NCBI GenBank assembly: GCA_024686335.1 | Contig: JAILCI010000029.1 | Coordinates: 1-64,000 of the forward strand | Length of the DNA: 64,000 nt | Origin: Bacteroidales bacterium | GTDB lineage: Bacteria; Bacteroidota; Bacteroidia; Bacteroidales; WCHB1-69 | Direction of reading: 5' to 3' | Shown: piece by piece, positions 1-64,000 of the stretch | How positions within the stretch are numbered: position 1 is the first letter of the stretch | Layout: the number at the start of each line of letters is the position of its first letter | Position numbers and translations under genes: made by a program | The notes under the pieces: model-generated | The model's input: only the letters and a program-made list of their open reading frames with translations | What the model was told of the DNA's origin: nothing | Databases searched by the model: none

Positions 1-3000
1 CTCATTGTTGTATTCGTATGTGTAGGTGCCGGAGGTCTCATAGGTCTGCCCATGCCATCCGTAGCTTTCGCAGGCGGTTTCGGTCTCCACATTGTGCGTG
101 CCATGGTTGATGGTCAGGTGCAGGGTGACGATGGAGTCGCATCCGTTGTGATTGCCCCCGGTTATGGTGAATGTTGGGTCTTCTGACGGTGTCTGGGTGT
201 ATGTTTGCCCGTGCCAGGTGAAAGACCCACAGGCGGTGGCATAGACATCCCCGTAGGTCTTGTGATTAATGGTGAGGTGCAAGGTGGCCGTGGAGTCGCA
301 ACCGTTGGCACCCGTCGTGTTCCATGTGTAGTTGCCGCTTTCGGTGTATGTGGTGCCATGCCAGGTGAAACTTTCGCACTCTTCAACGGTCTCAGCGCCG
401 CTAGTTGGGTTGTTGATGGTGAGGTGCAGGGTTGCCGTGGAGTCGCAACCGTTGGTGCCGGTAGTCTCCCACGTGTAGTCGCCGCTTTCGTAGTATGTTG
501 TGCCATGCCAGGTGAAGCTTTCGCACTCGACAACGGTCTCAGCACCGGTAGTTGGGTTGTTGATGGTGAGGTGCAACGTGGCTGTTGAGTCGCAACCGTT
601 GGCGCCGGTAGTCTCCCACGTGTAATCGCCGCTTTCGGTGTATGTGGTGCCATGCCATGTGAAGTTTTCGCATTCTGCAACGGTCTCAGCACCAGTAGTT
701 GGGTTGTTGATGGTGAGGTGCAGCGTTGCCGTGGAGTCGCAACCGTTGGTGCCGGTAGTCTCCCACGTGTAATCGCCGCTTTCGGTGTATGTGGTGCCGT
801 GCCAGGTGTAGCTTTCGCATTCCATGATGGTCTCCTCAACGCTGGTAGATGTCACGATTGTTACGTGCAGAGTATCGACGCTAGGACACCCGTCCGCATT
901 GTTATATGCGTATGTATAAGTTCCAGACGACTGATAGGTTTGTCCGTGCCATGTGTAGTTTTCGCAAGTTGTCACGCTCTCGGCGTCGTGTGTGCCATAT
1001 TTGATGGTGAGATGCAGTGTCGTTACACTATCACAACCTATCGCTGTCTGAGAGGTGAAAGTGGGATTGGTCGTGGGTGTGGATGTGTAGGTCTGACCGT
1101 GCCATGTGTAGCTGTCACAGGCTGTCTTCCAAACATCTCCATAGTGAGTTGTGTAGACATTAATTGGAACAACCGTGTCAAAGGCACAACCCTCTGAATC
1201 ATAGAAATGTAACGTGTAGAGTATTGTCGTATCTCCACTTAAGGTTGCAGGAGGAGAGATGGTGAATGAGGTGTCAGATACTGTCGTCGTCCATATTGTG
1301 TCGGTTGTGATGGAAGAGACATTAAAGGTATTGCTGGTAAGAATTTCATCGGTAAGTGCCAACTCCCATTCGAATACATATCCGTTGTCAATGCCCCAAC
1401 CATCCATAACCTCAATATACCATGCGCCATTTAATGGACACCCGATCAAGCTCTCGAAAGACTGGTCCGGATGATAGAACTGTGTGCCGGCAGCCACGTT
1501 GGATGAGTCGACTATCCCATTATGAATGTTGGCAGATCTGTATACCAAAGCTCCATCTGCGGCGTATATGTAGTTTTGGTTAATGTTGTTTGACCAGCAG
1601 TAATTCCAACCAGTACCCGGAGCATTGTTGGCTGCAGTCCTGTCGCATTTATCGCTTGCTTCATAATCGTAGGCTTCTCCAAAATGCGCATATGTCATGT
1701 TTGTACCGCTTTGCCAAGTTCTGGAAGATGCAGGAATGGAACTGCTGCATTCGGTGGAACCTGTGCCTGACCACTTCATAATGTCGGCCTTTTGCCCATT
1801 AGGACAGGTTATGTTTATGTAGATATCACCGATGTAGGAATGCTCCATGTTGATTTTTACGTAATAAATATCATCAACGCTCTCAACGGTGGCATTTGGT
1901 AGGAAGTCGGTAAAAGTAAGTGTGGAACGGTATGAACAGCCCCAAGGGTCGCATGCGATACCGTCAGGCAAAAAGGCAGTGTCAGAAACGGCCAGTGTTG
2001 AATGAGTGTGGTGCATCTCAATTTCACTTTCGTGGTTATAACTGCCGGTAATAAGGTACTCATTGCCTGCACACATCTCCGGGAAGTTAATGGCGCTGAT
2101 GAAATCTTCGATAGGAGCAATGACGTGGGTGGTATGATTTGTGCAACCATGATTGTCTGTGATAGTAACTCTGTAACTGCCAACCTGATTGACGGTTATG
2201 GATTGAGTGGTCTCTCCTGTGCTCCAAAGATATGATACTGCAGAGTTGGCGGTGAGGGTGATACTGCTGTCGGAACAGAAATAGTATCCACCATTAATGC
2301 TGACAGGAGGCTTCGCATACATATGGATATCTACTTCGATTAAAGTGTCCCCAGCAGTTAATCGAGATAGGTAGTGATCTCCTGGGACGGTGAAAATGGT
2401 GTCAAAACCATGTGCTTGATAGTGATCCCCAAAACAGATGGTGTCGTAGAAATGAGTCAAATCGCATATGCACAGTGTGTTGAGTTCAAAACCGCTATAT
2501 TCCGTAGTGGCATTCGAATGAAATACAAATGTAAGTGCACCAGTCTGGTCGGTTGAGTAGAGTGGGGTGGTTATGGTACCGTTACCTCCCAATTTTGCGA
2601 GTTCTGTTCCAGAGACACCAACACCGTTAAAAATCTGGAGGTAGTCGTAAGAAACATATTGCATATTATATGTTCCCGAGACGGATACTCTACATCCGCT
2701 GTGCTCAGGATAAAGTATGAGCGTGTCATTGCTGTTACTCGTGTAGTTGCCTTCAGGTCCACCATTGTCATAAAGGGTGACATTACACTTTGTCAGAGAG
2801 TGAGAACCGGATGACATTACGTAAATGTTGTCGGGTGTGGCGCTGATGCTCTCGGGAGGCATAGGACTGCTGTTGCAGATCATCGAAACGTAGAAGTCCA
2901 GCTCTACACCATTCGTCAAGTTGCTGAAAGTGTATGAAGTGTTGTAAGTATTTACTATTGTGCCAGTTCCTGGAGTGAAGCCGTGTGGGCCATATTCAAT

Positions 3001-4173
3001 ACGATACCCGCTAGCCCCATTGGCAGCAGCCCAAGAAAGGACAACTTGATGGTCAGTAACGTTGGCGGAGAGGTCGGCGGGGCCAATGCCGCAGGAACAT
3101 CCTCCTGAGCAATCGGTGAAAAACTCAAAACCGGTGTATTGAACGGATCCGTCCGAATGGAAAACGATGGTAAGTGCGCCAGAGGCATCTGTTGACATGA
3201 TGGGTGATGTCATGGAAGAGTTGCCACCTAATGTGGCGAGTAAGGTTCCTGAAACACCTACACCATTATATATTTTCACGTAGTCATAGGTGATGCTTTC
3301 TGTATAATAAGAGCCTATAAGCGATACCGCACATCCGTTAATGGACGGATAGATGATGAGGGTGTCGTTGCTGGAAGTTGAGTAATTGCCATCGGGCCCG
3401 CCATTGTCGTAGATAGTGACACCGCAGGATGTGATGGTGGAGGTGCCGCTTTCCATGAGGACGTAGTTGTGTGGCGTGGCGGAAACCATCGTGGGTATCT
3501 CTGTCGTAATCTGATGGTCGTTGCCGCAGTCAAACCAAACGTATATGTCATATTCGGTTTCGTTGGTCAGATTCTGGATGTCGTATGACAACTGCTGTGT
3601 GTATATTGGTGTGCTCATTCCTGGAGTGAATCCATGCGGACCGTATTCCAGAAAATAGGAGGTGACACCTGCTGCAGCATCCCAGGAGACGGTTATTGTT
3701 TGATCGCTTGAGGTGGTCTCGACACCAATAGGACCGCCACATGTGCAACCTCCTCCACAATTGATGTTTAACTCAAATCCATTTTTCTGCACTGAGCCAT
3801 CAGAATGAAAACGTATTGTAAGAGGACCAGAGTTTGAAGTGACATTGCAGGTGCCAGCTCCTGAAAAATATCCCAACTGAGTTCCGGATGTGGTGGTTCC
3901 GTCATAAACGTAAAAATAATCAAAGGAACTCTCTGTCTCATAACTGCCAGATATGTTCACTTTGCATCCCGTTTCGGAGGGATATATCGTTATTTGACTT
4001 TCACAACTGTTAGGGTAAGTCGATGTGCCTCCCGGATCCAGCAGTACTCCGGAACAGGTCGTCAGGGCGATGGTGTCATTTGAGGGCATCGTATAATTCT
4101 GCGCATAAGCACCTATTGTGATGAGATCACAGATACATATGAGAAGTAGCAGTATGCGTAGAAAAGTCCTCAT
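1..4173 (-). CDS. Giant secreted multidomain surface protein (5' part; runs off the left edge)
   Basis: The reading frame is open from an ATG at 4173 to base 1, so at least 1391 residues are present and the C-terminus lies outside the window. It starts with a signal peptide (MRTFLRILLL..., cleavage near AYA-Q). Three CUB-like beta-sandwich units follow (each with an IYDNGGPDGNYS- or YPSETGC-like stretch and a final HSDGS...GFE strand), each followed by a short FN3-like segment (SYxLEYGPHGFTPG). Next come an Ig/PKD-like domain (TANSAVSYLWSTGE), a region resembling the proprotein-convertase P domain (HSYIGDIYINITCPNG ... GAWYIEVMDG), and then Cys-containing repeats of about 49 residues reaching the edge. 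The architecture is that of a Bacteroidota cell-surface protein, probably T9SS-exported, but the sorting domain cannot be seen. Ligand and function are unknown. Confidence 0.8.
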   Translation of the reverse strand, partial: MRTFLRILLLLICICDLITIGAYAQNYTMPSNDTIALTTCSGVLLDPGGTSTYPNSCESQITIYPSETGCKVNISGSYETESSFDYFYVYDGTTTSGTQLGYFSGAGTCNVTSNSGPLTIRFHSDGSVQKNGFELNINCGGGCTCGGPIGVETTSSDQTITVSWDAAAGVTSYFLEYGPHGFTPGMSTPIYTQQLSYDIQNLTNETEYDIYVWFDCGNDHQITTEIPTMVSATPHNYVLMESGTSTITSCGVTIYDNGGPDGNYSTSSNDTLIIYPSINGCAVSLIGSYYTESITYDYVKIYNGVGVSGTLLATLGGNSSMTSPIMSTDASGALTIVFHSDGSVQYTGFEFFTDCSGGCSCGIGPADLSANVTDHQVVLSWAAANGASGYRIEYGPHGFTPGTGTIVNTYNTSYTFSNLTNGVELDFYVSMICNSSPMPPESISATPDNIYVMSSGSHSLTKCNVTLYDNGGPEGNYTSNSNDTLILYPEHSGCRVSVSGTYNMQYVSYDYLQIFNGVGVSGTELAKLGGNGTITTPLYSTDQTGALTFVFHSNATTEYSGFELNTLCICDLTHFYDTICFGDHYQAHGFDTIFTVPGDHYLSRLTAGDTLIEVDIHMYAKPPVSINGGYYFCSDSSITLTANSAVSYLWSTGETTQSITVNQVGSYRVTITDNHGCTNHTTHVIAPIEDFISAINFPEMCAGNEYLITGSYNHESEIEMHHTHSTLAVSDTAFLPDGIACDPWGCSYRSTLTFTDFLPNATVESVDDIYYVKINMEHSYIGDIYINITCPNGQKADIMKWSGTGSTECSSSIPASSRTWQSGTNMTYAHFGEAYDYEASDKCDRTAANNAPGTGWNYCWSNNINQNYIYAADGALVYRSANIHNGIVDSSNVAAGTQFYHPDQSFESLIGCPLNGAWYIEVMDGWGIDNGYVFEWELALTDEILTSNTFNVSSITTDTIWTTTVSDTSFTISPPATLSGDTTILYTLHFYDSEGCAFDTVVPINVYTTHYGDVWKTACDSYTWHGQTYTSTPTTNPTFTSQTAIGCDSVTTLHLTIKYGTHDAESVTTCENYTWHGQTYQSSGTYTYAYNNADGCPSVDTLHVTIVTSTSVEETIMECESYTWHGTTYTESGDYTWETTGTNGCDSTATLHLTINNPTTGAETVAECENFTWHGTTYTESGDYTWETTGANGCDSTATLHLTINNPTTGAETVVECESFTWHGTTYYESGDYTWETTGTNGCDSTATLHLTINNPTSGAETVEECESFTWHGTTYTESGNYTWNTTGANGCDSTATLHLTINHKTYGDVYATACGSFTWHGQTYTQTPSEDPTFTITGGNHNGCDSIVTLHLTINHGTHNVETETACESYGWHGQTYETSGTYTYEYNNE
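271..858 (-). repeat. Tandem 147-bp (49-residue) coding repeats
   Basis: Four near-identical units start at 271, 418, 565 and 712, exactly 147 bp apart, inside the giant minus-strand gene. More diverged units lie on both sides, from base 1 to about 1110. Each encodes a module with the signature ECE..TWHGTTYTESGDYTW and GCDSTATLHLTINNP, with two conserved cysteines. The near identity at nucleotide level indicates recent expansion or homogenisation, so unit number may vary between strains. Confidence 0.9.
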
Positions 4174-4196
4174 TTTAGACGAAAAATGAAAAGTAG

Positions 4197-4204
4197 CAAA
4201 TGTA
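4197..4204 (-). promoter_or_regulatory. Bacteroidota -7 box upstream of the giant secreted protein
   Basis: On the minus strand this reads TACATTTG, a perfect match to the TAnnTTTG -7 consensus of the Bacteroidota primary sigma factor. It lies 24 bp before the ATG at 4173. No clear -33 element was seen. The rest of 4174-4403 is AT-rich and shows no gene. Confidence 0.5.
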
Positions 4205-4403
4205 CTTTTTTTTTCGACAGAATATACATCTTTAATTATTTTTATTTCCCTATAGTGTGAAACAATGATGCGAGATAACCTTTATGACCGAATGAGTTTT
4301 TTATAACATTCATGTTTCAAGAATGTTACATAAAACCACCTGTGGAATGAAAAAGTGTAGAATCACAAAGGAACGATGATCGTTAAAGTTAGCACAACTC
4401 TTT

Positions 4404-5330
4404 TTAGGGCTGCAAAATGCTCTTGAATGGAGTGAAATTTCCGCCATTGGGACCGCCTTTTATTGCAAAATAGATGTTGCGGAAGACGCCGTCAAACTCC
4501 GGTTCTGCAAGTGTTTGTTTGAAGAGTTCGGCCATGTGTCGTGGCGGGTTGCCAAAAGCGCCGCAACCCCAAGCGCCGAGAATTAAGGTCTCCTGGTTGT
4601 GCGCCGCAGCGATGCGGAAGAGGGCGTGCATCTTATTGTAAATGGTAGGCAGTGCCCCGTCGGCGATGCGCTCTTCTCCATCCATTATGACTGTTTTGGG
4701 ATGGTTGACGCCCGCGACGGCCAGACAGTTTATGTGGAAAGGCTCTTCCAAAAGCGCATATCCTCGCGCTTCAGTGTCGCGGAAGACGGTCACGTTGGGA
4801 GTGTAGATACCTCCATGCTGTTTGTGCATAGGGTAGGAGTCCGCAGCATGAGGAACGTCGAACATCTGACCGAAACCACTATATTGATATAGAGACCTGT
4901 AGTAGTCGGAACAACGGAACAGATACTCTTCCTGGGCTCCAGAACCGTTCAATACACCCCCGCCAGGCATCGTGGCACTCGCCATGTTCAGAACACAAAC
5001 CTCTGGAACTCCTTGTCGCAGTAATTCGTTGGCAAAAGCCAGACAGTCGCGCGCTACCACCTCAACATGCATGTCATATCGATGGTCTCTGACTACCGCT
5101 GGCAATTTCTTTTTGTAAAAACAACTCTCTTCCGCGATACGCTCATATAGAGGCAGCTGTACTTCTCGTCCGTTCTGAAGTTGATAGCGCCCCGCTTTGA
5201 CTATCTGTTGAGTGTGGAAAAAGACCTCTTGGCGTAACTGCTTGATGACAGGATGACTGTAGGGTTTCTGTGCTCCTGTGAAACGTAGTGTCCAAGACTG
5301 GGCATCCCAGGTGAGTTGCGTGATATCCAT
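4404..5330 (-). CDS. Bacterial-type poly(ADP-ribose) glycohydrolase (TIGR02452-like)
   Basis: The 308-residue protein carries the PARG signature GGG-x7-QEE at residues 123-135 (GGGVLNGSGAQEE); the adjacent glutamates are the catalytic acids known in this macrodomain family, which hydrolyses ribose-ribose bonds of poly(ADP-ribose). N-terminal helices (residues 1-90) precede the macrodomain core, and a later LGAWGCGAFGNPP segment matches the ribose/phosphate-binding loop region. Length fits bacterial and fungal short PARGs. It stands alone on the minus strand; no ADP-ribosyltransferase is visible nearby, so its substrate in this organism is unclear. The ATG at 5330 gives the first family-like residues and no better start was seen. 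Cytoplasmic, no signal peptide. Confidence 0.88.
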   Translation of the reverse strand: MDITQLTWDAQSWTLRFTGAQKPYSHPVIKQLRQEVFFHTQQIVKAGRYQLQNGREVQLPLYERIAEESCFYKKKLPAVVRDHRYDMHVEVVARDCLAFANELLRQGVPEVCVLNMASATMPGGGVLNGSGAQEEYLFRCSDYYRSLYQYSGFGQMFDVPHAADSYPMHKQHGGIYTPNVTVFRDTEARGYALLEEPFHINCLAVAGVNHPKTVIMDGEERIADGALPTIYNKMHALFRIAAAHNQETLILGAWGCGAFGNPPRHMAELFKQTLAEPEFDGVFRNIYFAIKGGPNGGNFTPFKSILQP

Positions 5331-5558
5331 CTTTCATCGTTTTGAAATGCAAATATGCAAAAAATATTGATAAACTCTCCGAAAAATACTCTTCATCTCT
5401 TCAAGTTATTCAAGTTCATAAGATGTCAATATCTTGTTGACAGCTTGTTGGTATCTTGTTAATTAATTTATTTTAAGAATGTTACAATTGTTTATAGATG
5501 ACGTTTGACTATTTGTGAAAAAAATTAACACAGAGCATGTTAGTTTAGAAAAAAAATG

Positions 5559-5566
5559 TATTTTTG
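5559..5566 (+). promoter_or_regulatory. -7 box (TATTTTTG) of rplS
   Basis: TATTTTTG matches TAnnTTTG exactly and is followed by GCAGCC about 45 bp before the rplS ATG. A TTAGTTT stretch at 5540-5546 could be the -33 element. The remainder of 5331-5609 is AT-rich with no recognisable gene. Confidence 0.6.
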
Positions 5567-5609
5567 CAGCCTTGAAAAATATTGAAGAAAAATAAAAGAA
5601 TATAAAGAG

Positions 5610-5963
5610 ATGAAACACGAATTGATTCAGTACGTAGAGGACAATTTCATTACGAGAAATGAATTCCCGAAATTTAAAGCCGGTGACACCATCACCGTAT
5701 CTTATAAAATTGTTGAGGGTTCCAAAGAGAGAATCCAGCAGTTCCAGGGTGTGGTGATTCAAATCAAAGGCGAAGGCACCAACAGAACTTTCACAGTAAG
5801 AAAAATCTCCGGCGGTATTGGCGTGGAGAGAGTTTTCCGTTTCGACACTCCGCTGATCGCTAGCATCAACGTTAACAAACGTGGTGTGGTCCGCAGAGCT
5901 CGTATCTATTATCTGAGAAACCTTACTGGTAAGAAGGCTCGTATTAAAGAGAAAAGAGGTTAA
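5610..5963 (+). CDS. rplS: 50S ribosomal protein L19
   Basis: The 117-residue product is a full-length L19, which sits at the 30S-50S interface of the ribosome. Recognisable family segments are FKAGDTITVSYKIVEGSKER, RIQQFQGVVIQIKGEG, TFTVRKISGGIGVERVF and the basic tail RRARIYYLRNLTGKKARIKE. It has its own promoter (5559) and is followed at once by a strong intrinsic terminator (5985), so it is probably monocistronic here, unlike the rpsP-rimM-trmD-rplS order of many bacteria. Confidence 0.98.
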   Translation: MKHELIQYVEDNFITRNEFPKFKAGDTITVSYKIVEGSKERIQQFQGVVIQIKGEGTNRTFTVRKISGGIGVERVFRFDTPLIASINVNKRGVVRRARIYYLRNLTGKKARIKEKRG

Positions 5964-5984
5964 TAATTACCGGTTGCCGAATAC

Positions 5985-6018
5985 AGACTTTCCTCGCTTG
6001 GGGAAAGTCTTTTTTTTT
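5985..6018 (+). terminator. Rho-independent terminator of rplS
   Basis: The arms AGACTTTCC (5985-5993) and GGAAAGTCT (6002-6010) form a perfect 9-bp stem followed by a run of nine T. It ends just before the next promoter. Confidence 0.92.
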
Positions 6019-6019
6019 G

Positions 6020-6027
6020 TATTTTTG
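6020..6027 (+). promoter_or_regulatory. -7 box (TATTTTTG) of the 6052-9724 operon
   Basis: TATTTTTG followed by GCGGCC lies directly after the rplS terminator and 24 bp before the next ATG. It probably drives the five closely spaced genes up to 9724. Confidence 0.6.
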
Positions 6028-6051
6028 CGGCCTTAAAAATATATAGTATAG

Positions 6052-6837
6052 ATGGCACTCATTCAGGAGTTTGAACGTACAGGCAATTTCCTCTTCAAAT
6101 ATAGAGGTCAGATCCCAGTGATTATCTTTTTGATCGCTGTGCCTGTTGTCTGTCTCACAAACCAAGACTGGTATGCTGAGGTTGGGTTAGGCCACTATGA
6201 TGGTTGGCATATTGCATTGTGCGTCATCGCCATGTTGATCACTTTGGTTGGTCTCATACTGCGCGCTTATACGGTTAGCACTACACCGAAAGGCACTTCG
6301 GGCCGCAATACACGTGCGCAGGTGGCCGATCAACTTAACACACAAGGCATCTATTCCATGGTTCGCCATCCTCTCTATCTGGCAAACTACTTGATTTGGG
6401 CTGGTATTCTTGTCTTTACGATGAATGTTTGGGCATTTATCATTGTCTCCCTTCTCTATTGGCTCTACTACGAGCGCATCATGTTTGCGGAAGAGGCTTT
6501 CTTGCGTAGCCGCTTTGGAGAGCAGTTTGAGAAATGGTCCGTTCGTGTGCCTGCTTTCCTGCCTCGTTTCCGTCAACGGGAGAAAAGCCCGATGACCTTC
6601 TCATGGAAGACTTTCGTGCGTAGAGAGTATGTGACTATCTATTCCACGATTTTCACCTACACCGTGGCTGACTATCTTTTGTTCTTCTTAATGAACAAGA
6701 ATATATACACTTGCATACCATTACATCAATGGCTGCGTCCCTCTTTGTGGATACTCGCAGTGGCTACTGTGCTTTTGATCACCATTCATATGATCAAGCA
6801 TCATACCCAATTATTGAAAAACGATAACCGAGATTAA
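6052..6837 (+). CDS. ICMT/phospholipid-methyltransferase-like integral membrane methyltransferase
   Basis: The 261-residue protein has hydrophobic segments around residues 22-42, 55-75 and 110-140 and a second hydrophobic part after 200. The central block GIYSMVRHPLYLANYLIWAG followed by YYERIMFAEEAFLRSRFG and FEKW is the signature of the isoprenylcysteine carboxyl methyltransferase / phosphatidylethanolamine methyltransferase superfamily, which uses S-adenosylmethionine at the membrane face. The RHPLY..N and E..F...FG..F..W elements are intact. The methyl acceptor cannot be inferred; a lipid or lipid-A phosphate group is one option. The extra C-terminal membrane part after the catalytic core is longer than in minimal family members. 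First gene of an operon with mce, DUF4199, GT2 and HMA genes. Confidence 0.8.
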   Translation: MALIQEFERTGNFLFKYRGQIPVIIFLIAVPVVCLTNQDWYAEVGLGHYDGWHIALCVIAMLITLVGLILRAYTVSTTPKGTSGRNTRAQVADQLNTQGIYSMVRHPLYLANYLIWAGILVFTMNVWAFIIVSLLYWLYYERIMFAEEAFLRSRFGEQFEKWSVRVPAFLPRFRQREKSPMTFSWKTFVRREYVTIYSTIFTYTVADYLLFFLMNKNIYTCIPLHQWLRPSLWILAVATVLLITIHMIKHHTQLLKNDNRD

Positions 6838-6855
6838 TCTTAAAATATTGATATT

Positions 6856-7266
6856 ATGAACATTTCACACATTGAACACATCGCTATCGCCGTCAAGAGT
6901 CTGGAAACGGCTATCCCTTATTACGAGAACGTATTGGGCCTCAAGTGCTACAATATTGAGGAAGTTGCTGACCAAAAGGTGAAGACCGCCTTCTTCAAGG
7001 TTGGTCAGACCAAGATTGAGCTTCTCGAGCCGACTTGCGAGGAGAGCACTATCGCCAAGTTCTTGGAGAACAAGGGTGAAGGTCTGCATCACGTTGCTTT
7101 CGCCGTTCCTGATACTGGTGAAGCTCTCAACGAACTGGCTGAAAAGGAGATCCGTCTAATCGATAAGGCTCCCCGCGCTGGCGCTGAACAATTGATGATC
7201 GGTTTTGCACACCCGAAGGCCACTGGCGGTGTCCTCACGGAGTTCTGCTGCCCGAAAAAAGACTAA
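6856..7266 (+). CDS. mce: Methylmalonyl-CoA epimerase
   Basis: The 136-residue VOC-fold protein interconverts (2R)- and (2S)-methylmalonyl-CoA, a step of propionate/succinate metabolism typical of Bacteroidota. The two beta-alpha-beta-beta-beta modules are visible: HIEHIAIAVKSLETAIPYYE ... GLKCYNIEEV and GEGLHHVAFAVPD ... GGVLTEFC. Likely metal ligands H8, H78/H79 and E129 are in place, and the length is standard. It starts 18 bp after the membrane methyltransferase gene. Mutase and decarboxylase genes are not next to it. Confidence 0.93.
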   Translation: MNISHIEHIAIAVKSLETAIPYYENVLGLKCYNIEEVADQKVKTAFFKVGQTKIELLEPTCEESTIAKFLENKGEGLHHVAFAVPDTGEALNELAEKEIRLIDKAPRAGAEQLMIGFAHPKATGGVLTEFCCPKKD

Positions 7267-7278
7267 TATTACTGAATT

Positions 7279-8262
7279 ATGAATAATAAATCCCCCTGGA
7301 CTGTCTGCCTTAAATGGGGTCTGATCTTCGGAGTCGCAGCCGTGGCTTTCGAGGTGGTCCGTATGATGGCTCGCAACCTGGAGATGGGTAACCAAGCTGC
7401 AGGTGGCCTTGCGTTAATCATCATCTACGTGCTGCTGCTCTATGTGGGCCTTAAGGAGTTTAAAGAGCGTTATCCCGCCCGTCTCTCCTTTGGGAAGGCT
7501 TTCCTGGCATGCATTATTATCTCTACAATCGGCTGTTTCATTCTCTTCGGTTACGAAGTGTTGCACTACACTAAGATTGAACCGGATGGAATGGAAAAGC
7601 GTTATCAGACATCTCTTGCCAATTACCGAAATACTATTGATAGGGATACGGTGACGACCGCCGAATTGAATTGCTATTTCGACACTTTGTCAGCAGCGAT
7701 GAAGAGTGGAGAGGAGCAGATTATTGCTAGCCAAGACACCGCAGTGAGTGATGCCATGCGCGTTGAAATCCAAAAAGGTACTGAACTGCTGCAGAAATAC
7801 TACAAGGCTTCCCTGCTCAATGACTACCAGAAACGCAATGTCCAGACAGCTGATACACTTTGGAATCTGGCTCACTTCTCCCAGACCGCTCGTCGCAGTC
7901 TGATGAAGACGCTGGAACTCTATCTTAACCAGAACCCCAACGCGGCTTCTACACCGTACGTCCAGCAGATTGTGCAAGGTTCAGAGAATGCAATGCGTGA
8001 ATATAGTATTGCAAACAATCGTTTTGAACTGAAGAAGGCCGATATCCCGCATTATACCAATCCGATTTCGTATGCGGGAATCAATGCGTTCTTCTCTTGG
8101 ATCTATGCTCTGCTGGTTGGCATCTTTGTCGCCTTGTATCATTATCGCTCCAAACATGCTATCGATGATGTGCCGGTGGAGGAGGGCGCACCAGTGGAGA
8201 ATGAAATGCCGGATGATGAAAATCCGGTCAATGAATCCGAAAATCAAGAAATAAAAGAGTAA
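7279..8262 (+). CDS. DUF4199-family membrane protein
   Basis: The 327-residue protein has three N-terminal membrane segments (about 8-30, 40-58 and 72-92), a long soluble helical part (about 95-255) and a final membrane segment (about 262-285), then an acidic tail rich in Asp, Glu and Asn. This resembles DUF4199 proteins, which in Bacteroidota often lie directly upstream of a dolichyl-phosphate-mannose-synthase-like glycosyltransferase, as here (3-bp gap). Function is not known. The neighbour suggests a role in transferring sugars at the membrane. Confidence 0.7.
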   Translation: MNNKSPWTVCLKWGLIFGVAAVAFEVVRMMARNLEMGNQAAGGLALIIIYVLLLYVGLKEFKERYPARLSFGKAFLACIIISTIGCFILFGYEVLHYTKIEPDGMEKRYQTSLANYRNTIDRDTVTTAELNCYFDTLSAAMKSGEEQIIASQDTAVSDAMRVEIQKGTELLQKYYKASLLNDYQKRNVQTADTLWNLAHFSQTARRSLMKTLELYLNQNPNAASTPYVQQIVQGSENAMREYSIANNRFELKKADIPHYTNPISYAGINAFFSWIYALLVGIFVALYHYRSKHAIDDVPVEEGAPVENEMPDDENPVNESENQEIKE

Positions 8263-8265
8263 ATT

Positions 8266-9219
8266 ATGGATATATCTGTCATTATTTCACTTTTAAATGA
8301 GGCCGAATCCATTCCTGAACTGGTTAGTTGGATTCAACGCGTTATGGCCGAGAATCAGTACTCATATGAGATTCTGATGATTGACGACGGCTCAACCGAC
8401 AATTCTTGGCAGTTGATTGAGGAGATGCATCAGCAGGACGAACGTGTCAAAGGCATCCGCTTCCGTCGTAACTATGGCAAGTCCGCTGCCCTTAACACGG
8501 GTTTCGAGAACTGCCAGGGCGATGTCGTCATTACTATGGATGCTGACCTGCAGGACTCTCCCGATGAGATTCCTGGTCTCTATAAAATGATAAAAGAAGA
8601 AGGATACGACCTCGTTTCCGGTTGGAAGAAGGTTCGCTATGATGATAAACTGACAAAAAATCTTCCTTCCAAATTCTTCAACTGGACTACCCGCAAGATG
8701 TCAGGTATCAAATTGCACGATTTCAACTGTGGTCTGAAAGCCTATCGCAAAGACGTAGTAAAGTCTATTGAAGTCTATAGCGAGATGCACCGATATATTC
8801 CTGTTATTGCTAAGTGGGCCGGCTTTACTAAGATTGGTGAGAAGGTGGTTCAACACCAGAAACGTAAATATGGTGTCTCCAAGTTCGGTTGGGATCGCTT
8901 CATAAACGGCTATCTCGATCTGTTGACAATCTCTTTTGCAACCCGTTTTGGTAAGAAACCTATGCATTTCTTCGGATTGTGGGGTTCTGTCTCATTCTTG
9001 CTCGGTTTTATTTTTACCATTTGGATTATCGTGGCTAAATTGGTTCATCAGCATGCAGGTGTTCATTATCGTGCTGTCACTGACCAACCGCTCTTCTTCC
9101 TGGCTCTGTTGGCTATGGTAATTGGTTTTATGATGTTCCTGGCTGGATTCCTTGGCGAACTCATTGCTCGCAACGGATCTGACCGTAATAAATATCTTAT
9201 TTCTGAAAAATTAATGTAA
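8266..9219 (+). CDS. GT2 glycosyltransferase, DPM1/GtrB-like
   Basis: The 317-residue protein has an N-terminal GT-A domain: IISLLNEAESIPELV, the nucleotide-binding DDGSTDNS near residue 43, RFRRNYGKSAALNTGF and the metal-binding DADLQD near 93. Two C-terminal membrane segments (about 235-260 and 272-295) follow. This layout is that of enzymes transferring a sugar from a nucleotide donor to a polyprenyl phosphate carrier (GtrB, DPM1, ArnC types). Donor and carrier cannot be read from the sequence. It overlaps neither neighbour and belongs to the 6052-9724 operon. Confidence 0.88.
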   Translation: MDISVIISLLNEAESIPELVSWIQRVMAENQYSYEILMIDDGSTDNSWQLIEEMHQQDERVKGIRFRRNYGKSAALNTGFENCQGDVVITMDADLQDSPDEIPGLYKMIKEEGYDLVSGWKKVRYDDKLTKNLPSKFFNWTTRKMSGIKLHDFNCGLKAYRKDVVKSIEVYSEMHRYIPVIAKWAGFTKIGEKVVQHQKRKYGVSKFGWDRFINGYLDLLTISFATRFGKKPMHFFGLWGSVSFLLGFIFTIWIIVAKLVHQHAGVHYRAVTDQPLFFLALLAMVIGFMMFLAGFLGELIARNGSDRNKYLISEKLM

Positions 9220-9232
9220 AAATCTTTTTATT

Positions 9233-9724
9233 ATGAAAAAACTGATGATTTTATTCTTGGTCGTGATGACCACTTTGGGCCTTTCCGCTCAGAACCTTAA
9301 AGAAGTGACAATTCAAACGAATGGCAAATGTGGCCGTTGCGCTCGCACAATGCAAGCTGCAGTGCCTACCTTCGAGGGTGTTCAGTCTTGTTCTTATGAC
9401 ATGGCTACCGCTAAGATTACTGTTAAGTATGATGCTGACAAGACAAATGTTAAAGCTATCCGTACCGGTATCAGCAAGCTCGGCTACAGCGCAGACAAGG
9501 TGAAAGCTGATGCTGATGCTCGTGCCAAACTGCCCGCTTGCTGCCGTGGAGAAGCTAAATGCGGTTCCGCTAAAGAAGGCGAGCACAAATGTGCAGGTGA
9601 AGCAAAGTCTGCTGAGCACAAATGCGCTGGCGAGGCAAAGTCTGCTGAGCACAAATGTGCTGGCGAAGCAAAGTCAGGCGAGCATAAGTGTGCCGGTGAG
9701 CATAAATGTGCCGGTCACAAATAA
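9233..9724 (+). CDS. Exported heavy-metal-associated (HMA) protein with Cys/His-rich repeat tail
   Basis: The 163-residue product has a signal peptide (cleaved near GLSA-Q at 19-20) and then one HMA/MerP-like ferredoxin fold: KEVTIQTNGKCGRCARTMQA, in which CGRC is the metal-binding CxxC pair, through ISKLGYSADKVKAD. After a CC pair (PACCRGEAKCG) the C-terminus is three 11-residue repeats EHKCAGEAKSA/G followed by shorter EHKCAG units, giving regularly spaced His and Cys. Both parts should bind soft metals such as Cu(I), Zn(II) or Hg(II), so a periplasmic metal chaperone or sink is inferred. No metal ATPase gene is adjacent. It closes the operon and is followed by a terminator. Confidence 0.8.
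   Translation: MKKLMILFLVVMTTLGLSAQNLKEVTIQTNGKCGRCARTMQAAVPTFEGVQSCSYDMATAKITVKYDADKTNVKAIRTGISKLGYSADKVKADADARAKLPACCRGEAKCGSAKEGEHKCAGEAKSAEHKCAGEAKSAEHKCAGEAKSGEHKCAGEHKCAGHK
9581..9721 (+). repeat. 33-bp in-frame tandem repeats encoding EHKCAGEAKSA
   Basis: Units start at 9581, 9614 and 9647 with shorter derivatives after 9680. Each adds one His and one Cys to the metal-binding tail. The near-identical DNA suggests copy number can change by slippage without breaking the frame. Confidence 0.85.
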
Positions 9725-9747
9725 TAGAACTTCATAATAGGCTGTTG

Positions 9748-9782
9748 AGCGCTGACAGAGATTTCTGCCAGCGCTTTTTTTT
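9748..9782 (+). terminator. Rho-independent terminator after the HMA gene
   Basis: The arms AGCGCTG (9748-9754) and CAGCGCT (9769-9775) pair perfectly and are followed by eight T. Confidence 0.9.
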
Positions 9783-9795
9783 ATGGGGGTTATAT

Positions 9796-10226
9796 GAATG
9801 ATGGCACAACAAAGATGATTACAAAGTCGAAAAAATTACATTTTAACCACACCATGATTTTACCGAGGCACCTGCCCATAGAGCACGCGGGCGGGTAGGC
9901 CGACATGCGGTGCGGACGCGGTGTGAATGGCCGGCCTCCAACAGCGGCGTGCAAAGGCGCTTGCGTTTACAAAAATGCATGCCTCCCGTGTATTTTTCCG
10001 TTTGCAGCATGCTGCATTTTTGTTCACGTTTGCCGCCGCTGTCAGAGGGCGGACAGAGCGGGACGGGATTCATGTCGGCTTGATCTTTTGGCAACTTTTC
10101 TATCAAGAGAAAAGTTGAAGAATTATATCTATGGGGGTTGTCTGCAATGAAGACATTGTCTCTCTTAAAAAAACGTCTATTAACTACATGTTTGTGTATA
10201 CAAGGAGTCATCAGGTATATAGTTCC
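9796..10226 (+). mobile_element. MITE-like foldback element, copy 1
   Basis: This ~430-bp block recurs at 17823-18267 (same orientation) and 22231-22663 (inverted), with only scattered differences in a GC-rich core. The core folds back on itself: GCCGACATG (9899-9907) pairs with CATGTCGGC (10071-10079), ACAGCGGCG (9941-9949) with CGCCGCTGT (10034-10042), and ACAAAAATGCATGC (9969-9982) with the region 10007-10023. A separate hairpin AACTTTTCT/AGAAAAGTT sits at 10093-10116. The ends are imperfect inverted repeats containing TATAT and CTGATGGCAC-like motifs. Short open frames inside are conserved only as much as the DNA and are not called as genes. A non-autonomous transposable element or a structured RNA are the two readings. 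It fills most of the 9783-10377 gap. Confidence 0.65.
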
Positions 10227-10290
10227 TTTTTTTGTTTTATTTATATGGTATGACATAATGTCAGTCGTTTCCTAAGGCTAAAATAATTTT

Positions 10291-10306
10291 TGGCACAATT
10301 GTTGCT
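10291..10306 (+). promoter_or_regulatory. Sigma-54-type -24/-12 promoter candidate upstream of dnaK
   Basis: TGGCACAATTGTTGCT contains the invariant GG and GC of RpoN promoters separated by exactly 10 bp, and matches the TGGCAC-N5-TTGCW consensus throughout. It lies 71 bp before the dnaK ATG. No TAnnTTTG box was seen between it and the gene. An enhancer-binding activator site was not identified. Confidence 0.55.
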
Positions 10307-10377
10307 ATATAGTTTCTCGTGCTGAAAAAAATCGAGAGCACACAAAATTTAGTAATAACAATAAAAAATATACAACT

Positions 10378-12306
10378 ATGGGAAAAATAATTGGAATTGA
10401 CTTAGGAACTACAAACTCTTGCGTATCCGTAATGGAAGGCAATGAGCCGGTTGTTATACCGAACAGCGAAGGCAGAAGAACCACCCCTTCAATCGTGGCT
10501 TTTGTCGGCAACAATGAACGTAAGGTCGGTGACCCTGCAAAACGTCAGGCTATCACCAACCCTACAAAGACTATCTTCTCTATCAAGCGTTTCATGGGTG
10601 AGACCTATGACCGTGTGATTAAAGAGATTGAGCGTGTACCTTACACTGTTGAGCGTGCTGCTAACAACATGCCCAAGGTGAAGATTGACGATCGTAGCTA
10701 TACTGCTCAGGAAATCTCTGCTATGATTCTTCAAAAAATGAAGAAGACTGCTGAAGATTATCTCGGTCAGGAAGTGACGGAGGCTGTCATCACCGTTCCG
10801 GCGTACTTTAGCGACTCACAGCGTCAGGCTACTAAAGAGGCTGGCGAGATTGCCGGTCTGACTGTGAAACGTATTATCAATGAGCCTACAGCTGCTGCTT
10901 TGGCTTATGGTCTGGACAAAAAGAAATCTGACTCTAAAGTAGCTGTTTTCGACCTCGGTGGCGGTACTTTCGATATCTCCATCCTCGAACTTGGTGACGG
11001 CGTCTTCGAAGTAAAATCCACTAATGGTGATACTCACCTCGGTGGTGATGACTTCGACCACAAGATCATCGACTGGTTAGCAGAAGAGTTCATGAAAGAC
11101 TATAACGTAGATTTGCGTAAGGATGCTATGGCATTGCAACGTCTGAAAGAGGCTGCTGAGAAGGCTAAAATCGAACTTTCCAGTTCAAACTCTACTGAGA
11201 TTAACTTGCCGTATATCATGCCTATCGACGGTGTTCCTCAACACTTGGTACGTACTCTTACTCGTGCGCAGTTTGAGCAGTTGTGCGACGACCTGATCCG
11301 TGCTACAATTGAACCGTGTAAGAAAGCTCTTTCTGATGCTGGTTATACAACAGCTGATATTGACGAGGTTATTCTCGTGGGTGGTTCTACCCGTATTCCC
11401 GCAATCCAGGATATCGTTGAGAAATTCTTCGGTAAGACCCCGTCTAAGGGCGTTAACCCTGATGAAGTCGTTGCTATCGGCGCTGCTATCCAAGGTGGTG
11501 TCCTCACCGGTGAGGTGAAAGATATCCTCTTGCTCGACGTTACCCCGCTGTCCCTCGGTCTTGAAACCCTCGGTGGCGTGATGACAAAACTTATCGAGAG
11601 CAACACTACCATCCCTACCAAGAAGACGGAGACCTTCACCACGGCTGTCGACAATCAGACCTCTGTGGAGATTCACGTTCTTCAGGGCGAGCGTCCTATG
11701 GCTGCCCAGAACAAGAGCATCGGTCGTTTCCACCTCGATGGCATTCCCGCTGCAATGCGTGGCGTTCCTCAAATTGAGGTTACCTTCGATATCGATACCA
11801 ACGGTATCTTGAGCGTTACTGCTAAGGATAAGGCTACCGGTAAAGAGCAGAAGATTCGTATCGAGGCTTCTTCCGGCTTGAGCGATGATGAAATCAAGAG
11901 AATGAAGGCTGAGGCTGAGGCCAACGCTGACGCTGATAAGAAAGCCAAGGAGGAAATCGATAAACTGAATGGTGCTGACAGCTTGGTATTTACTACCGAG
12001 AAACAGCTCAAGGAGTTTGGCGATAAGGTTCCTGCTGACGACAGAGCCAAGATCGAGGCTGCAGCTGCTAAACTGAAGACCGCTCACGACAATAAAGACT
12101 TCGCTGGCATCGACGCCGCTACCGCTGAGTTGCAGAACGCTTGGCAGGCAGCTTCCGCTAAGATGTACCAACAGAATGGCGGTGCTCAACCTGGTGCTGA
12201 CTTTAACCAGCAAGCCGGTGGTCAACAAGGCCCTCAAGGCGGTAACACTAATACCGGTGGTAACGATTCTGAGGTTCAAGACGTTGATTTCGAAGAAGTT
12301 AAATAA
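10378..12306 (+). CDS. dnaK: Molecular chaperone DnaK (Hsp70)
   Basis: The 642-residue protein is a complete Hsp70. The ATPase domain (1 to about 385) shows [18 protein letters not shown], the [17 protein letters not shown] block, [27 protein letters not shown] and [11 protein letters not shown]. The linker [19 protein letters not shown] leads to the substrate-binding domain and helical lid, and the tail is Gly/Gln-rich and ends [11 protein letters not shown]-driven binding and release of unfolded polypeptides in the cytoplasm is its role. grpE and dnaJ are not adjacent, so the gene is a single unit with its own terminator (12342). The upstream promoter resembles the sigma-54 type. Confidence 0.99.
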
Positions 12307-12341
12307 GATTTAGACTTTTAACCTTTTCCATAATTATGAGG

Positions 12342-12369
12342 GGGCATCGAGAAATCGGTGCCCTTTTTT
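12342..12369 (+). terminator. Rho-independent terminator of dnaK
   Basis: GGGCATCGA (12342-12350), a GAAA tetraloop and TCGGTGCCC (12355-12363) form a 9-bp stem with one G-T pair, followed by six T. Confidence 0.9.
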
Positions 12370-12891
12370 GTTGAGTTGTTGAATCGTTGAACTGTTGAAT
12401 TGTTGAAAACCGTGGGGGAATACAATCTTTGTTCCTTTGCGTCTTTGCGTTAAAAACATCAGTGAGCGCAGCGAACATATAATCTGCGGAATCCAAGATC
12501 CGTAAGGATCTAAAATAATATTTGCGTTCATCAGTGAGATCTATGGGAGGAAAAAACTCTGAGTAATCAAGAAGCCCGAAGGGCGACAGAACACAAGCAG
12601 GTGGTGGAGCACAGCGGAACCCCTCCCTTTGGGGCTCAGTCAGACACAATCTCATGTCATCATCAGGGCAAGAATAGTTGCGTACCTTCGGCACGCTGAT
12701 ATGACACCGCACCGTCATACCCCACACTGACGTGCGGGGTTAATAGGATAGCGTGACTTCTGCACGCAGGCAAAGTGCGGAGGCAATTATGAGCGTAGCA
12801 AATAAAATCTGCGAGATCCAAGATCCGTAAGGATCTAAAAAAATAATCTGCGTCTATCTGCGAGATCTGCGTAATCTGCGGGATAACAAAC
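12370..12891. repeat. Gene-free stretch of degenerate short repeats
   Basis: No credible gene is present. It opens with 9-bp period TTGTTGAAT-like repeats (12371-12410). Fragments built on ATCTGCG and TTTGCGT follow. The palindrome AGATCC-GTAA-GGATCT occurs at 12496-12511 and again near 12820, and ACCCCACAC/GTGCGGGGT forms a hairpin at 12719-12740. Related fragments recur at 24424-24447 and 56540-56800. Confidence 0.6.
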
Positions 12892-13344
12892 CTACTCTTT
12901 CAACTTCGTGTCGATGATGATCGTGACAGGTCCGTCGTTGACCAATCCTACCTGCATATTGGCACCGAAAACACCTTTTTTGACAGGTTTACCACATTCG
13001 TCAGCCAAATGTTTGCAATAACTTTCGTATAGAGGAATGGCCAACTCGTGTCCGGCAGCACGGTAGTATGCGGGCCGGTTGCCCTTGCGGGTGGAGGCCG
13101 TCAACGTGAACTGTGACACAGCCAATAGCTCCCCGCCTACGTCCTTAACCGACAGATTCATCACTCCTGCATCATCGTCAAAGATGCGCAGATTGGCAGT
13201 TTTGGCGGCCAGCCAGACGGCATCAGCCTCACTGTCGCCCTGTTCCACGCCCACTAAGATGAGCAGTCCGGTTCCAATAGAGGATTCAATTTTGCCTTCG
13301 ATGGTTACTGAGGCAGCGGTTACACGTTGAATGACAAGTCTCAT
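12892..13344 (-). CDS. dtd: D-aminoacyl-tRNA deacylase
   Basis: Starting at the ATG at 13344 the product is 150 residues, the usual DTD length, and begins with the family N-terminus [18 protein letters not shown]. The two active-site motifs are present: SQFTLTA and the Gly-cisPro-type VNDGPVT near the C-terminus. The enzyme hydrolyses D-amino acids from mischarged tRNA in the cytoplasm. The frame stays open upstream to 13707, but that part lies inside menA and is not family-like, so the shorter start is used. It is the third gene of the ubiE-menA-dtd operon (23-bp gap after menA). Confidence 0.95.
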
Positions 13345-13367
13345 ATTCGGTTTTTTTGCAGGTGTTA

Positions 13368-14249
13368 TTAAATGAATAGCGTGATGGCAGCTAAGATCAC
13401 GTAAAGGATATTTAGCAATACGGCACCTAGCAGACATTTGTTGTATTGAGCGCCTTTTGCACGTAGTGTGGCAATGAAAAGGAGCAGACCGGGTATGATG
13501 ATAAACATCGGCAAACTCCATCCATATGCCAGATAAGCAAGTACAGGCATCAGCAGTACTACGATAAGCATGCCGATCTCGCCGGCGCGCTTTCCAAAAC
13601 GTACAGGGAAGGTCTTTTTGCCCACTGCACGATCTTCCTCTATATCGCGCAGGTTGTTGGCTATCAATATGCACATGGAGATGAGGCCGCATACGCCGCC
13701 TGCCCAAAAGGAGGTTGTCGAAAAGGTATGCGTTTGTAGATAGGTGGTGCCGGTAGAGGCAATGACTCCGTAGTATAGGAAGACAAAGATATCCGCAATG
13801 CCTAAATAGGAAAGGGAGTGGTCAGTGGCAGTATAGAGCCAAGCGAAGAGAAAGGCGGTGAGACCGATGATCAGGATGGGCAGGCAGTAGACGACTCTAA
13901 ATCCTTCTCCGGGAATGATTCCAGAATAGATAAGAAGTCCTAATCCTGTTGACAAGGCGATGCCTATGGTGATAAAGATGGCGTGTTTTATTTGGTCGAT
14001 GGAGACCTCGCCTTCTGCAAGTGCCCGTTTAAAGCCCTTACGTCCGGCCTTGTCTGTCCCGCGTTTGAAATCGTAGTAGTCGTTGATGAGATTTGACAGT
14101 ACTTGCAGAGACATAGCACATATGGCTGTGAAGATGCCGATGGGTACGTTTACACTGTTGGCAACGAATAGTCCGATAAGGACCGGACAGAGGGATGCAA
14201 AGAGTGTGTGGCTACGGATGACGCGAATCCAGAGGAGTAAATTATTCAT
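13368..14249 (-). CDS. menA: 1,4-dihydroxy-2-naphthoate polyprenyltransferase
   Basis: The 293-residue membrane protein belongs to the UbiA prenyltransferase superfamily and attaches the isoprenoid side chain to DHNA in menaquinone synthesis. The two Asp-rich substrate motifs are visible: [14 protein letters not shown] (about 52-65) and [16 protein letters not shown] (about 196-211). About eight or nine membrane segments alternate with these loops. Its start overlaps the ubiE stop by 4 bp, so the two genes are translationally coupled and carry out consecutive late steps of the same pathway. Confidence 0.93.
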
Positions 14250-14941
14250 TTTTGTGCTAAATAGAGAGTGGTGATGCCGAAGGTCATCGGCTTGAATGTT
14301 ACATTACGGAAACCGGCAGCGCGGAGGCGTTGGGCCATCTCCTCACCCCAGATGAACTCTTTGACACTGTGGTTGAGGTAGTTGTATGCGGTGGCGTCCT
14401 TGCTGACTCTTCGTCCAATGGCAGGTAGTATTTTGGAGAAGTAGAAATCGTAGAAGAAACGGATGACGCTGTTGTCAGGATAGGAGAACTCGAGAATGGC
14501 AAGTTGTCCATCTTGGCGTAGAACGCGGCACATCTCTTGTAAACCTTTCTCAAGATCGGAGAAATTGCGTACTCCATAGGCACAAGTCACGGCATCAAAT
14601 TGTTCATCTGAATAGGGAAGTTCGAGCACACTGCCTTGTTCAAGTTTGATACGACTCTCCAGTTGCGCCTTGCGTATCTTATCTTTGCCAATGCGCAGCA
14701 TCTCTTCGGAAAGATCAATGCCTGTGATATGCTCGGACTTGTTCTGCCGTGCTATTTCTATAGCGAGATCAGCGGTGCCTACTGCCACGTCAAGGGCTTT
14801 CTTACAAGGAGTTAGCTTGCGTACAGCACGACGACGCCATCTGCGGTCTGTGTTGAGCGAGAGCAGGTGGTTGAGCCGGTCGTAGGTGCCCGCTATCCTG
14901 TTGAAGAGGCTTCCGATGTTCGTTTTGTCGTCTATTTCCAT
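14246..14941 (-). CDS. ubiE: Demethylmenaquinone methyltransferase
   Basis: The 231-residue class I SAM methyltransferase performs the last step of menaquinone synthesis. Family features are FNRIAGTYDRLNHLLSLNTDRRWRR at the N-terminus, the SAM motif ALDVAVGTADLAIEIA, ITGIDLSEEML, AYGVRNFSDLEKGL, and LILEFS-like AILEFSYP. The SAM loop reads DVAVGTAD where DVACGTGD is more common; the glycine that matters is kept. First gene of the operon with menA and dtd; a TAACTTTG -7 box lies at 14959. Confidence 0.93.
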   Translation of the reverse strand: MEIDDKTNIGSLFNRIAGTYDRLNHLLSLNTDRRWRRRAVRKLTPCKKALDVAVGTADLAIEIARQNKSEHITGIDLSEEMLRIGKDKIRKAQLESRIKLEQGSVLELPYSDEQFDAVTCAYGVRNFSDLEKGLQEMCRVLRQDGQLAILEFSYPDNSVIRFFYDFYFSKILPAIGRRVSKDATAYNYLNHSVKEFIWGEEMAQRLRAAGFRNVTFKPMTFGITTLYLAQK

Positions 14942-14958
14942 CGTTTTTTTCGAGGACG

Positions 14959-14966
14959 CAAAGTTA
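14959..14966 (-). promoter_or_regulatory. -7 box of the ubiE-menA-dtd operon
   Basis: The minus strand reads TAACTTTG, a perfect TAnnTTTG match, 18 bp upstream of the ubiE start. Confidence 0.55.
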
Positions 14967-15003
14967 CCAAAAAATCTTTTTCGCCCTTTGGAAAAATAAA
15001 GGC

Positions 15004-15213
15004 TGAATTGAAAATTGAAAATTGAAAATTGAAAATGGACTACGGGACTATTAAGGCTTCAGGTCTGTAACCCCATCATCCCTGATTTTACATCTTACAT
15101 CTTACCTCTTACGTCTCACGTCTCACGTCTCACGTCTTACATCTTACGTCTTACGTCTTACGTCTCACGTCTTACGTCTCCCGTCTCCCGTCTCACGTCT
15201 CACGTCTTACATA
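15004..15213. repeat. Two heptamer microsatellite blocks
   Basis: 15004-15037 is a run of the 7-mer ATTGAAA. 15089-15213 is about 17 units of a 7-mer TTACRTC/TCACGTC/TCCCGTC. The second block runs into the aldehyde dehydrogenase gene and contains its stop codon (15207-15209). Confidence 0.85.
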
Positions 15214-16598
15214 ATCTTCTTCACCATCCCAAACATCTTATACGGCATATATCTGAAAGGCAGGTCGAACAGGGTGGGGGAGGCGACTACAGAGCGACGA
15301 TGTGAGAACGCTTCGAAACTCAGGATACCATGATAGTGGCCCATGCCGGAGTTGCCCACGCCACCGAAAGGCAGATTGCCGTTAGCTATGTGCATGATGG
15401 TGTCGTTGAGACAGCAACCGCCCGATGAGGTGCGGCGCACAATGTTCCAACCCTGCTTCTCGTTGCCGAAATAGTACAAGGCAAGTGGCTTTTCGCGGTC
15501 ATTGATGTAGTTGACCACCTGATTTTCAAAACTGTCGCTGCTGTCGTTGATGGTGATCAATGGGAAGACAGGTCCGAAGATTTCAGTGGTCAGCACATCG
15601 GCATCGGGACGGATATTGTCCAGCAGGGTAGGTTCGATGAATCGCTGTTGGGCGTCAGTATGTCCGCCGTATACGATTTTTCCTTCCGATAGATAGCTGC
15701 TTACGCGCTCAAAGGCCTTGTCGGTGACCATGCGCACAAAATGTTTGCTATTGATGATGTCATCACCATGCAACTCTTTTATGGCCTTAGCAAACTCTTG
15801 CACGAATTTGTCCTTTACGTCTTGGTGAATCAAGATATAGTCCGGGGCGATGCAAGTCTGACCAGCATTGAGAGTCTTGCCCCAGGCGCAACGCTTGGCA
15901 GCCAATTTGATATCTGCACTCTTGTCGATGATGCAGGGACTCTTGCCGCCTAACTCGAGGACCATCGGCACGAGGTTCTCGGCTGCTGCGGCTGCCACGT
16001 GACGGGCCAGAGCAGGACTTCCGGTGAAGAAGATCATGTCGAACTTCATGCTGAAGAGATGCTTGTTGACCTCGCGATTTCCTTGCGCCACGGCGATATA
16101 CTCTTCCGAGAAGGCACTCTTGATCATCTTTTCAAGAGCTGAAGAGACGTGAGGCACATAGGGTGATGGTTTGAGGATGGCGGTGCAACCGGCAGCGATG
16201 GCGCCCACCAGCGGATTCAATAGCAATTGCACAGGATAGTTCCACGGGGAGACGATAAGTGCACTTCCGAGAGGCTCCTTGACAATGTAGCTGCGCGAGC
16301 CAAAAAGAGTTATCGGAGTTCTGTGCCGTTCCCGACGCGCCCACTTCTTAACATGCTTTATCGCTTCGCGAATCTCTGCTTTCACTATGGAAATCTCTGT
16401 GAGGTAGGCCTCCTCGTATGATTTGTGCAGGTCCTGCCACAACGCATCTGCAAGTTCTTTTTCATGACTTTCCAATGCATTCAGCAACTTCTTGAGCTGC
16501 TCTTTGCGGAAATCCACGTTTAACGTGTTCTCTTTCCTGAAAAATGTCTTCTGTGATGCCAATACGGCATCCATTTTTTCAATTGTTGTATTTTCCAT
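15207..16598 (-). CDS. Aldehyde dehydrogenase family protein (class 3-like)
   Basis: From the ATG at 16598 the product is 463 residues (MENTTIEKMDAVLASQ...). It is an NAD(P)-dependent aldehyde dehydrogenase: SPWNYPVQLLLNPLVGAIAAG, the catalytic-base segment LELGGKSPCI, the nucleophile in LNAGQTCIAPDYIL, and EIFGPVFPLI. The short length, early AxxKTFFRKEN helix and absence of an N-terminal extension are like class 3 / fatty-aldehyde enzymes. The frame is open upstream to 16685, but that part encodes a dispersed palindrome (16634-16655), so it is excluded. The C-terminus ends inside a heptamer array, giving VKKIM. Physiological substrate is not known. Confidence 0.9.
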   Translation of the reverse strand: MENTTIEKMDAVLASQKTFFRKENTLNVDFRKEQLKKLLNALESHEKELADALWQDLHKSYEEAYLTEISIVKAEIREAIKHVKKWARRERHRTPITLFGSRSYIVKEPLGSALIVSPWNYPVQLLLNPLVGAIAAGCTAILKPSPYVPHVSSALEKMIKSAFSEEYIAVAQGNREVNKHLFSMKFDMIFFTGSPALARHVAAAAAENLVPMVLELGGKSPCIIDKSADIKLAAKRCAWGKTLNAGQTCIAPDYILIHQDVKDKFVQEFAKAIKELHGDDIINSKHFVRMVTDKAFERVSSYLSEGKIVYGGHTDAQQRFIEPTLLDNIRPDADVLTTEIFGPVFPLITINDSSDSFENQVVNYINDREKPLALYYFGNEKQGWNIVRRTSSGGCCLNDTIMHIANGNLPFGGVGNSGMGHYHGILSFEAFSHRRSVVASPTLFDLPFRYMPYKMFGMVKKIM

Positions 16599-16633
16599 AT
16601 TTCTATTTGAAAAATGACTGTCAAATATTATAT

Positions 16634-16655
16634 GAGACGTTCCATGGAACGTCTC
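16634..16655. repeat. Perfect 22-bp palindrome of the GTAGAGACG family
   Basis: The arms GAGACGTTCCA and TGGAACGTCTC are exact reverse complements, and the flank continues as CTCTAC. Related arms GAGACG/CGTCTC occur six times in the array at 30009-30592. It sits just upstream of the aldehyde dehydrogenase start. Confidence 0.85.
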
Positions 16656-16709
16656 TACATAGAGATCCCGAATTGTCGATCCCATTTCATTTTTTTTTGT
16701 TCTTACAGC

Positions 16710-16753
16710 TAACGTCTTACATCTTACATCTTACATCTTACATCTTACATCTT
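16710..16753. repeat. Heptamer array TTACATC
   Basis: About six units of TTACATC. The LOG-family gene ends within it: its stop codon (16745-16747) and last Met codon are part of the repeat. Confidence 0.85.
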
Positions 16754-17704
16754 CTCCTCTTCCCTGAATCTTACCAACTCATTGATAACCTCCTCACTCC
16801 CATCATAGTTGCTGAGTATTAAGTTCTTATATTTTCCGGAGGCCATGAGACTCTGGAGGAATGGGTAGACGGGCATCTCCTCATTCCAGAACTTCTTGCC
16901 CAGGAAGACCATTGGACTTGAGTAGCCGAAAGAGAGATAGTGGTTTTGGACGGCGTCCTGGAAGATCTCCTGCATGGTTCCGGCACTTCCCGGAGTATAG
17001 ACGACGCCTCCGAAGGCGATGGTCAGGATGCCCTCTTCCCGGATGCTGTTTTGGAATAGTTTGGCGATGTGCGAGGCAAAAGCTGTTGACGGTTCATGAC
17101 CGTAAAGCCAGGTCGGTATGCCCAGACTCTTATATTTTGTCTGCGGGTATTTTTGGATGACACGGAATGAAGAGTTGATCCACAGTTCATCTTTAAATGA
17201 TGGCGCTACGCTCAGTATCTGTAGGGCGTCATCAACCTCTTCTGTGCTTCGTCCAGCCATCCATGCTCCCAAGTGAGTGGCTTCCATGGCACCCGGACCG
17301 CCACCGCTGATCATCATGAATCCCAACTCTGTGAGTTCTTTGCTGAGCAGGACGATTTGGCGGTACATCTCGTCAGTGCGCAACAGGGCATGTCCGCCCA
17401 TGATGCCGACATTAAGTCTAGGATTGTGCTTGTCCAGGAACTCGTCGAGCGCCACCATAATGGAGTGGTCGTGAAGTGCTCGAGCCAAAGCCTCTTCTTC
17501 ACAACAGTCATGCTTCCCATGCTCCATGTAGTGCTTGTACACAACGCTGTCGTAACAGGTCTCTCTCGTCTCATCATGATCCGGGTCGTAATTTGCATAG
17601 AGTTCGAAAGGTGAATAGAGTTTCTGTCGCGTCACATCATAGGGCACCTCTTTGAGATGCTTGCCAATGTGAACATATTCTTTATAATCAGGTATAGAAA
17701 TCAT
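16745..17704 (-). CDS. LOG-family / TIGR00730-like Rossmann protein
   Basis: The 319-residue protein has a nucleotide-binding core resembling the LOG (formerly lysine-decarboxylase-like) family: NVGIMGGHALLRTD, the phosphate-binding MISGGGPGAMEA near residues 135-146, and YTPGSAGTMQEIFQ in place of the common PGGxGTxxE motif. Well-studied members release the base from nucleoside 5'-monophosphates, but this protein is longer, with a ~90-residue N-terminal extension and a PGSAGT variant, so the activity here is uncertain. It has a -7 box at 17725, and its 3' end lies in a heptamer array shared with the downstream gap. Confidence 0.8.
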   Translation of the reverse strand: MISIPDYKEYVHIGKHLKEVPYDVTRQKLYSPFELYANYDPDHDETRETCYDSVVYKHYMEHGKHDCCEEEALARALHDHSIMVALDEFLDKHNPRLNVGIMGGHALLRTDEMYRQIVLLSKELTELGFMMISGGGPGAMEATHLGAWMAGRSTEEVDDALQILSVAPSFKDELWINSSFRVIQKYPQTKYKSLGIPTWLYGHEPSTAFASHIAKLFQNSIREEGILTIAFGGVVYTPGSAGTMQEIFQDAVQNHYLSFGYSSPMVFLGKKFWNEEMPVYPFLQSLMASGKYKNLILSNYDGSEEVINELVRFREEEKM

Positions 17705-17724
17705 AGTAGGTGGTTTTTACTGGG

Positions 17725-17732
17725 CAAAGATA
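17725..17732 (-). promoter_or_regulatory. -7 box of the LOG-family gene
   Basis: The minus strand reads TATCTTTG, a perfect TAnnTTTG match, 20 bp upstream of the start at 17704. Confidence 0.5.
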
Positions 17733-17754
17733 GAAAAAATGTTGTTGAGTTGTA

Positions 17755-17800
17755 GCGAACTGCGTCCTCGGAGCGAACTGCGTCCCCGCAGTTCGGAGCC
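17755..17800. repeat. CGAACTGCG hairpin unit
   Basis: CGAACTGCG (17774-17782) and CGCAGTTCG (17787-17795) form a perfect 9-bp stem with loop TCCC. The same hairpin is repeated in the array at 18268-18930, on the far side of foldback element copy 2. Confidence 0.85.
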
Positions 17801-17822
17801 CAGTTGCTATTTTTCCCTATAA

Positions 17823-18267
17823 CTTAAAGGAGTTATCAGGGTGGCAAAATAAAGATGAGTACAAAGTCAAAAAAAATGCATTTTAACTCCAACATGATTT
17901 ACCGAGGCACATGCCCATAGAGCATGCGGGCGGGCAGGCCGACATGCGGTGCAGACGCGGTGTGAATGGCCGGCCTCCAACAGCGGCGTGCAAAGGCGCT
18001 TGCGTTTACAAAAATGCATGCCTTCCGTGTATTTTTCCGTTTGCTGCATGCTGCATTTTTGTTCCCGTTTGCCGCCGATGTCAGAGGGCGGACAGAGCGG
18101 GTGGCATTCATGTCGGCTTGATCTTTTGGCAACTTTTCTATCAAGAGAAAAGTTGAAGAATTATATTTATGGAAGTTGCCTGCCATGAAGCCATTGTCTC
18201 CCTCAAGAAAACATCTATTAGCAACATGCTTGGGCATACAAGGTGCCATCAGATATATTGTCCCTTA
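17823..18267 (+). mobile_element. MITE-like foldback element, copy 2
   Basis: Same element and orientation as 9796-10226, with nearly the same core. One arm differs (CGCCGATGT instead of CGCCGCTGT), breaking one pair of the ACAGCGGCG stem. The outer ends read CTTAAAGGAGTTATCAGG and, inverted, TTAAGGGACAATATATCTGA, an imperfect terminal inverted repeat. Confidence 0.65.
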
Positions 18268-18930
18268 ATTTTATAGTTTAATAATTTCATAAAACTATAC
18301 AAACTGCGTCCTTGGAGCGAACTGCGTCCCCGCAGTTCGAAGCCCATTTACCATTTCACCCCATTATAATTTCATAATTTAATAGTTTAATAATTTCATA
18401 AACTATACAAACTGCGTCCCCGGAGCGAACTGCGTCCCCGCAGTTCGGAGTCCAGTTGCTATTTTCCCATCATAATTTCATAATTTAATAGTTTAATAAT
18501 TTCATAAACTAAACAAACTGCGTCCCCGGAGCGAACTGCGTCCCCGCAGTTCGAAGCCCCGCAGTTCGTAATGTAGCAAACTGCGTCTCGCAGTTCGGAG
18601 CCCATTTACCATTTCACCCCATTATAATTTCATAATTTAATAGTTTAATAATTTCATAAACTATACAAACTGCGTCCTCGGAGCGAACTGCGTCCCCGCA
18701 GTTCGGAGCCCATTTGCAATTTCACCCCATCATAATTTCATAATTTAATAGTTTAATAATTTTATAAACTATACAAACTGCGTCCCCGGAGCGAACTGCG
18801 TCCCCGCAGTTCGTAATGTAGCAAACTGCGTCTCGCAGTTCGGAGCCCATTTGCAATTTCACCCCATCATAATTTCATAATTTCATAGTTTAATAATTTA
18901 ATAATTTCATAAAACTATACAAACTGCGAG
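18268..18930. repeat. Tandem array of AT-rich spacers and CGAACTGCG hairpins
   Basis: The motif ACTATACAAACTGCG starts repeat units at about 18301, 18409, 18515, 18667, 18775 and 18921, giving periods of 108, 106, 152, 108 and 146 bp. Each unit contains one or two hairpins with arms GAACTGCG/CGCAGTTC, a GGAGCCCATTT segment and AT-rich 9-bp repeats (TAATTTCAT). The 3' end is about 20 bp from the dipeptidase stop codon. No gene is present in 17705-18951. Confidence 0.85.
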
Positions 18931-18951
18931 GACGCTGTTTGCTCCTTCCCG

Positions 18952-20652
18952 TTATCTCTCCCTTCTCTCAATAACCTTCTTCAACTTATACCTGTCGCCA
19001 GTTGCTGAACCGATGGCGTCGATGAACTGCTGGTCGTAACCTGACGTTTCATAGCCCCAACGCTGGAACTCGCCATTTTCGTCGGTGCGGCGTACAACTT
19101 GGTCGTTGTATTTCACTATCAGATACTTGGCTAGCTTGTCCCAACGCTTCATCATCTTATCGGCATACTCTATGCTCTTGCGGTTCAGGTAGTCGCGACG
19201 GTCGGTTGAGGTCATCTCCTTGACGGCTGTCTCCACGCTGTCTTGGTCTGCGTGGTAATAGTCTTCCAACTCCTGTTGCGCCTTGCGGAGATCGCCAATC
19301 ATTATCGAGTAGCGTGGATAGATCATGTTGGCCACCCAGTTGTTCATCCAGAAGGCCGACTCGTATGAGAACTCGGTGCGCTGGTTGTTTTCGGGACGGA
19401 AGGGGTCTGGGACCTGCGTAATGCAACAGTAAAGCGGCACGTAGGCTACCATGTTGGCATCGTCGCAATTGAACCATACTACTCCTCCCACGGCATCAGG
19501 AAGCCACGAGCGCATCTGGCAGGTCATCGTGAAACCCGACTGCTGAGTGCCAATAGGACGCTCGCGGAAGTAGTTGACTCCGTCTTTGTCGCGGAAGTGC
19601 ATCGGCAACGGACGGATGGGCATGCCCCACGGACCAGCGGTCATATCGGCGGTCATGTCCAAAGGAGTGCCCTCAAAATGGTCACGCATGTCGTTTTGCA
19701 GGTCGCGCAAGGAGAGTGGCTTGTCGGGCTTTATCCAGAGCGGCAGATGGTCGCACACATCAAACTCTCCGTTGATGTACGGTAGATATTTGTCCATTTC
19801 GTCATGACTGCTGTGGTGACGGAAGAAACTCCAGACGCGGGCGTCAGCGTAACGTACATTCTCAAAGTCGATAGGACAGTAGGCATCGCGGAAGGAGAAC
19901 TCTTCGTCTTTGCCATTAAAAAAGCCCTTGTCACGGGCAAAAGTGATGACATCGGCAGCATAGACACACTCCACCTCAGGACGGTTGATATGCTTCAGGT
20001 TCTCACTGCTGATGCTTTTAAAGGATCTTCTCTGCTCCAATGGGAACTGTCTGATACGGCTCAAGTTAGCGTGGGCACAGATGCAGTCGTCGGGGATGCG
20101 CAGGGCGACCCAGACGGCGCCCGTCTGCTTCGGTCCCTTGCCGATAATCTCCATGATCCATGCCTCGTTAGGATCACAGATGGTGATGCTCTCTCCGCTG
20201 CTGTTGTAACCGTACTCCGCCACCAACTCCGCCATGCAGCGTATCGCCTCGCGTGCCGTGGTGGAACGCTGCAGGGCCAAGCGCATCAGACTGAAGTAGT
20301 CGAATGTGCCTGTCACGTTAACCAATGACATACGTCCGTCGAAGGTGCTCTCCACTATGGTCACCTGATGCTCGTTCATGAATCCGACAACATTGTAGGT
20401 GTGCTCAACCTCTTTCACGTATTTGTCTTTGATAGCAGGATTCCAGTTGTGGATGGCTATCATCTCGCCTGGCTCATGATGAGCCGCAGGACTGTAAAAT
20501 AACGAACCCGCAAAGCCGAAGCCGTCGCAGTTGTAGGTGCACATCACACTGCCGTCCACGGAAGCCTTCTTGCCCACAATGAGATTAGTGCAAGCCTTCA
20601 CGGGCATAATGCTGGCGATAAAGAGCAGAAATAATATTAATGATTTATTCAT
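18952..20652 (-). CDS. C69-family dipeptidase (PepD-like), exported
   Basis: The 566-residue protein has a signal sequence ending MPVKA and then C21-TNLIVGKKASVDGSVMC, the N-terminal-nucleophile cysteine motif of peptidase family C69. Removal of the signal would expose Cys21 as the catalytic residue. Other family segments are YNVVGFMNEHQVTIVEST, YGYNSSGESITICDPNEAWIMEI and CICAHANLSRIRQF. The enzyme should cleave dipeptides in the periplasm or at the surface, fitting peptide-based nutrition. It is transcribed alone on the minus strand with a TATATTTG box at 20696, and runs toward the hairpin array, with no conventional terminator visible. Confidence 0.92.
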   Translation of the reverse strand: MNKSLILFLLFIASIMPVKACTNLIVGKKASVDGSVMCTYNCDGFGFAGSLFYSPAAHHEPGEMIAIHNWNPAIKDKYVKEVEHTYNVVGFMNEHQVTIVESTFDGRMSLVNVTGTFDYFSLMRLALQRSTTAREAIRCMAELVAEYGYNSSGESITICDPNEAWIMEIIGKGPKQTGAVWVALRIPDDCICAHANLSRIRQFPLEQRRSFKSISSENLKHINRPEVECVYAADVITFARDKGFFNGKDEEFSFRDAYCPIDFENVRYADARVWSFFRHHSSHDEMDKYLPYINGEFDVCDHLPLWIKPDKPLSLRDLQNDMRDHFEGTPLDMTADMTAGPWGMPIRPLPMHFRDKDGVNYFRERPIGTQQSGFTMTCQMRSWLPDAVGGVVWFNCDDANMVAYVPLYCCITQVPDPFRPENNQRTEFSYESAFWMNNWVANMIYPRYSIMIGDLRKAQQELEDYYHADQDSVETAVKEMTSTDRRDYLNRKSIEYADKMMKRWDKLAKYLIVKYNDQVVRRTDENGEFQRWGYETSGYDQQFIDAIGSATGDRYKLKKVIERRER

Positions 20653-20695
20653 AAAATTTGTGAATTAATGATGATTTTTTTGATGATATGAGCAG

Positions 20696-20703
20696 CAAAT
20701 ATA
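20696..20703 (-). promoter_or_regulatory. -7 box of the C69 dipeptidase gene
   Basis: The minus strand reads TATATTTG, a perfect TAnnTTTG match, 44 bp upstream of the ATG at 20652. Confidence 0.5.
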
Positions 20704-20718
20704 AAAAAAAATCCCGAA

Positions 20719-20760
20719 GGGGCGTATCGTATACGCCCCTTTCAATATGCGATACGCCCC
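20719..20760. repeat. GGGGCGTAT palindrome pair between divergent genes
   Basis: GGGGCGTAT (20719-20727) and ATACGCCCC (20731-20739) form a perfect 9-bp hairpin, followed by a further half site GCGATACGCCCC (20749-20760). It lies between the divergent dipeptidase and protease promoters, so a regulatory site is possible, but the repeat-rich context makes a dispersed palindrome equally likely. Confidence 0.65.
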
Positions 20761-20775
20761 GACAACGAAATTTTT

Positions 20776-20783
20776 TATTTTTG
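20776..20783 (+). promoter_or_regulatory. -7 box (TATTTTTG) of the M61-like protease gene
   Basis: Perfect TAnnTTTG match 21 bp before the ATG at 20804. It places transcription initiation downstream of the alternative ATG at 20747 and so decides the start. Confidence 0.6.
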
Positions 20784-20803
20784 CCCCCTTATTATTTATC
20801 CCT

Positions 20804-22216
20804 ATGAAAAAAATCCCTCTCCTCCTCTCCATCCTCCTCATCGCCCATGTTGCCCAATCGCAGATTCAGCAGATTGATTATCTCCTCTCTTGGAAAGGGG
20901 ATGGACTTGGTGTCACCGTGACTGTGAAATCAGATCAAGACACTCTCCTCTTCACATACGCCACCGATAATGGCGGTTTTACCGACCAGATGAGCTGGTT
21001 TCAGGATTTGACTGTCAGCAAGGGTAGGGTGGAGGTGGCTCCAAATTCCCGACAATTAACGGTTTTGCCTGTGAAAGGTAATGCAACTTTTTCATATACA
21101 GTCCGTTGCACTCTTCCGAAGGGCTATGGGTCTCCAGGCGGTTGTCTGTGGGATATGTTCCGTCCCGATATCGATGATAAGATGCTTTTCTCGCGAACTG
21201 AGAACATCTTCGCGGTTCCTCAGGATGGTGACGAGATTCCGGTCTCTGTAAAGTGGAAGTCCCTGCCCGACTATCCTGTCTTCTGCATGTATAACCCAGG
21301 CAAAGGCACAGGACCATTTCGGGGGAAAGTTAGCGACATCGCCGAATCGGTCATGGCGGGCGACTCTCTGCTGACTGTCGACACCGTGCTGATCGATGGA
21401 CATCTGCACTATATGGTTACGGCGTTACGAAAGAGTCCCGAGAAAAACAAGGCGGATTTGAAGGCCTATTTTAAGACTTTTTATGATGCTATCACAGACT
21501 TCTGGGAGTATGAGTATGATGGGCCCTATTCTATGCTCTTTTTCCCATTCAGAGAAAACACTTTTGAGATGACGGGCAATGGTTTTTCCAATGGTTTTCT
21601 ATCCCGATATGATGCCACAGAGGATACGATTTTGACAATTGGTCGTCGCGACCTCTTCACTCACGAGGTGGGCCATAAGTGGTTGAGCGATGGATCAGCT
21701 TGGTTCTCAGAGGGTTTTAATGAGATGCAGACGGCTTATCAGATTGTCGCTTCCGGCCTTGACGATCCCGCCTATTTTGCCACCTATTTCAATGTGGCTT
21801 TGGAGGGACTTTACCACAACCCGCATCGTAATGTTACGGGAGAGGAGGCTGATGAGCGTTTTTGGGACGATGGTTCCTATATCTGGTTACTCTATTGGCG
21901 TGGTTTCAACTATGCTTTTCATCTCGCGGGAGTCTATGAGCACGAGACTGGCAATCCCAACGCCTGGAAGGCTATGATGAAGGAGGTCAAGCCCTTCTTG
22001 AACGATTTTACACCGGAAAAATTTCTGGATGCCATGAGCCGTTTGATGGATCGTGATCGGCTGTTGAGGGATTATGAGAAGTATATCGTCAAGGGTGAAA
22101 ATTTTGTATTTACCCCTGAGAATCTACCTTCAGGCTGTGCGATTGTTACCCAAGAGGATGGCTCGCCTCAGCTGATAATTACGGATTCAGCGCTTTTTGC
22201 AAAACATTTTCGATGA
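20804..22216 (+). CDS. Exported M61-like metalloprotease/aminopeptidase
   Basis: From 20804 the product is 470 residues with a signal peptide MKKIPLLLSILLIAHVAQSQ. The middle contains HEVGHKW near residue 287 (HExxH zinc ligands and catalytic Glu), followed by WFSEGFNE supplying the third ligand, the arrangement of gluzincins such as M61 glycyl aminopeptidases and M1 enzymes. The N-terminal half is beta-rich, as in M61. A typical C-terminal PDZ domain is not evident, so it may be a shortened or divergent member. The upstream in-frame ATG at 20747 precedes the promoter box and is rejected. It may act with the neighbouring dipeptidase in peptide breakdown outside the inner membrane. Confidence 0.75.
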   Translation: MKKIPLLLSILLIAHVAQSQIQQIDYLLSWKGDGLGVTVTVKSDQDTLLFTYATDNGGFTDQMSWFQDLTVSKGRVEVAPNSRQLTVLPVKGNATFSYTVRCTLPKGYGSPGGCLWDMFRPDIDDKMLFSRTENIFAVPQDGDEIPVSVKWKSLPDYPVFCMYNPGKGTGPFRGKVSDIAESVMAGDSLLTVDTVLIDGHLHYMVTALRKSPEKNKADLKAYFKTFYDAITDFWEYEYDGPYSMLFFPFRENTFEMTGNGFSNGFLSRYDATEDTILTIGRRDLFTHEVGHKWLSDGSAWFSEGFNEMQTAYQIVASGLDDPAYFATYFNVALEGLYHNPHRNVTGEEADERFWDDGSYIWLLYWRGFNYAFHLAGVYEHETGNPNAWKAMMKEVKPFLNDFTPEKFLDAMSRLMDRDRLLRDYEKYIVKGENFVFTPENLPSGCAIVTQEDGSPQLIITDSALFAKHFR

Positions 22217-22230
22217 TAATAACATAGAAA

Positions 22231-22663
22231 CTTTAAAGGGACTATATACCTGATACCACCCTGTATGTTGCTAATAGACGTTTTTTTAGGAAGGCAGGGG
22301 CTTCATGGCACGCAACTTTCATAATTATAATTCTTCAACTTTTCTCTTGATAGAAAAGTTGCCAAAAGATCAAGCCGACATGAATCCCACCCGCTCTGTC
22401 CGCCCTCTGACAGCGGCGGCAAACGTGAACAAAAATGCAGCATGTAGCAAACGGGAAAAGACACGGAAGGCATGCATTTTTGTAAACGCAAGCGCCTTTG
22501 CACGCCGCTGTTGGAGGCCGGCCATTCACACCGCGTCCGCACCGCATGTCGGCCCGCCCGCCCGCGTGCTCTATGGGCAGGTGCCTCGGTAAATCATATT
22601 GTTTTTTTTGACTTTGTAGTCATCTTTGATGTGCCATCAGGGATAAAACTCCCAACTTTAAAG
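22231..22663 (-). mobile_element. MITE-like foldback element, copy 3 (inverted)
   Basis: Reverse complement of the element at 9796-10226 and 17823-18267, with the nested stem arms GCCGACATG/CATGTCGGC and ACAGCGGCG/CGCCGCTGT intact. Both outer ends are the 8-bp palindrome CTTTAAAG, which could be a target-site duplication or part of the terminal inverted repeat (GGACTATATACCTGAT against GGGAGTTTTATCCCTGAT). The element begins 15 bp after the protease stop codon. The following 22664-22760 is AT-rich 9-bp repeats. Confidence 0.65.
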
Positions 22664-22764
22664 TGCGGAGATCCGATTTCATAATTTAATAACTTCATAA
22701 TTTAATAGTTTAATAAATCATTCGCCAACTCAACCTGGATGTTCTCAACTTGTGGTAGATTGTG

Positions 22765-22772
22765 TATCTTTG
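22765..22772 (+). promoter_or_regulatory. -7 box (TATCTTTG) of the EFR1 ferredoxin gene
   Basis: Perfect TAnnTTTG match 22 bp before the ATG at 22794; it lies downstream of an alternative in-frame ATG at 22752, which supports the shorter start. Confidence 0.6.
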
Positions 22773-22793
22773 CCCGTTTTTTTACTGACGACT

Positions 22794-23552
22794 ATGATCT
22801 TCTATTTTTCCGGTTGTGGTAACAGCCGTTTTATAGCTAAAAGTATCTCTAAAGCGTTGAATGAGCGCCTGCTTTTCATCCCAGAGGAAGAGCGTTCGGG
22901 AAAATTCGATTACGATCTGGTTGAAGGCGAATCGCTGGGTTTCGTCTTCCCGATTTACTCTTGGCAGACACCTCGTCTTGTGGTAGAGTTTGTGAAGAAA
23001 TTACGCCTGGTAAAGAAGCCTACATATGTATGGATGGCGGTCACTTGTGGCGACAACGGAGGATATGCAGATCGCTTGTTCTCTCAGCAGTTGCAAGAAT
23101 CGCTGGGCTTGATGTTGAATGCCAATTACTGTTTTGTGATGCCCAATACCTACGTCAATATGGCGGGTATGAGTGTTGACAAACCCGAGCTGGCACAAAA
23201 GAAAATTGAGGCGGCAAAAGCGCACTTGCCTGAGGTCATTCAAAATATTAAAGATTGCAAACAGGCAGCTGAGATGCGACGGGGCATCTTTCCTCGTTTC
23301 AAAACGAATGTCATCGGTAAGAACTTCTACCGATGGGTGTCCGATGAGCCTTTTTTCAGCACTGACGACTGTATCTCTTGTGGTAAGTGTGTGGAGGTCT
23401 GCCCGTTCCACAATATCACGCTTGAAGATGGTCGTCCTAAGTGGCATGGTAAGTGTACGACTTGCAATGCTTGTTATCACTATTGTCCGAAACACGCCAT
23501 TCAGTATGGTAAGGCTTCAAAAGGTAAAGGCCAGTACCATTTTCCCGAATAA
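22794..23552 (+). CDS. EFR1-family ferredoxin (flavodoxin-like domain plus two 4Fe-4S clusters)
   Basis: The 252-residue protein starts MIFYFSGCGNSRFIAKSIS, a flavodoxin-like FMN-binding N-terminus, with FVFPIYSWQTPRLVVEFV following. The C-terminal part has two 4Fe-4S motifs: CISCGKCVEVCP and CTTCNACYHYCP, near residues 195-230. Such EFR1 proteins are predicted cytoplasmic electron carriers, common in anaerobes. The partner redox enzyme is not evident from the neighbours. The next gene, a ZIP transporter, follows after 33 bp and may be cotranscribed. Confidence 0.88.
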   Translation: MIFYFSGCGNSRFIAKSISKALNERLLFIPEEERSGKFDYDLVEGESLGFVFPIYSWQTPRLVVEFVKKLRLVKKPTYVWMAVTCGDNGGYADRLFSQQLQESLGLMLNANYCFVMPNTYVNMAGMSVDKPELAQKKIEAAKAHLPEVIQNIKDCKQAAEMRRGIFPRFKTNVIGKNFYRWVSDEPFFSTDDCISCGKCVEVCPFHNITLEDGRPKWHGKCTTCNACYHYCPKHAIQYGKASKGKGQYHFPE

Positions 23553-23585
23553 AATCTTCTATTTTTTCACTTTTTAACACTTGAT

Positions 23586-24344
23586 ATGAGCGCACTTATC
23601 TTAGGCATATTCATACCGTTGCTGGGCACCATGTTAGGCTCGGCCTTTGTCTTTTTTATGAAAAAGGACATCCCGGACCGGCTACAGAAGACACTGTTGG
23701 GTTTTGCTTCTGGTGTGATGGTTGCGGCCAGTTTCTGGTCGTTGCTGATTCCCTCTATAGAGATGAGCGGGGATCGGATTCTGCCAGCCGCTGTAGGTTT
23801 CCTTTTGGGTATTGCTTTTCTGTTGCTGATCGACGAGATAACTCCTCACTTGCACCTGGGTGCTTCCAACTCCGAAGGTCCCCGCACGAAGCTGTCACGC
23901 ACGGCGATGTTGGCTCTTGCCGTCACAATCCACAACTTGCCCGAGGGTATGGCTGTGGGTGTGGTTTTCGCCGGCTCCGACTATGGACTCACATTGTCGG
24001 CCGCTTTGGCTGTCTCCATCGGTATTGCCATCCAGAATATCCCGGAGGGTGCTATCATTTCAATGCCGCTTTTCGCTGCCGGAAATTCCCGTTGGCGTTC
24101 ATTCTTAATAGGTTCTCTCAGTGGCGTTGTCGAGCCCATCGGCGCACTGCTCATCATCTTGATGGCCTCTGCGCTGGGTGTCGCTTTGCCTTACCTTTTG
24201 GCCTTCGCTGCCGGTGCCATGATGTACGTTGTCGTCGAGGAACTCATTCCCGAAACCGCCCAGGGCACCCATACCAACCTCTCCACCATCGGTTTCTCCA
24301 TCGGCTTTGTGTTGATGATGGTCATGGACGTTGTGCTGAGCTAA
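23586..24344 (+). CDS. ZIP-family divalent metal transporter
   Basis: The 252-residue protein has about eight membrane segments. The binuclear metal site in transmembrane helices 4 and 5 is intact: AVTIHNLPEGMAVGV (HNxPEG) and AIQNIPEGAIIS (QNxPEG). A metal-binding EITPHLHLGAS loop precedes it and VVEELIPE is in helix 6. These are ZupT/GufA-type inner-membrane importers of zinc, iron or manganese; specificity cannot be read. It follows the EFR1 gene by 33 bp. Confidence 0.92.
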   Translation: MSALILGIFIPLLGTMLGSAFVFFMKKDIPDRLQKTLLGFASGVMVAASFWSLLIPSIEMSGDRILPAAVGFLLGIAFLLLIDEITPHLHLGASNSEGPRTKLSRTAMLALAVTIHNLPEGMAVGVVFAGSDYGLTLSAALAVSIGIAIQNIPEGAIISMPLFAAGNSRWRSFLIGSLSGVVEPIGALLIILMASALGVALPYLLAFAAGAMMYVVVEELIPETAQGTHTNLSTIGFSIGFVLMMVMDVVLS

Positions 24345-24582
24345 TTTTCGCCCATCGCGCAGATTTTTTAACGTAAAGAATAAGTCTCCCTAGCAAGGCG
24401 TGCTGGAGGCACGCTATTCTAGTAACCCCGCACGCAAGTGTGGGGTTGGTTGGTGCAGTGGGATGGCACCGGTGGTGTGCATGGCTCGGTAGTGTGCGGG
24501 TATGATACCCCCGATGTAATCGCGTGTTGAAAACACGCTACTAAAATGTGATGCATTGCGTCCCTCGTATCAACTAATTCCT
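24345..24582. repeat. Gap with several short hairpins
   Basis: No gene is seen. Inverted repeats include GCGTGC/GCACGC (about 24399-24415), AACCCCGCAC/GTGTGGGGTT (24424-24447, same family as 12719-12740) and CGTGTT/AACACG (about 24522-24536). Confidence 0.55.
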
Positions 24583-24590
24583 TAATTTTG
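24583..24590 (+). promoter_or_regulatory. -7 box (TAATTTTG) of the lipoprotein gene
   Basis: Perfect TAnnTTTG match 40 bp before the ATG at 24631. Confidence 0.5.
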
Positions 24591-24630
24591 CAACCTCAAA
24601 AATTCTAACGAACAAATCACTTTCCCTATT

Positions 24631-25176
24631 ATGAAAAAGATCCTCTCCATCTTCGTCATCCTAGCTCTCCTAATGAGCTGTAATAACAATCAAAAATCCA
24701 CTGATAACCAGAATGTTGAATCAGATCAGACTGCTTCCGAACTCACTGCTCAGGAGACTGTGAAACAGATCTACGATGAGGTGTTCTCCCTATACAATCA
24801 GCATCCCTCAAGTGAGATCAATTATGATGAAGTCAATCGGAAATACATGTCGCAACACTATCTCAAGGTTGATTCCATAGTTGAAGTCATCGACAGCAAG
24901 CACCCTTACGAGGTGGGTTGTCTTGATTACGACCACTGGATTATGGCTCAAGACTGGGGAAATCTCTCCTATGCTGTCGAATCTGTTGAGGAAATCTCTG
25001 ACACCGAGGCTCGCGTTTCCATCATCATCACTAACTTCAATGAGAAAACTCCGCTAACACTCCTGATGGTAAAAGAAGGAGATGAATGGAAAATTGAAGA
25101 TTTCATTACCCATGACAACGTCTCGGAATTGGGCGTTATGGAGGAATACGCAGGAATAGAGGGTGTTGCCCCGTAG
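24631..25176 (+). CDS. Lipoprotein of unknown function (DUF3828-like)
   Basis: The 181-residue protein has a lipoprotein signal with lipobox LLMSC17, then a low-complexity Asn/Gln/Ser linker (18-40) and one alpha/beta domain: TVKQIYDEVFSLYNQ, YMSQHYLKVDSIVEVI, LDYDHWIMAQDWGN and LMVKEGDEWKIEDF. The order of helices and the closing strand pair resemble NTF2-like/DUF3828 lipoproteins of Bacteroidota, which is a weak assignment. No function is proposed. Its TAG stop is part of a dispersed palindrome repeat beginning TAGGGTCGATGC. Confidence 0.65.
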   Translation: MKKILSIFVILALLMSCNNNQKSTDNQNVESDQTASELTAQETVKQIYDEVFSLYNQHPSSEINYDEVNRKYMSQHYLKVDSIVEVIDSKHPYEVGCLDYDHWIMAQDWGNLSYAVESVEEISDTEARVSIIITNFNEKTPLTLLMVKEGDEWKIEDFITHDNVSELGVMEEYAGIEGVAP

Positions 25177-25238
25177 GGTCGATGCGTGCATCGACCAATC
25201 GTGCATCGACCAATCGTGCATCGACCATTTGCGCATCT
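25174..25238. repeat. GGTCGATGC palindrome with short tandem extension
   Basis: GGTCGATGC (25177-25185) and GCATCGACC (25188-25196) pair perfectly, followed by copies of the 14-mer CAATCGTGCATCGA. The lipoprotein stop codon (25174-25176) is the TAG of the repeat. The same palindrome recurs at 29944-29963 after the Wzc-like gene. 25240-25556 is AT-rich, with no gene seen. Confidence 0.8.
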
Positions 25239-25556
25239 ACTATTGAGAACAGAATTGGTCCTTTTTATTCCTATTCTTTTTTCAATTATCCTATTCTCTT
25301 TTCATATCTACTTGTCTTTCTCTCTTCATTTTATTGATAAAAGATTTTTTTGCCAAAAATAATATATTTTCATCTAATTTATTTTTAGAAGGAATCTATC
25401 CGTATCCCGTTATATTAAAGGCCTTGGCGCCCTTTTGGTTGAAAGTATGCTTCCCTTGTTATTGCTTCTTTGTTAAAAAAATGTAAATTTTAAATATGTT
25501 CAAAAATCCACCCAATAGCCTAATATATAAATATTGTTTGTTAAGAAAAAAAAATG

Positions 25557-25564
25557 TACTTTTG
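25557..25564 (+). promoter_or_regulatory. -7 box (TACTTTTG) of the polysaccharide locus
   Basis: Perfect TAnnTTTG match followed by GCGGCC. It is about 230 bp upstream of the UpxY-like gene, implying a long 5' leader. Possible -33 TTG at 25533 (ATTG, 21 bp spacing). Confidence 0.6.
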
Positions 25565-25792
25565 CGGCCATAAAAAAAGTAGAGCTTTTTTTCTATTTTT
25601 TTGCAGGAGGGCGGGCACTTGCCACTGGATCAGTCGGTGAGCCGTAGTCCAAAAGTAATTCAATTGGATGTCCCTCCCGTTACCGTGCCTTTTTTATGGA
25701 AGGAGGAATGGGAGATTTGCCCTTTGCCAACTGGAAAATACTCGTGAAAGACTTGTATAACTTATTGCTAATCCGTTAATTGTTGCATTCTT
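25565..25792 (+). promoter_or_regulatory. Long structured leader of the polysaccharide operon, with a possible 27-codon leader ORF
   Basis: The region carries complementary GGAGGG (about 25604-25609) and CCCTCC (about 25672-25677) segments. A short reading frame runs from the ATG at 25696 to TAA at 25777-25779 (MEGGMGDLPFANWKILV...) and ends 13 bp before the UpxY start. In Bacteroides, UpxY proteins prevent termination within the leaders of their own capsule operons, so this leader is the likely target; that is inference by analogy. Confidence 0.4.
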
Positions 25793-26323
25793 TTGTCCTC
25801 TGATACCATTAAACACTGGTTTGCACTTAAGGTGTTTTTTAACAAGGTGGTCGAAATGTCCGCCGCGCTGAAGAAACTCTCCTTTGAATGTTACTACCCC
25901 GTAAAAGTCGAAGAGAAAAATGTCGGAGGCAGGATGCAACGCATTGAGAAACCAGCTGTCAACTCGCTCTTGTTTTTCCAGAGCTCTATCTCCGAGGCAG
26001 AAGAGGTGCAGCAGAAGTTCGACGGTAAGGTCATGCTCTACACCTACCGTCTGAGCCGCCAGCCGGCCGTCATCCCCGATCAGGAGATGAAGGTCTTCAA
26101 ACTGGTCTCCAGCAGCGGCGAACAGAATCTGGAATACATGGACGCTGATGCCATCAACTTCAAAACAGGCCAGCATGTCCACGTTACCGGCGGACCCTTC
26201 CAAGGCGCCGAAGGCTATATCAAACGCATCCGCGGCAATAAGCGCCTCGTCGTTGCCATCGAAGGCATCGTCGCCGTCGTCACCACCTACATCCCATCGT
26301 GCTACCTCGAACCGATGGAATAG
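25793..26323 (+). CDS. UpxY-family transcription antiterminator (NusG-like)
   Basis: The 176-residue protein has an NGN domain beginning HWFALKVFFNKVVEMSAAL, with ECYYPVKVEE and NSLLFFQSS, and a C-terminal KOW motif FKTGQHVHVTGGPFQGAEGYIKRI. Specialised NusG paralogues of this kind (UpxY in Bacteroides, RfaH in Enterobacteria) bind RNA polymerase and let it read through long polysaccharide operons. The start is unusual: an in-frame stop lies at 25769, the first ATG (25856) would remove the conserved N-terminus, and TTG at 25793 is the best start. No UpxZ partner is seen. The stop codon (TAG, 26321) begins a heptamer repeat. Confidence 0.87.
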   Translation: MSSDTIKHWFALKVFFNKVVEMSAALKKLSFECYYPVKVEEKNVGGRMQRIEKPAVNSLLFFQSSISEAEEVQQKFDGKVMLYTYRLSRQPAVIPDQEMKVFKLVSSSGEQNLEYMDADAINFKTGQHVHVTGGPFQGAEGYIKRIRGNKRLVVAIEGIVAVVTTYIPSCYLEPME

Positions 26324-26632
26324 TTGACAGTTGAAAATTGAAAATTGAAAATTGAAAATTGAAAATTGAAAATTGAAATGCCTCATCTCATATCCTCTCC
26401 GATACATACACAATCCAACAACCTCATAATCTCATAATTTCATAACATCATAACCTCATAATTTCATAACTTAATAACTTAATAACTTCATATCTTCATA
26501 ATCTCATAATTTCATAGCTTCATAATCTCATAGCTTCATAATTTCATAACTTAATAACTTCATAGTTTCATAGTTTCATAGTTTCATAACTTCATAGTTT
26601 AATAGTTTAATAGCTTAATAATTTTTATCCCC
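26321..26632. repeat. Heptamer (ATTGAAA) and 9-bp (CATAAYYTY) microsatellites
   Basis: 26321-26377 is TAGTTGACAGTTGAAA followed by further ATTGAAA units, starting at the stop codon of the UpxY gene. About 26405-26632 is a 9-bp period AT-rich array of CATAATCTC, CATAATTTC, CATAACTTA and similar units. No gene lies in this gap. Confidence 0.85.
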
Positions 26633-26641
26633 CATAAAATC

Positions 26642-27457
26642 ATGATCAAACGCATTATCCCCTTCATCGCCATCCTTCTGCTGATGGCTTCTTGCGCTAC
26701 GAACAAGCAGATTACCTATTTTCAGGACATTATGGTGAAGACTGATACCGTCGGCACCCAAAAACTGGAACCGGAGATAACCCTTCGCCCTGAGGACAAG
26801 ATATCCATTATTGTGAATAGCAAGGATCCTGAACTGACAGCTCTTTTCAATTTGCCCTACACAACAAGAATATTAGGTCAAACCAATGAACAGTTGGGCG
26901 CTACCAATCAAGGTACTTCTGGGTATATTGTCAGGGGAGATGGCACTATTGATTTTCCAGTGCTAGGCAGTGTTAAAGTGGAGGGAATGACCCGTGATGA
27001 GGTCGCCGCATATATAAAACAGCAACTTATATCCCAGAACCTCGTCAATGACCCTGTGGTTTCGGTGGAGTATGTGAATCTCCAGTTCCACGTGATGGGA
27101 GAGGTTAAGACGCCAGGGACTTATAAGATAACTAGAGACCGTGTTACTTTACTTGATGCCATTTCCATGGCAGGCGATATGACCATATATGGGAAACGTG
27201 ACAATGTATTAGTTCTCAGACCAGATACAGTTGGTCAACTCTATGCCTATCAGGTGGATATGCGCTCGTTTGAGAGTGTGGTGAATTCTCCTGTCTATTA
27301 TATTCATCAAAATGACTATATCTACGTAGAACCTAATAAAAAGAGAGCTAACGAATCTACAGTGAATGGCAATACGATTCGATCAGGTTCTTTCTGGATC
27401 TCTATTGTCTCCTTGCTCTCTTCTCTAGCTACCACTATTACCGTAATTGTTCGTTAG
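26642..27457 (+). CDS. Polysaccharide export lipoprotein, Wza/Poly_export-SLBB type
   Basis: The 271-residue protein has a lipobox LLMASC18, an N-terminal polysaccharide export domain (about 45-140; LRPEDKISIIVNSKDPEL ... GDGTIDFPVLGSVKVEGMTRDE) and an SLBB domain (about 145-235; FHVMGEVKTPGTYKI, LLDAISMAGD). A C-terminal hydrophobic helix (SFWISIVSLLSSLATTITVIV) replaces the amphipathic helix of Wza as the likely outer-membrane barrel-forming segment. It forms the export channel with the co-polymerase encoded 30 bp downstream. Confidence 0.92.
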   Translation: MIKRIIPFIAILLLMASCATNKQITYFQDIMVKTDTVGTQKLEPEITLRPEDKISIIVNSKDPELTALFNLPYTTRILGQTNEQLGATNQGTSGYIVRGDGTIDFPVLGSVKVEGMTRDEVAAYIKQQLISQNLVNDPVVSVEYVNLQFHVMGEVKTPGTYKITRDRVTLLDAISMAGDMTIYGKRDNVLVLRPDTVGQLYAYQVDMRSFESVVNSPVYYIHQNDYIYVEPNKKRANESTVNGNTIRSGSFWISIVSLLSSLATTITVIVR

Positions 27458-27487
27458 CTTTCAAAATAATCGATAAACATTTTAATC

Positions 27488-29935
27488 ATGCAAGAAAATA
27501 TAAATAACAACGAGCAGAACGAAAATACTATTCAACTTAAAGGTCTTTTCTATCATTGTATTTCCAAGTGGTATTGGTTCGTTATCTCTGTAGCTGTTGT
27601 GCTCTTTGGCGCCGTGTTCTATCTGCTAAAGACAACACCAGTCTATACTCGCAACGCCAAGTTGCTCGTCAAGTCTGACACCAAGGGAAGTTCTTCGTCC
27701 GACATGGGCGACTTCTCCGACTTGGGTCTGTTCCGTTCAGGTGTAAACATAAACAATGAGCTGAAGACCATGCAGTCTATTGACATCATGACGGATGTGG
27801 TTCGTCGCCTCCACTTGGACATGAACTATAAACAGGACGGGCTTTTCCATTCAGTTGTATTGTATGACAAAACTTTGCCTGTGACCGCTACATTGGTAGA
27901 TGTTCCCGACAATATGACCGCGGCATTTGATATCAAAATCAATAAGGGCAAGGTTGCTTTATCTGATTTTGTGAAAGATGGTGAAGAGGTAAAGGGCAAG
28001 TTGGAGGTGCGAATTGGAGATACAGTGAACACTCCAATAGGACCGCTTTGTATTAATAAGACCGAATATTTGAAAAACAAGAAATATGACGTTATTCATG
28101 TCACTCGTTCCTCGATTAACGGTACGGCCCGTCAATATGCTTCTAAAGTGACCATTTCACTAGCCGATAAAAACACTGATGTGCTTGCTCTTTCTGTGGA
28201 AGATATCAATGTGAAACGTGGTGATGATATTCTCAATATGCTTATTGCCGTTTATAATGGCAACTGGCTTAAAGATAAGAACCAAATTACGGTTAGCACA
28301 TCTCAGTTCATCAGTGAGCGTCTTCAAGTCATTGAGCAGGAGTTGGGAAATGTGGATAGCGATATCTCATCATTTAAGAGCGAGAACCTTTTGCCGGATG
28401 TTCAGGCCGTTTCCAACATGTACCTTAACCAAAATAGCGAGGCATCAGCTCGTATCACCGAACTCAATAACCAGATATCAATAACCAGATATATCAGAAA
28501 CTATCTAACAAACGAATCAGGGAAAAATCAACTGTTGCCAGTCAATTCTGGAATTAATAACACCCATATTGAAAGTCAAATTGCTAATTATAATACGATG
28601 ATGTTGCGCCGTAACAGCCTCGTAGCCAACAGTAGTGAGCAGAATCCACTCGTGCTCGATCTGGATGAGAAGTTGGAATCCCTGCGCCGCGCCATTATCA
28701 CCTCAATTGACAATCAGCTTAGTACCTTGAACACCCAATTGTCAAACTATCAGCTGACCGAGCGTACGATTAACGCTCGCTTGGCCGCCAATCCTACCCA
28801 AGCTAAGTATCTGCTTTCTGTCGAGCGCCAGCAGAAGGTGAAGGAGGCTCTGTATCTCTTCTTGCTCCAAAAACGTGAGGAAAACGAACTTTCACAAGCC
28901 TTCACAGCATATAATACACGTATTATTGAGCATCCTAATGGGGGATCCTTACCCACTAAGCCACGCAAGTCCCTCATTCTTTTAGCTGCACTTATTGCAG
29001 GTCTGGCGATTCCGATAGCTATTGTTGTTTTGCAGGAGTATCTTGATACCACCGTTCGCGGTCGCAAGGATCTTGAAAAACTAACCATGCCTTTCATTGG
29101 AGAAATTCCTATGGCTTACAGCGTCAAGGAGGAGAAAAAGAAACTTAAAGAGATGAGAGATAGGATTAAACATCACGGAAAACATGGGACCGCAGGTGAT
29201 TCTCCGACTGGTTTTGGTGATGTTGTCGTCGTCAAGCAGGGAAGTCGAGATGTCGTTAATGAGGCTTTCCGAGTATTGCGTACTAATCTTGAGTTCATGT
29301 CGAAAGGTAAGGACTCTAATGTGATTATGCTTACATCCTTTAATCCTGCCTCTGGAAAGTCATTCATTACGATGAATACGGCCATCGCTTTGGCTATTAA
29401 GAATAAAAAGGTTCTTGTGATTGATGGCGACCTTCGTCACGCCTCTCTCTCTGCTTATATATTCTCTCCAAAGAGGGGCTTGGCCAATGTTCTTGGAGGT
29501 CAGGAAAAAGATGTGCATAATGTTATTGTCAAGAGTGATGAGTACACAACACTTAATTATTTGCCAGTGGGAACTATCCCGCCGAATCCGACAGAACTTC
29601 TTGAAACTGAACTCTTTGCCAATGTTATTGCACAGTTGCGTGGAGAGTATGACTATGTTCTCATAGACTGTCCACCTATCGACATTGTCGCCGATCCGCA
29701 GATTATTAATAAGTATGTGGATCGTACTATCTTTGTTGTCCGTGCTGGTCTTCTCGAGCGCAGCATGCTATCAGAACTTGAAGATCTTCATACTAGTCAC
29801 AAGTTCAATAATATGTCTGTCATTCTGAATGCCACCACCGGTTCTGATGGCCGTTATGGCTACGGTCATTACGGTTACAAGTATGGTTACAAGTACGGTT
29901 ACAGCCACTACGGGTACTACCATAAGGAGGAATAA
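27488..29935 (+). CDS. Wzc-like polysaccharide co-polymerase with BY-kinase domain
   Basis: The 815-residue inner-membrane protein has a Wzz-type N-terminal half with a membrane segment at about 30-50, a long periplasmic coiled region and a second membrane segment near 500-520. The cytoplasmic bacterial tyrosine kinase shows Walker A FNPASGKS (Lys624), Walker A' LVIDGDLRH and Walker B VLIDCPP near 726. The C-terminal tail (about 788-811) is packed with Tyr, alternating with Gly, His and Lys, and is the expected autophosphorylation site. Phosphorylation cycles with the PHP phosphatase encoded at 30779 control chain length and export. It forms a unit with the Wza-like lipoprotein. Confidence 0.93.
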   Translation: MQENINNNEQNENTIQLKGLFYHCISKWYWFVISVAVVLFGAVFYLLKTTPVYTRNAKLLVKSDTKGSSSSDMGDFSDLGLFRSGVNINNELKTMQSIDIMTDVVRRLHLDMNYKQDGLFHSVVLYDKTLPVTATLVDVPDNMTAAFDIKINKGKVALSDFVKDGEEVKGKLEVRIGDTVNTPIGPLCINKTEYLKNKKYDVIHVTRSSINGTARQYASKVTISLADKNTDVLALSVEDINVKRGDDILNMLIAVYNGNWLKDKNQITVSTSQFISERLQVIEQELGNVDSDISSFKSENLLPDVQAVSNMYLNQNSEASARITELNNQISITRYIRNYLTNESGKNQLLPVNSGINNTHIESQIANYNTMMLRRNSLVANSSEQNPLVLDLDEKLESLRRAIITSIDNQLSTLNTQLSNYQLTERTINARLAANPTQAKYLLSVERQQKVKEALYLFLLQKREENELSQAFTAYNTRIIEHPNGGSLPTKPRKSLILLAALIAGLAIPIAIVVLQEYLDTTVRGRKDLEKLTMPFIGEIPMAYSVKEEKKKLKEMRDRIKHHGKHGTAGDSPTGFGDVVVVKQGSRDVVNEAFRVLRTNLEFMSKGKDSNVIMLTSFNPASGKSFITMNTAIALAIKNKKVLVIDGDLRHASLSAYIFSPKRGLANVLGGQEKDVHNVIVKSDEYTTLNYLPVGTIPPNPTELLETELFANVIAQLRGEYDYVLIDCPPIDIVADPQIINKYVDRTIFVVRAGLLERSMLSELEDLHTSHKFNNMSVILNATTGSDGRYGYGHYGYKYGYKYGYSHYGYYHKEE

Positions 29936-29943
29936 CCCAGTAG

Positions 29944-30000
29944 GGTCGATGCGTGCATCGACCATCAGTTAAAAGTTGACAGTTGACAGTTGATAGTTGA
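29944..30000. repeat. GGTCGATGC palindrome and AGTTGAC heptamers
   Basis: 29944-29963 repeats the palindrome found at 25177-25196, again within a few bases of a stop codon and again preceded by GTAG. About 29968-30000 holds 7-bp period AGTTGAC/AGTTGAT units. Confidence 0.8.
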
Positions 30001-30008
30001 ATTGCGGG

Positions 30009-30592
30009 GTCACTTTGTAGAGACGCGCTATTAGCACGTCTCCAATCGAAGATAATAGTTTAGAGATAATAGATAATAGTGAATAGGGGATAGGGTATAG
30101 TAGATGGTGCGGAGTCACTTTGTAGAGACGCGCTATTAGCACGTCTCCAATCGAAGATAATAGTTTAGAGATAATAGATAATAGTGAATAGGGGATAGGG
30201 TATAGGGTATAGTAGATGGTGCGGGCGCACTTTGTAGAGACCCGCTATTAGCACGTCTCCAATCGAAGATAATAGTTTAGAGATTATAGATAATAGTGAA
30301 TAGGGGATAGGGTATAGTAGATGGTACGGAGTCACTTTGTAGAGACGCGCTATAGCACGTCTCCAATCGAAGATAATAGTTTAGAGATAATAGATGATAG
30401 TGAATAGGGGATAGGGTATAGTAGATGGTGCGGGGTCGCTTTGTAGAGACGCGCTATAGCACGTCTCCAATCGAAGATAATAGTTTGGAGATAATAGATA
30501 ATAGTGAATAGGGGATAGGGTATAGGGTATAGTAGATGGTGCGGGCGCACTTTGTAGAGACGCGTTATAGCACGTCTCCAACGTTGATAAAG
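30009..30592. repeat. Tandem array of six ~105-112-bp units, each with a GAGACG palindrome
   Basis: Units begin (CACTTTGTAGAGACG) at about 30011, 30116, 30228, 30333, 30437 and 30548, giving periods of 105, 112, 105, 104 and 111 bp. The 7-bp difference is an extra GGGTATA. Every unit has the near-palindrome with arms GAGACGCGCTA and TAGCACGTCTC, then AT-rich text built from ATAATAG/ATAGGG/GTATAG. It lies between the Wzc-like and PHP phosphatase genes; the whole 29936-30778 gap holds no gene. 30599-30778 contains further ATTGAAA and CATAAC repeats. Confidence 0.9.
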
Positions 30593-30778
30593 GATGTGTT
30601 TCCCGCTGATCTCGATGTTATATTTTCCCCGCAGATTGCGCAGATGAACGCAGATTAGAATTGAAAATTGAAAATTGAAAATGAAGTGCGGGGTCATTGG
30701 CCAACAGCCAATTTCATAGTTTAATAATTTCATAACTTCATAACTTAATAATAACCAACGGCCACCGTAAAGCAAAAG

Positions 30779-31474
30779 ATGGGTTTATTCTCAAAATCCT
30801 CCATAAAATCCCAACTCTCCGGTTTCACCGACTATCACTCCCATATTCTTTTTGGTGTGGATGACGGGGTGAAGACCCAGGAGATGTCGCTGCAGGTGCT
30901 GAAGCGCTATGAGGAAATTGGCATTTCGGAAGTCTGGTGTACACCGCACATAATGGAGGACATCCCTAATACGACGGAAGGACTGAAGTCTCGCTTTGAA
31001 GAATTGAAGGCAGCATACACAGGACCCATTAAACTGCACCTTGCTGCTGAATATATGATGGATCAGCTCTTTGAGGAGCGATTGCACAACAATGACCTGC
31101 TTCCATTGGGTGAGGATGGAAATCGTCTTTTGGTTGAGACATCCTATTTCAATCCGCCTATGGATATGCTTGATATACTGCAACAAATAAAGTCGCATGG
31201 CTATTTCCCAGTACTGGCACATCCCGAGAGGTACGTCTACATGAATAAAAGCGATTACCGAACCCTTAAAGAGAAAGAGATTCTCTTTCAACTAAATCTT
31301 TCATCGTTGGCTGGAGGTTATGGTCCCGAGGCGCAGAAGAAAGCCAAATGGCTTCTAAAGAAAGGCTTCTACAACCTTGCTGGTTCGGACCTTCACTCCT
31401 TACGCAATATACACTTTTGGGAAGCTAAGGTGAGGCATGCGGAGATGATAAGAGAATTAAAAATTAAAAATTGA
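30779..31474 (+). CDS. PHP-family protein-tyrosine phosphatase (CpsB/YwqE-like)
   Basis: The 231-residue protein has the PHP metal-binding motifs FTDYHSHILFGVDDG (residues 16-30), CTPHI (about 59-63), LAAEYMMD, VLAHPERY (about 145-152) and AGSDLHS (about 206-212). In Gram-positive and Bacteroidota capsule systems these manganese-dependent enzymes remove phosphate from the Tyr-rich tail of the co-polymerase kinase. The matching kinase is the previous gene. The last residues (ELKIKN) and the TGA stop are encoded by an ATTAAAA/ATTGAAA heptamer array. Confidence 0.92.
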   Translation: MGLFSKSSIKSQLSGFTDYHSHILFGVDDGVKTQEMSLQVLKRYEEIGISEVWCTPHIMEDIPNTTEGLKSRFEELKAAYTGPIKLHLAAEYMMDQLFEERLHNNDLLPLGEDGNRLLVETSYFNPPMDMLDILQQIKSHGYFPVLAHPERYVYMNKSDYRTLKEKEILFQLNLSSLAGGYGPEAQKKAKWLLKKGFYNLAGSDLHSLRNIHFWEAKVRHAEMIRELKIKN

Positions 31475-31574
31475 AAATTGAAAATGAGATATGCGGTCAC
31501 TTAGTGATTCTATTCGATAATAACATAAACAATTCAAATTAATTACAAACAATTCAAAATTAAAATTCAAAAAA

Positions 31575-32183
31575 ATGAAAAAAACAATTATTCTTGCCGT
31601 CTGTTTCTTGATGACGGCATCCTTTGCTTCAGCGCAAGCAATTTCTTCAAGTGGTAATCCTACGAATAACAAACATCCTAAATTCCACGGTACTGTGATG
31701 AGCAAGCCCAACAAGGTGGACTATGGTTTCTACTATGGTTATGGCAACGCTGCTGTGGCTAACACTGCTGGTTTGGTGCTCGACATCAACTGCGCAAATA
31801 ACAACTATCGTACCCGTCTTTCCTTGGATGGACTGGAGAGATGGTATTGGGTTGGTGCATCTGTACAAGCTCAGTATTTGATCCCTATCGTAGGTGGTCT
31901 CTATCTCTATCCTTCTGTCGGTATCCGTGGTGAAATCCACAATACAGAACGTTGGCGCAAGGCCTATTGCGAAAAACATGACCTGGTCTTCGATCCCGAG
32001 GATAATTGGGGTAAAGGTAGCTGGGGCGTCGGCGGCGAAGTAGGTGGCGGTCTTGAGTACCAGTTCTGTCCTTACGTTGCTCTCTTTGCAGAAGGCAAGT
32101 ATTATATGTTCTACAACACCAATTTCCGTTGGCAGGCTAATGTCGGTCTCACTTTCCACTTTGGTAAAGGTCACCGCGACTAA
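31575..32183 (+). CDS. Small outer-membrane beta-barrel protein in the capsule locus
   Basis: The 202-residue protein has a signal peptide (MKKTIILAVCFLMTASFASA-Q). The mature part alternates short amphipathic beta strands rich in Gly and aromatics (DYGFYYGYGNAAV, WYWVGASVQAQYLIPIVGGLYLYPSVGIRGEI, GVGGEVGGGLEYQF, VALFAEGKYYMFYN) and ends WQANVGLTFHFGKG, like an outer-membrane barrel C-terminal strand. It is probably an 8-stranded barrel. Function is unknown; its place between the phosphatase and sugar-nucleotide genes suggests a part in export, anchoring or surface display of the polymer, but it may have its own promoter. Confidence 0.7.
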   Translation: MKKTIILAVCFLMTASFASAQAISSSGNPTNNKHPKFHGTVMSKPNKVDYGFYYGYGNAAVANTAGLVLDINCANNNYRTRLSLDGLERWYWVGASVQAQYLIPIVGGLYLYPSVGIRGEIHNTERWRKAYCEKHDLVFDPEDNWGKGSWGVGGEVGGGLEYQFCPYVALFAEGKYYMFYNTNFRWQANVGLTFHFGKGHRD

Positions 32184-32230
32184 ATCAACAAATAGTTGAT
32201 TGCTAATCAATAAGATTTGTGTAAATACGT

Positions 32231-32261
32231 GTGATACGTCGGGCATCAACTCCGCGTATCA
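32231..32261. other. Inverted repeat downstream of the barrel gene
   Basis: GTGATACG (32231-32238) and CGTATCAC (32254-32261) form an 8-bp stem with a 15-base loop. It lacks a strong T-run, so termination is uncertain. Confidence 0.4.
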
Positions 32262-32360
32262 CTCGTATTTCACTTATCATTTTTCCAAGTTTTATACTAG
32301 GTCTAAAAAAGAAACAACTCCACGAAGATCCTTGGTTTGTGGAGACAATTGTTAATTAGA

Positions 32361-33335
32361 ATGCATTACACTGAATTATCTTTTCCATCCAACACCCTTT
32401 TTCTCATCACCGGTGGCGCCGGTTTTGTCGGTTCTAATCTCTGTGAAGCTGTATTAAAGATGGGCCACAAAGTCCGCTGTGTGGACGACTTGAGTACAGG
32501 TAAGCAGGAGAATATAGCCTCCTTTTTGAATCATCCCAACTTCAAATTCATCAAAGGCGATATTAAAGATTTGGATACCTGTATGAAGGCTTGTGAGGGT
32601 GTCGACTATGTGATGCATGAGGCGGCATGGGGGAGTGTTCCGAGAAGTATTGAAATGCCTTTGTTTTACTCGTTAAACAATATCCAAGGTACGCTCAATA
32701 TGTTGGAGGCTGCCCGTCAGAATAAAGTCAAGACCTTTGTTTATGCCTCCAGCTCTTCTGTTTATGGCGATGAGGAACATCTGCCCAAAGAAGAGGGCGT
32801 GGAGGGCAATCTGCTCAGTCCTTACGCCGTAACCAAACGTTGCGATGAGGAGTGGGCCAAACAATATTCCAAACATTATGGTCTCAAGACCATAGGCCTA
32901 CGCTATTTTAATGTCTTTGGCCGTCGCCAAGACCCCAATGGCGCATACGCCGCTGTCATCCCTAAGTTCATTAAATTGCTGCTGAATGACGAGCGGCCCA
33001 CAATTAATGGCGATGGCAAGCAGAGCCGTGACTTTACATACATTGAAAACGTCATCGAGGCAAACTTGAAAGCATGTCTTGCACCCGATGAGGCCAGTGG
33101 CGAGGCTTTTAATATCGCCTATGGAGGTAGAGAATACCTCATTGACATATACTATGACCTTACCAAAGCATTGGGTAAGGATATAGAACCCATTTTCGGG
33201 CCCAACCGCCCCGGAGACATTAGACACAGCAATGCTGACATTTCAAAAGCCAAACAACTCCTCGGTTACGATCCGCAATATGATTTTGCCCGCGGATTGA
33301 ATGAAGCGATTGCGTGGTACCGGGAGAATTTATAG
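32361..33335 (+). CDS. wbpP: UDP-N-acetylglucosamine 4-epimerase, WbpP/TviC-like
   Basis: The 324-residue short-chain dehydrogenase fold protein has the NAD motif ITGGAGFVGSNL, VDDLSTGK, the catalytic SSSVYGDEEHLPKEE ... SPYAVTK (Ser, Tyr, Lys) and LRYFNVFGRRQDPNGAYAAV. These last motifs are typical of UDP-GlcNAc/UDP-GalNAc 4-epimerases of the WbpP group rather than GalE. Start at ATG 32361 is chosen; the frame extends 8 codons to a TTG, which is not needed. With the TviB-like dehydrogenase two genes downstream it should supply UDP-GalNAcA. The stop codon (33333) begins a GGTTAGC/GGTTAAT heptamer array. Confidence 0.9.
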   Translation: MHYTELSFPSNTLFLITGGAGFVGSNLCEAVLKMGHKVRCVDDLSTGKQENIASFLNHPNFKFIKGDIKDLDTCMKACEGVDYVMHEAAWGSVPRSIEMPLFYSLNNIQGTLNMLEAARQNKVKTFVYASSSSVYGDEEHLPKEEGVEGNLLSPYAVTKRCDEEWAKQYSKHYGLKTIGLRYFNVFGRRQDPNGAYAAVIPKFIKLLLNDERPTINGDGKQSRDFTYIENVIEANLKACLAPDEASGEAFNIAYGGREYLIDIYYDLTKALGKDIEPIFGPNRPGDIRHSNADISKAKQLLGYDPQYDFARGLNEAIAWYRENL

Positions 33336-33400
33336 GTTAGCGGTTATAGGTTAGCGGTTAATGGTTAATGGTTAATGGTTAATGGTTAATGGTTAGCGTA
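33331..33400. repeat. Heptamer array GGTTAGC/GGTTAAT, left flank of the four-helix-bundle gene
   Basis: About nine 7-bp units starting at the stop codon of the epimerase gene. The reverse-complement form (GCTAACC/ATAACCG) occurs at 33797-33835 on the other side of the next gene. Confidence 0.85.
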
Positions 33401-33423
33401 ACACACAACAAAATAAATAGACC

Positions 33424-33789
33424 ATGAATACATTTTCATTTTTTGATCTACGTGTATATAAAGAGTCAAAACTTCTTATAGCAGAAATATATCACCTCCT
33501 ATCAAAATTTCCTAAATACGAATTTTATGCTTTAGGTGATCAATTGAGGAGATCTGTTGTTTCTGTAACATCAAATATAGCAGAAGGATCAGGGCGATTT
33601 TCCGTTAAGGAGAAAATACATTTTATTGAGATTGCGTATGGATCTTTGACTGAAACATTATGTCAGCTTGACATAGCTCATGATCTGAAATACATCACTG
33701 ACGATGAATTTAATAACGAAAAAGAAAGAATAACCACAATAGGTAAGCAGCTCTCGGGTTTGCGTAATTCATTTATGAAAAAACTTTAA
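33424..33789 (+). CDS. Four-helix-bundle protein (S23 / 23S rRNA intervening-sequence protein family)
   Basis: The 121-residue protein matches the family well: FFDLRVYKESKLLIAEIYHL, the conserved LGDQLRRSVVSVTSNIAEGSGR and FIEIAYGSLTETLCQLDIA, and a Lys-rich end. It forms four helices and in crystal structures of relatives assembles as a pentamer; its biological role is not established, although relatives lie in 23S rRNA intervening sequences. Here it is an isolated gene inside a polysaccharide locus, with lower GC content than the genes beside it and inverted heptamer arrays on both sides, which suggests insertion as a cassette. Confidence 0.9.
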   Translation: MNTFSFFDLRVYKESKLLIAEIYHLLSKFPKYEFYALGDQLRRSVVSVTSNIAEGSGRFSVKEKIHFIEIAYGSLTETLCQLDIAHDLKYITDDEFNNEKERITTIGKQLSGLRNSFMKKL

Positions 33790-33796
33790 CTCACGA

Positions 33797-33835
33797 ATTC
33801 CCCAATCGCTAACCCATAACCGCTAACCGCTAAAC
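33797..33835. repeat. Inverted heptamer array, right flank of the four-helix-bundle gene
   Basis: GCTAACCCATAACCGCTAAC and following bases are the reverse complement of the GGTTAGCGGTTATAGG text at 33336-33360. Confidence 0.8.
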
Positions 33836-33845
33836 AATCAATACA

Positions 33846-35123
33846 ATGAAAGAAACTAAAATTTGTGTAATCGGCCTTGGCTACGTTGGTCTTCCTTTGG
33901 CCCGTCTTTTCTCAACTAAATACCCGACCGTCGGTTTCGACATGAATCAAACGCGTTGCGATGCCTTGATGGCTGGTCATGATGCCACCCTTGAGGTCAG
34001 TGATGAACTCTTGCAAGATGCCATCAAGAATCATGGATTCGTCTGCACGAGCGACATAGAGCAGATTCGCGATTGCAATTTTTATGTTGTTGCGGTGCCG
34101 ACACCTGTGGACAGTGACAACAATCCCGACTTGACTCCGCTCGTCGGGGCCTCCACTACTGTAGGCAAGGTTATCAGTAAAGGTGATGTGGTTGTCTATG
34201 AGTCTACCGTCTATCCTGGTGTGACTGAGGACGACTGTATCCCTGTGGTGGAGAAAGTTTCTGGTTTGAAAATGAATGTGGATTTCTATGGCGGATACAG
34301 TCCTGAGCGTATCAACCCGGGCGACAAGCAGCATACGGTAGAGCACATCAAGAAGGTGACCTCGGGCAGTACGCCTGAGATTGGGGAGTACATTAATGAG
34401 GTCTATAGCAGTGTCATCACTGCCGGTACGCATCTTGCCCCCAGCATTAAGGTGGCGGAGGCAGCCAAAGTCATTGAGAATAGCCAGAGGGACATCAACA
34501 TTGCCTTTGTCAACGAGTTGAGCAAGATTTTCCACAAGATGGGCATCGATACGCTTGATGTGTTGGAGGCTGCGGGCACCAAGTGGAATTTTCTGCCTTT
34601 CCGTCCGGGATTGGTGGGTGGTCACTGCATTGGTGTGGATCCCTATTATCTGGCACAGTGTGCAAAGCGTTATGGCTACAATCCGGAGATCATCTTGGCA
34701 GGCCGTAGGATGAATGATGGCATGGGCGAGTATGTGGCCATGGAGACCACCAAGTTGATGTTGAAGAAGGGCATCCAGGTCTTGAACAGCCAGATTCTCA
34801 TTCTTGGCTTCACCTTTAAAGAGAACTGCCCCGACGTGCGCAACACCAAGGTTATCGACATCTACAATGCCCTCAAGGAATACAACCTTAACATCACTAT
34901 CTATGACCCCTGGGCCAACCCGGAAATAGTAGAAAAAGAATATGGCATTAAAACCATCTCTAACCTCTCTACGCTAACCGCTAACCATTACGACGCCTGC
35001 ATTGCCGCCGTGGCTCATAAGAAATTCGAAGGTTTGGATCTCCTCAGTTTGCTGAAGGAGAAACATGTGATCTTTGATGTGAAGTGCACGCTGGATAGGA
35101 AGTTGGTGGATGGGAGATTGTAG
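33846..35123 (+). CDS. tviB: Nucleotide-sugar dehydrogenase, TviB/WbpO-like (UDP-GalNAcA/GlcNAcA forming)
   Basis: The 425-residue protein has the three domains of UDP-sugar 6-dehydrogenases: NAD-binding ICVIGLGYVGLPLARLF (6-22), the central AGTKWNFLPFRPGLVGGHC with the catalytic Cys in GGHCIGVDPYYL (about 259-270), and a C-terminal UDP-binding domain (ILGFTFKENCPDVRNTK). YESTVYPGVTEDDC and GYSPERINPGDKQH are TviB/WbpO-specific segments. It oxidises C6 of UDP-GalNAc or UDP-GlcNAc to the uronic acid, pairing with the WbpP-like epimerase. The stretch encoding NLSTLTANHYD (about 34962-34992) contains two GCTAACC units identical to the heptamers flanking the upstream gene. Confidence 0.92.
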   Translation: MKETKICVIGLGYVGLPLARLFSTKYPTVGFDMNQTRCDALMAGHDATLEVSDELLQDAIKNHGFVCTSDIEQIRDCNFYVVAVPTPVDSDNNPDLTPLVGASTTVGKVISKGDVVVYESTVYPGVTEDDCIPVVEKVSGLKMNVDFYGGYSPERINPGDKQHTVEHIKKVTSGSTPEIGEYINEVYSSVITAGTHLAPSIKVAEAAKVIENSQRDINIAFVNELSKIFHKMGIDTLDVLEAAGTKWNFLPFRPGLVGGHCIGVDPYYLAQCAKRYGYNPEIILAGRRMNDGMGEYVAMETTKLMLKKGIQVLNSQILILGFTFKENCPDVRNTKVIDIYNALKEYNLNITIYDPWANPEIVEKEYGIKTISNLSTLTANHYDACIAAVAHKKFEGLDLLSLLKEKHVIFDVKCTLDRKLVDGRL

Positions 35124-35135
35124 TAAGCCTCTTAA

Positions 35136-36551
35136 ATGCCTTTTAACTCATTAAACTTCTGGTTTGTCTTCCCACTTGTTTTTGCCCTATACTGGGTTAT
35201 TCCAGTCAGGTATAATCAGTGGAGAAAGGTATTCCTTATTCTGGCTAGCTACTTGCTATACATGAACTGGAAACCAGCGTTTGCCATCGTGTTGATGGGT
35301 GTTACGCTGATAACCTTTTTTGGAAGTTTATTAATTGAAGGCAAACAACCTCATAAAAAGAAAAGGCTTGCCTGGCTATTTGCTTTTTTAGCATTATTGC
35401 CTTTGCTGGTTTTTAAATATTATAACTTTCTCAATGATTCTGTCTCTCATGGGCTTGCAGCGATCGGGTTGAAGTTCTCTATGCCAGGACTCAATTGGGC
35501 TATTCCTGTTGGTATTAGCTTCTTCACCTTTCAAGCTGTAGGTTATATGTTGGATGTTTATCATGGAAAGGTAAACGCTGAAAGGGACATTCTTGATTAT
35601 GTCTTATTTGTCTCCTTTTTTCCGCAAGTTGCTTCTGGTCCCATTAGTGCTGCAAATGAGTTGTTACCTCAAATTAAAGAGGTACACCATTTTGATTACG
35701 ACCAAGGTAGACAAGGCCTGAAATTTTTACTGTGGGGTATGTTCATCAAATTGGTGATTGCAGACCGATTAGGACTGTTTGTGGATACTGTATATGCAAA
35801 TTATATTCATTATAATGGAACGACTTGTTTTGTTGCAAGTGTTTTTTACTCTATACAGATCTATTGTGATTTTGCAGGCTATTCTTTGATGGCGATTGGT
35901 ATCGCGAGGACACTTGGTTTTAATTTGCCAGACAACTTCAGGCGGCCCTATTTTGCGATAAGTATTACTGACTTTTGGCGCAGGTGGCATATTACGCTTA
36001 CGAGATGGTTGACACAACATATCTATATCCCGATGGGAGGTAATAGATGTGGCAAAATCAAAAATTATTGGAATATTTTTGTCACTTTCTTGGTCAGCGG
36101 CATTTGGCACGGAGCAAACTGGACTTTTGTGATATGGGGATGTATGCATGGCTTTTTTCAAATAATCGAAAAAGCAGTAGGCTTGCAGAAGTATGAAGGA
36201 AAAAGTAAGACAATACGAACGCTGCGAATATTTGTAACATTCTTGTTGGTAAACTTTGCATGGATATTCTTTCGGATGCCAGATATCTCAAGTGCTGGCA
36301 TTGTCGTAGGCAAAATTTTTAGTGATTTTGGTGTGCCAGAGCTGTCAGGTTTAGATGTGTTCAGCCAGATAATTCTATTTTTAGGGATTGCCATTCTTAT
36401 AGTTAAAGATTTTAGGGTCGAGTTCCTGCCTGACAGATTTGCCTTTCTGCAAAAGAGTTTTTTCCGTTGGAGCGTCTATGTCGTATTGTTTGTTATGATC
36501 CTTACCTTGGGGGTTCTTGATAGCGGACAGTTTATATATGTGAATTTTTAA
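35136..36551 (+). CDS. MBOAT-family O-acyltransferase (AlgI-like)
   Basis: The 471-residue integral membrane protein has about eleven membrane segments and the MBOAT motifs PVGISFFTFQAVGYMLDVY, FFPQVASGPI, DFAGYSLMAIGIARTLGF, NFRRPYFAISITDFWRRWHITLT and the catalytic-His segment FLVSGIWHGANWTF (His near residue 323). Relatives such as AlgI and PatA pass acetyl groups across the inner membrane for O-acetylation of exopolysaccharide. The next gene, 2 bp away, encodes an SGNH-like partner, as in alginate and cellulose acetylation clusters. Low GC here compared with tviB. Confidence 0.92.
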   Translation: MPFNSLNFWFVFPLVFALYWVIPVRYNQWRKVFLILASYLLYMNWKPAFAIVLMGVTLITFFGSLLIEGKQPHKKKRLAWLFAFLALLPLLVFKYYNFLNDSVSHGLAAIGLKFSMPGLNWAIPVGISFFTFQAVGYMLDVYHGKVNAERDILDYVLFVSFFPQVASGPISAANELLPQIKEVHHFDYDQGRQGLKFLLWGMFIKLVIADRLGLFVDTVYANYIHYNGTTCFVASVFYSIQIYCDFAGYSLMAIGIARTLGFNLPDNFRRPYFAISITDFWRRWHITLTRWLTQHIYIPMGGNRCGKIKNYWNIFVTFLVSGIWHGANWTFVIWGCMHGFFQIIEKAVGLQKYEGKSKTIRTLRIFVTFLLVNFAWIFFRMPDISSAGIVVGKIFSDFGVPELSGLDVFSQIILFLGIAILIVKDFRVEFLPDRFAFLQKSFFRWSVYVVLFVMILTLGVLDSGQFIYVNF

Positions 36552-36553
36552 CG

Positions 36554-37462
36554 ATGCCTCTTATGGGAAAATACCTGCGAAAAATATTGTTGTTTTTTCT
36601 TTTGGTCGTCGTTATAGACTGTTTGTTCGGTTTGGCGTTCCAATATATGAATGATCATTCTAAAGGTGGGGGAGTTAGGAGCCGACATTATGTTTGTAAA
36701 GAGTCTAAAGAAGATGTTCTGATATTCGGTTCTTCTAGAGCAAAGCACCATTATGTTCCAGACCTCATTGAAGATTCTTTGCAGATGACCTGTTACAATA
36801 CAGGAGAGGACGGAAATGGTATCCTACTTTGCTATGGCTTCATGAAAATGATAACAGACCGTCATACTCCTAAACTTGTCATTTACGATGTTACCGGATT
36901 TGACATGTATGAGGATGATAATATGAAATATTTGGATTTAATGAAGCCTTATTATTATGAAAAAGGAATAGATTCAATTTTTTGGTCTGTAGAACCTAAA
37001 ACTCGAGTGATGATGTTGTCTAACTTATATCGTTACAACACTACTTGCTTGCGTGTATTTGGGAACTATCTTCATCCGATGACCAATTATCCTAAAGGAT
37101 ATCTGGCTTTAAATGGAATTATGGATCAAGAACCGATAATTTATAATGAAGAGCCTGGGAATGTTGATACTCTAAAGATACGTTATTTTGAACGTCTTAT
37201 TTCCCTGGCAAAAAGCAAGGGCATTAATCTGGTCTGTTGCTGTTCCCCTTCGTACAAAGCATCTATTAATCAAGATTACTGTCAACCCATAAGACAATTG
37301 TGCTTACAATATAATGTACCCTTTCTTTATTATGGCGACGATTCTGATATATCTTTGGAAAAGTCCTTTTTCCAAGACAGAACCCACCTGAATGATAAAG
37401 GAGCAAGGTTATTTACTAACAAATTAATTTCTTGGATAAAAAGTAACAAATCAATCATTTAA
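36554..37462 (+). CDS. SGNH/GDSL-like protein, partner of the MBOAT acyltransferase
   Basis: The 302-residue protein has an N-terminal membrane anchor (about 8-28) and a periplasmic domain. LIFGSSRAKHHYVP carries a GxSR block-I serine, and DRTHLNDKGARLFT near the C-terminus supplies the Asp and His of the DxxH motif. Similar proteins (AlgJ/AlgX, DltD-like) take the acetyl group delivered by the MBOAT channel and place it on the polymer. The gene starts 2 bp after the MBOAT stop, so they are coupled. Confidence 0.82.
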   Translation: MPLMGKYLRKILLFFLLVVVIDCLFGLAFQYMNDHSKGGGVRSRHYVCKESKEDVLIFGSSRAKHHYVPDLIEDSLQMTCYNTGEDGNGILLCYGFMKMITDRHTPKLVIYDVTGFDMYEDDNMKYLDLMKPYYYEKGIDSIFWSVEPKTRVMMLSNLYRYNTTCLRVFGNYLHPMTNYPKGYLALNGIMDQEPIIYNEEPGNVDTLKIRYFERLISLAKSKGINLVCCCSPSYKASINQDYCQPIRQLCLQYNVPFLYYGDDSDISLEKSFFQDRTHLNDKGARLFTNKLISWIKSNKSII

Positions 37463-37470
37463 TAAAAGAG

Positions 37471-38124
37471 ATGGGCATAAAATCTTTTGTCAAGCGAATT
37501 CTCTCCAAGCGTAAAATCCGTACTTTAAAAAAAATGGTTACGCTTAAAGGTAGCCACTATGATGATTTCCTTTTCTTGTGGAATTCGTCTGTTTATTTAG
37601 CGGATGGTTCAACAAAAAAGGATATATCTTTTGGTGATAGGGTATGGATGTGGGGACACCTGAACTCCCAAAGTGGTGGAAAAATCCAACTGGGCAATTA
37701 TACCAAAGTGGGCACCCAGACTAATATATATTCAGTTGATCAAGTAGTAGTCGGAGACTATACAGCTATTGCGGAAAATGTTCATATTACGGACAATAAT
37801 AATCATCCTGTTAATCCGGAGTATCGGAAGTTTATGAGAATTAAAGGTGACGACGAGTCTCGATTGTGGAAGCATTCGGATCATAAACCTGTTATTATTG
37901 GTGAGAATTGTTGGATAGGTCGGGATGTCAGTATCCTGAAAGGAGTAACTATCGGAAACAATAGCGTGATAGCATCTAATTCGGTTGTCACTAAAAGCAT
38001 TCCTGAGAACTGTATTGCCGCAGGTAATCCAGCCAAAGTGGTGAAAACCGATATAGAGAATATAATGCCGCCTACCACTTGTGAGGCATTCAATCTGTAT
38101 CTTCAAAACAAGAACAAGGAGTAG
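37471..38124 (+). CDS. Left-handed beta-helix (hexapeptide) acyltransferase
   Basis: The 217-residue protein has a basic N-terminus, then hexapeptide repeats (GKIQLGNYTKVGTQTNIYSV, VVVGDYTAIAENVHI) with the acceptor loop TDNNNHPVNPEYR, then GENCWIGRDVSILKGVTIGNNSVIASNSVVTKSI and the ending CIAAGNPAKVV typical of CoA-dependent sugar O-acetyltransferases (LacA/MAA/WcaF group). The loop His in NNNHPV is the likely catalytic base. It probably acetylates a sugar of the repeat unit in the cytoplasm. Confidence 0.88.
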   Translation: MGIKSFVKRILSKRKIRTLKKMVTLKGSHYDDFLFLWNSSVYLADGSTKKDISFGDRVWMWGHLNSQSGGKIQLGNYTKVGTQTNIYSVDQVVVGDYTAIAENVHITDNNNHPVNPEYRKFMRIKGDDESRLWKHSDHKPVIIGENCWIGRDVSILKGVTIGNNSVIASNSVVTKSIPENCIAAGNPAKVVKTDIENIMPPTTCEAFNLYLQNKNKE

Positions 38125-38133
38125 TCTGTAGCA

Positions 38134-39603
38134 ATGGTCAAACGAAGTAACTCTTTTGCGATTTATACAGCATCTGGTAGGATTATGGCCATGCTGTGTA
38201 ACTTCATCGTGCCGTTGTTTTTGACCAGGTACCTCTCTCAAGGGGATTACGGATTATATTCCCAGTTTCTAATGGTTTTAACTTTTACAGGGAGTATCTT
38301 TTCTTTTGGTCTGCAATCCAATTTGTATTATTTTTATCCCGGAGCATCGCAAAAGGAACAAAAATCATTAATCGGGAATACTTTTGTCGTGCTAATATTA
38401 GCGGCAATCCTTGCATTTGCATTTATTGAGATACCCATAACATCTCAATTGTTTCTGAAAGACGATGGCTTGACTGATTTCAAGCATATTATAGCAATCA
38501 CTATATTACTGTTTATTCCGTCATATCTTCTATTCCCACTTTTTGTAATCAAAGGGGATAAAATCTCCTCCGTTTTCTTCCCATCAATTGAGATTGTTAT
38601 AAAAGTGCTCTTCGTCGTGATTGCCACGTTGGTCTTTCATGATCTGAAATATATCTTCTATTCCCTTCTGGTATTTCAGTTTTTGGTCTTTGCTTATACC
38701 TTTTGTTATTCTTATTTTTCAAAAAACAGAGTACAAGGAAAGTGGTTCGACTTTGGTTTGTTAATAGATCAGGTGAAATATGCTGTGCCGTTTGGATTGG
38801 CCATCGTGTTGGCTACAATTTCCAAGCAACTAGATAAAATATTATGTATATCATATATTTCCCCAGAAGAGTATGCTGTCTATAGCTTGGCCTTTTATGG
38901 AATTCCAGGCGTGAATCAGGTGTATGATTCTGTTGCAGAGGTCAATCTCCTGAATATGTCTGAAGCATATAAAGGTGGAGATAAAGAAGGAACGCTTTCG
39001 TTGTATAAGAGTTTTTGTACCAAACTCCTCTCTTTTTCGGTTCCCATAATAGCTGTTGTCTTTTTATTTGCACCAGAGATTTTTGATCTCTTGTTCCCTG
39101 AGAAATATATGGATGCGGTTCCCTTTTTCAGAATTTATATCTTCTCTTTTCTTTTTGGAGCGTTGGGTGCTGGAACCGTTTTGAGAGCAACAGGCAAAAC
39201 CAAGTATTCTTTGAGAGCCTATCTGTTAAGTATGATCGTCTACCTGCCTTGCGCCTATTTTAGTATTAAGCATTATGGAATATGGGGCGCTATCACAACG
39301 GCGATGATAGGAATGATTCTACCTAAATTATTCCAAATTTTCTTTGAGAGAAAGATGTTGGAAGTCTCCATAAAACAATATATGCCTTGGAAGGATTTTT
39401 CCATCATATTTCTCATATCCATATTGAGTCTGTTACCTTTGGTCGTTCTTCATACGGTATTTCACCTGAATATTTGGATGGTCGTAGTCCTTAGCGTTTT
39501 GTACATTTTGACTGTCTATTATTTTGAAATCAGAAAGTCTTTGTTTATAGTAGAACGGTCTACTTTGATAAATCTCTACGAGAAATATGTCAAAAAGAGA
39601 TAG
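38134..39603 (+). CDS. Wzx-type oligosaccharide flippase (MOP superfamily)
   Basis: The 489-residue protein has about twelve to fourteen membrane segments with the arrangement of PST/Wzx flippases: SFAIYTASGRIMAMLCNFIVPLFLTRYLSQGDYGLYSQF at the N-terminus and a long internal segment VAEVNLLNMSEAYKGGDKEGTLSLYKSF between the two halves. It moves undecaprenyl-linked repeat units across the inner membrane for the Wzy-like polymerase encoded at 42515. It is AT-rich, like the surrounding serotype-type genes. Confidence 0.92.
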   Translation: MVKRSNSFAIYTASGRIMAMLCNFIVPLFLTRYLSQGDYGLYSQFLMVLTFTGSIFSFGLQSNLYYFYPGASQKEQKSLIGNTFVVLILAAILAFAFIEIPITSQLFLKDDGLTDFKHIIAITILLFIPSYLLFPLFVIKGDKISSVFFPSIEIVIKVLFVVIATLVFHDLKYIFYSLLVFQFLVFAYTFCYSYFSKNRVQGKWFDFGLLIDQVKYAVPFGLAIVLATISKQLDKILCISYISPEEYAVYSLAFYGIPGVNQVYDSVAEVNLLNMSEAYKGGDKEGTLSLYKSFCTKLLSFSVPIIAVVFLFAPEIFDLLFPEKYMDAVPFFRIYIFSFLFGALGAGTVLRATGKTKYSLRAYLLSMIVYLPCAYFSIKHYGIWGAITTAMIGMILPKLFQIFFERKMLEVSIKQYMPWKDFSIIFLISILSLLPLVVLHTVFHLNIWMVVVLSVLYILTVYYFEIRKSLFIVERSTLINLYEKYVKKR

Positions 39604-39634
39604 AATTATTTATTTGTAATACAGTATTGATGTT

Positions 39635-40159
39635 ATGGAGGTGATTTTTAATAGAAAAACTCTACAATTAGCAATATTTGATGTTCTGGCTTTGTCGGTG
39701 GTATATTTTCTGCCGGCGCTTGCCCATTTGACAGCTATCCCTCTTAGGGTTATAGAACCATTTAGAATAGTGATTCTGCTTAGTGCGATAACCCTTGGTA
39801 GTAAGCGGAATGCATATGCTTTGGCATTGACAATGCCGCTGTTTTCTTTTATTATAACTGGACATCCCGTCATGGCAAAGATGTTCCTTATTTCGCTAGA
39901 ACTGCTACTCAATGTTTTTGTCCTGGATCTTCTCTCCAGAAGATTCTCTATCAATCCATTGCTGGCGATTACCAGTTCTATCGTATTCAGCAAGATAGCT
40001 TATTATCTGTTGAAATATTTGTTCATCTCTCAAGGCATTATGTCAATGTCTCTGTTTTCAATGCCGATTTTGCAACAGGTGGTAGTGGCGTTGGCAACAG
40101 CTTTAATATTTGCCTATTTTCTCTCTCCAAAGAAGAGTGTCGATGGATCAGTATGTTGA
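39635..40159 (+). CDS. Small multi-spanning membrane protein of unknown function
   Basis: The 174-residue protein has five or six membrane segments (about 10-30, 40-55, 60-78, 80-98, 108-132, 145-165). The spacing and short loops resemble S components of ECF transporters, but this is only an impression from hydropathy. Its last 17 bp overlap the start of the DUF362 gene (40143), so the two are translationally coupled and probably act together. It is unusual for a polysaccharide locus. Confidence 0.65.
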   Translation: MEVIFNRKTLQLAIFDVLALSVVYFLPALAHLTAIPLRVIEPFRIVILLSAITLGSKRNAYALALTMPLFSFIITGHPVMAKMFLISLELLLNVFVLDLLSRRFSINPLLAITSSIVFSKIAYYLLKYLFISQGIMSMSLFSMPILQQVVVALATALIFAYFLSPKKSVDGSVC

Positions 40160-41465
40160 GTTAAAGACTTTGTATCCTTCTGATGAAGAGCGGACCATTG
40201 ACTCATTGGCCAAGTTATACGCCGATAAGTCGGAGTTGCGCTCGATAGTTCACGGGTTAATGTCAACTCATGTTTCAGATGTTGACATAACTCATAAAAG
40301 TGTTCTGCTGAAGCCTAATTGGGTGAGAGAGGAACTAGTGGAGAGCGACTATATCTGTCTGCGTACGAATGATAATTTGTTATTGTCCATATTGGAAGAG
40401 ATCCTTGGCTTTTCACCTTCCAAAGTCCTTATCGCGGATGCTCCTATTCAAGGCTGTGTATGGGATAAGATGATCACCAAAGAGTTTAAAAGTAAAGTCA
40501 ATGACCTCTCAAAAAAATATGGTGTGCCAATAGTAATAAAAGACTTTCGGCGTACGATCTCTGATGATTCGAAAAACACCGTCTCTAGCGATTTGCATCC
40601 TCTATCCGATTATGTGATTTTTGATTTGGGACAGAAATCCTATCTTGAACCTGTTTCGACAGAAGAGAACAAATTCAGAGTTACTTGTTATGATCCGGAC
40701 CGGATGGCGGAGGTGCATCACAAAGGTATGCATAAGTATTGCATTGCCAAAGATGTGTTCGATTATGATGTGATAATCACAATCCCCAAACTCAAAACGC
40801 ACCGTATGGCCGGAATGACCAATGCGTTGAAACTGCTTGTCGGTATCAATGGCGATAAAGATTTTCTGCCGCATCATCGGGTAGGATCTCTTCAAGAGGG
40901 TGGGGACAATTATAAGGAGAAAAGTTGGTTGCGGTCGCTGTCGAATAGATTTTTAGATGCTGGCAACCGTCGTAGGGGATCCTTTTGGGGTCGATTGTTT
41001 AGCATCGCCGGATCTGAGTTGTGGAAACTGTCAAAACCCGATAAGGCTACCATGGCAAATGCAGGTTGGTATGGCAATGACACCATATGGCGAACCGTAA
41101 TGGATATCAATACGATTGCTTTATATGGGGATGCTGAAGGCCGCGTACGTGACACGCAGCAGCGTCAGTTGATCATTATCATGGATGGGATTATAGGAGG
41201 TCAAGGTGATGGCCCTCTTCATCCCGATCCTTCGCCACTAGGTGCCGTGGCTATATCCAACAACCCCTATTTGATGGATGTAGTTGCCGGAGAACTTTAT
41301 CATCTCAACCCGGCTAGAATTCCCTTATTAAATGCCGCCCGGAACCATATCCAAAACCTCAAATATGCTATAAAGGTGGATTCCAAGGAGATTGATTTGG
41401 ATGAAGTGAAGAATTATGGTATCGATATTAGGATGTCACCAGGTTGGATGGATTATAATAATTAA
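40143..41465 (+). CDS. DUF362-domain protein
   Basis: From ATG 40143 the protein has 440 residues. DUF362 features are SVLLKPNWV near residue 60, VIITIPKLKTHRMAGMTNALKLLVGI in the middle, and MDGIIGGQGDGPLHPDPSPLGAVAISNNPYLMD near the C-terminus. No 4Fe-4S cysteine clusters, found in some members, are visible. The biochemical role of DUF362 is not established. A longer frame to 40110 exists but lies inside the preceding membrane-protein gene, so the shorter start is preferred. It is flanked by the small membrane protein (17-bp overlap) and an ATP-grasp gene (13-bp gap). Confidence 0.8.
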   Translation: MDQYVELKTLYPSDEERTIDSLAKLYADKSELRSIVHGLMSTHVSDVDITHKSVLLKPNWVREELVESDYICLRTNDNLLLSILEEILGFSPSKVLIADAPIQGCVWDKMITKEFKSKVNDLSKKYGVPIVIKDFRRTISDDSKNTVSSDLHPLSDYVIFDLGQKSYLEPVSTEENKFRVTCYDPDRMAEVHHKGMHKYCIAKDVFDYDVIITIPKLKTHRMAGMTNALKLLVGINGDKDFLPHHRVGSLQEGGDNYKEKSWLRSLSNRFLDAGNRRRGSFWGRLFSIAGSELWKLSKPDKATMANAGWYGNDTIWRTVMDINTIALYGDAEGRVRDTQQRQLIIIMDGIIGGQGDGPLHPDPSPLGAVAISNNPYLMDVVAGELYHLNPARIPLLNAARNHIQNLKYAIKVDSKEIDLDEVKNYGIDIRMSPGWMDYNN

Positions 41466-41478
41466 GAATGACAGCGCG

Positions 41479-42489
41479 ATGAAAATAGCAATATATCAGC
41501 ACGGTGGTTTTAGCGATAGATGGGTGACTTATTGTAAGGAACATCATCACGAATACAAACTTGTCAACGTATACGATTCAGATATCATTGAACAAGTTAA
41601 GGGATGTGATGCATTTATGTGGCATCATACTCATGCCGATTACCGAGATGTGCTTTTTGCCAAGCAGCTGATCTACTCGTTAGAGACTGCTGGCATTAAA
41701 TGTTTCCCAGATTATCGTACCACTTGGCATTTTGACGATAAGGTGGGCCAAAAATATTTGTTGGAAGCTGTAGGAGCCCCATTGGTGCCATCATACGTCT
41801 TTTATACCAAAGAGGAGGCTGAGAATTGGATTTCAAATACCACCTTTCCGAAGGTCTTTAAATTGAGGGGTGGGGCAGGCGCTGCTAATGTCATGCTGGC
41901 TCGTACCGGGAATGAGGCAAGAAGATTGGTGAATAAAGCGTTTGGAAAAGGCTTTCCTCAGTTTGACAGAAAGGGTTATCTGAAAGAACGTTATCGTAAA
42001 TGGCGTAACGGGCAGGACTCCTTTGTCGGCGTATTGAAAGGTTTCGCCCGATTGTTTATTCCAACTACATTTGCCAAAATGCATCCTCGGGAAAAAGGCT
42101 ATGCCTATTTTCAAGATTTTATACCCAACAACAGGTATGATATCCGAGTTTGTGTGGTCGGAAAGCGTGCGTTCGCTCTGAAAAGAATGACGAGAAAAGA
42201 TGATTTTAGAGCATCCGGTAGTGGCGAGATTTTTTATGACAAGTCGCAAATAGATGAAAGATGTATCAAAATCGCTTTTGAGGTGAATGAAAAACTTGGT
42301 GCGCAGAGTGTCGCATTCGATTTTGTTTTTGACAGTGGCGATAATCCTTTGATTGTTGAGATCAGTTATGGCTATTCTGTTAGCGCATACGATAATTGTG
42401 AAGGGTACTGGACCGAAGATCTTCAATGGCACGAAGGCTCTCACTTTGACTTCTGCGGCTGGATGGTGGAAAATCTCATTAAACAGTAG
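41479..42489 (+). CDS. ATP-grasp ligase-like protein
   Basis: From ATG 41479 the product has 336 residues (MKIAIYQHGGFSDRW...). An N-terminal Rossmann-like part holds AFMWHHTHADYRD. The ATP-grasp core shows DDKVGQKYLLEAVGAPLVPSY, the glycine-rich loop FKLRGGAGAANVMLA, FQDFIPNNRYDIRVCVVG and the metal-binding end QSVAFDFVFDSGDNPLIVEIS. RimK-like enzymes of this type join a carboxylate to an amine or amino acid. The substrate is unknown; a uronic-acid carboxylate of the capsule is a reasonable idea given the upstream genes. The frame extends upstream into DUF362 but is not family-like there. Confidence 0.82.
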   Translation: MKIAIYQHGGFSDRWVTYCKEHHHEYKLVNVYDSDIIEQVKGCDAFMWHHTHADYRDVLFAKQLIYSLETAGIKCFPDYRTTWHFDDKVGQKYLLEAVGAPLVPSYVFYTKEEAENWISNTTFPKVFKLRGGAGAANVMLARTGNEARRLVNKAFGKGFPQFDRKGYLKERYRKWRNGQDSFVGVLKGFARLFIPTTFAKMHPREKGYAYFQDFIPNNRYDIRVCVVGKRAFALKRMTRKDDFRASGSGEIFYDKSQIDERCIKIAFEVNEKLGAQSVAFDFVFDSGDNPLIVEISYGYSVSAYDNCEGYWTEDLQWHEGSHFDFCGWMVENLIKQ

Positions 42490-42514
42490 AGTTGGTTATT
42501 TTAGGTAGGCGTTT

Positions 42515-43699
42515 ATGTCCAAACAGTACACAACCATACAGAACATTCAGTACTTTTTTGCGTGTCTCTTCTTTGCTTCATTGAACTTTGAAGTGTTCTC
42601 ACCTTTTGTAGAGCATTTCAGTGTGGCAAAGATGGCCGCATTCTTGTACCTGGGGGTGTCCATATTTACGCCGAAATCTCTTTTTTGGGTGCGTGATCTG
42701 AAGACGCCGCTTATCTCGGTATGGAGCATGTTTTTCCTGATGGTGCTGTCTAGCATCATCCATGTGCAAAATCAGAGAACTGTTTTTGACACGACATTGT
42801 TCCTGAACTTAATCATGTTTTGGCTTTTGCTAAACCATCAGCGACGTGATGAAAGAGTCTTCAATGAAGGTCTACTCTGGTTTTCAGTTTCTTCATTTGT
42901 AGTTGGTGTGTTCTTTTTTATGGGTGTTGGAGTGTCGATTAGTGAAGATATGCGTGTCGTCGTTTTCGGGGAAAACGCCAATGGCTTAGGCATCAAGATG
43001 GGTGTTGGTACACTATTTCTGATGAACTATTGTTTAAATCATTCCAAAGAAACCCGGATTTATCGTCCCTGGTTGTTGTTGATGGCTATCCCAATGGTCT
43101 CTTTGCTGCTGGCGACCGCTTCTCGTGTCTCTATTTTGATATTGGGTGTAGGTCTGGTGCTCTTTGTTATTCTAAGGTCCACTAAACGTAAAGGGCTGAA
43201 ACCAGTGTGGCTCATTCTCGGAATCTTTGTTCTCTATTTCGGTTATCATATAGTGTTGAAACAGGAGGTTCTGATGATGAGAATGGAACTTACCCTTGAG
43301 GAGGGAAGCACCTCAGGACGTGACTATATTTGGGCAAAATATTTAGATTTGATAGAGCAGCATCCAGTTTTGGGCGTTGGTTTCAGTGGGGCCGACAGTT
43401 ATGCCTTAAGCACCTTTGGCGGAGCTCTTAATCCCCATAATGTCTTTATTGAGGTTGCTCTATATTCCGGTTTATTAGGATTGGTTTTTTTCCTTGTTTT
43501 TGTCTATTGTATATATCACGATGCTTGGCAATTTCATAAAAAGGAAAATAATTTGGGGCCTCTTGTGACAAGTATGGCTGCGGCTGGCATGCTCTTGACT
43601 GGGCAAGCATTGAACGTGAAATTGTTTTGGGTATTAGCGGCATACGCAATTTCATACCGCCTACTACCTCATTGTAAAACAAATCATCAGGCAGAATAA
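42515..43699 (+). CDS. Wzy-type polymerase / O-antigen ligase-like membrane protein
   Basis: The 394-residue protein has about ten to twelve membrane segments and one larger periplasmic loop (about 265-315) with the Wzy_C/ligase signature GRDYIWAKYLDLIEQHPVLGVGFSG ... GGALNPHNVFIEVALYSG. The Arg, His and small-residue pattern fits periplasmic polymerases or O-antigen ligases. As the only such gene in the locus next to a Wzx flippase, polymerisation of repeat units is the likely job. Confidence 0.85.
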   Translation: MSKQYTTIQNIQYFFACLFFASLNFEVFSPFVEHFSVAKMAAFLYLGVSIFTPKSLFWVRDLKTPLISVWSMFFLMVLSSIIHVQNQRTVFDTTLFLNLIMFWLLLNHQRRDERVFNEGLLWFSVSSFVVGVFFFMGVGVSISEDMRVVVFGENANGLGIKMGVGTLFLMNYCLNHSKETRIYRPWLLLMAIPMVSLLLATASRVSILILGVGLVLFVILRSTKRKGLKPVWLILGIFVLYFGYHIVLKQEVLMMRMELTLEEGSTSGRDYIWAKYLDLIEQHPVLGVGFSGADSYALSTFGGALNPHNVFIEVALYSGLLGLVFFLVFVYCIYHDAWQFHKKENNLGPLVTSMAAAGMLLTGQALNVKLFWVLAAYAISYRLLPHCKTNHQAE

Positions 43700-43702
43700 G
43701 AA

Positions 43703-44776
43703 ATGAAACGTATTCTCTGTTTGATAGAAAACCTCGGTTCTGGCGGCGCTGAACGGCAATTGACATGCCTTGCTGTCTTGCTTAAGCAGAAAGGCTATGA
43801 GGTGGAGGTGTGTTATTACATCAAGAAGGAGTTCTATTTGCCCTATTTGCAGGAAAATAGAGTCGATAGTTGCTTTTTGCCAGAAGCCTCAAGCCCGCAA
43901 AGTCGTTTTTTTGCACTGCGAAAGCACATTAAATCATATAAACCGGATGTCGTCTTATCTTATTCGGTTTCAACTAGTTTAATAGCATGCTTGTTAAAAG
44001 CATGTGGCGCGAAGTTCCATTTGATAGTCTCTGAACGAAGTACCACACAATGTTTGGATAAAAGAGAAAAATTGAAGTTCTTTTTTTATCGTTGGGCAAA
44101 TTTCATAGTTTCAAATTCTCATTTCCAAGGTCAGTTTATCATTCGCAATTGTCCTGGATTGTCAGCTAAGGTTAAAGTTATAACGAATTTTGTGGATACG
44201 GATAAGTTTAAACCAAATCATGAAATGATCTCCAGGCATTCTGATGTTCGGATGATATGTGTAGGATCGTTGATGCGTCCCAAAAATGTTCCCAGTTTTG
44301 TTGAAGCTGTCAATAAGGTGATTAGAGATGGTTATAGACTTTATGTAGATTGGTATGGTAAAGATTTAGGTGATGATTATTCAAAGGAGGTCCACGATAA
44401 ACTGAAAATGTTGCCATCTGAAGAGTATTTTGTCTTACACACCCCATCCGACAGCATCCACAATGAATATTGTAATGCTGATGTTTTTTGTCTACCGTCA
44501 ATATATGAAGGTTTCCCGAACGTGCTGTGTGAAGCTATGAGTTGTGGCTTGCCAGTGCTGTGCAGTAGCGTGAGCGATGTGCCTCGGATAATGGAAGATG
44601 GCGTGAATGGCTTCCTCTTTAATCCTCTCAGTGTTGATGATATGGCTTCTGCCATTGAACGTTTCCTGGATTTACCTCTCGAAAAGCGAATGGAAATGGG
44701 GGTGAGAAGTAGGGAGATAGTTCTTGCGTCATTCTCTGCAGAGGATTTTATAAATAGTTATTGTGAGTTATTATAG
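43703..44776 (+). CDS. GT4-family glycosyltransferase
   Basis: The 357-residue GT-B protein starts ILCLIENLGSGGAERQLTCLA, the N-terminal GT4 glycine-rich loop with the GGAE motif. The C-terminal nucleotide-sugar domain has IEDGVNGFLF-like IMEDGVNGFLFNPLS and the EX7E motif within YEGFPNVLCEAMSCGLPVL. It transfers a sugar onto the lipid-linked repeat unit on the cytoplasmic face. It starts 3 bp after the polymerase gene. Confidence 0.92.
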   Translation: MKRILCLIENLGSGGAERQLTCLAVLLKQKGYEVEVCYYIKKEFYLPYLQENRVDSCFLPEASSPQSRFFALRKHIKSYKPDVVLSYSVSTSLIACLLKACGAKFHLIVSERSTTQCLDKREKLKFFFYRWANFIVSNSHFQGQFIIRNCPGLSAKVKVITNFVDTDKFKPNHEMISRHSDVRMICVGSLMRPKNVPSFVEAVNKVIRDGYRLYVDWYGKDLGDDYSKEVHDKLKMLPSEEYFVLHTPSDSIHNEYCNADVFCLPSIYEGFPNVLCEAMSCGLPVLCSSVSDVPRIMEDGVNGFLFNPLSVDDMASAIERFLDLPLEKRMEMGVRSREIVLASFSAEDFINSYCELL

Positions 44777-44788
44777 AACAGATACGGA

Positions 44789-45313
44789 ATGAAAAGAATT
44801 ATTTGTCTTATCATATATAAATGCTTCTTATCTTGGCTTCCGGCGACAGATAATTCGTTGACAATAAGTAGATTTATACGTTTTTTGAGAAGTAAAGTGG
44901 CTGGAGGATGCTTTGATTACTGTGGTAAAAATGTCAATGTAGAGAGAGGCGCAGATTTTGGTCGAGGTGTAGGCATACGCATTGGAGATAATTCGGGTCT
45001 AGGCATCAATTGTGTGGTTAGAGGTCCTCTTGTGATGGGTGATGACGTGATGATGGGACCTGATGTGAAAATAATCACCAGTAAGCATAATACAATGCGA
45101 ATAGACATTCCTATGCGAGAACAAGGCTTTCTTCCTAAACAGCAGGTGACTATTGGCGATGATGTATGGATAGGTGCCAATGTCATTATTTTACCAGGTG
45201 TATCTGTTGCCTCCGGTTCAATCATAGGAGCGGGTTCAGTTGTTACAAAAGATGTCCCAGAATATGCTGTTGTCGCTGGGGTTCCGGCTAAAGTGCTGAA
45301 ATATAGAAGATAA
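44789..45313 (+). CDS. Hexapeptide-repeat O-acetyltransferase (WcaF/MAA-like)
   Basis: The 174-residue protein has a left-handed beta-helix: [41 protein letters not shown] (His near residue 107 as likely base), then [37 protein letters not shown] and the end [13 protein letters not shown]. It should acetylate a sugar with acetyl-CoA. Together with 37471 it is the second such enzyme in the locus. Confidence 0.9.
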
Positions 45314-45317
45314 AGTT

Positions 45318-46115
45318 ATGAATTTTAAGGATTGGGCGTTCTATAAGAGAGGAATTCTATCGATTTCACCACCCTATAGAGATATCACGGTTGACAAAAA
45401 AGCACTATTCAACCACTATAAAGGAGCCTTTTATATTCGATGGACATCTGATTATGACAAAACAGAAAACCACAATTACTATTATGTAGTTAAGGATTCC
45501 GATTTTAATATTGATAATTATAAAAGTAGAGTGCGTAATAAAATCCGCCGTTGCTTGAATAACAGTGTGATTCAATTGTGTGATTATAAGAACATTGTGA
45601 ATAATAGCGGATATGAAATATTTTTGTCTGAGCATAGACGTTATGCCAAGAAGGGTTTCCCTTCGACACCAAAACAGGAGACACAGTGGATTGATGGCAT
45701 GAAAGAAGCCGCAGAGAACGGACACGAATTCTGGTCTGTGGTACATGAAGGAAAACTTATTGCATATGCGGTTTCCTATCCGAATGCTGAACATGTAGAC
45801 TTGGTAACTTGGAAGGTGGATTACGAGCATTTCAACCATTTGTACCCCTCTTACGGATTACTATATACCATATGTAAATATTATTCTGATAAAGGTTGTA
45901 AATTTGCGAACGATGGCAGCCGGTCTCTCACTGAACATTCTTCAGTTCAAGACTTTTTGATTGATAATTTAGGATTTCGGAAAGCCTATGCCAAATTAAA
46001 TGTTATATTTAAATGGTATTTGATGCCGCCTTTGTTTTTCCTGACTCCTTTTGAAAAATATATTAAAAACAACAAGCTGCGTTCGTTAGTGAGATTGTAT
46101 AAATGGTCAAGATGA
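45318..46115 (+). CDS. GNAT/FemAB-like acyltransferase, putative
   Basis: The 265-residue protein resembles the GNAT-fold proteins of FemAB/peptidoglycan-bridge or polysaccharide type: SRVRNKIRRCLNNSVIQL, GYEIFLSEHRRYAKKGFP, WSVVHEGKLIAYAVSY, LYPSYGLLYTICKYYSDKGCKFANDGSRSL and DFLIDNLGFRKAYAKLN. No cysteine or His nucleophile is expected in this fold. An aminoacyl or acetyl transfer to an amino sugar is possible. Its stop overlaps the start of the next, broken GNAT gene (ATGA), so they form a coupled pair. Confidence 0.6.
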   Translation: MNFKDWAFYKRGILSISPPYRDITVDKKALFNHYKGAFYIRWTSDYDKTENHNYYYVVKDSDFNIDNYKSRVRNKIRRCLNNSVIQLCDYKNIVNNSGYEIFLSEHRRYAKKGFPSTPKQETQWIDGMKEAAENGHEFWSVVHEGKLIAYAVSYPNAEHVDLVTWKVDYEHFNHLYPSYGLLYTICKYYSDKGCKFANDGSRSLTEHSSVQDFLIDNLGFRKAYAKLNVIFKWYLMPPLFFLTPFEKYIKNNKLRSLVRLYKWSR

Positions 46116-46624
46116 ACTCCCATAAGATAAATTATCTGTACTATAAAAATTCTTCACATCAAGGCGCATACCTTGGTAAAGAAGGGGTTGGCTACGATGA
46201 TTTGCATGTCGTAGTCAGATATCCGCGGTCCGGATGGAAGAAGATGGTCTGGCAACTGCTGTCAATCATATAATTCGGTGAGCGGGTCCGTGAATATCAA
46301 CTGCTTGATGCTAAAGATGAAATATTATGCAAATGTCAAGTGGTCAAGCCGATATGGTTTTTCCCTTTTATACCCGATAAGAAAAGATCATATCATATTG
46401 GTCCTTGTGTGACAGCTCCAGAACACAGGGGAAACGGTTATTATCCCTATCTGCTCACCTACATTTTAAATGAGGTGAAAAGGAAAGACAGGTATGATTT
46501 TTATATGATTATTAATGAAATTAATGCTAGCTCAATAAAAGGTGTTGAGAAAGCTGGTTTCGTCTTGTGGGGTTCTGGTCAGAAGGAAAATAGGCGATAT
46601 GTATTGTTGTCTGAACGTAAATAA
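46112..46624 (+). pseudogene. GNAT acetyltransferase interrupted by an in-frame stop
   Basis: Translation from ATG 46112 (overlapping the preceding stop as ATGA) gives 53 residues (MNSHKINYLYYK ... VWQLLSII) and then TAA at 46271-46273. The same frame continues directly after the stop with FGERVREYQLLDAKDE and a complete GNAT acetyl-CoA site, IGPCVTAPEHRGNGYYPYLL, to a stop at 46622. With the TAA read through, a 171-residue GNAT enzyme would result. Either it is a recent nonsense mutation, a sequencing error, or two separate pieces; a GTG at 46340 could start a shorter C-terminal fragment. A remodelling role in capsule sugar N-acylation is inferred from the context. Confidence 0.75.
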
Positions 46625-46627
46625 ATA

Positions 46628-47671
46628 ATGCAGAGGTTTCTTGTTCTTGGTGCTTTCGGTTACGACACCAACCAGTTGGATGGGCAGACGGTGAAGACTC
46701 GTAATGTCTTCCGGCTGCTGCAGGAAAACCATGCCGGCCGTGTCGATACTTTCGATACTATTCATGTGCGCAAGAACCCTTTCTCTTTATTCAAACTGCT
46801 CTGGTATTTGCTGCGCTGCAACACTCTGATTATCATCCCTTGTCTGAATAATCTCACTGTCGTTTTTCCCGTCACCTACTACCTTTCCAAAATTTTCCGC
46901 TACGACATTATCCACATCTGCATCGGCGGCTGGCAGGTGGAGTATTTTAAGGGAAACGAACGCTTTGAGCCACACCCGCTGCAATTGAAACTGAGCAAAA
47001 AAATCAAGGCCTTTATGCCTGAAATGGTGAGGGTTGACAACGATCTGAAAGCCGAATTAGGATTCACCAATACGGAAATGTTCCCTAACTTCCGTTTTAT
47101 GACCTCAGATGCCCAACAAATGGAGACCACTTCGGAGACACTGCGCCTGGTCTTCTTGGCCAGAGTGGACAAGAATAAGGGCTACGATACCATTTTTAAT
47201 TTTGCCAAAGAGATTGAACAGAACCACTATAACGTTACTGTTGATTTCTATGGTCCTATTAATGAGGTAGATAAGGACGAGTTCCTCGCTTTGGTGGAGC
47301 GATATCATAGTTGCGTAAACTACAAGGGCGTACTTCAGCAGGATGAGGTGGTCGGCCACCTGACCCAGTATGATGTCATGCTCCTCCCTACGACAATCTA
47401 TACGGAAGGGTTCCCGGGGAGCGTCTTGGATGCCTATATGGCCGGTATACCCGTGATTGCCACTGAGTGGAAACACTCGCATGAGTTTATAGATGATGAG
47501 AAGACAGGCTTTATCATTCCTTTTGACGATTGTCAACAGGAGTTTAATAAGAAGATTCTGTCTCTTTACAATGACAGAGTTATGCTTTCAGAAATGAAAA
47601 AAAGGTCATTTCAAAGAAGAACGCAATACTCTGATAAAACAGCTTGGAGTGTCCTCTCCAAATATTTGTAA
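46628..47671 (+). CDS. GT4-like glycosyltransferase
   Basis: The 347-residue GT-B protein has FLVLGAFGYDTNQLDGQTVKTRNVF at the N-terminus, LRLVFLARVDKNKGYDTIF at the start of the donor domain, and the EX7E-type segment TEGFPGSVLDAYMAGIPVIATEW. It is the second retaining glycosyltransferase of the locus. From here to the terminator the base composition returns toward that of the housekeeping genes. Confidence 0.87.
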   Translation: MQRFLVLGAFGYDTNQLDGQTVKTRNVFRLLQENHAGRVDTFDTIHVRKNPFSLFKLLWYLLRCNTLIIIPCLNNLTVVFPVTYYLSKIFRYDIIHICIGGWQVEYFKGNERFEPHPLQLKLSKKIKAFMPEMVRVDNDLKAELGFTNTEMFPNFRFMTSDAQQMETTSETLRLVFLARVDKNKGYDTIFNFAKEIEQNHYNVTVDFYGPINEVDKDEFLALVERYHSCVNYKGVLQQDEVVGHLTQYDVMLLPTTIYTEGFPGSVLDAYMAGIPVIATEWKHSHEFIDDEKTGFIIPFDDCQQEFNKKILSLYNDRVMLSEMKKRSFQRRTQYSDKTAWSVLSKYL

Positions 47672-47673
47672 TT

Positions 47674-48690
47674 ATGCTTAAAATCGTTGGTGATATTAGT
47701 CTGACCGATGGCTACTTTGACGTGGGTTTCGGTGTGGGAAGTAAGATTGGACAGGGCTTTGATCCTTTTCAACACATCCTGCGAGCTGCCGAAGATTGCT
47801 GGATAGGCAATTTTGAAGGCGTGGCTTCCGAGACGAGCGAGAGGACGGGCACGGCAGCGCTTCAGTTCCGTGTCACTCCGGAATGTCTTTCTGGCTTAAA
47901 GCATTTTGATCTATACGGTCTTGCCAATAACCATGCAATGCAGCATGGTTCGGAAGCCTACCAGCGCACTCTAGAGTTTTTGACTTCTCAAGGGGTGAGG
48001 TGCTTCGGCAGCAATGTCCAAAAATCGCAAATCTTTGAACATCAGGGTAGGGTGGTGAGCATCACGGCTTTCTCACAGCGCATAGACGCCTTCTCTGACA
48101 ACCCTTGCTATTGGCATAACCCCGAATATAGGGAGATTGAGGAGGAGTATGCCACTCTTCCTCAAGAGGCATATAAGATTCTCTTTGTCCATTGGGGAAA
48201 CGAGTTCATCAACAGACCCTCTTCCCAACAAAAGCACTTTGCCCATTGGCTGGTGGACTTGGGCTTTGATATGGTGGTCGGTATGCACCCGCATGTGCTG
48301 CAAGGCTATGAGGTGTATCGCGACAACTACATCTTCTACTCCATAGGGAATTTTGTCTTTGACATGCCATGGGAACCCACAAAATATGGCGCTATCGTGA
48401 GTGTGGATTTTGCTGACACTACTGTCGTGCCGCAAGTCGAGTATGTAAGGATTGATGATGAATATGCGCCTCATGTGGTTGAAAAAAAGAAAGTTCCGGA
48501 AGAATACCGCTTTGACTATCTCAATAAACAACTTCTGATTGAAGACAACTCGGAAGAGTATCATGCAGAGATCATGCGATGCTATAAGGTATATCGCAAA
48601 GCCAACCATAAAGACATCCTGAAGAAAATGCTGGCACATCCGGCAATAATTAAAGATACGTTGAAAGATTATATCAGAAGGAGATTATAA
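47674..48690 (+). CDS. CapA-family protein
   Basis: From ATG 47674 the protein has 338 residues and no signal peptide. The CapA / PGA_cap metallophosphoesterase-like fold shows KIVGDISLTD, WIGNFEGVAS, YGLANNHAMQHG, ILFVHWGNEFINRP, MVVGMHPHVLQGYEV and NYIFYSIGNFVFDM. In Bacillus CapA takes part in poly-gamma-glutamate capsule synthesis and export; members in polysaccharide loci are of unsure function. A longer frame back to 47644 overlaps the previous gene and is not used. It is followed after 1 bp by the TupA-like gene. Confidence 0.9.
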   Translation: MLKIVGDISLTDGYFDVGFGVGSKIGQGFDPFQHILRAAEDCWIGNFEGVASETSERTGTAALQFRVTPECLSGLKHFDLYGLANNHAMQHGSEAYQRTLEFLTSQGVRCFGSNVQKSQIFEHQGRVVSITAFSQRIDAFSDNPCYWHNPEYREIEEEYATLPQEAYKILFVHWGNEFINRPSSQQKHFAHWLVDLGFDMVVGMHPHVLQGYEVYRDNYIFYSIGNFVFDMPWEPTKYGAIVSVDFADTTVVPQVEYVRIDDEYAPHVVEKKKVPEEYRFDYLNKQLLIEDNSEEYHAEIMRCYKVYRKANHKDILKKMLAHPAIIKDTLKDYIRRRL

Positions 48691-48691
48691 T

Positions 48692-49615
48692 ATGCATGTT
48701 ACAACTAGAAAATCAACCCAAATTTTCTTCTCTCCTTTAATTAAGGTCTGTAATTGGCTGGGCGAACATTCACCTGTCACCATGGTGAAACTGAGGTATG
48801 TTGCCCGTTTCAAGAAGTTTCCACATTTGAAGCATCCTAGAGATTTGAATGAGAAGATTCTTTATCTTAAATTATTTACTGACACTACTGAGTGGACTCG
48901 CTTGGCAGACAAGTACAGAGTGAGAGAGTTCGTGAAAGAACGAGGGCTGGAAGAGTGTCTGGTTGACCTCTTAGGTGTGTGGGACAATGCTGCCGATATC
49001 GATTTTGGCAGTTTGCCAAAATCCTTTATCCTCAAGACGAATAATGGGTGCGGCAAGGGCACCAATATGATTGTACCTGATAAGGATGCTCTGAATAAAG
49101 ATGCTGCCCGGAAGATAATTGACACTTGGTTGCACCTGAAGCACATAGGAGCTCTGTCTGCCGAGCCTCAATATAAAGGGATAAAACCATGTGTTATAGC
49201 GGAGGCGTTATTGCCAGCTGAAGAGGGGCAGAAATCGCTTGTGGATTATAAAGTATGGTGTTTTAATGGTAAGGCATCATATATCATGACATGTACCAAT
49301 AGGGAGAAATTATCTACAAGATTGAATCTCTTTGATTTGGATTGGAATCCCGTACCACAATATTTGAAACCATCAAGTTATTATCCTGTTGAGACGGAAA
49401 CAATAGATAAGCCTCTGAATTTGGATAGGATGATTGAAGTGGCTGAGAAGTTGTCTTCAGGTTTTCCATGTGTTCGGGTTGATTTGTATAATCTTAAAGG
49501 AAAGGTCTATTTTGGGGAGATGACCTTCACCTCATTGGGAGGCATGATGGACTATTACACGCCCGAATTTCTGATGAAGTGTGGGGAGATGATTGACTTG
49601 AGAGACAAGGCTTAG
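48692..49615 (+). CDS. TupA-like ATP-grasp protein
   Basis: The 307-residue protein has the family features NEKILYLKLFTD, ADKYRVREFVKERG, FILKTNNGCGKGTNMIV (ATP-binding loop), DYKVWCFNGKASYI, LFDLDWNPVPQYL and FPCVRVDLYNLKGKVYFGEMTF. TupA of Bacillus takes part in making teichuronopeptide, a polymer of amino and uronic acids; members in capsule loci are thought to form amide or peptide links. With the uronic-acid genes 15 kb upstream this suggests amidation of GalNAcA with an amino acid. Last gene of the locus, followed by a terminator. Confidence 0.87.
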   Translation: MHVTTRKSTQIFFSPLIKVCNWLGEHSPVTMVKLRYVARFKKFPHLKHPRDLNEKILYLKLFTDTTEWTRLADKYRVREFVKERGLEECLVDLLGVWDNAADIDFGSLPKSFILKTNNGCGKGTNMIVPDKDALNKDAARKIIDTWLHLKHIGALSAEPQYKGIKPCVIAEALLPAEEGQKSLVDYKVWCFNGKASYIMTCTNREKLSTRLNLFDLDWNPVPQYLKPSSYYPVETETIDKPLNLDRMIEVAEKLSSGFPCVRVDLYNLKGKVYFGEMTFTSLGGMMDYYTPEFLMKCGEMIDLRDKA

Positions 49616-49645
49616 GGATTTACGGTTTACACTTGAACTACAAGC

Positions 49646-49687
49646 GGGGAGTTGCGAACTTTTGAATGTTCATAACTCCCCCTTTTT
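49646..49687 (+). terminator. Rho-independent terminator of the polysaccharide locus
   Basis: GGGGAGTT (49646-49653) pairs with AACTCCCC (49674-49681), with an inner GAAC/GTTC extension, followed by CTTTTT. It closes the locus opened by the promoter at 25557. Confidence 0.92.
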
Positions 49688-49734
49688 GTTAGTAATTTCC
49701 CATTAAATAGCATATCTCAAGCCATTATTTTTAC

Positions 49735-49742
49735 TAATTTTG
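49735..49742 (+). promoter_or_regulatory. -7 box (TAATTTTG) of adhesin gene A
   Basis: Perfect TAnnTTTG match 74 bp before the ATG at 49817. Confidence 0.55.
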
Positions 49743-49816
49743 CCATCCCAAATACAAAGAGTCTTTTCTTTGTAATCGGTTGATAATTAATAATATAAAT
49801 CTAAAATATAAAACTT

Positions 49817-52800
49817 ATGCAAAAACTTTTACAACATTTCAATTCGGGCCGATTTTCGCGGCTTGCATTCTCTTTATGTCTCGTCATGCTCATGAGTGTG
49901 AGCGGGGTGTGGGGACAGACAGATGAAGTATATTCTACTTGTCTGTTCGGTTCTAATTACAACAATTCTTCCACTCAAAATTATACTAGTACGTGGACTG
50001 CTACTAATAACGGTTTTTCATGGACCATTGTAAATGGCAACAACAATCAAAATGGTTGGAGTTATGTTAAATTTGGTCGAAAAAACAATGCCTCTGTCGG
50101 ATCTATTACAACAGTCTCCGCATACACAGAAGCCATAACAAAAATCGATCTTACTATTGATGCTCTTACTACAAGTAAAATTAATTCAATCACTCTGTAT
50201 ACTAGTCCTGATAGTTCAAGTTGGACAAGTGCTGATACTTTTACTAAGTCTGCAGGTACGCAAAGTGTTACATTGTCTACGCCTACAGCTAATTTGTATT
50301 ACAAAATCGAATTTGATTGTGCGTCAGGTTCCAGTAATGGTTTGATTACTATATCAAAGGTAGAGTATTATCACGCTTCCAGCAGCACCCAAACCGTTGC
50401 CACACCGACCATAAGTCCAAACGGTGGTGAATTTCTCAATTCACAGGAAGTTACATTGACATGTTCCACCTCAGGGGCAACTATTCATTATACTACCGAT
50501 GGTGATGAACCAACATCTTCAAGCACATCATATACAGTTCCATTCACCATTAACGCAACTACCACTGTCAAGGCCATTGCATACTCGGGCACTGAAGCCA
50601 GTGATGTGGCCACCGCTGAATTCACAAAAGTTCAACCTTATGCCAATATAGCTGCTTTAACAGCCCTTACTGAATCTGGAAACTACTATGTCACGCTTGA
50701 TAATGCTGTCGTCACTTACGTTAATGGAAAATATGCCTATATCCAAGATGCCAGCGGTGCTGTTGTTATGTATAAGAATGAACATGGTCTCACAGCTGGC
50801 CAGACAATCAGTGGTACAGCGTCTGTCACTTATGCACCACATAATAGTAACCCTCAAATAACTAATCTTGAGGGTGTGACACCCACTTCTGGGACAGCTC
50901 CCGATCCTACTACTGTTTCTGCATCTGATTGGAGCTACACTTTCAATAATGTGCTCAGCCAGTATTTCCAAATCACCGGTGCTACAATTACACAAAGTAG
51001 TAACAAATACTATGTTTCTTTAGGCGGTGAGGACATTCAATTATACAAGGTAGGATCTGCTCTTTCAAACATAGATCTTAGTCGTACATATACTATTGTA
51101 GGTTTCCCTACACTATATAATACCACTCAAGAATTGCAAATTTTCGAAGCCCCCGTGGTGGAAGCAACTTCCGATCCTGTGGTCAGTGTTTCCCCTTATA
51201 CGATTACAAACCTTTCTTATGTAGTTGACAATGGTCCAAGTGCGGCTCAATCAATATCTGTTTCTGGCGAGAACCTTTCCGACAACATCACGGTGGCATT
51301 GGATGCGAACAGTAACTTTGAAATATCCCTTTCAGAAAGTGACAGCTATACCAGTAGCTTAACTCTTACTCAAACCGAAGGTACTGTTGAAGCTACGACA
51401 ATATATGTCCGTCTGAAATTCGGGTTACAGACAGCTGATTATTCAGGTACCATTACGGTCAGTTCTACAGGCGCCACATCTTCTACCGTCAATCTTTCCG
51501 GCAGTGTTACAGCTCCTGAACCTGCAAATGTTACATGGAATTTGAGCATAGACGAAACCGCCACCGCCACTGAAAATGAAATGACTTGGACAAGTAATTT
51601 TGCTACTATGGGAGTAGCCAAGGGTGAGGCAAGCACTAACACAAACAATTATTATCCTGGCACGAGCGGACATTCATACACCAGTACTCGTTTTTATGCA
51701 TATAGCAATCTGACAATCGCACCGGTTTCCGGCTATATTATCACCAGTGTAGTGTTCCAAGCCACAACTGAAAATTATGCAACTGTTCTTAAAAATAGTA
51801 CATGGAACAATGCCGCAGCAACGGCAAGTTCAACAACTGTTACAGTCACTCCTACTGATGGCACTTCCGCTATCACTGCAACCATAGGCGGCACTTGCGG
51901 ATTTACCTCTGTTACGGTATATTATGAAGCGAACACTACTCCTTCCATCACCGTCGCCGCTCCCACAGAGAATGTGCCTTATGCCGGCGCTGATGGTACT
52001 CTTAACGTAACGTACCAAAATATTAGTGATGTAGTAGCAGACATCGAATTCTTCGAGTCTGATGGCATCACATCAGCTACATATACTTGGATTGATGCAG
52101 AAATCAATACTGAAAACAATGTTAACTATGTTGTTGGTCCTAATACGGCCAATGAAGCCCGTACGGCTTATTTCAAAGTGTATGCTCTGGATGGCGATGA
52201 CTACGTCTATTCCGATCTTGTTACCATCACTCAATCTGCCGCACCTCAACAATATACATTGACAGTGAGCGAACTGAGCAATGTGGATCTTTCTGTATAC
52301 ACCGGCGGTCAAACCGATGCCATTATTACAGGTGAAGGTTCTGCACAATTGACAAATGGAACGGCCATAGAAATCCAAGTTAGTGCATTGTCAGGCTATT
52401 CACTTCAGACATTAATGGTGGATGGAGAAGATGTGACCTCTCAAATCAACACCTCTGGCATATATGAATTCACTATGCCGGAACACGCTGTTGCTATCAC
52501 TGCTACTGCTACTGAGATTGTCCCTGGTGAGTGGGTGCTGGTTACCGATCCGTCCACATTGTCAGCTGGTGACCAGGTTGTCATTGCTGCTGCTGAATAT
52601 AACTACGCCATGAGTACTACCCAAAACTCAAACAATAGAGGTCAGGTGGCTATTACAAAAGTCGGCAATACGCTGACCATTAATGATAATGTTCAAATCT
52701 TCACCGTTGGAAAAGTAGAAAATAATTTCACATTCTATACGGGGTCTGGATATATTTATGCAGCAAGTTCTTCCTCTAATCACTTAAAAACAGAAACCAC

Positions 52801-55800
52801 TCTGGATGCTAATGGCCAATGGGCTGTTACGATTACCGATGGCGCTGCAAGTATTGTGGCACAAGGAGATAATAATCGTAACAATTTGCGTTATAATCCA
52901 AGCAGTTCAATCTTCTCATGTTATGCATCTGGTCAAGAACCTGTAGCCCTTTACAAATTTGGCGCAACTGCATACACCGTCACCCTCAATGCCGGCTCCG
53001 GCACATGTGATGAAACTACGATGACCGGTAGTAACGTTACCCTTCCGACATGCTCAACAACTTGCGACGGTTACAACTTCGTCGGTTGGTCAGAGACTGC
53101 TGTGGAAGCAGGTACCACTGAAACTCCTTTGAACATTTATGCAGCTGGCAGCCAATATGCTCCCGAGGCTGACGTTACCCTGTATGCTGTCTATATGTCT
53201 GGAGAAGAAACCTGGGCCGCCGCTACTGAAATCGCTGCCGGTGATGTGGTTTACCTTGTTAGTGAGGATAATTCTAAAGAGTTGTCCTATATTGAACTTT
53301 ATGATGGCGTCCCGGCTGCCTATGAAACTCATCCTGCAGGATTATATCCTCTATGGGTGGTCGATGGTTCAACTAGCGGCACATTTGCCTTCAAGAATGC
53401 TGACAATCAATATCTGGAATGTGATATTGATGACTCTTATCTGGATTTGAATACTACGGTTACAGCCACAACATCCTGGACGGTCTCCTTTAACACTGAT
53501 GGCGATGCAACTATCACAAACGCTTCAATCACTAACCGTATTATCCTGTTCAATCCTACCCAAGATGGTCATTTTAAACCTTATAAAACAACTACTCAAG
53601 GAACCAGTCCTGTACAATTATACAAGCATTACACCACGGGCGAGTACACCACTACTCCTTGTGTCGGCAACTATACAGTCTACTTCTTCGAAGGTACTGG
53701 CGACTGCGGAACGGTTTCTCTGAAAGGCAGCTCCATCACTCTTCCTGAAGCAACCACCACCTGTGAAGATTGGGAATTTGAAGGTTGGACTACTACTCCG
53801 GTGAATGAAACGACGACAGCTCCTACAATTCTTGCAAGCCCTTATACTCCAGCACAAGACAGCATGTTCCTCTATGCTATATACACTGACGGAACGAACT
53901 ACAACAGTTTCCCGACATGCGTGTACACGCAGCTTGGCGTGGCGGAGGGCTTCGAGATCTACACGACGGCCACTCCAGATAACGGCAGGACGACTGTGAA
54001 ACCTACGGGCTGGACGGTTGTGACCCAGGAGAACCCGGTTGCCAAGTCACTGAAGGGCCGTCCGGAGGTGTTCTACTGCGCACCGTATGCCCACGAGGGT
54101 GACTACAGCCTGTTCATCGACAGCCTTACCTTGCTCGCTATGCCAAAGGTCGCTGACGGTATTGTGATCAGCAATATGGTGCTTGAGATGTATGTACGTC
54201 AGCCGTACGACTTCCAGAGCCTGGAGGTGGGCGTGATGACTGACTTGACTAATCCTAACAGCTTTGTTTTGGTTGGTACTATCAACAATGTGGGTGGTGC
54301 TGTCAACTACAGAGTTGTCGATTTTAGCAACTACACGGGAGAAGGTCGCTATATTGCATTCCGAAACAAGAGCTCCCAAGAGTCTGAAGAGGCTGGCATG
54401 CGCAAGAGTTTCAACTATATCGATGATGTTACTCTCAAGGTGAACGAGTCCCTTTGCGGTATCACAACCCTTCCTTATGAGAACAATTTCGATGCTACTA
54501 CAGCCGAGTCGGAACTCGCATGCTGGACAGTAGCCCAGAAGTACTACAACTTTGCATCAACCTACGCTCCTCAGATTTTCACCCTCTCCGCTTATGCCAA
54601 CAGTGGCGAGAATACCCTGTTGCTCGACGGTCGCTGCATCTACGCCATGCCAGAGCTGAAAGTCACGGATGTGGATGTCAGCGATTTGCAGATGGAGTTC
54701 TACGCGCGCCAGCCATACTCTGGCAGCAGCCTTGAGGTTGGCGTGATGAGCGACCTCAACGATGCCAACAGCTTCGTTACCGTGGCAACATTCAGCTATA
54801 ACGGCAATTCAGGGCAGCAGCGCCATGTCGTGAACTTCAGCGAGTATACCGGTGCTGGCCGTTACATCGCGTTCCGCAACCTGTATGACGGCACATGGGG
54901 CAGAAGCCCGCAATACATCGACGACATCGTGTTGGCTGTTCCGGGAAGTGGCGACTGCGGCATTGCCAGCCTTCCTTACGAGAACAACTTCGACCAGACT
55001 ACGGCAGCTGATGAACTCTCCTGCTGGACAGTGTCTGAAAAGTACTACAACTTTAGCAGCGAATATGCGCCTCAAATCTATGCACTCTCCTCATTCGCTC
55101 AGAGCGGTGAGAACACTCTGCTGCTTGACGGCCGCTGCCTGTACGCTATGCCTGAGCTGACGGCTGTGGATGAGAACGAGGAGCTGGTGTCTGTCGCAAA
55201 TCTCCAGATGGAGCTCTATGTGCGTCAGCCGTACGCAGCCAGCAGTCTGGAGGTGGGTGTGATGACGGATGTCAATGACCCGAGCACGTTTGTGGTGGTG
55301 AAGACCATCGGCAACAACGGCTACACGGGCCAGCGGTACCATGTTGTTGACTTCAGCGGCTACACGGGTACGGGCCGCTACATAGCGTTCCGCAATGCAT
55401 ACGACGGCACGTGGGGCAGAAGCCCTCAATACATAGACAATATCGTGCTGGATGTTCCTGTCGCTGACGACTGCGGCATCACCTCATTGCCATACGTGAA
55501 TAGTTTCGACGACGCAGCAGCCGAGGAGGGACTCTCCTGCTGGACGGTAGCTCAGAAGTACTACAACTTCGGCAGCGAGTATGCGCCCCAGATCTTCGAG
55601 GAGTCCTATTTTGCCCACAGCGGTTCTTATACCCTGATGCTTGACGGCCGCTGCCTATACTCGATGCCTGAGCTTAAGGTTGAGGGCGTGGAGGTTAGCG
55701 ACTTGCAGATGGAGTTCTACGTCCGCCAGCCGTACGCCGCCAGCAGCCTGGAGGTGGGCGTGATGACGGACGTCAACGACCCGAGCACTTTCGTGGTGGT

Positions 55801-56308
55801 GGAGACCATCAGCCACAACGGGGCTACGAACCAGCAGCAGCACACGGTTGACTTCAGCGGCTACACGGGCGAGGGAACCTTCATAGCATTCCGTAATCTC
55901 TACGACGGCACATGGGGCAGAAGCACGATGTACATCGACGACATCAACCTGTCACAAATCACGACATCGCCCGATGCTGTTGCAGAGGATCCTCAGACCG
56001 AGGAGGAGACCGCCGAGGAGTATGTTGACGAGACCGCCAACGAAGACATCGAGGAGGTCATGTCCCCGCTGGGTGTCGAGGACTACGACATCACAACCAT
56101 GACGGTGTACCCGAACCCGACCACCGGCAAGATCACGATCTCAGCCGACGTTGTGAATAGGGTAGAGGTGTACAGCCAGATTGGCGTTTTGGTGGCAGTC
56201 TACACCGAGGAGCGTGTGATTGACCTGAGCAATATGCCTAGTGGCGTATACGTCCTGCGTGTGACGATGCCTCAGGGCGTGGCTGTGAGAAAGGTCGTGA
56301 AGAAGTAG
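49817..56308 (+). CDS. Giant T9SS-exported multidomain adhesin-like protein A
   Basis: The 2163-residue protein has a signal peptide (cleaved near GVWG-Q at 33) and ends in a type A T9SS sorting domain (about 2096-2163; TVYPNPTTGKITI ... VYVLRVTMPQGVAVRKVVKK), so it should cross the outer membrane by type IX secretion and be anchored on the surface. Modules in order: a beta domain (35-190), a chitobiase C-terminal-like domain (196-270; GATIHYTTDGDEPT), an OB-like DUF6359 domain (272-450), Ig-like domains, two InlB-type beta-repeats (about 1052-1126 and 1282-1361), and four cleaved-adhesin/MAM-like domains (about 1364-2048), each with LEVGVM(S/T)D, RYIAFRN and YIDD motifs. An acidic Glu-rich linker (2053-2090) precedes the sorting domain. 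No catalytic domain is evident; binding of host or polymer ligands is likely. Confidence 0.9.
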   Translation: MQKLLQHFNSGRFSRLAFSLCLVMLMSVSGVWGQTDEVYSTCLFGSNYNNSSTQNYTSTWTATNNGFSWTIVNGNNNQNGWSYVKFGRKNNASVGSITTVSAYTEAITKIDLTIDALTTSKINSITLYTSPDSSSWTSADTFTKSAGTQSVTLSTPTANLYYKIEFDCASGSSNGLITISKVEYYHASSSTQTVATPTISPNGGEFLNSQEVTLTCSTSGATIHYTTDGDEPTSSSTSYTVPFTINATTTVKAIAYSGTEASDVATAEFTKVQPYANIAALTALTESGNYYVTLDNAVVTYVNGKYAYIQDASGAVVMYKNEHGLTAGQTISGTASVTYAPHNSNPQITNLEGVTPTSGTAPDPTTVSASDWSYTFNNVLSQYFQITGATITQSSNKYYVSLGGEDIQLYKVGSALSNIDLSRTYTIVGFPTLYNTTQELQIFEAPVVEATSDPVVSVSPYTITNLSYVVDNGPSAAQSISVSGENLSDNITVALDANSNFEISLSESDSYTSSLTLTQTEGTVEATTIYVRLKFGLQTADYSGTITVSSTGATSSTVNLSGSVTAPEPANVTWNLSIDETATATENEMTWTSNFATMGVAKGEASTNTNNYYPGTSGHSYTSTRFYAYSNLTIAPVSGYIITSVVFQATTENYATVLKNSTWNNAAATASSTTVTVTPTDGTSAITATIGGTCGFTSVTVYYEANTTPSITVAAPTENVPYAGADGTLNVTYQNISDVVADIEFFESDGITSATYTWIDAEINTENNVNYVVGPNTANEARTAYFKVYALDGDDYVYSDLVTITQSAAPQQYTLTVSELSNVDLSVYTGGQTDAIITGEGSAQLTNGTAIEIQVSALSGYSLQTLMVDGEDVTSQINTSGIYEFTMPEHAVAITATATEIVPGEWVLVTDPSTLSAGDQVVIAAAEYNYAMSTTQNSNNRGQVAITKVGNTLTINDNVQIFTVGKVENNFTFYTGSGYIYAASSSSNHLKTETTLDANGQWAVTITDGAASIVAQGDNNRNNLRYNPSSSIFSCYASGQEPVALYKFGATAYTVTLNAGSGTCDETTMTGSNVTLPTCSTTCDGYNFVGWSETAVEAGTTETPLNIYAAGSQYAPEADVTLYAVYMSGEETWAAATEIAAGDVVYLVSEDNSKELSYIELYDGVPAAYETHPAGLYPLWVVDGSTSGTFAFKNADNQYLECDIDDSYLDLNTTVTATTSWTVSFNTDGDATITNASITNRIILFNPTQDGHFKPYKTTTQGTSPVQLYKHYTTGEYTTTPCVGNYTVYFFEGTGDCGTVSLKGSSITLPEATTTCEDWEFEGWTTTPVNETTTAPTILASPYTPAQDSMFLYAIYTDGTNYNSFPTCVYTQLGVAEGFEIYTTATPDNGRTTVKPTGWTVVTQENPVAKSLKGRPEVFYCAPYAHEGDYSLFIDSLTLLAMPKVADGIVISNMVLEMYVRQPYDFQSLEVGVMTDLTNPNSFVLVGTINNVGGAVNYRVVDFSNYTGEGRYIAFRNKSSQESEEAGMRKSFNYIDDVTLKVNESLCGITTLPYENNFDATTAESELACWTVAQKYYNFASTYAPQIFTLSAYANSGENTLLLDGRCIYAMPELKVTDVDVSDLQMEFYARQPYSGSSLEVGVMSDLNDANSFVTVATFSYNGNSGQQRHVVNFSEYTGAGRYIAFRNLYDGTWGRSPQYIDDIVLAVPGSGDCGIASLPYENNFDQTTAADELSCWTVSEKYYNFSSEYAPQIYALSSFAQSGENTLLLDGRCLYAMPELTAVDENEELVSVANLQMELYVRQPYAASSLEVGVMTDVNDPSTFVVVKTIGNNGYTGQRYHVVDFSGYTGTGRYIAFRNAYDGTWGRSPQYIDNIVLDVPVADDCGITSLPYVNSFDDAAAEEGLSCWTVAQKYYNFGSEYAPQIFEESYFAHSGSYTLMLDGRCLYSMPELKVEGVEVSDLQMEFYVRQPYAASSLEVGVMTDVNDPSTFVVVETISHNGATNQQQHTVDFSGYTGEGTFIAFRNLYDGTWGRSTMYIDDINLSQITTSPDAVAEDPQTEEETAEEYVDETANEDIEEVMSPLGVEDYDITTMTVYPNPTTGKITISADVVNRVEVYSQIGVLVAVYTEERVIDLSNMPSGVYVLRVTMPQGVAVRKVVKK

Positions 56309-56335
56309 GGGAGTTCTCCCTCACTTGAACTAGAA

Positions 56336-56368
56336 AGCCTCGGCGCAGAGATGTGCCGGGGCTTTTTT
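56336..56368 (+). terminator. Rho-independent terminator of adhesin gene A
   Basis: AGCCTCGGC (56336-56344) pairs with GCCGGGGCT (56355-56363) with one T-G pair, followed by six T. Confidence 0.9.
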
Positions 56369-56840
56369 AGATAATAGATTAGAGATAATAGATGATAGAT
56401 AAATTCCTAATTAGCAGGCCGATATGTCTGCGGGTATCGGTGGAATGAAATGTGCGGACTCCATATCGCAGTCCTGTAGGGTCTGCGGGTATCGGTAGAA
56501 TATTTATGATAGCGCCACCTGTGTTCAATGTCGGTAGTGTTTATCTGCGAGCAAACAATCCGCGAGATAAAAAAGATCCGTCAGGATCTAAATATTAATC
56601 TGCGTTCATCTGCGAGATCTGCGTAATCTGCGGGAGAAACTACCAGCGAGATTTGCGGGAGAAATAACTTCGCGTTCTTAGCGTCTCTGCGTTAAGATCA
56701 TTTGTGAGCGCAGCGAACAGATAAATCAGCGTTTATCAGCGGGATCTGCGGGAGACCAACCTCCTTCTAAACCCGCGAGGGGAAAATCTAATTTATAGAT
56801 TTATAAAGAGTTGTCATATTTTCTCATTTTTTCTTAAAAA
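56369..56840. repeat. Gene-free gap of degenerate ATCTGCG repeats
   Basis: No gene is seen. 56420-56520 has two copies of TCTGCGGGTATCGGT. 56540-56760 has many ATCTGCG/GAGATCTGCG units and the palindrome AGATCC-GTCA-GGATCT, closely like 12430-12880. Confidence 0.6.
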
Positions 56841-56855
56841 AATCAACTTTCCGTA

Positions 56856-56885
56856 TTGTTTTTGCAAAAAAAATCCCTATTTTTG
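56856..56885 (+). promoter_or_regulatory. Promoter of adhesin gene B
   Basis: TTG (56856-56858) and TATTTTTG (56878-56885) are separated by 19 bp, fitting the Bacteroidota -33/-7 arrangement. The ATG is 57 bp downstream. Confidence 0.6.
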
Positions 56886-56941
56886 CACATCTCAATGTTG
56901 ATAATTTTTGGTCAGAATATATTAATTAAAAATTTACAAAT

Positions 56942-59900
56942 ATGAGAAAAAATCTACTACTTTTACTTGTGCTCACGCTTTTTTGTCTGCCGTGGGCAAA
57001 CGCACAGAACACATTGACCGTGTACGAAACAGAAACGGGAACAAACAGCTATGTCCCAATTTATGGCTTATATGTTGATGATAGCGGCTTGAAATGCGAA
57101 TACATTATTCCTGCAACTGAACTCCAAGACATGATTGGAATGGATATTACTAAGATGACATTCTACTTGTCGTCTCAAGCTACTGCTGCCTGGAACGCCG
57201 AATTTCAAGTGTTTATGAAGGAAGTTAACCAAACAACATTGACCGGCTTTCTTGGTACAACGGATGCAACAATCGTTTACTCCGGCGTCTTAAACGCTAA
57301 CAGCAGCACTATGGATGTTAACTTCAGTAATTACTACAATTACCAAGGAGGTAATCTTTTAGTGGGATTTTACATCACTCAAACAGGTAGTTGGAAAAGT
57401 GCATCATTTTATGGTAAAACGACCACTGAAAACACTGCTTGGCAAGGTTATTCCTCCTACAGTGGCATACAATTTATTCCGAGAACCACCTTTTCTTACG
57501 AGACTCCTTCTTCTTGCCCCAAACCGACAAATCTGGCATCATCAAACGTGACGAGCACTTCTGCCACGTTAAGTTGGACCGAAACGGGTAGTGCTACCAA
57601 TTGGACGCTGGAATATAGTACCAGCAGCGATTTTTCCAATGCCACCTCTGTAAATGTGAGCGGGACGGCTTCTAAAAACCTCACGGGTCTTACCGCTGAA
57701 ACCACCTACTACGCTCGTGTGAAAGCCGTTTGCGCTGCAGATGATGAAAGTGAATGGAGCGATATCGTAGTATTTATGCCCACGTTAGTACAAACCGTGT
57801 CCATTGGCTCTGGCACAAGCACCTTCTACTATTTGCCAACACATACAAATTACAATTATTCCTACACACAACAGATTTATACTGCCACTGAAATCGGCCA
57901 AGCAGGTACAATCAAGAGCATTAGCTTCAAAGGAAACAAAGCTTATACACGCAACGTGGATATATACATGATCAACTCCGATAAGGAATCTTTTACGTCT
58001 ACGACAGACTATGTCAACGTGACGAGTGCCGATCTGGTTTACACTGGTAGCGTGACTTTTATTGCTGGTGATTGGACTACCATCACATTGGCTGGTAATG
58101 GCTTTGACTACACCGGAGGTAACCTTATCATTGTCGTTGATGACAATACGGGTAGTTACCTAGGCGGTACCTCTTGGTCTTCCTTTACTACAGCCACCAA
58201 CCAAGGCTTGTATTTCTACCAAGATGCCAGTAACATCGATCCCACCTCTCCAAGTGCAAATAACTATAATGTTATCACCTCGAAGAGCCAAATCCAGCTT
58301 GGCATCCTCCCCACCTCCACTCCCAAGCCACGCAACCTTGAAGTTTCCGATATCACCGCAGAAAGTGCCACGGTGACGTGGACCGCACCCGCCAACGCCA
58401 CGCCTACGGGCTACCAATACCAATACAAATACGCCACTACACCTACGTGGCCTGACACTTGGAACAGCCTCCCCGCCAACGTTACCCAAAAGGACCTCGT
58501 TGCCTTGGCAGCCGGCACCCTCTACGACTTCCGCGTGAGAGCCAACTATACCGAAGGCGACAGCGACCCTGCCGAGATTCAGTTCACCACCCTGGCCACC
58601 TGCCCAGCGCCTGAAGGATTGCAAGTCGTTGACGGCACTATCACCGCCCACACAGTCCAACTGAGCTGGACCTCCGATGCCACCGCATGGCAGATCTGTC
58701 TCAACGGTGATGAAGACAACCTCATCGACGTGACAGAAAATCCCTACACCCTGATGGGCCTCGAGGATAATACGAAAGACACTGTTAAGGTGCGTGCCGT
58801 CTGCGGTGATGAGACCAGCGAGTGGAGCTCCAGCGTGACCTTCACCACCCCGATAGCCTGCCCCGCCCCGACAAACCTTACCATCAGTGATGTGACCGCC
58901 CATGGTGCCAAACTGAATTGGGAAGGAACATCTGACTACTCCATTGTGATGATAGGAGAAGACATTGCTAACACAATCGCCTCTTATGACTTTGAGAATA
59001 ATGCTGTCAGTACCGATTTTACCAACGGCACCACGCCTTGGATAATCACAAATGCTGATAAGCATAATGGTACATATTCCATTAAGAGTGGTAATGGAGG
59101 AGTTAACAGTTCAACCTCCGACATGCTTCTCACAGTGAATTTGACCGAATCAGCTACCCTTACCTTCTGGGCCAAAATCTCTTCTGAATCAAGTTGGGAC
59201 AAGGGCTATTTCAGCATCGATGGCACCAATAAGATTAGTGCTATCAGTGGCGCTGGCGATTGGATCGAATACAGTTATGAGCTGGCTGCTGGTGAACATA
59301 CACTTCGTTGGTACTATACCAAGGATGGTAGTGGAGACTATTATCATGACTGCTTCTATGTGGATGACATTACCATAGTGAACCATTCTGTCTCCAATTG
59401 GATATCCTATACCACCATGTCTCGACCCTATACGATCAACGATCCAGCCATCAATCCTGAAACCACCTACCAAGTGAAGGTAGAAAGCGGATGCGAGGGT
59501 GAAGAAGGACATGTGAGTGATATCCTGACCTTTACCACTGCCAGTGCCTGTCAAGATCCTGACGGATTTGAACTGGTAGGAGTCACTGCCACTTCTCTTG
59601 AAATCGACTGGAATGACTATGGTCTCGATGATTTCAACTTTAAATATAGAACCGAAGGGGAAGAATGGACACTTTTAGAGAACGTTAGTCCCACCATGAC
59701 TATCAATTCCCTGCAACCCAGCACCACTTACCAGGTTCTAATTCAGGCTGCTTGTAATCCTGAGGTGTGGTCCGATACTCTCTCCTATACCACTGCCTGC
59801 GCCGCCCAGGGCATTCCTTATACATACGATTTCGAAACAGAACCCCCGTTTGACTGTTGGACGCCTATTGCCGGCGCAGCACGCAATTCTAATTCTACCT

Positions 59901-62900
59901 ATGCTCACGAAAGTACAACATCTTTGAAATTCTCAGGCACCACCAAAAATATGATAGTTCTGCCGCAGTTTACGGAAGCCACCAACACTCTCCGCGTGGA
60001 GTTCTGGACCCGCCCGGAATCTACAAGCTCCTCCTGTGGTTCTTTTGCTGTCGGATATCTGACTGACCTTACTGATACTAGCAGTTTTGTCGCTCTCGAC
60101 ACATACACCTACAGCGACTGGTCAAGCGCCTCATACGTCAAGAAGAAGGTCGACTTCAACGTTGAGGGCGTTCCTGTCGACGCCTACATCGCTATGCGTC
60201 AGTTTGACTGTTCTACCAGTTATTATTGGTTTGTCGACGATGTTACGGTAAAAATTGTCCCCTCCTGCCTTGAACCCTCTGACTTGGACACCACCAATGT
60301 CACAACTAACACAGCCGAATTGAGTTGGACTGCCAACAGCGGCGAAGAATCTTGGACAATCTATTATAAGAAGATTTCCGAAACAGAATACACCAATGTT
60401 GCTGTTACCACCAATCCTTATACGCTGGAGGGATTAGTTTCCAGTACCGCTTATGAATATTATGTGGTAGCAAACTGTTCCGCTACTGACGTCAGCGAAC
60501 CTTCTGAAGTGTTCCATTTCAATACCGCCTGTGGCGTCATCACTGTATTCCCGTGGAGTGAGAACTTCGACAACATGACGGGTGCGAATAGCAGCACTGC
60601 CGAAAACGTCTTGCCTAACTGCTGGAACTATTACAATGGAACTACCTATTCCTCTTATGATGGCTATCCTTTAATTTACAACAGTTCTTCCTACTCCAAC
60701 ACAGGCAGCAACCACCTTCGGTTCTACTCTTATTATTCTTCTTATTCTTCTTATTCTTATACAGACCAATATGCCATTTTGCCAGAGATGCAGAACATCA
60801 ACACTCTTCGAATCAAACTCTTTTCTAGACTTTACTCTATTTCATATCCAAGTTCTCTCGTTGTAGGTGTGATGTCCGATCCGACCGACATCTCCACTTT
60901 CGATTCTGTAGGAATAATCACTCCCGCTAGCACTACGTACGAGCAGTTTACAGTAAACTTCGACACTTATACGGGAGATGGCTCCTATATCGCCCTCAAG
61001 ATGACCCCTGCTAGTTCTAGCAGTTCCTACCGTGGTGTTTATGTCGACGATATCACTGTCGAAGAGTTACCCAACTGTTTAGAGCCTACGGATTTGGCCG
61101 TTGTTGTGAACAGCGTTACCGCCCATACGGTCCAACTGAGCTGGACGGCTAACAGCGGAGAGACGGCTTGGACACTCTACTATACGAAGATTACTGACGG
61201 AACCTATACTGAAGTTCCCAACGTTACCAATCCTTATACATTGGAAGGCTTGGATGCTGATACCGAATATAGCTACTACGTGGTGGCCAATTGCTCCGAG
61301 ACCGATCAAAGTGAACCTTCAGAAGCATTAGGTTTCGTTACTGCCTGCGAAGCTATCTCTGACTATCCTTATACAGAGAACTTCGACAACTTAACTGGTA
61401 CCACCAGCGGCAGCACCAACATCTTGCCTAATTGCTGGAGCCGCATCAACACGACGACATACTCTAACTATTTCGGCTATCCCACTGTTTATGCCGATGG
61501 CTATTTCACATATGCCAACTCAACACCCAACTGCCTGCGTTTCTTTTCCGCTTATTCCTCCTCATATAGCAGTTACGACCCACAACCACAATATGCCATT
61601 CTGCCTGAGATGGAGAACCTGGCTGGCAAGCAGATCACACTGAGCGCCAAGGGTTATGACACTTCCAGTACCTTCAGAATTGGTACGATTACCGACCCGA
61701 CGGATGCCAGCACCTTCAGCATGATTGCCGAGCAACCACTGACCGATTCCTACCAGGAATTCACCTATAACGTTCCTGCTGATGCCACGGCCCACTACAT
61801 TGCCATTATGATTGACGCGGCCTACTCTAGTAGTTCGTCTTATATATACAATGGAGCCTATATTGACGACATTACCATTGATGTGCCGCCGGCATGCCCG
61901 AAACCTACGGATTTGGCCGTTGTTGCGAACAGCGTTACCGCCCACACGGCCCAGTTGCAATGGACTTCCGACGCTACCGCATGGCAGATCTGTCTCAACA
62001 ATGATGAGACCAACCTTATCGACGTTACCGAGAATCCCTACACTCTGTCTGGCCTTGCAGAAGACACCAAAGACACCGTTAAGGTGCGTGCCGTCTGCGG
62101 CAGCGAGTTCAGCGAGTGGAGTACTATAGTGACCTTCACCACTCTGATAGCCTGCCCCGCCCCGACAGAGCTGGAAATTACTGATGGTAGTATTACCGCC
62201 ACCGGCGCCACAGTTTCCTGGGCTGGTGAAAGTGACAGCTACGACGTGATGTACAGAACGGCAGCATACGTGGCGGAGGGTATATATGAAGATTTTGACG
62301 TGTCTGGCATTCCATCGGGTTGGACAAGATATAGCGGCTTGGTGGATGACGTGCTGGATGGCACTGCCACCTTGTCCTCATCTTCCAGCTGGTATGCTAA
62401 CAACAGCTATGCCTTAGGTACATATAATGCAAAACTCAATATCTATGGCACTAACTGTAAGCATTGGCTTGTGACGCCTGAGTTCAACCTTACCCAAAAT
62501 CTGAGTTTCGACCTCGCTTTGACTGATTACGGTAACGGTAATCCAATTGAAAACGATACTGCTCAAGACGACGACCGATTTGTTGTCTTGATTAATGCCA
62601 ACGATACTTGGACCATCCTACGCGAATGGAACAACACCGGCTCAGCATATGTCTATAACAACATAGCCACTACGGGCGAAAGTGTTTCTATCGACCTTTC
62701 AGCCTACCAAGGCCTGAACGTGAAGATAGCCTTCTATGGCGAATCAACAGTGTCCAGCAATGGTGACAACGACCTGCACATCGATAACATTCACTGCGGT
62801 GTTTACCAGGAGGCAGGTGAATGGCAAACGGCTACTGGTGTAACAGATACTTTCTACACAATCACTGGCCTTAATTCTGAGACGCAATACGAGGTAAAGG

Positions 62901-64000
62901 TAAAGAGCAACTGCGAAGGTGAAACCGGTCACGAGACGGAGGTCACTACCTTTACCACTGTCAGCGCCTGTCAGACGCCTGACGGACTAGCCGTGAGCGG
63001 AGAGACCACTACTTCTGCCATAATCACCTGGAATGCATACGGCCAAACCGCGTTCAACCTTCGCTACAGCACCGATGGTGAAAACTGGACAACGGAAGAA
63101 AATGTGAATACACCTCACACACTTGCCGGTCTGACCGCCGCCACCAATTATCAGGTGCAAATACAGGCTGCCTGCAACACAGAAGTATGGTCAAGCACAT
63201 TGACCTTTACAACCCTATGTGAAGCCATCAGCACCTTCCCGTGGAGTGAGGACTTTGAGAGTTTTGCCGCATCCATAGTACCGGATTGCTGGGACAACTC
63301 TTCTTCGACATCTACCACACTAAACTCTAATCCTCATTACATTTGGGGTACTTATAGTTACAGTGAAAACAAGATGCTTCGCATGTACAATTTCATTGTA
63401 GACGACGGAACGGCCGTAATCAACACCCCCACTTTTGACCTACCTGCTGAAGGGGAATATGAGTTCTCGTTTGACTACTCCCATCGTGCTAACTGTGGTA
63501 ACTTTACGGTCAATATTTCTGAAGATGGTGGCGAAACATTCAATACATTGAATACATACTCCAACGCCACCGACTACGACTATAGTGATCCCGGTGATTT
63601 TACAAGAGCAACAATCTCCTTGGCTGACTATGCCGGCAAATCGGTTATTCTGCAATTCGCTGCCAACGCCAACTTCGGCGACGGCGCCATCTTTGTGGAT
63701 AATATGGGAATAGAGATGAAAACTTATACGGTTTACTTCTATGAAGGCACGGGCGACTGCGAGACGGTCTCCATAAATGCCGCCACTATCACTCTTCCCA
63801 CCGCGACGATCAGCTGTGATGACTGGAGCTTTGCTGGCTGGGCAACCGCCCCGGTTAACGAGACTACCACGGCTCCCACATTTGTCACGAGTCCGTACAC
63901 CCCGGCATCCGACAGCAGCTCCCTGTACGCCGTGTACACCGACGAAACCAACTACAACAGCTTCCCGGCATGCATCTACACACAGCTTGACGTGACCGTG
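56942..64000 (+). CDS. Giant FN3/cleaved-adhesin surface protein B (runs off the right edge)
   Basis: The frame is open from ATG 56942 to base 64000, at least 2353 residues. A signal peptide (cleaved near WANA-Q at 21) is followed by two related beta domains (about 22-185 and 280-440) and then a long alternation of FN3 domains (starting CPAPTNL or CLEPTDL; about eight, from 188 to 2090) and cleaved-adhesin/MAM-like domains with NFD...CW, AILPEM and VDDITI motifs. In two places (58857-59545 and 62150-62960) an adhesin-like domain is inserted inside an FN3 domain. The visible end is an InlB-type repeat (about 2260-2340) nearly the same as one in protein A. The sorting domain would lie outside the window. 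A surface adhesin role is inferred; no enzyme motif was seen. Confidence 0.85.
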   Translation, partial: MRKNLLLLLVLTLFCLPWANAQNTLTVYETETGTNSYVPIYGLYVDDSGLKCEYIIPATELQDMIGMDITKMTFYLSSQATAAWNAEFQVFMKEVNQTTLTGFLGTTDATIVYSGVLNANSSTMDVNFSNYYNYQGGNLLVGFYITQTGSWKSASFYGKTTTENTAWQGYSSYSGIQFIPRTTFSYETPSSCPKPTNLASSNVTSTSATLSWTETGSATNWTLEYSTSSDFSNATSVNVSGTASKNLTGLTAETTYYARVKAVCAADDESEWSDIVVFMPTLVQTVSIGSGTSTFYYLPTHTNYNYSYTQQIYTATEIGQAGTIKSISFKGNKAYTRNVDIYMINSDKESFTSTTDYVNVTSADLVYTGSVTFIAGDWTTITLAGNGFDYTGGNLIIVVDDNTGSYLGGTSWSSFTTATNQGLYFYQDASNIDPTSPSANNYNVITSKSQIQLGILPTSTPKPRNLEVSDITAESATVTWTAPANATPTGYQYQYKYATTPTWPDTWNSLPANVTQKDLVALAAGTLYDFRVRANYTEGDSDPAEIQFTTLATCPAPEGLQVVDGTITAHTVQLSWTSDATAWQICLNGDEDNLIDVTENPYTLMGLEDNTKDTVKVRAVCGDETSEWSSSVTFTTPIACPAPTNLTISDVTAHGAKLNWEGTSDYSIVMIGEDIANTIASYDFENNAVSTDFTNGTTPWIITNADKHNGTYSIKSGNGGVNSSTSDMLLTVNLTESATLTFWAKISSESSWDKGYFSIDGTNKISAISGAGDWIEYSYELAAGEHTLRWYYTKDGSGDYYHDCFYVDDITIVNHSVSNWISYTTMSRPYTINDPAINPETTYQVKVESGCEGEEGHVSDILTFTTASACQDPDGFELVGVTATSLEIDWNDYGLDDFNFKYRTEGEEWTLLENVSPTMTINSLQPSTTYQVLIQAACNPEVWSDTLSYTTACAAQGIPYTYDFETEPPFDCWTPIAGAARNSNSTYAHESTTSLKFSGTTKNMIVLPQFTEATNTLRVEFWTRPESTSSSCGSFAVGYLTDLTDTSSFVALDTYTYSDWSSASYVKKKVDFNVEGVPVDAYIAMRQFDCSTSYYWFVDDVTVKIVPSCLEPSDLDTTNVTTNTAELSWTANSGEESWTIYYKKISETEYTNVAVTTNPYTLEGLVSSTAYEYYVVANCSATDVSEPSEVFHFNTACGVITVFPWSENFDNMTGANSSTAENVLPNCWNYYNGTTYSSYDGYPLIYNSSSYSNTGSNHLRFYSYYSSYSSYSYTDQYAILPEMQNINTLRIKLFSRLYSISYPSSLVVGVMSDPTDISTFDSVGIITPASTTYEQFTVNFDTYTGDGSYIALKMTPASSSSSYRGVYVDDITVEELPNCLEPTDLAVVVNSVTAHTVQLSWTANSGETAWTLYYTKITDGTYTEVPNVTNPYTLEGLDADTEYSYYVVANCSETDQSEPSEALGFVTACEAISDYPYTENFDNLTGTTSGSTNILPNCWSRINTTTYSNYFGYPTVYADGYFTYANSTPNCLRFFSAYSSSYSSYDPQPQYAILPEMENLAGKQITLSAKGYDTSSTFRIGTITDPTDASTFSMIAEQPLTDSYQEFTYNVPADATAHYIAIMIDAAYSSSSSYIYNGAYIDDITIDVPPACPKPTDLAVVANSVTAHTAQLQWTSDATAWQICLNNDETNLIDVTENPYTLSGLAEDTKDTVKVRAVCGSEFSEWSTIVTFTTLIACPAPTELEITDGSITATGATVSWAGESDSYDVMYRTAAYVAEGIYEDFDVSGIPSGWTRYSGLVDDVLDGTATLSSSSSWYANNSYALGTYNAKLNIYGTNCKHWLVTPEFNLTQNLSFDLALTDYGNGNPIENDTAQDDDRFVVLINANDTWTILREWNNTGSAYVYNNIATTGESVSIDLSAYQGLNVKIAFYGESTVSSNGDNDLHIDNIHCGVYQEAGEWQTATGVTDTFYTITGLNSETQYEVKVKSNCEGETGHETEVTTFTTVSACQTPDGLAVSGETTTSAIITWNAYGQTAFNLRYSTDGENWTTEENVNTPHTLAGLTAATNYQVQIQAACNTEVWSSTLTFTTLCEAISTFPWSEDFESFAASIVPDCWDNSSSTSTTLNSNPHYIWGTYSYSENKMLRMYNFIVDDGTAVINTPTFDLPAEGEYEFSFDYSHRANCGNFTVNISEDGGETFNTLNTYSNATDYDYSDPGDFTRATISLADYAGKSVILQFAANANFGDGAIFVDNMGIEMKTYTVYFYEGTGDCETVSINAATITLPTATISCDDWSFAGWATAPVNETTTAPTFVTSPYTPASDSSSLYAVYTDETNYNSFPACIYTQLDVTV

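Follow-up and report, generated by a model that had tools for sequence, protein, structure and literature searches.

A MITE-like DNA element of Bacteroidales that probably carries a conserved structured RNA

The window analysed here, a 64,000-nucleotide stretch of a Bacteroidales bacterium genome, contains three copies of a foldback repeat, raising the question of whether these represent a non-autonomous transposable element or structured RNAs of one family that such an element carries, the two alternatives offered by an earlier sequence-only reading. That reading described three near-identical intergenic copies, and all were found between ORFs, copies 2 and 3 being 90% and 86% identical to copy 1, respectively. 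The nested arm pairs and the separate hairpin (AACTTTTCT) that it listed were likewise present. Bounds of the three copies were refined by alignment of their ends (Table 1). Antisense ORFs within copies 1 (137 aa) and 2 (116 aa) gave no Pfam match. Approximately 40 copies of this small element with terminal inverted repeats (TIRs) occur in the 2.74-Mb genome, three of them in the window, and BLAST placed it at at least 40 locations with E < 1e-100 (40 of 70 candidates scored). Internally deleted forms occur, and broken copies are abundant.

Table 1. Positions in the window of the element copies, their target duplications and the predicted RNA features
Feature	Position	Strand	Context and basis
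Copy 1, TIR element, 442 bp	9785..10226	+	between HMA-domain gene and dnaK; end alignment, BLAST, Pfam
Copy 2, TIR element, 437 bp	17828..18264	+	end alignment
Copy 3, TIR element, 416 bp	22238..22653	-	end alignment
Target duplication, copy 1, left, TTTTTTTAT, in intrinsic-terminator T-run	9776..9784	+	end alignment
Target duplication, copy 1, right, TTTTTTTGT	10227..10235	+	end alignment
Target duplication, copy 3, 3' end, TTTAAAGTT	22229..22237	-	end alignment
Target duplication, copy 3, 5' end, TTTAAAGTT, identical to that at the 3' end	22654..22662	-	end alignment
RNA core, copy 1, long irregular hairpin with three-way junction	9898..10081	+	model R1 match
RNA core, copy 2	17937..18119	+	
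RNA core, copy 3	22372..22554	-	
3' H-type pseudoknot, copy 1: CUUGAU with loop AUCAAG; stem AACUUUUCU/AGAAAAGUU	10079..10117	+	
3' pseudoknot, copy 2	18117..18155	+	
3' pseudoknot, copy 3	22336..22374	-	

The element is bounded by TIRs of approximately 22 bp at fixed ends (5' GGGAgTTATATACaTGATGGCAC, 3' GTGCCATCAGGTATATAGTCCC), and a TIR pattern search returned 108 matches compared with 6 for a reversed-pattern control. The ends had been described as related in inverted orientation; they are indeed true TIRs, but the CTTTAAAG assigned to an end of copy 3 lies outside the repeat, within a perfect 9-bp duplication. No target duplication was recognisable for copy 2 by end alignment. Among 50 copies examined both ends could be placed in 35, and in these the target duplication was 9 bp and A/T-rich, flanking bases matching at 71% versus 49% (z 7.3). 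The 9-bp register scored highest, with z 7.3 for all nine bases and z 7.6 for the inner eight in the same register. At the orthologous site upstream of dnaK the terminator T-run is empty in two relatives, and differing insertions are found at this terminator in the present genome and two relatives. Transposition is thus shown by the common ends, together with the 9-bp duplications and the orthologous locus found empty in relatives. The target-duplication and empty-site checks were those proposed with the sequence-only reading, which was to be abandoned if the copies had different ends, or if neither compensatory changes nor empty sites existed; ends were common, empty sites were found and compensatory changes are described below.

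Fixed-end TIRs, a target duplication and a short, high-copy form with no transposase gene inside, as had already been claimed, are features of a MITE. Such elements are known in Bacteroidota, with an IS982-derived MITE in Cardinium (PMC9769881) and a MITE with a minisatellite in P. gingivalis (PMC4596501). As reported, they resemble the present element in being short, transposase-free and present in many copies with inverted-repeat ends, and differ from it in that the interior here is a conserved fold common to families of the order and that a search for PF01609, the sole family sought, found no parental IS in five genomes. This search gave two matches, neither with a TIR nearby, and among the TIR matches listed no pair enclosed a transposase-size interior. 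Movement would be mediated by a DDE transposase supplied in trans.

Insertion into A/T runs has occurred repeatedly, and at about a third of the sites the run belongs to a strong intrinsic terminator. Of 35 insertion sites, 11 adjoin a hairpin with an energy of -8 kcal/mol or lower, compared with 8.6% among 713 control T-runs (Fisher p 2e-4), whilst a strong terminator hairpin is absent at the remaining 24 and a rank test of hairpin energies gave a p value of only 0.028. Since the T-run is itself duplicated on insertion, the terminator would be expected to stay intact and the insertion to be mild, and the preference for terminator T-runs suggests how such elements could grow abundant without much harm.

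To the features of the core listed in Table 1 can be added a mini-hairpin held in the three-way junction (GGCG-CUUG-CGUU in most copies) and a nearly invariant internal loop (GUGAAU / AGAGCGGG). Folding of copy 1 was better than 100 of 100 shuffles on each strand, with z -3.7 for the given strand and -4.0 for its complement. RNAalifold energies were -51.7 forward versus -43.0 for the complement, and the forward strand was lower in energy for 12 of 13 copies, the outer helix being lost on the complement. The fold of the core is conserved and favours one strand. Between families the long hairpin is retained through compensatory change, with double changes in 39 of 51 pairs, a covariation score of 0.63 (0.20 shuffled, 0.08-0.09 slid) and 91.6% of alignment cells paired (64% shuffled, 38-44% slid), in an alignment (A4) that was fitted to model R1 and so leans towards the R1 structure. 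When each of five genomes contributed a single copy, 38 of 48 pairs showed double changes. Covariation, a test of which the sequence-only reading had asked for, exceeds that in the shuffled and slid controls. Pseudoknot partners also covary (CUUGAU/AUCAAG, CAAGAU/AUCUUG, UCGCC/GGCGA), with two of 12 chosen examples (L163 and L169) pairing at only 4/6 positions; L166, which fits by eye only with a bulge, was left out of this set. Compensatory change across five genomes together with the strand preference demonstrates a conserved RNA-like fold.

The core could instead act as DNA, a palindrome required for transposition or replication that extrudes as a cruciform or folds as a hairpin when single-stranded, RNA playing no part. 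This is consistent with the folding of both strands better than shuffles, the complement of copy 1 having a slightly better z, and with the absence from both strands of the present genome's consensus of TAnnTTTG, the motif of the -7 promoter element. Such a role is decidedly unlikely given the conserved unpaired motifs and the pseudoknot, the lower forward energies and the loss of the outer helix on the complement, and an excess of G-U over A-C cells (54 versus 3, a count biased by a structure that admits G-U). In addition, nine of 10 listed deletion derivatives without part of the core retain both TIRs.

Core arms show mean identities of 93-99% in six genomes of the genus (G000, G001, G005, G011, G019 and G025), whether copies are compared within one genome or between genomes, as against 81-82% for the flanks in the present genome, and dnaK is 83-88% identical to that of the same five relatives. 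Variation by region was 8.5% in the apical loop, 9.7% in the flanks and 0.4% and 2.4% in the core arms. It is very improbable that the element is an ordinary MITE in which core conservation is only apparent, a by-product of recent amplification, of gene conversion or of collapsed assembly. Several contigs, C41, C53 and C28 among them, do terminate within copies (BLAST), and in deletion derivatives missing part of the fold the remaining arms are as clean as in full copies; however, the apical loop within the core is nearly as variable as the flanks and adjoins clean arms of 66-81 bp, which collapse hardly explains, and between families base pairing persists despite extensive divergence in sequence. 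Selection acting on every copy was also considered as an explanation for the cleanness of the arms and is unsupported, deletion derivatives being equally clean.

The element is therefore probably a non-autonomous MITE-like DNA transposon with a conserved structured RNA as cargo, so that the second alternative of the sequence-only reading is supported. The RNA is predicted to be transcribed and to work as RNA, with a putative conserved Bacteroidota protein perhaps binding the pseudoknot and the conserved unpaired motifs, and it may have been picked up as cargo rather than serving as a cis-signal for these TIRs; these are the least certain steps of the proposed mechanism.

BLAST detected the element in eight of 60 genomes, all of the genus, and a covariance model found the core in other families of the order. 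An order-wide motif search matched nine of 393 genomes, of which six, the present one included, were confirmed as a lower bound. Sites in the other three (G226, G053 and G348) were rejected, L183 and L184 scoring 15-17 bits with model R2 and L187 giving no match, and the sites appearing coding-like by eye. A contig-edge locus in a retained genome (L191 in G302) likewise scored only 15 bits with R2. In G035 the RNA occurs without the genus TIR, sought at up to four mismatches, and in G022 these TIRs enclose different cargo. Neither situation was foreseen by the sequence-only reading. The RNA might be a host-useful small RNA family for which the TIR element is one dispersal route, copies persisting by helping the host. 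The G035 loci and a core near-invariant between species that differ in dnaK would fit this explanation, which is nevertheless unlikely given the patchy presence of the RNA in both surveys and its dozens of copies per genome, many broken.

Across the phylum, model R2 recognised the present genome alone among 395, with at most six candidates scored per genome, making this a weak absence. The 3' pseudoknot pattern was found in other classes (18 matches in 10 of 395 genomes, none in controls), where alignment of three genomes showed, in two of them, a repeated unit made up approximately of a hairpin plus the pseudoknot, with no TIR by eye. These matches would suit a SINE-like element copied through RNA, with a reverse transcriptase recognising its 3' pseudoknot. 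Against this, genus units bear TIRs and 9-bp duplications, as is typical of DNA transposition, the pseudoknot pattern misses the present genome, where the spelling differs, and R2 recognised none of the 13 other-class loci run out of 18; we consider such copying very unlikely. Retaining the reading of a DNA transposon with RNA cargo, the Bacteroidales family possibly belongs to a phylum-wide group. A further proposal, speculative and rather unlikely, is that mobile RNAs form a class extending throughout Bacteroidota, in which one 3' pseudoknot module is joined to fast-evolving long hairpins and spreads in several ways (TIR elements here, no visible TIRs elsewhere), the RNA itself being selected and probably recruiting machinery that copies or tolerates it. 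Neither plasmid nor phage collections matched copy 1, and the plasmid collection gave no match to sequences of two relatives. Viral contigs contained no stretch with the core pattern, two pseudoknot-pattern matches of the other-class type with no R2 match (L245 and L246) and three junction-motif matches of 10-14 bits with R2.

No Rfam 15 family reached its gathering score anywhere in the window, and under relaxed settings copy 1 and 28 loci yielded only sub-threshold matches on the elements, including STnc410 on copy 1 (20.9 of 50 bits) and FtrB overlapping the L163 copy (37 of 66 bits). No description of the element was found in open PMC papers, a scope that excludes preprints. On the best reading, this multi-copy, strongly covarying RNA is an uncatalogued Bacteroidales family, its shape retained in distant relatives even where the letters differ. 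Correia/NEMIS, BOX and ERIC are interspersed, intergenic, palindromic repeats for which transcript folding has been proposed; the present element shares these properties of arrangement and differs in its larger fold, with a pseudoknot, a three-way junction and covariation across families. HEARO and OMEGA RNAs are large, structured and pseudoknotted and are carried by IS200/IS605-type elements, of which ORF-less copies are known. They too place a large pseudoknotted RNA on a mobile element, but IS200/IS605-type ends have neither inverted repeats nor a target duplication, and the TIRs and 9-bp duplication here do not fit that type. HEARO gave no match in the Rfam scans of the window, copy 1 and the 28 loci. 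Large structured RNAs of mobile DNA with unknown function have repeatedly proved to be parts of new machines, as with OMEGA and bridge RNAs, and the present element offers a concrete test of whether such an RNA is a selfish transposon component or a host RNA spread by a transposon. Another RNA motif of Bacteroidetes is Flavo-1 (RF01705), reported as widespread in Flavobacteriaceae and of unknown function (PMC2864571, PMC9723704); it differs in that its model has 76 positions and finds no match on the elements. In L225, Flavo-1 gave one sub-threshold match (28 of 42 bits) close to a copy of the other-class type and on the strand opposite to it.

The element has been inserted repeatedly as DNA, with terminal inverted repeats (TIRs) and a 9-bp target duplication. 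All three copies located in the window by the sequence-only reading were present, with bounds refined (see table), and the copies have their ends in common (5' GGGAgTTATATACaTGATGGCAC, 3' GTGCCATCAGGTATATAGTCCC). Within the 2.74 Mb, 64-contig genome containing the window (the own genome), at least 41 places matched copy 1 by BLAST, at least 40 with E < 1e-100; these are lower bounds as 40 of 70 candidates were scored, and contig ends cut several of the places. BLAST matched eight of 60 genomes (the own genome and seven others), all inside the 36 genomes of the genus, with no matches in 24 genomes from other families. The inner 17 bases of the TIR, allowing up to three mismatches, occurred 55+53 times in the own genome versus 2+4 for the reversed pattern. 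For the 35 of 50 examined copies with both ends placeable, the flanks matched best at a 9-bp duplication register (71.4% versus 48.8% for shuffled partners, z 7.3; inner 8 bases, z 7.6). The duplication was perfect at copy 3, 8/9 at copy 1 and not recognisable at copy 2. Ten shorter relatives (186-340 bp) each lacked differing internal parts, nine of them keeping both ends, and a crude ORF test flagged no ORF running across the element in 42 loci with flanking ORFs. A short unit, GAGCGAACTGCGTCCCCGCAGTTCG, was observed in six copies flanking copy 2 on both sides.

Coordinates of elements, repeats and RNA model matches
Feature	Position	Strand	Remark
Copy 1	window 9785-10226	+	refined bounds
Copy 2	window 17828-18264	+	refined bounds
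Copy 3	window 22238-22653	-	refined bounds
Short unit GAGCGAACTGCGTCCCCGCAGTTCG, six copies	window 17771-17795, 18315-18339, 18423-18447, 18529-18553, 18681-18705, 18789-18813	+	
G022 genus-TIR elements	L156 ~217-815, L157 ~201-720, L158 ~165-562		
G001 111-bp element	L234:2766-2876		144 bases upstream of dnaK
G234 RNA model matches	L185:206-353, 1444-1592		both on the same strand

Copy 1 occupies the terminator T-run upstream of dnaK, and 14 dnaK loci were fetched from relatives. By eye, four of these (G025, G011, G005 and G001) had the same upstream gene as the window, whose protein contains an HMA domain; the remaining ten differed in their upstream sequence and showed no convincing match to the core. 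The T-run is uninterrupted, an empty site, in G025 and G011. At the same terminator G005 carries a core-bearing element in opposite orientation with one recognisable TIR only, and G001 carries a 111-bp element with the genus TIR (the ~22-bp repeat of the window copies) in the same T-run as copy 1 and with no core match. The elements of the own genome, G005 and G001 look like independent insertions into one terminator. Of the 35 insertion runs, 11 lie next to a hairpin with a folding energy of -8 kcal/mol or lower, and 3/35 have one at the wrong end; among 713 other T-runs of these loci the share was 8.6% (Fisher p 2e-4; rank test p 0.028). Terminators are thus favoured yet are not the sole target. 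Read in element orientation, insertion sites were A-rich in 26/35 and T-rich in 9/35.

The RNA core, a long irregular hairpin and three-way junction followed by a 3' H-type pseudoknot, has a conserved fold. A covariance model (R1) built from 27 cores matched at least five of 393 order genomes, namely the own genome and G269, G302, G173 and G171, all four from other families; this is a lower bound, with up to six candidates scored per genome. The junction motif ARRGGCGCTTGCGTTY matched nine of the 393 and had no control matches; six were model-confirmed, thereby adding G234, and three were rejected. The two G234 matches lie within ~1.4 kb. On 13 cores from G035, G269, G302, G173 and G171 the stored structure paired 91.6% of cells versus 64.0% shuffled and 38-44% slid, and the alignment, being fitted to R1, leans towards its structure; the slid controls collapse nonetheless. 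Compensatory changes, on which the earlier reading had made its structured arms depend, were found at 39/51 pairs changed on both sides, with a covariation score of 0.632 versus 0.198 shuffled and at most 0.092 slid. RNAalifold's own structure gave 48 pairs, 39 of them doubly changed, or 38/48 with one copy per genome. On the element every Rfam 15 family stayed below its gathering score, and when copy 1 and 28 loci were scanned with relaxed settings, all matches on it were sub-threshold. Searches of open-access papers turned up no description of it.

Nearly invariant features are GUGAAU facing AGAGCGGG, replaced in G171 by GGGAAU and AGGGCGGG, and, within the three-way junction, the mini-hairpin GGCG-CUUG-CGUU. 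The four pairs of this mini-hairpin are unchanged in 13/13 cores, although its loop is different in L166 and L171 and L168 carries one additional base. In the pseudoknot CUUGAU pairs with loop AUCAAG. Both sides are changed in L161 (CAAGAU/AUCUUG) and L162 (UCGCC/GGCGA), just 4/6 positions pair in L163 and L169 among 12 chosen examples, and L166 fits only with a bulge. Folding energy was lower on the forward strand in 12/13 cores, though with copy 1 the complement had a slightly better z-score than the forward strand. Palindromes of CCCGATAACTATCGGG type, resembling REP-type insertions, were seen within or beside the fold in G171 and G173 (L164, L169, L173, L163, L172).

Substitution frequencies relative to the consensus, taken over 25 near-full own-genome copies, were 0.4% (5' arm), 2.4% (3' arm) and 0.6% (pseudoknot), against 8.5% for the apical loop and 9.7% for the flanks. 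Collapse of copies during assembly hardly explains the clean arms, since the variable apical loop sits between them. The same contrast was present in 14 deletion derivatives (0.5%, 2.8% and 0.3% versus 8.6% in the flanks), and as these are equally clean, selection on each intact copy in situ is unsupported by the data. Mean identity between the own genome and five relatives was 96-98% for the 5' arm and 94-96% for the 3' arm, and no mean within or between these six genomes fell below 92.6%, the value for the 5' arm in two copies of G011; dnaK, over its first 1.1 kb, showed 83-88% identity with the same five relatives. The alignment comprised 71 distinct cores from seven genomes, these six and the diverged G035.

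RNA and TIR are separable. The genus TIR (up to four mismatches) was absent from the scanned loci of two diverged cores in G035, where its genome-wide count was near control (3+3 versus 1+2). Three cores read in G171 lie in elements with another TIR, TATCCATAGCCGTCAGG (29+29 matches, control 0), and G173 has GGGTNATTCGCTAAAA-like ends by eye. In three elements of G022 the genus TIR encloses a different GC-rich, palindromic cargo containing GCGTGCCGGCGCGGCGG and its near-complement, on which a second covariance model of the core (R2) had no match; this cargo is possibly a second structured family on the same vehicle.

Mobility would depend on a transposase acting in trans, and insertions would be mild because the T-run is duplicated. 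The RNA may be transcribed from a putative promoter and bound by a protein; that it works in trans via a conserved protein is a tentative suggestion for its function, and a rather doubtful one.

Homology is claimed for the order-level family only, and a phylum-level link is suggested by a shared 3' module in the sequences. The 3' pseudoknot pattern was found at 18 places in 10/395 genomes of other classes of the phylum (control 0), following other long hairpins; the own genome, whose spelling differs, was unmatched, and R2, run on 13 of the 18 loci, matched none of these 13. By eye, the repeated unit approximates to the long hairpin plus pseudoknot in G683 and G788, two of three genomes aligned, the third (G492) being mixed. 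This other-class hairpin and pseudoknot were also present in two IMG/VR contigs classed as viral (L245, L246).
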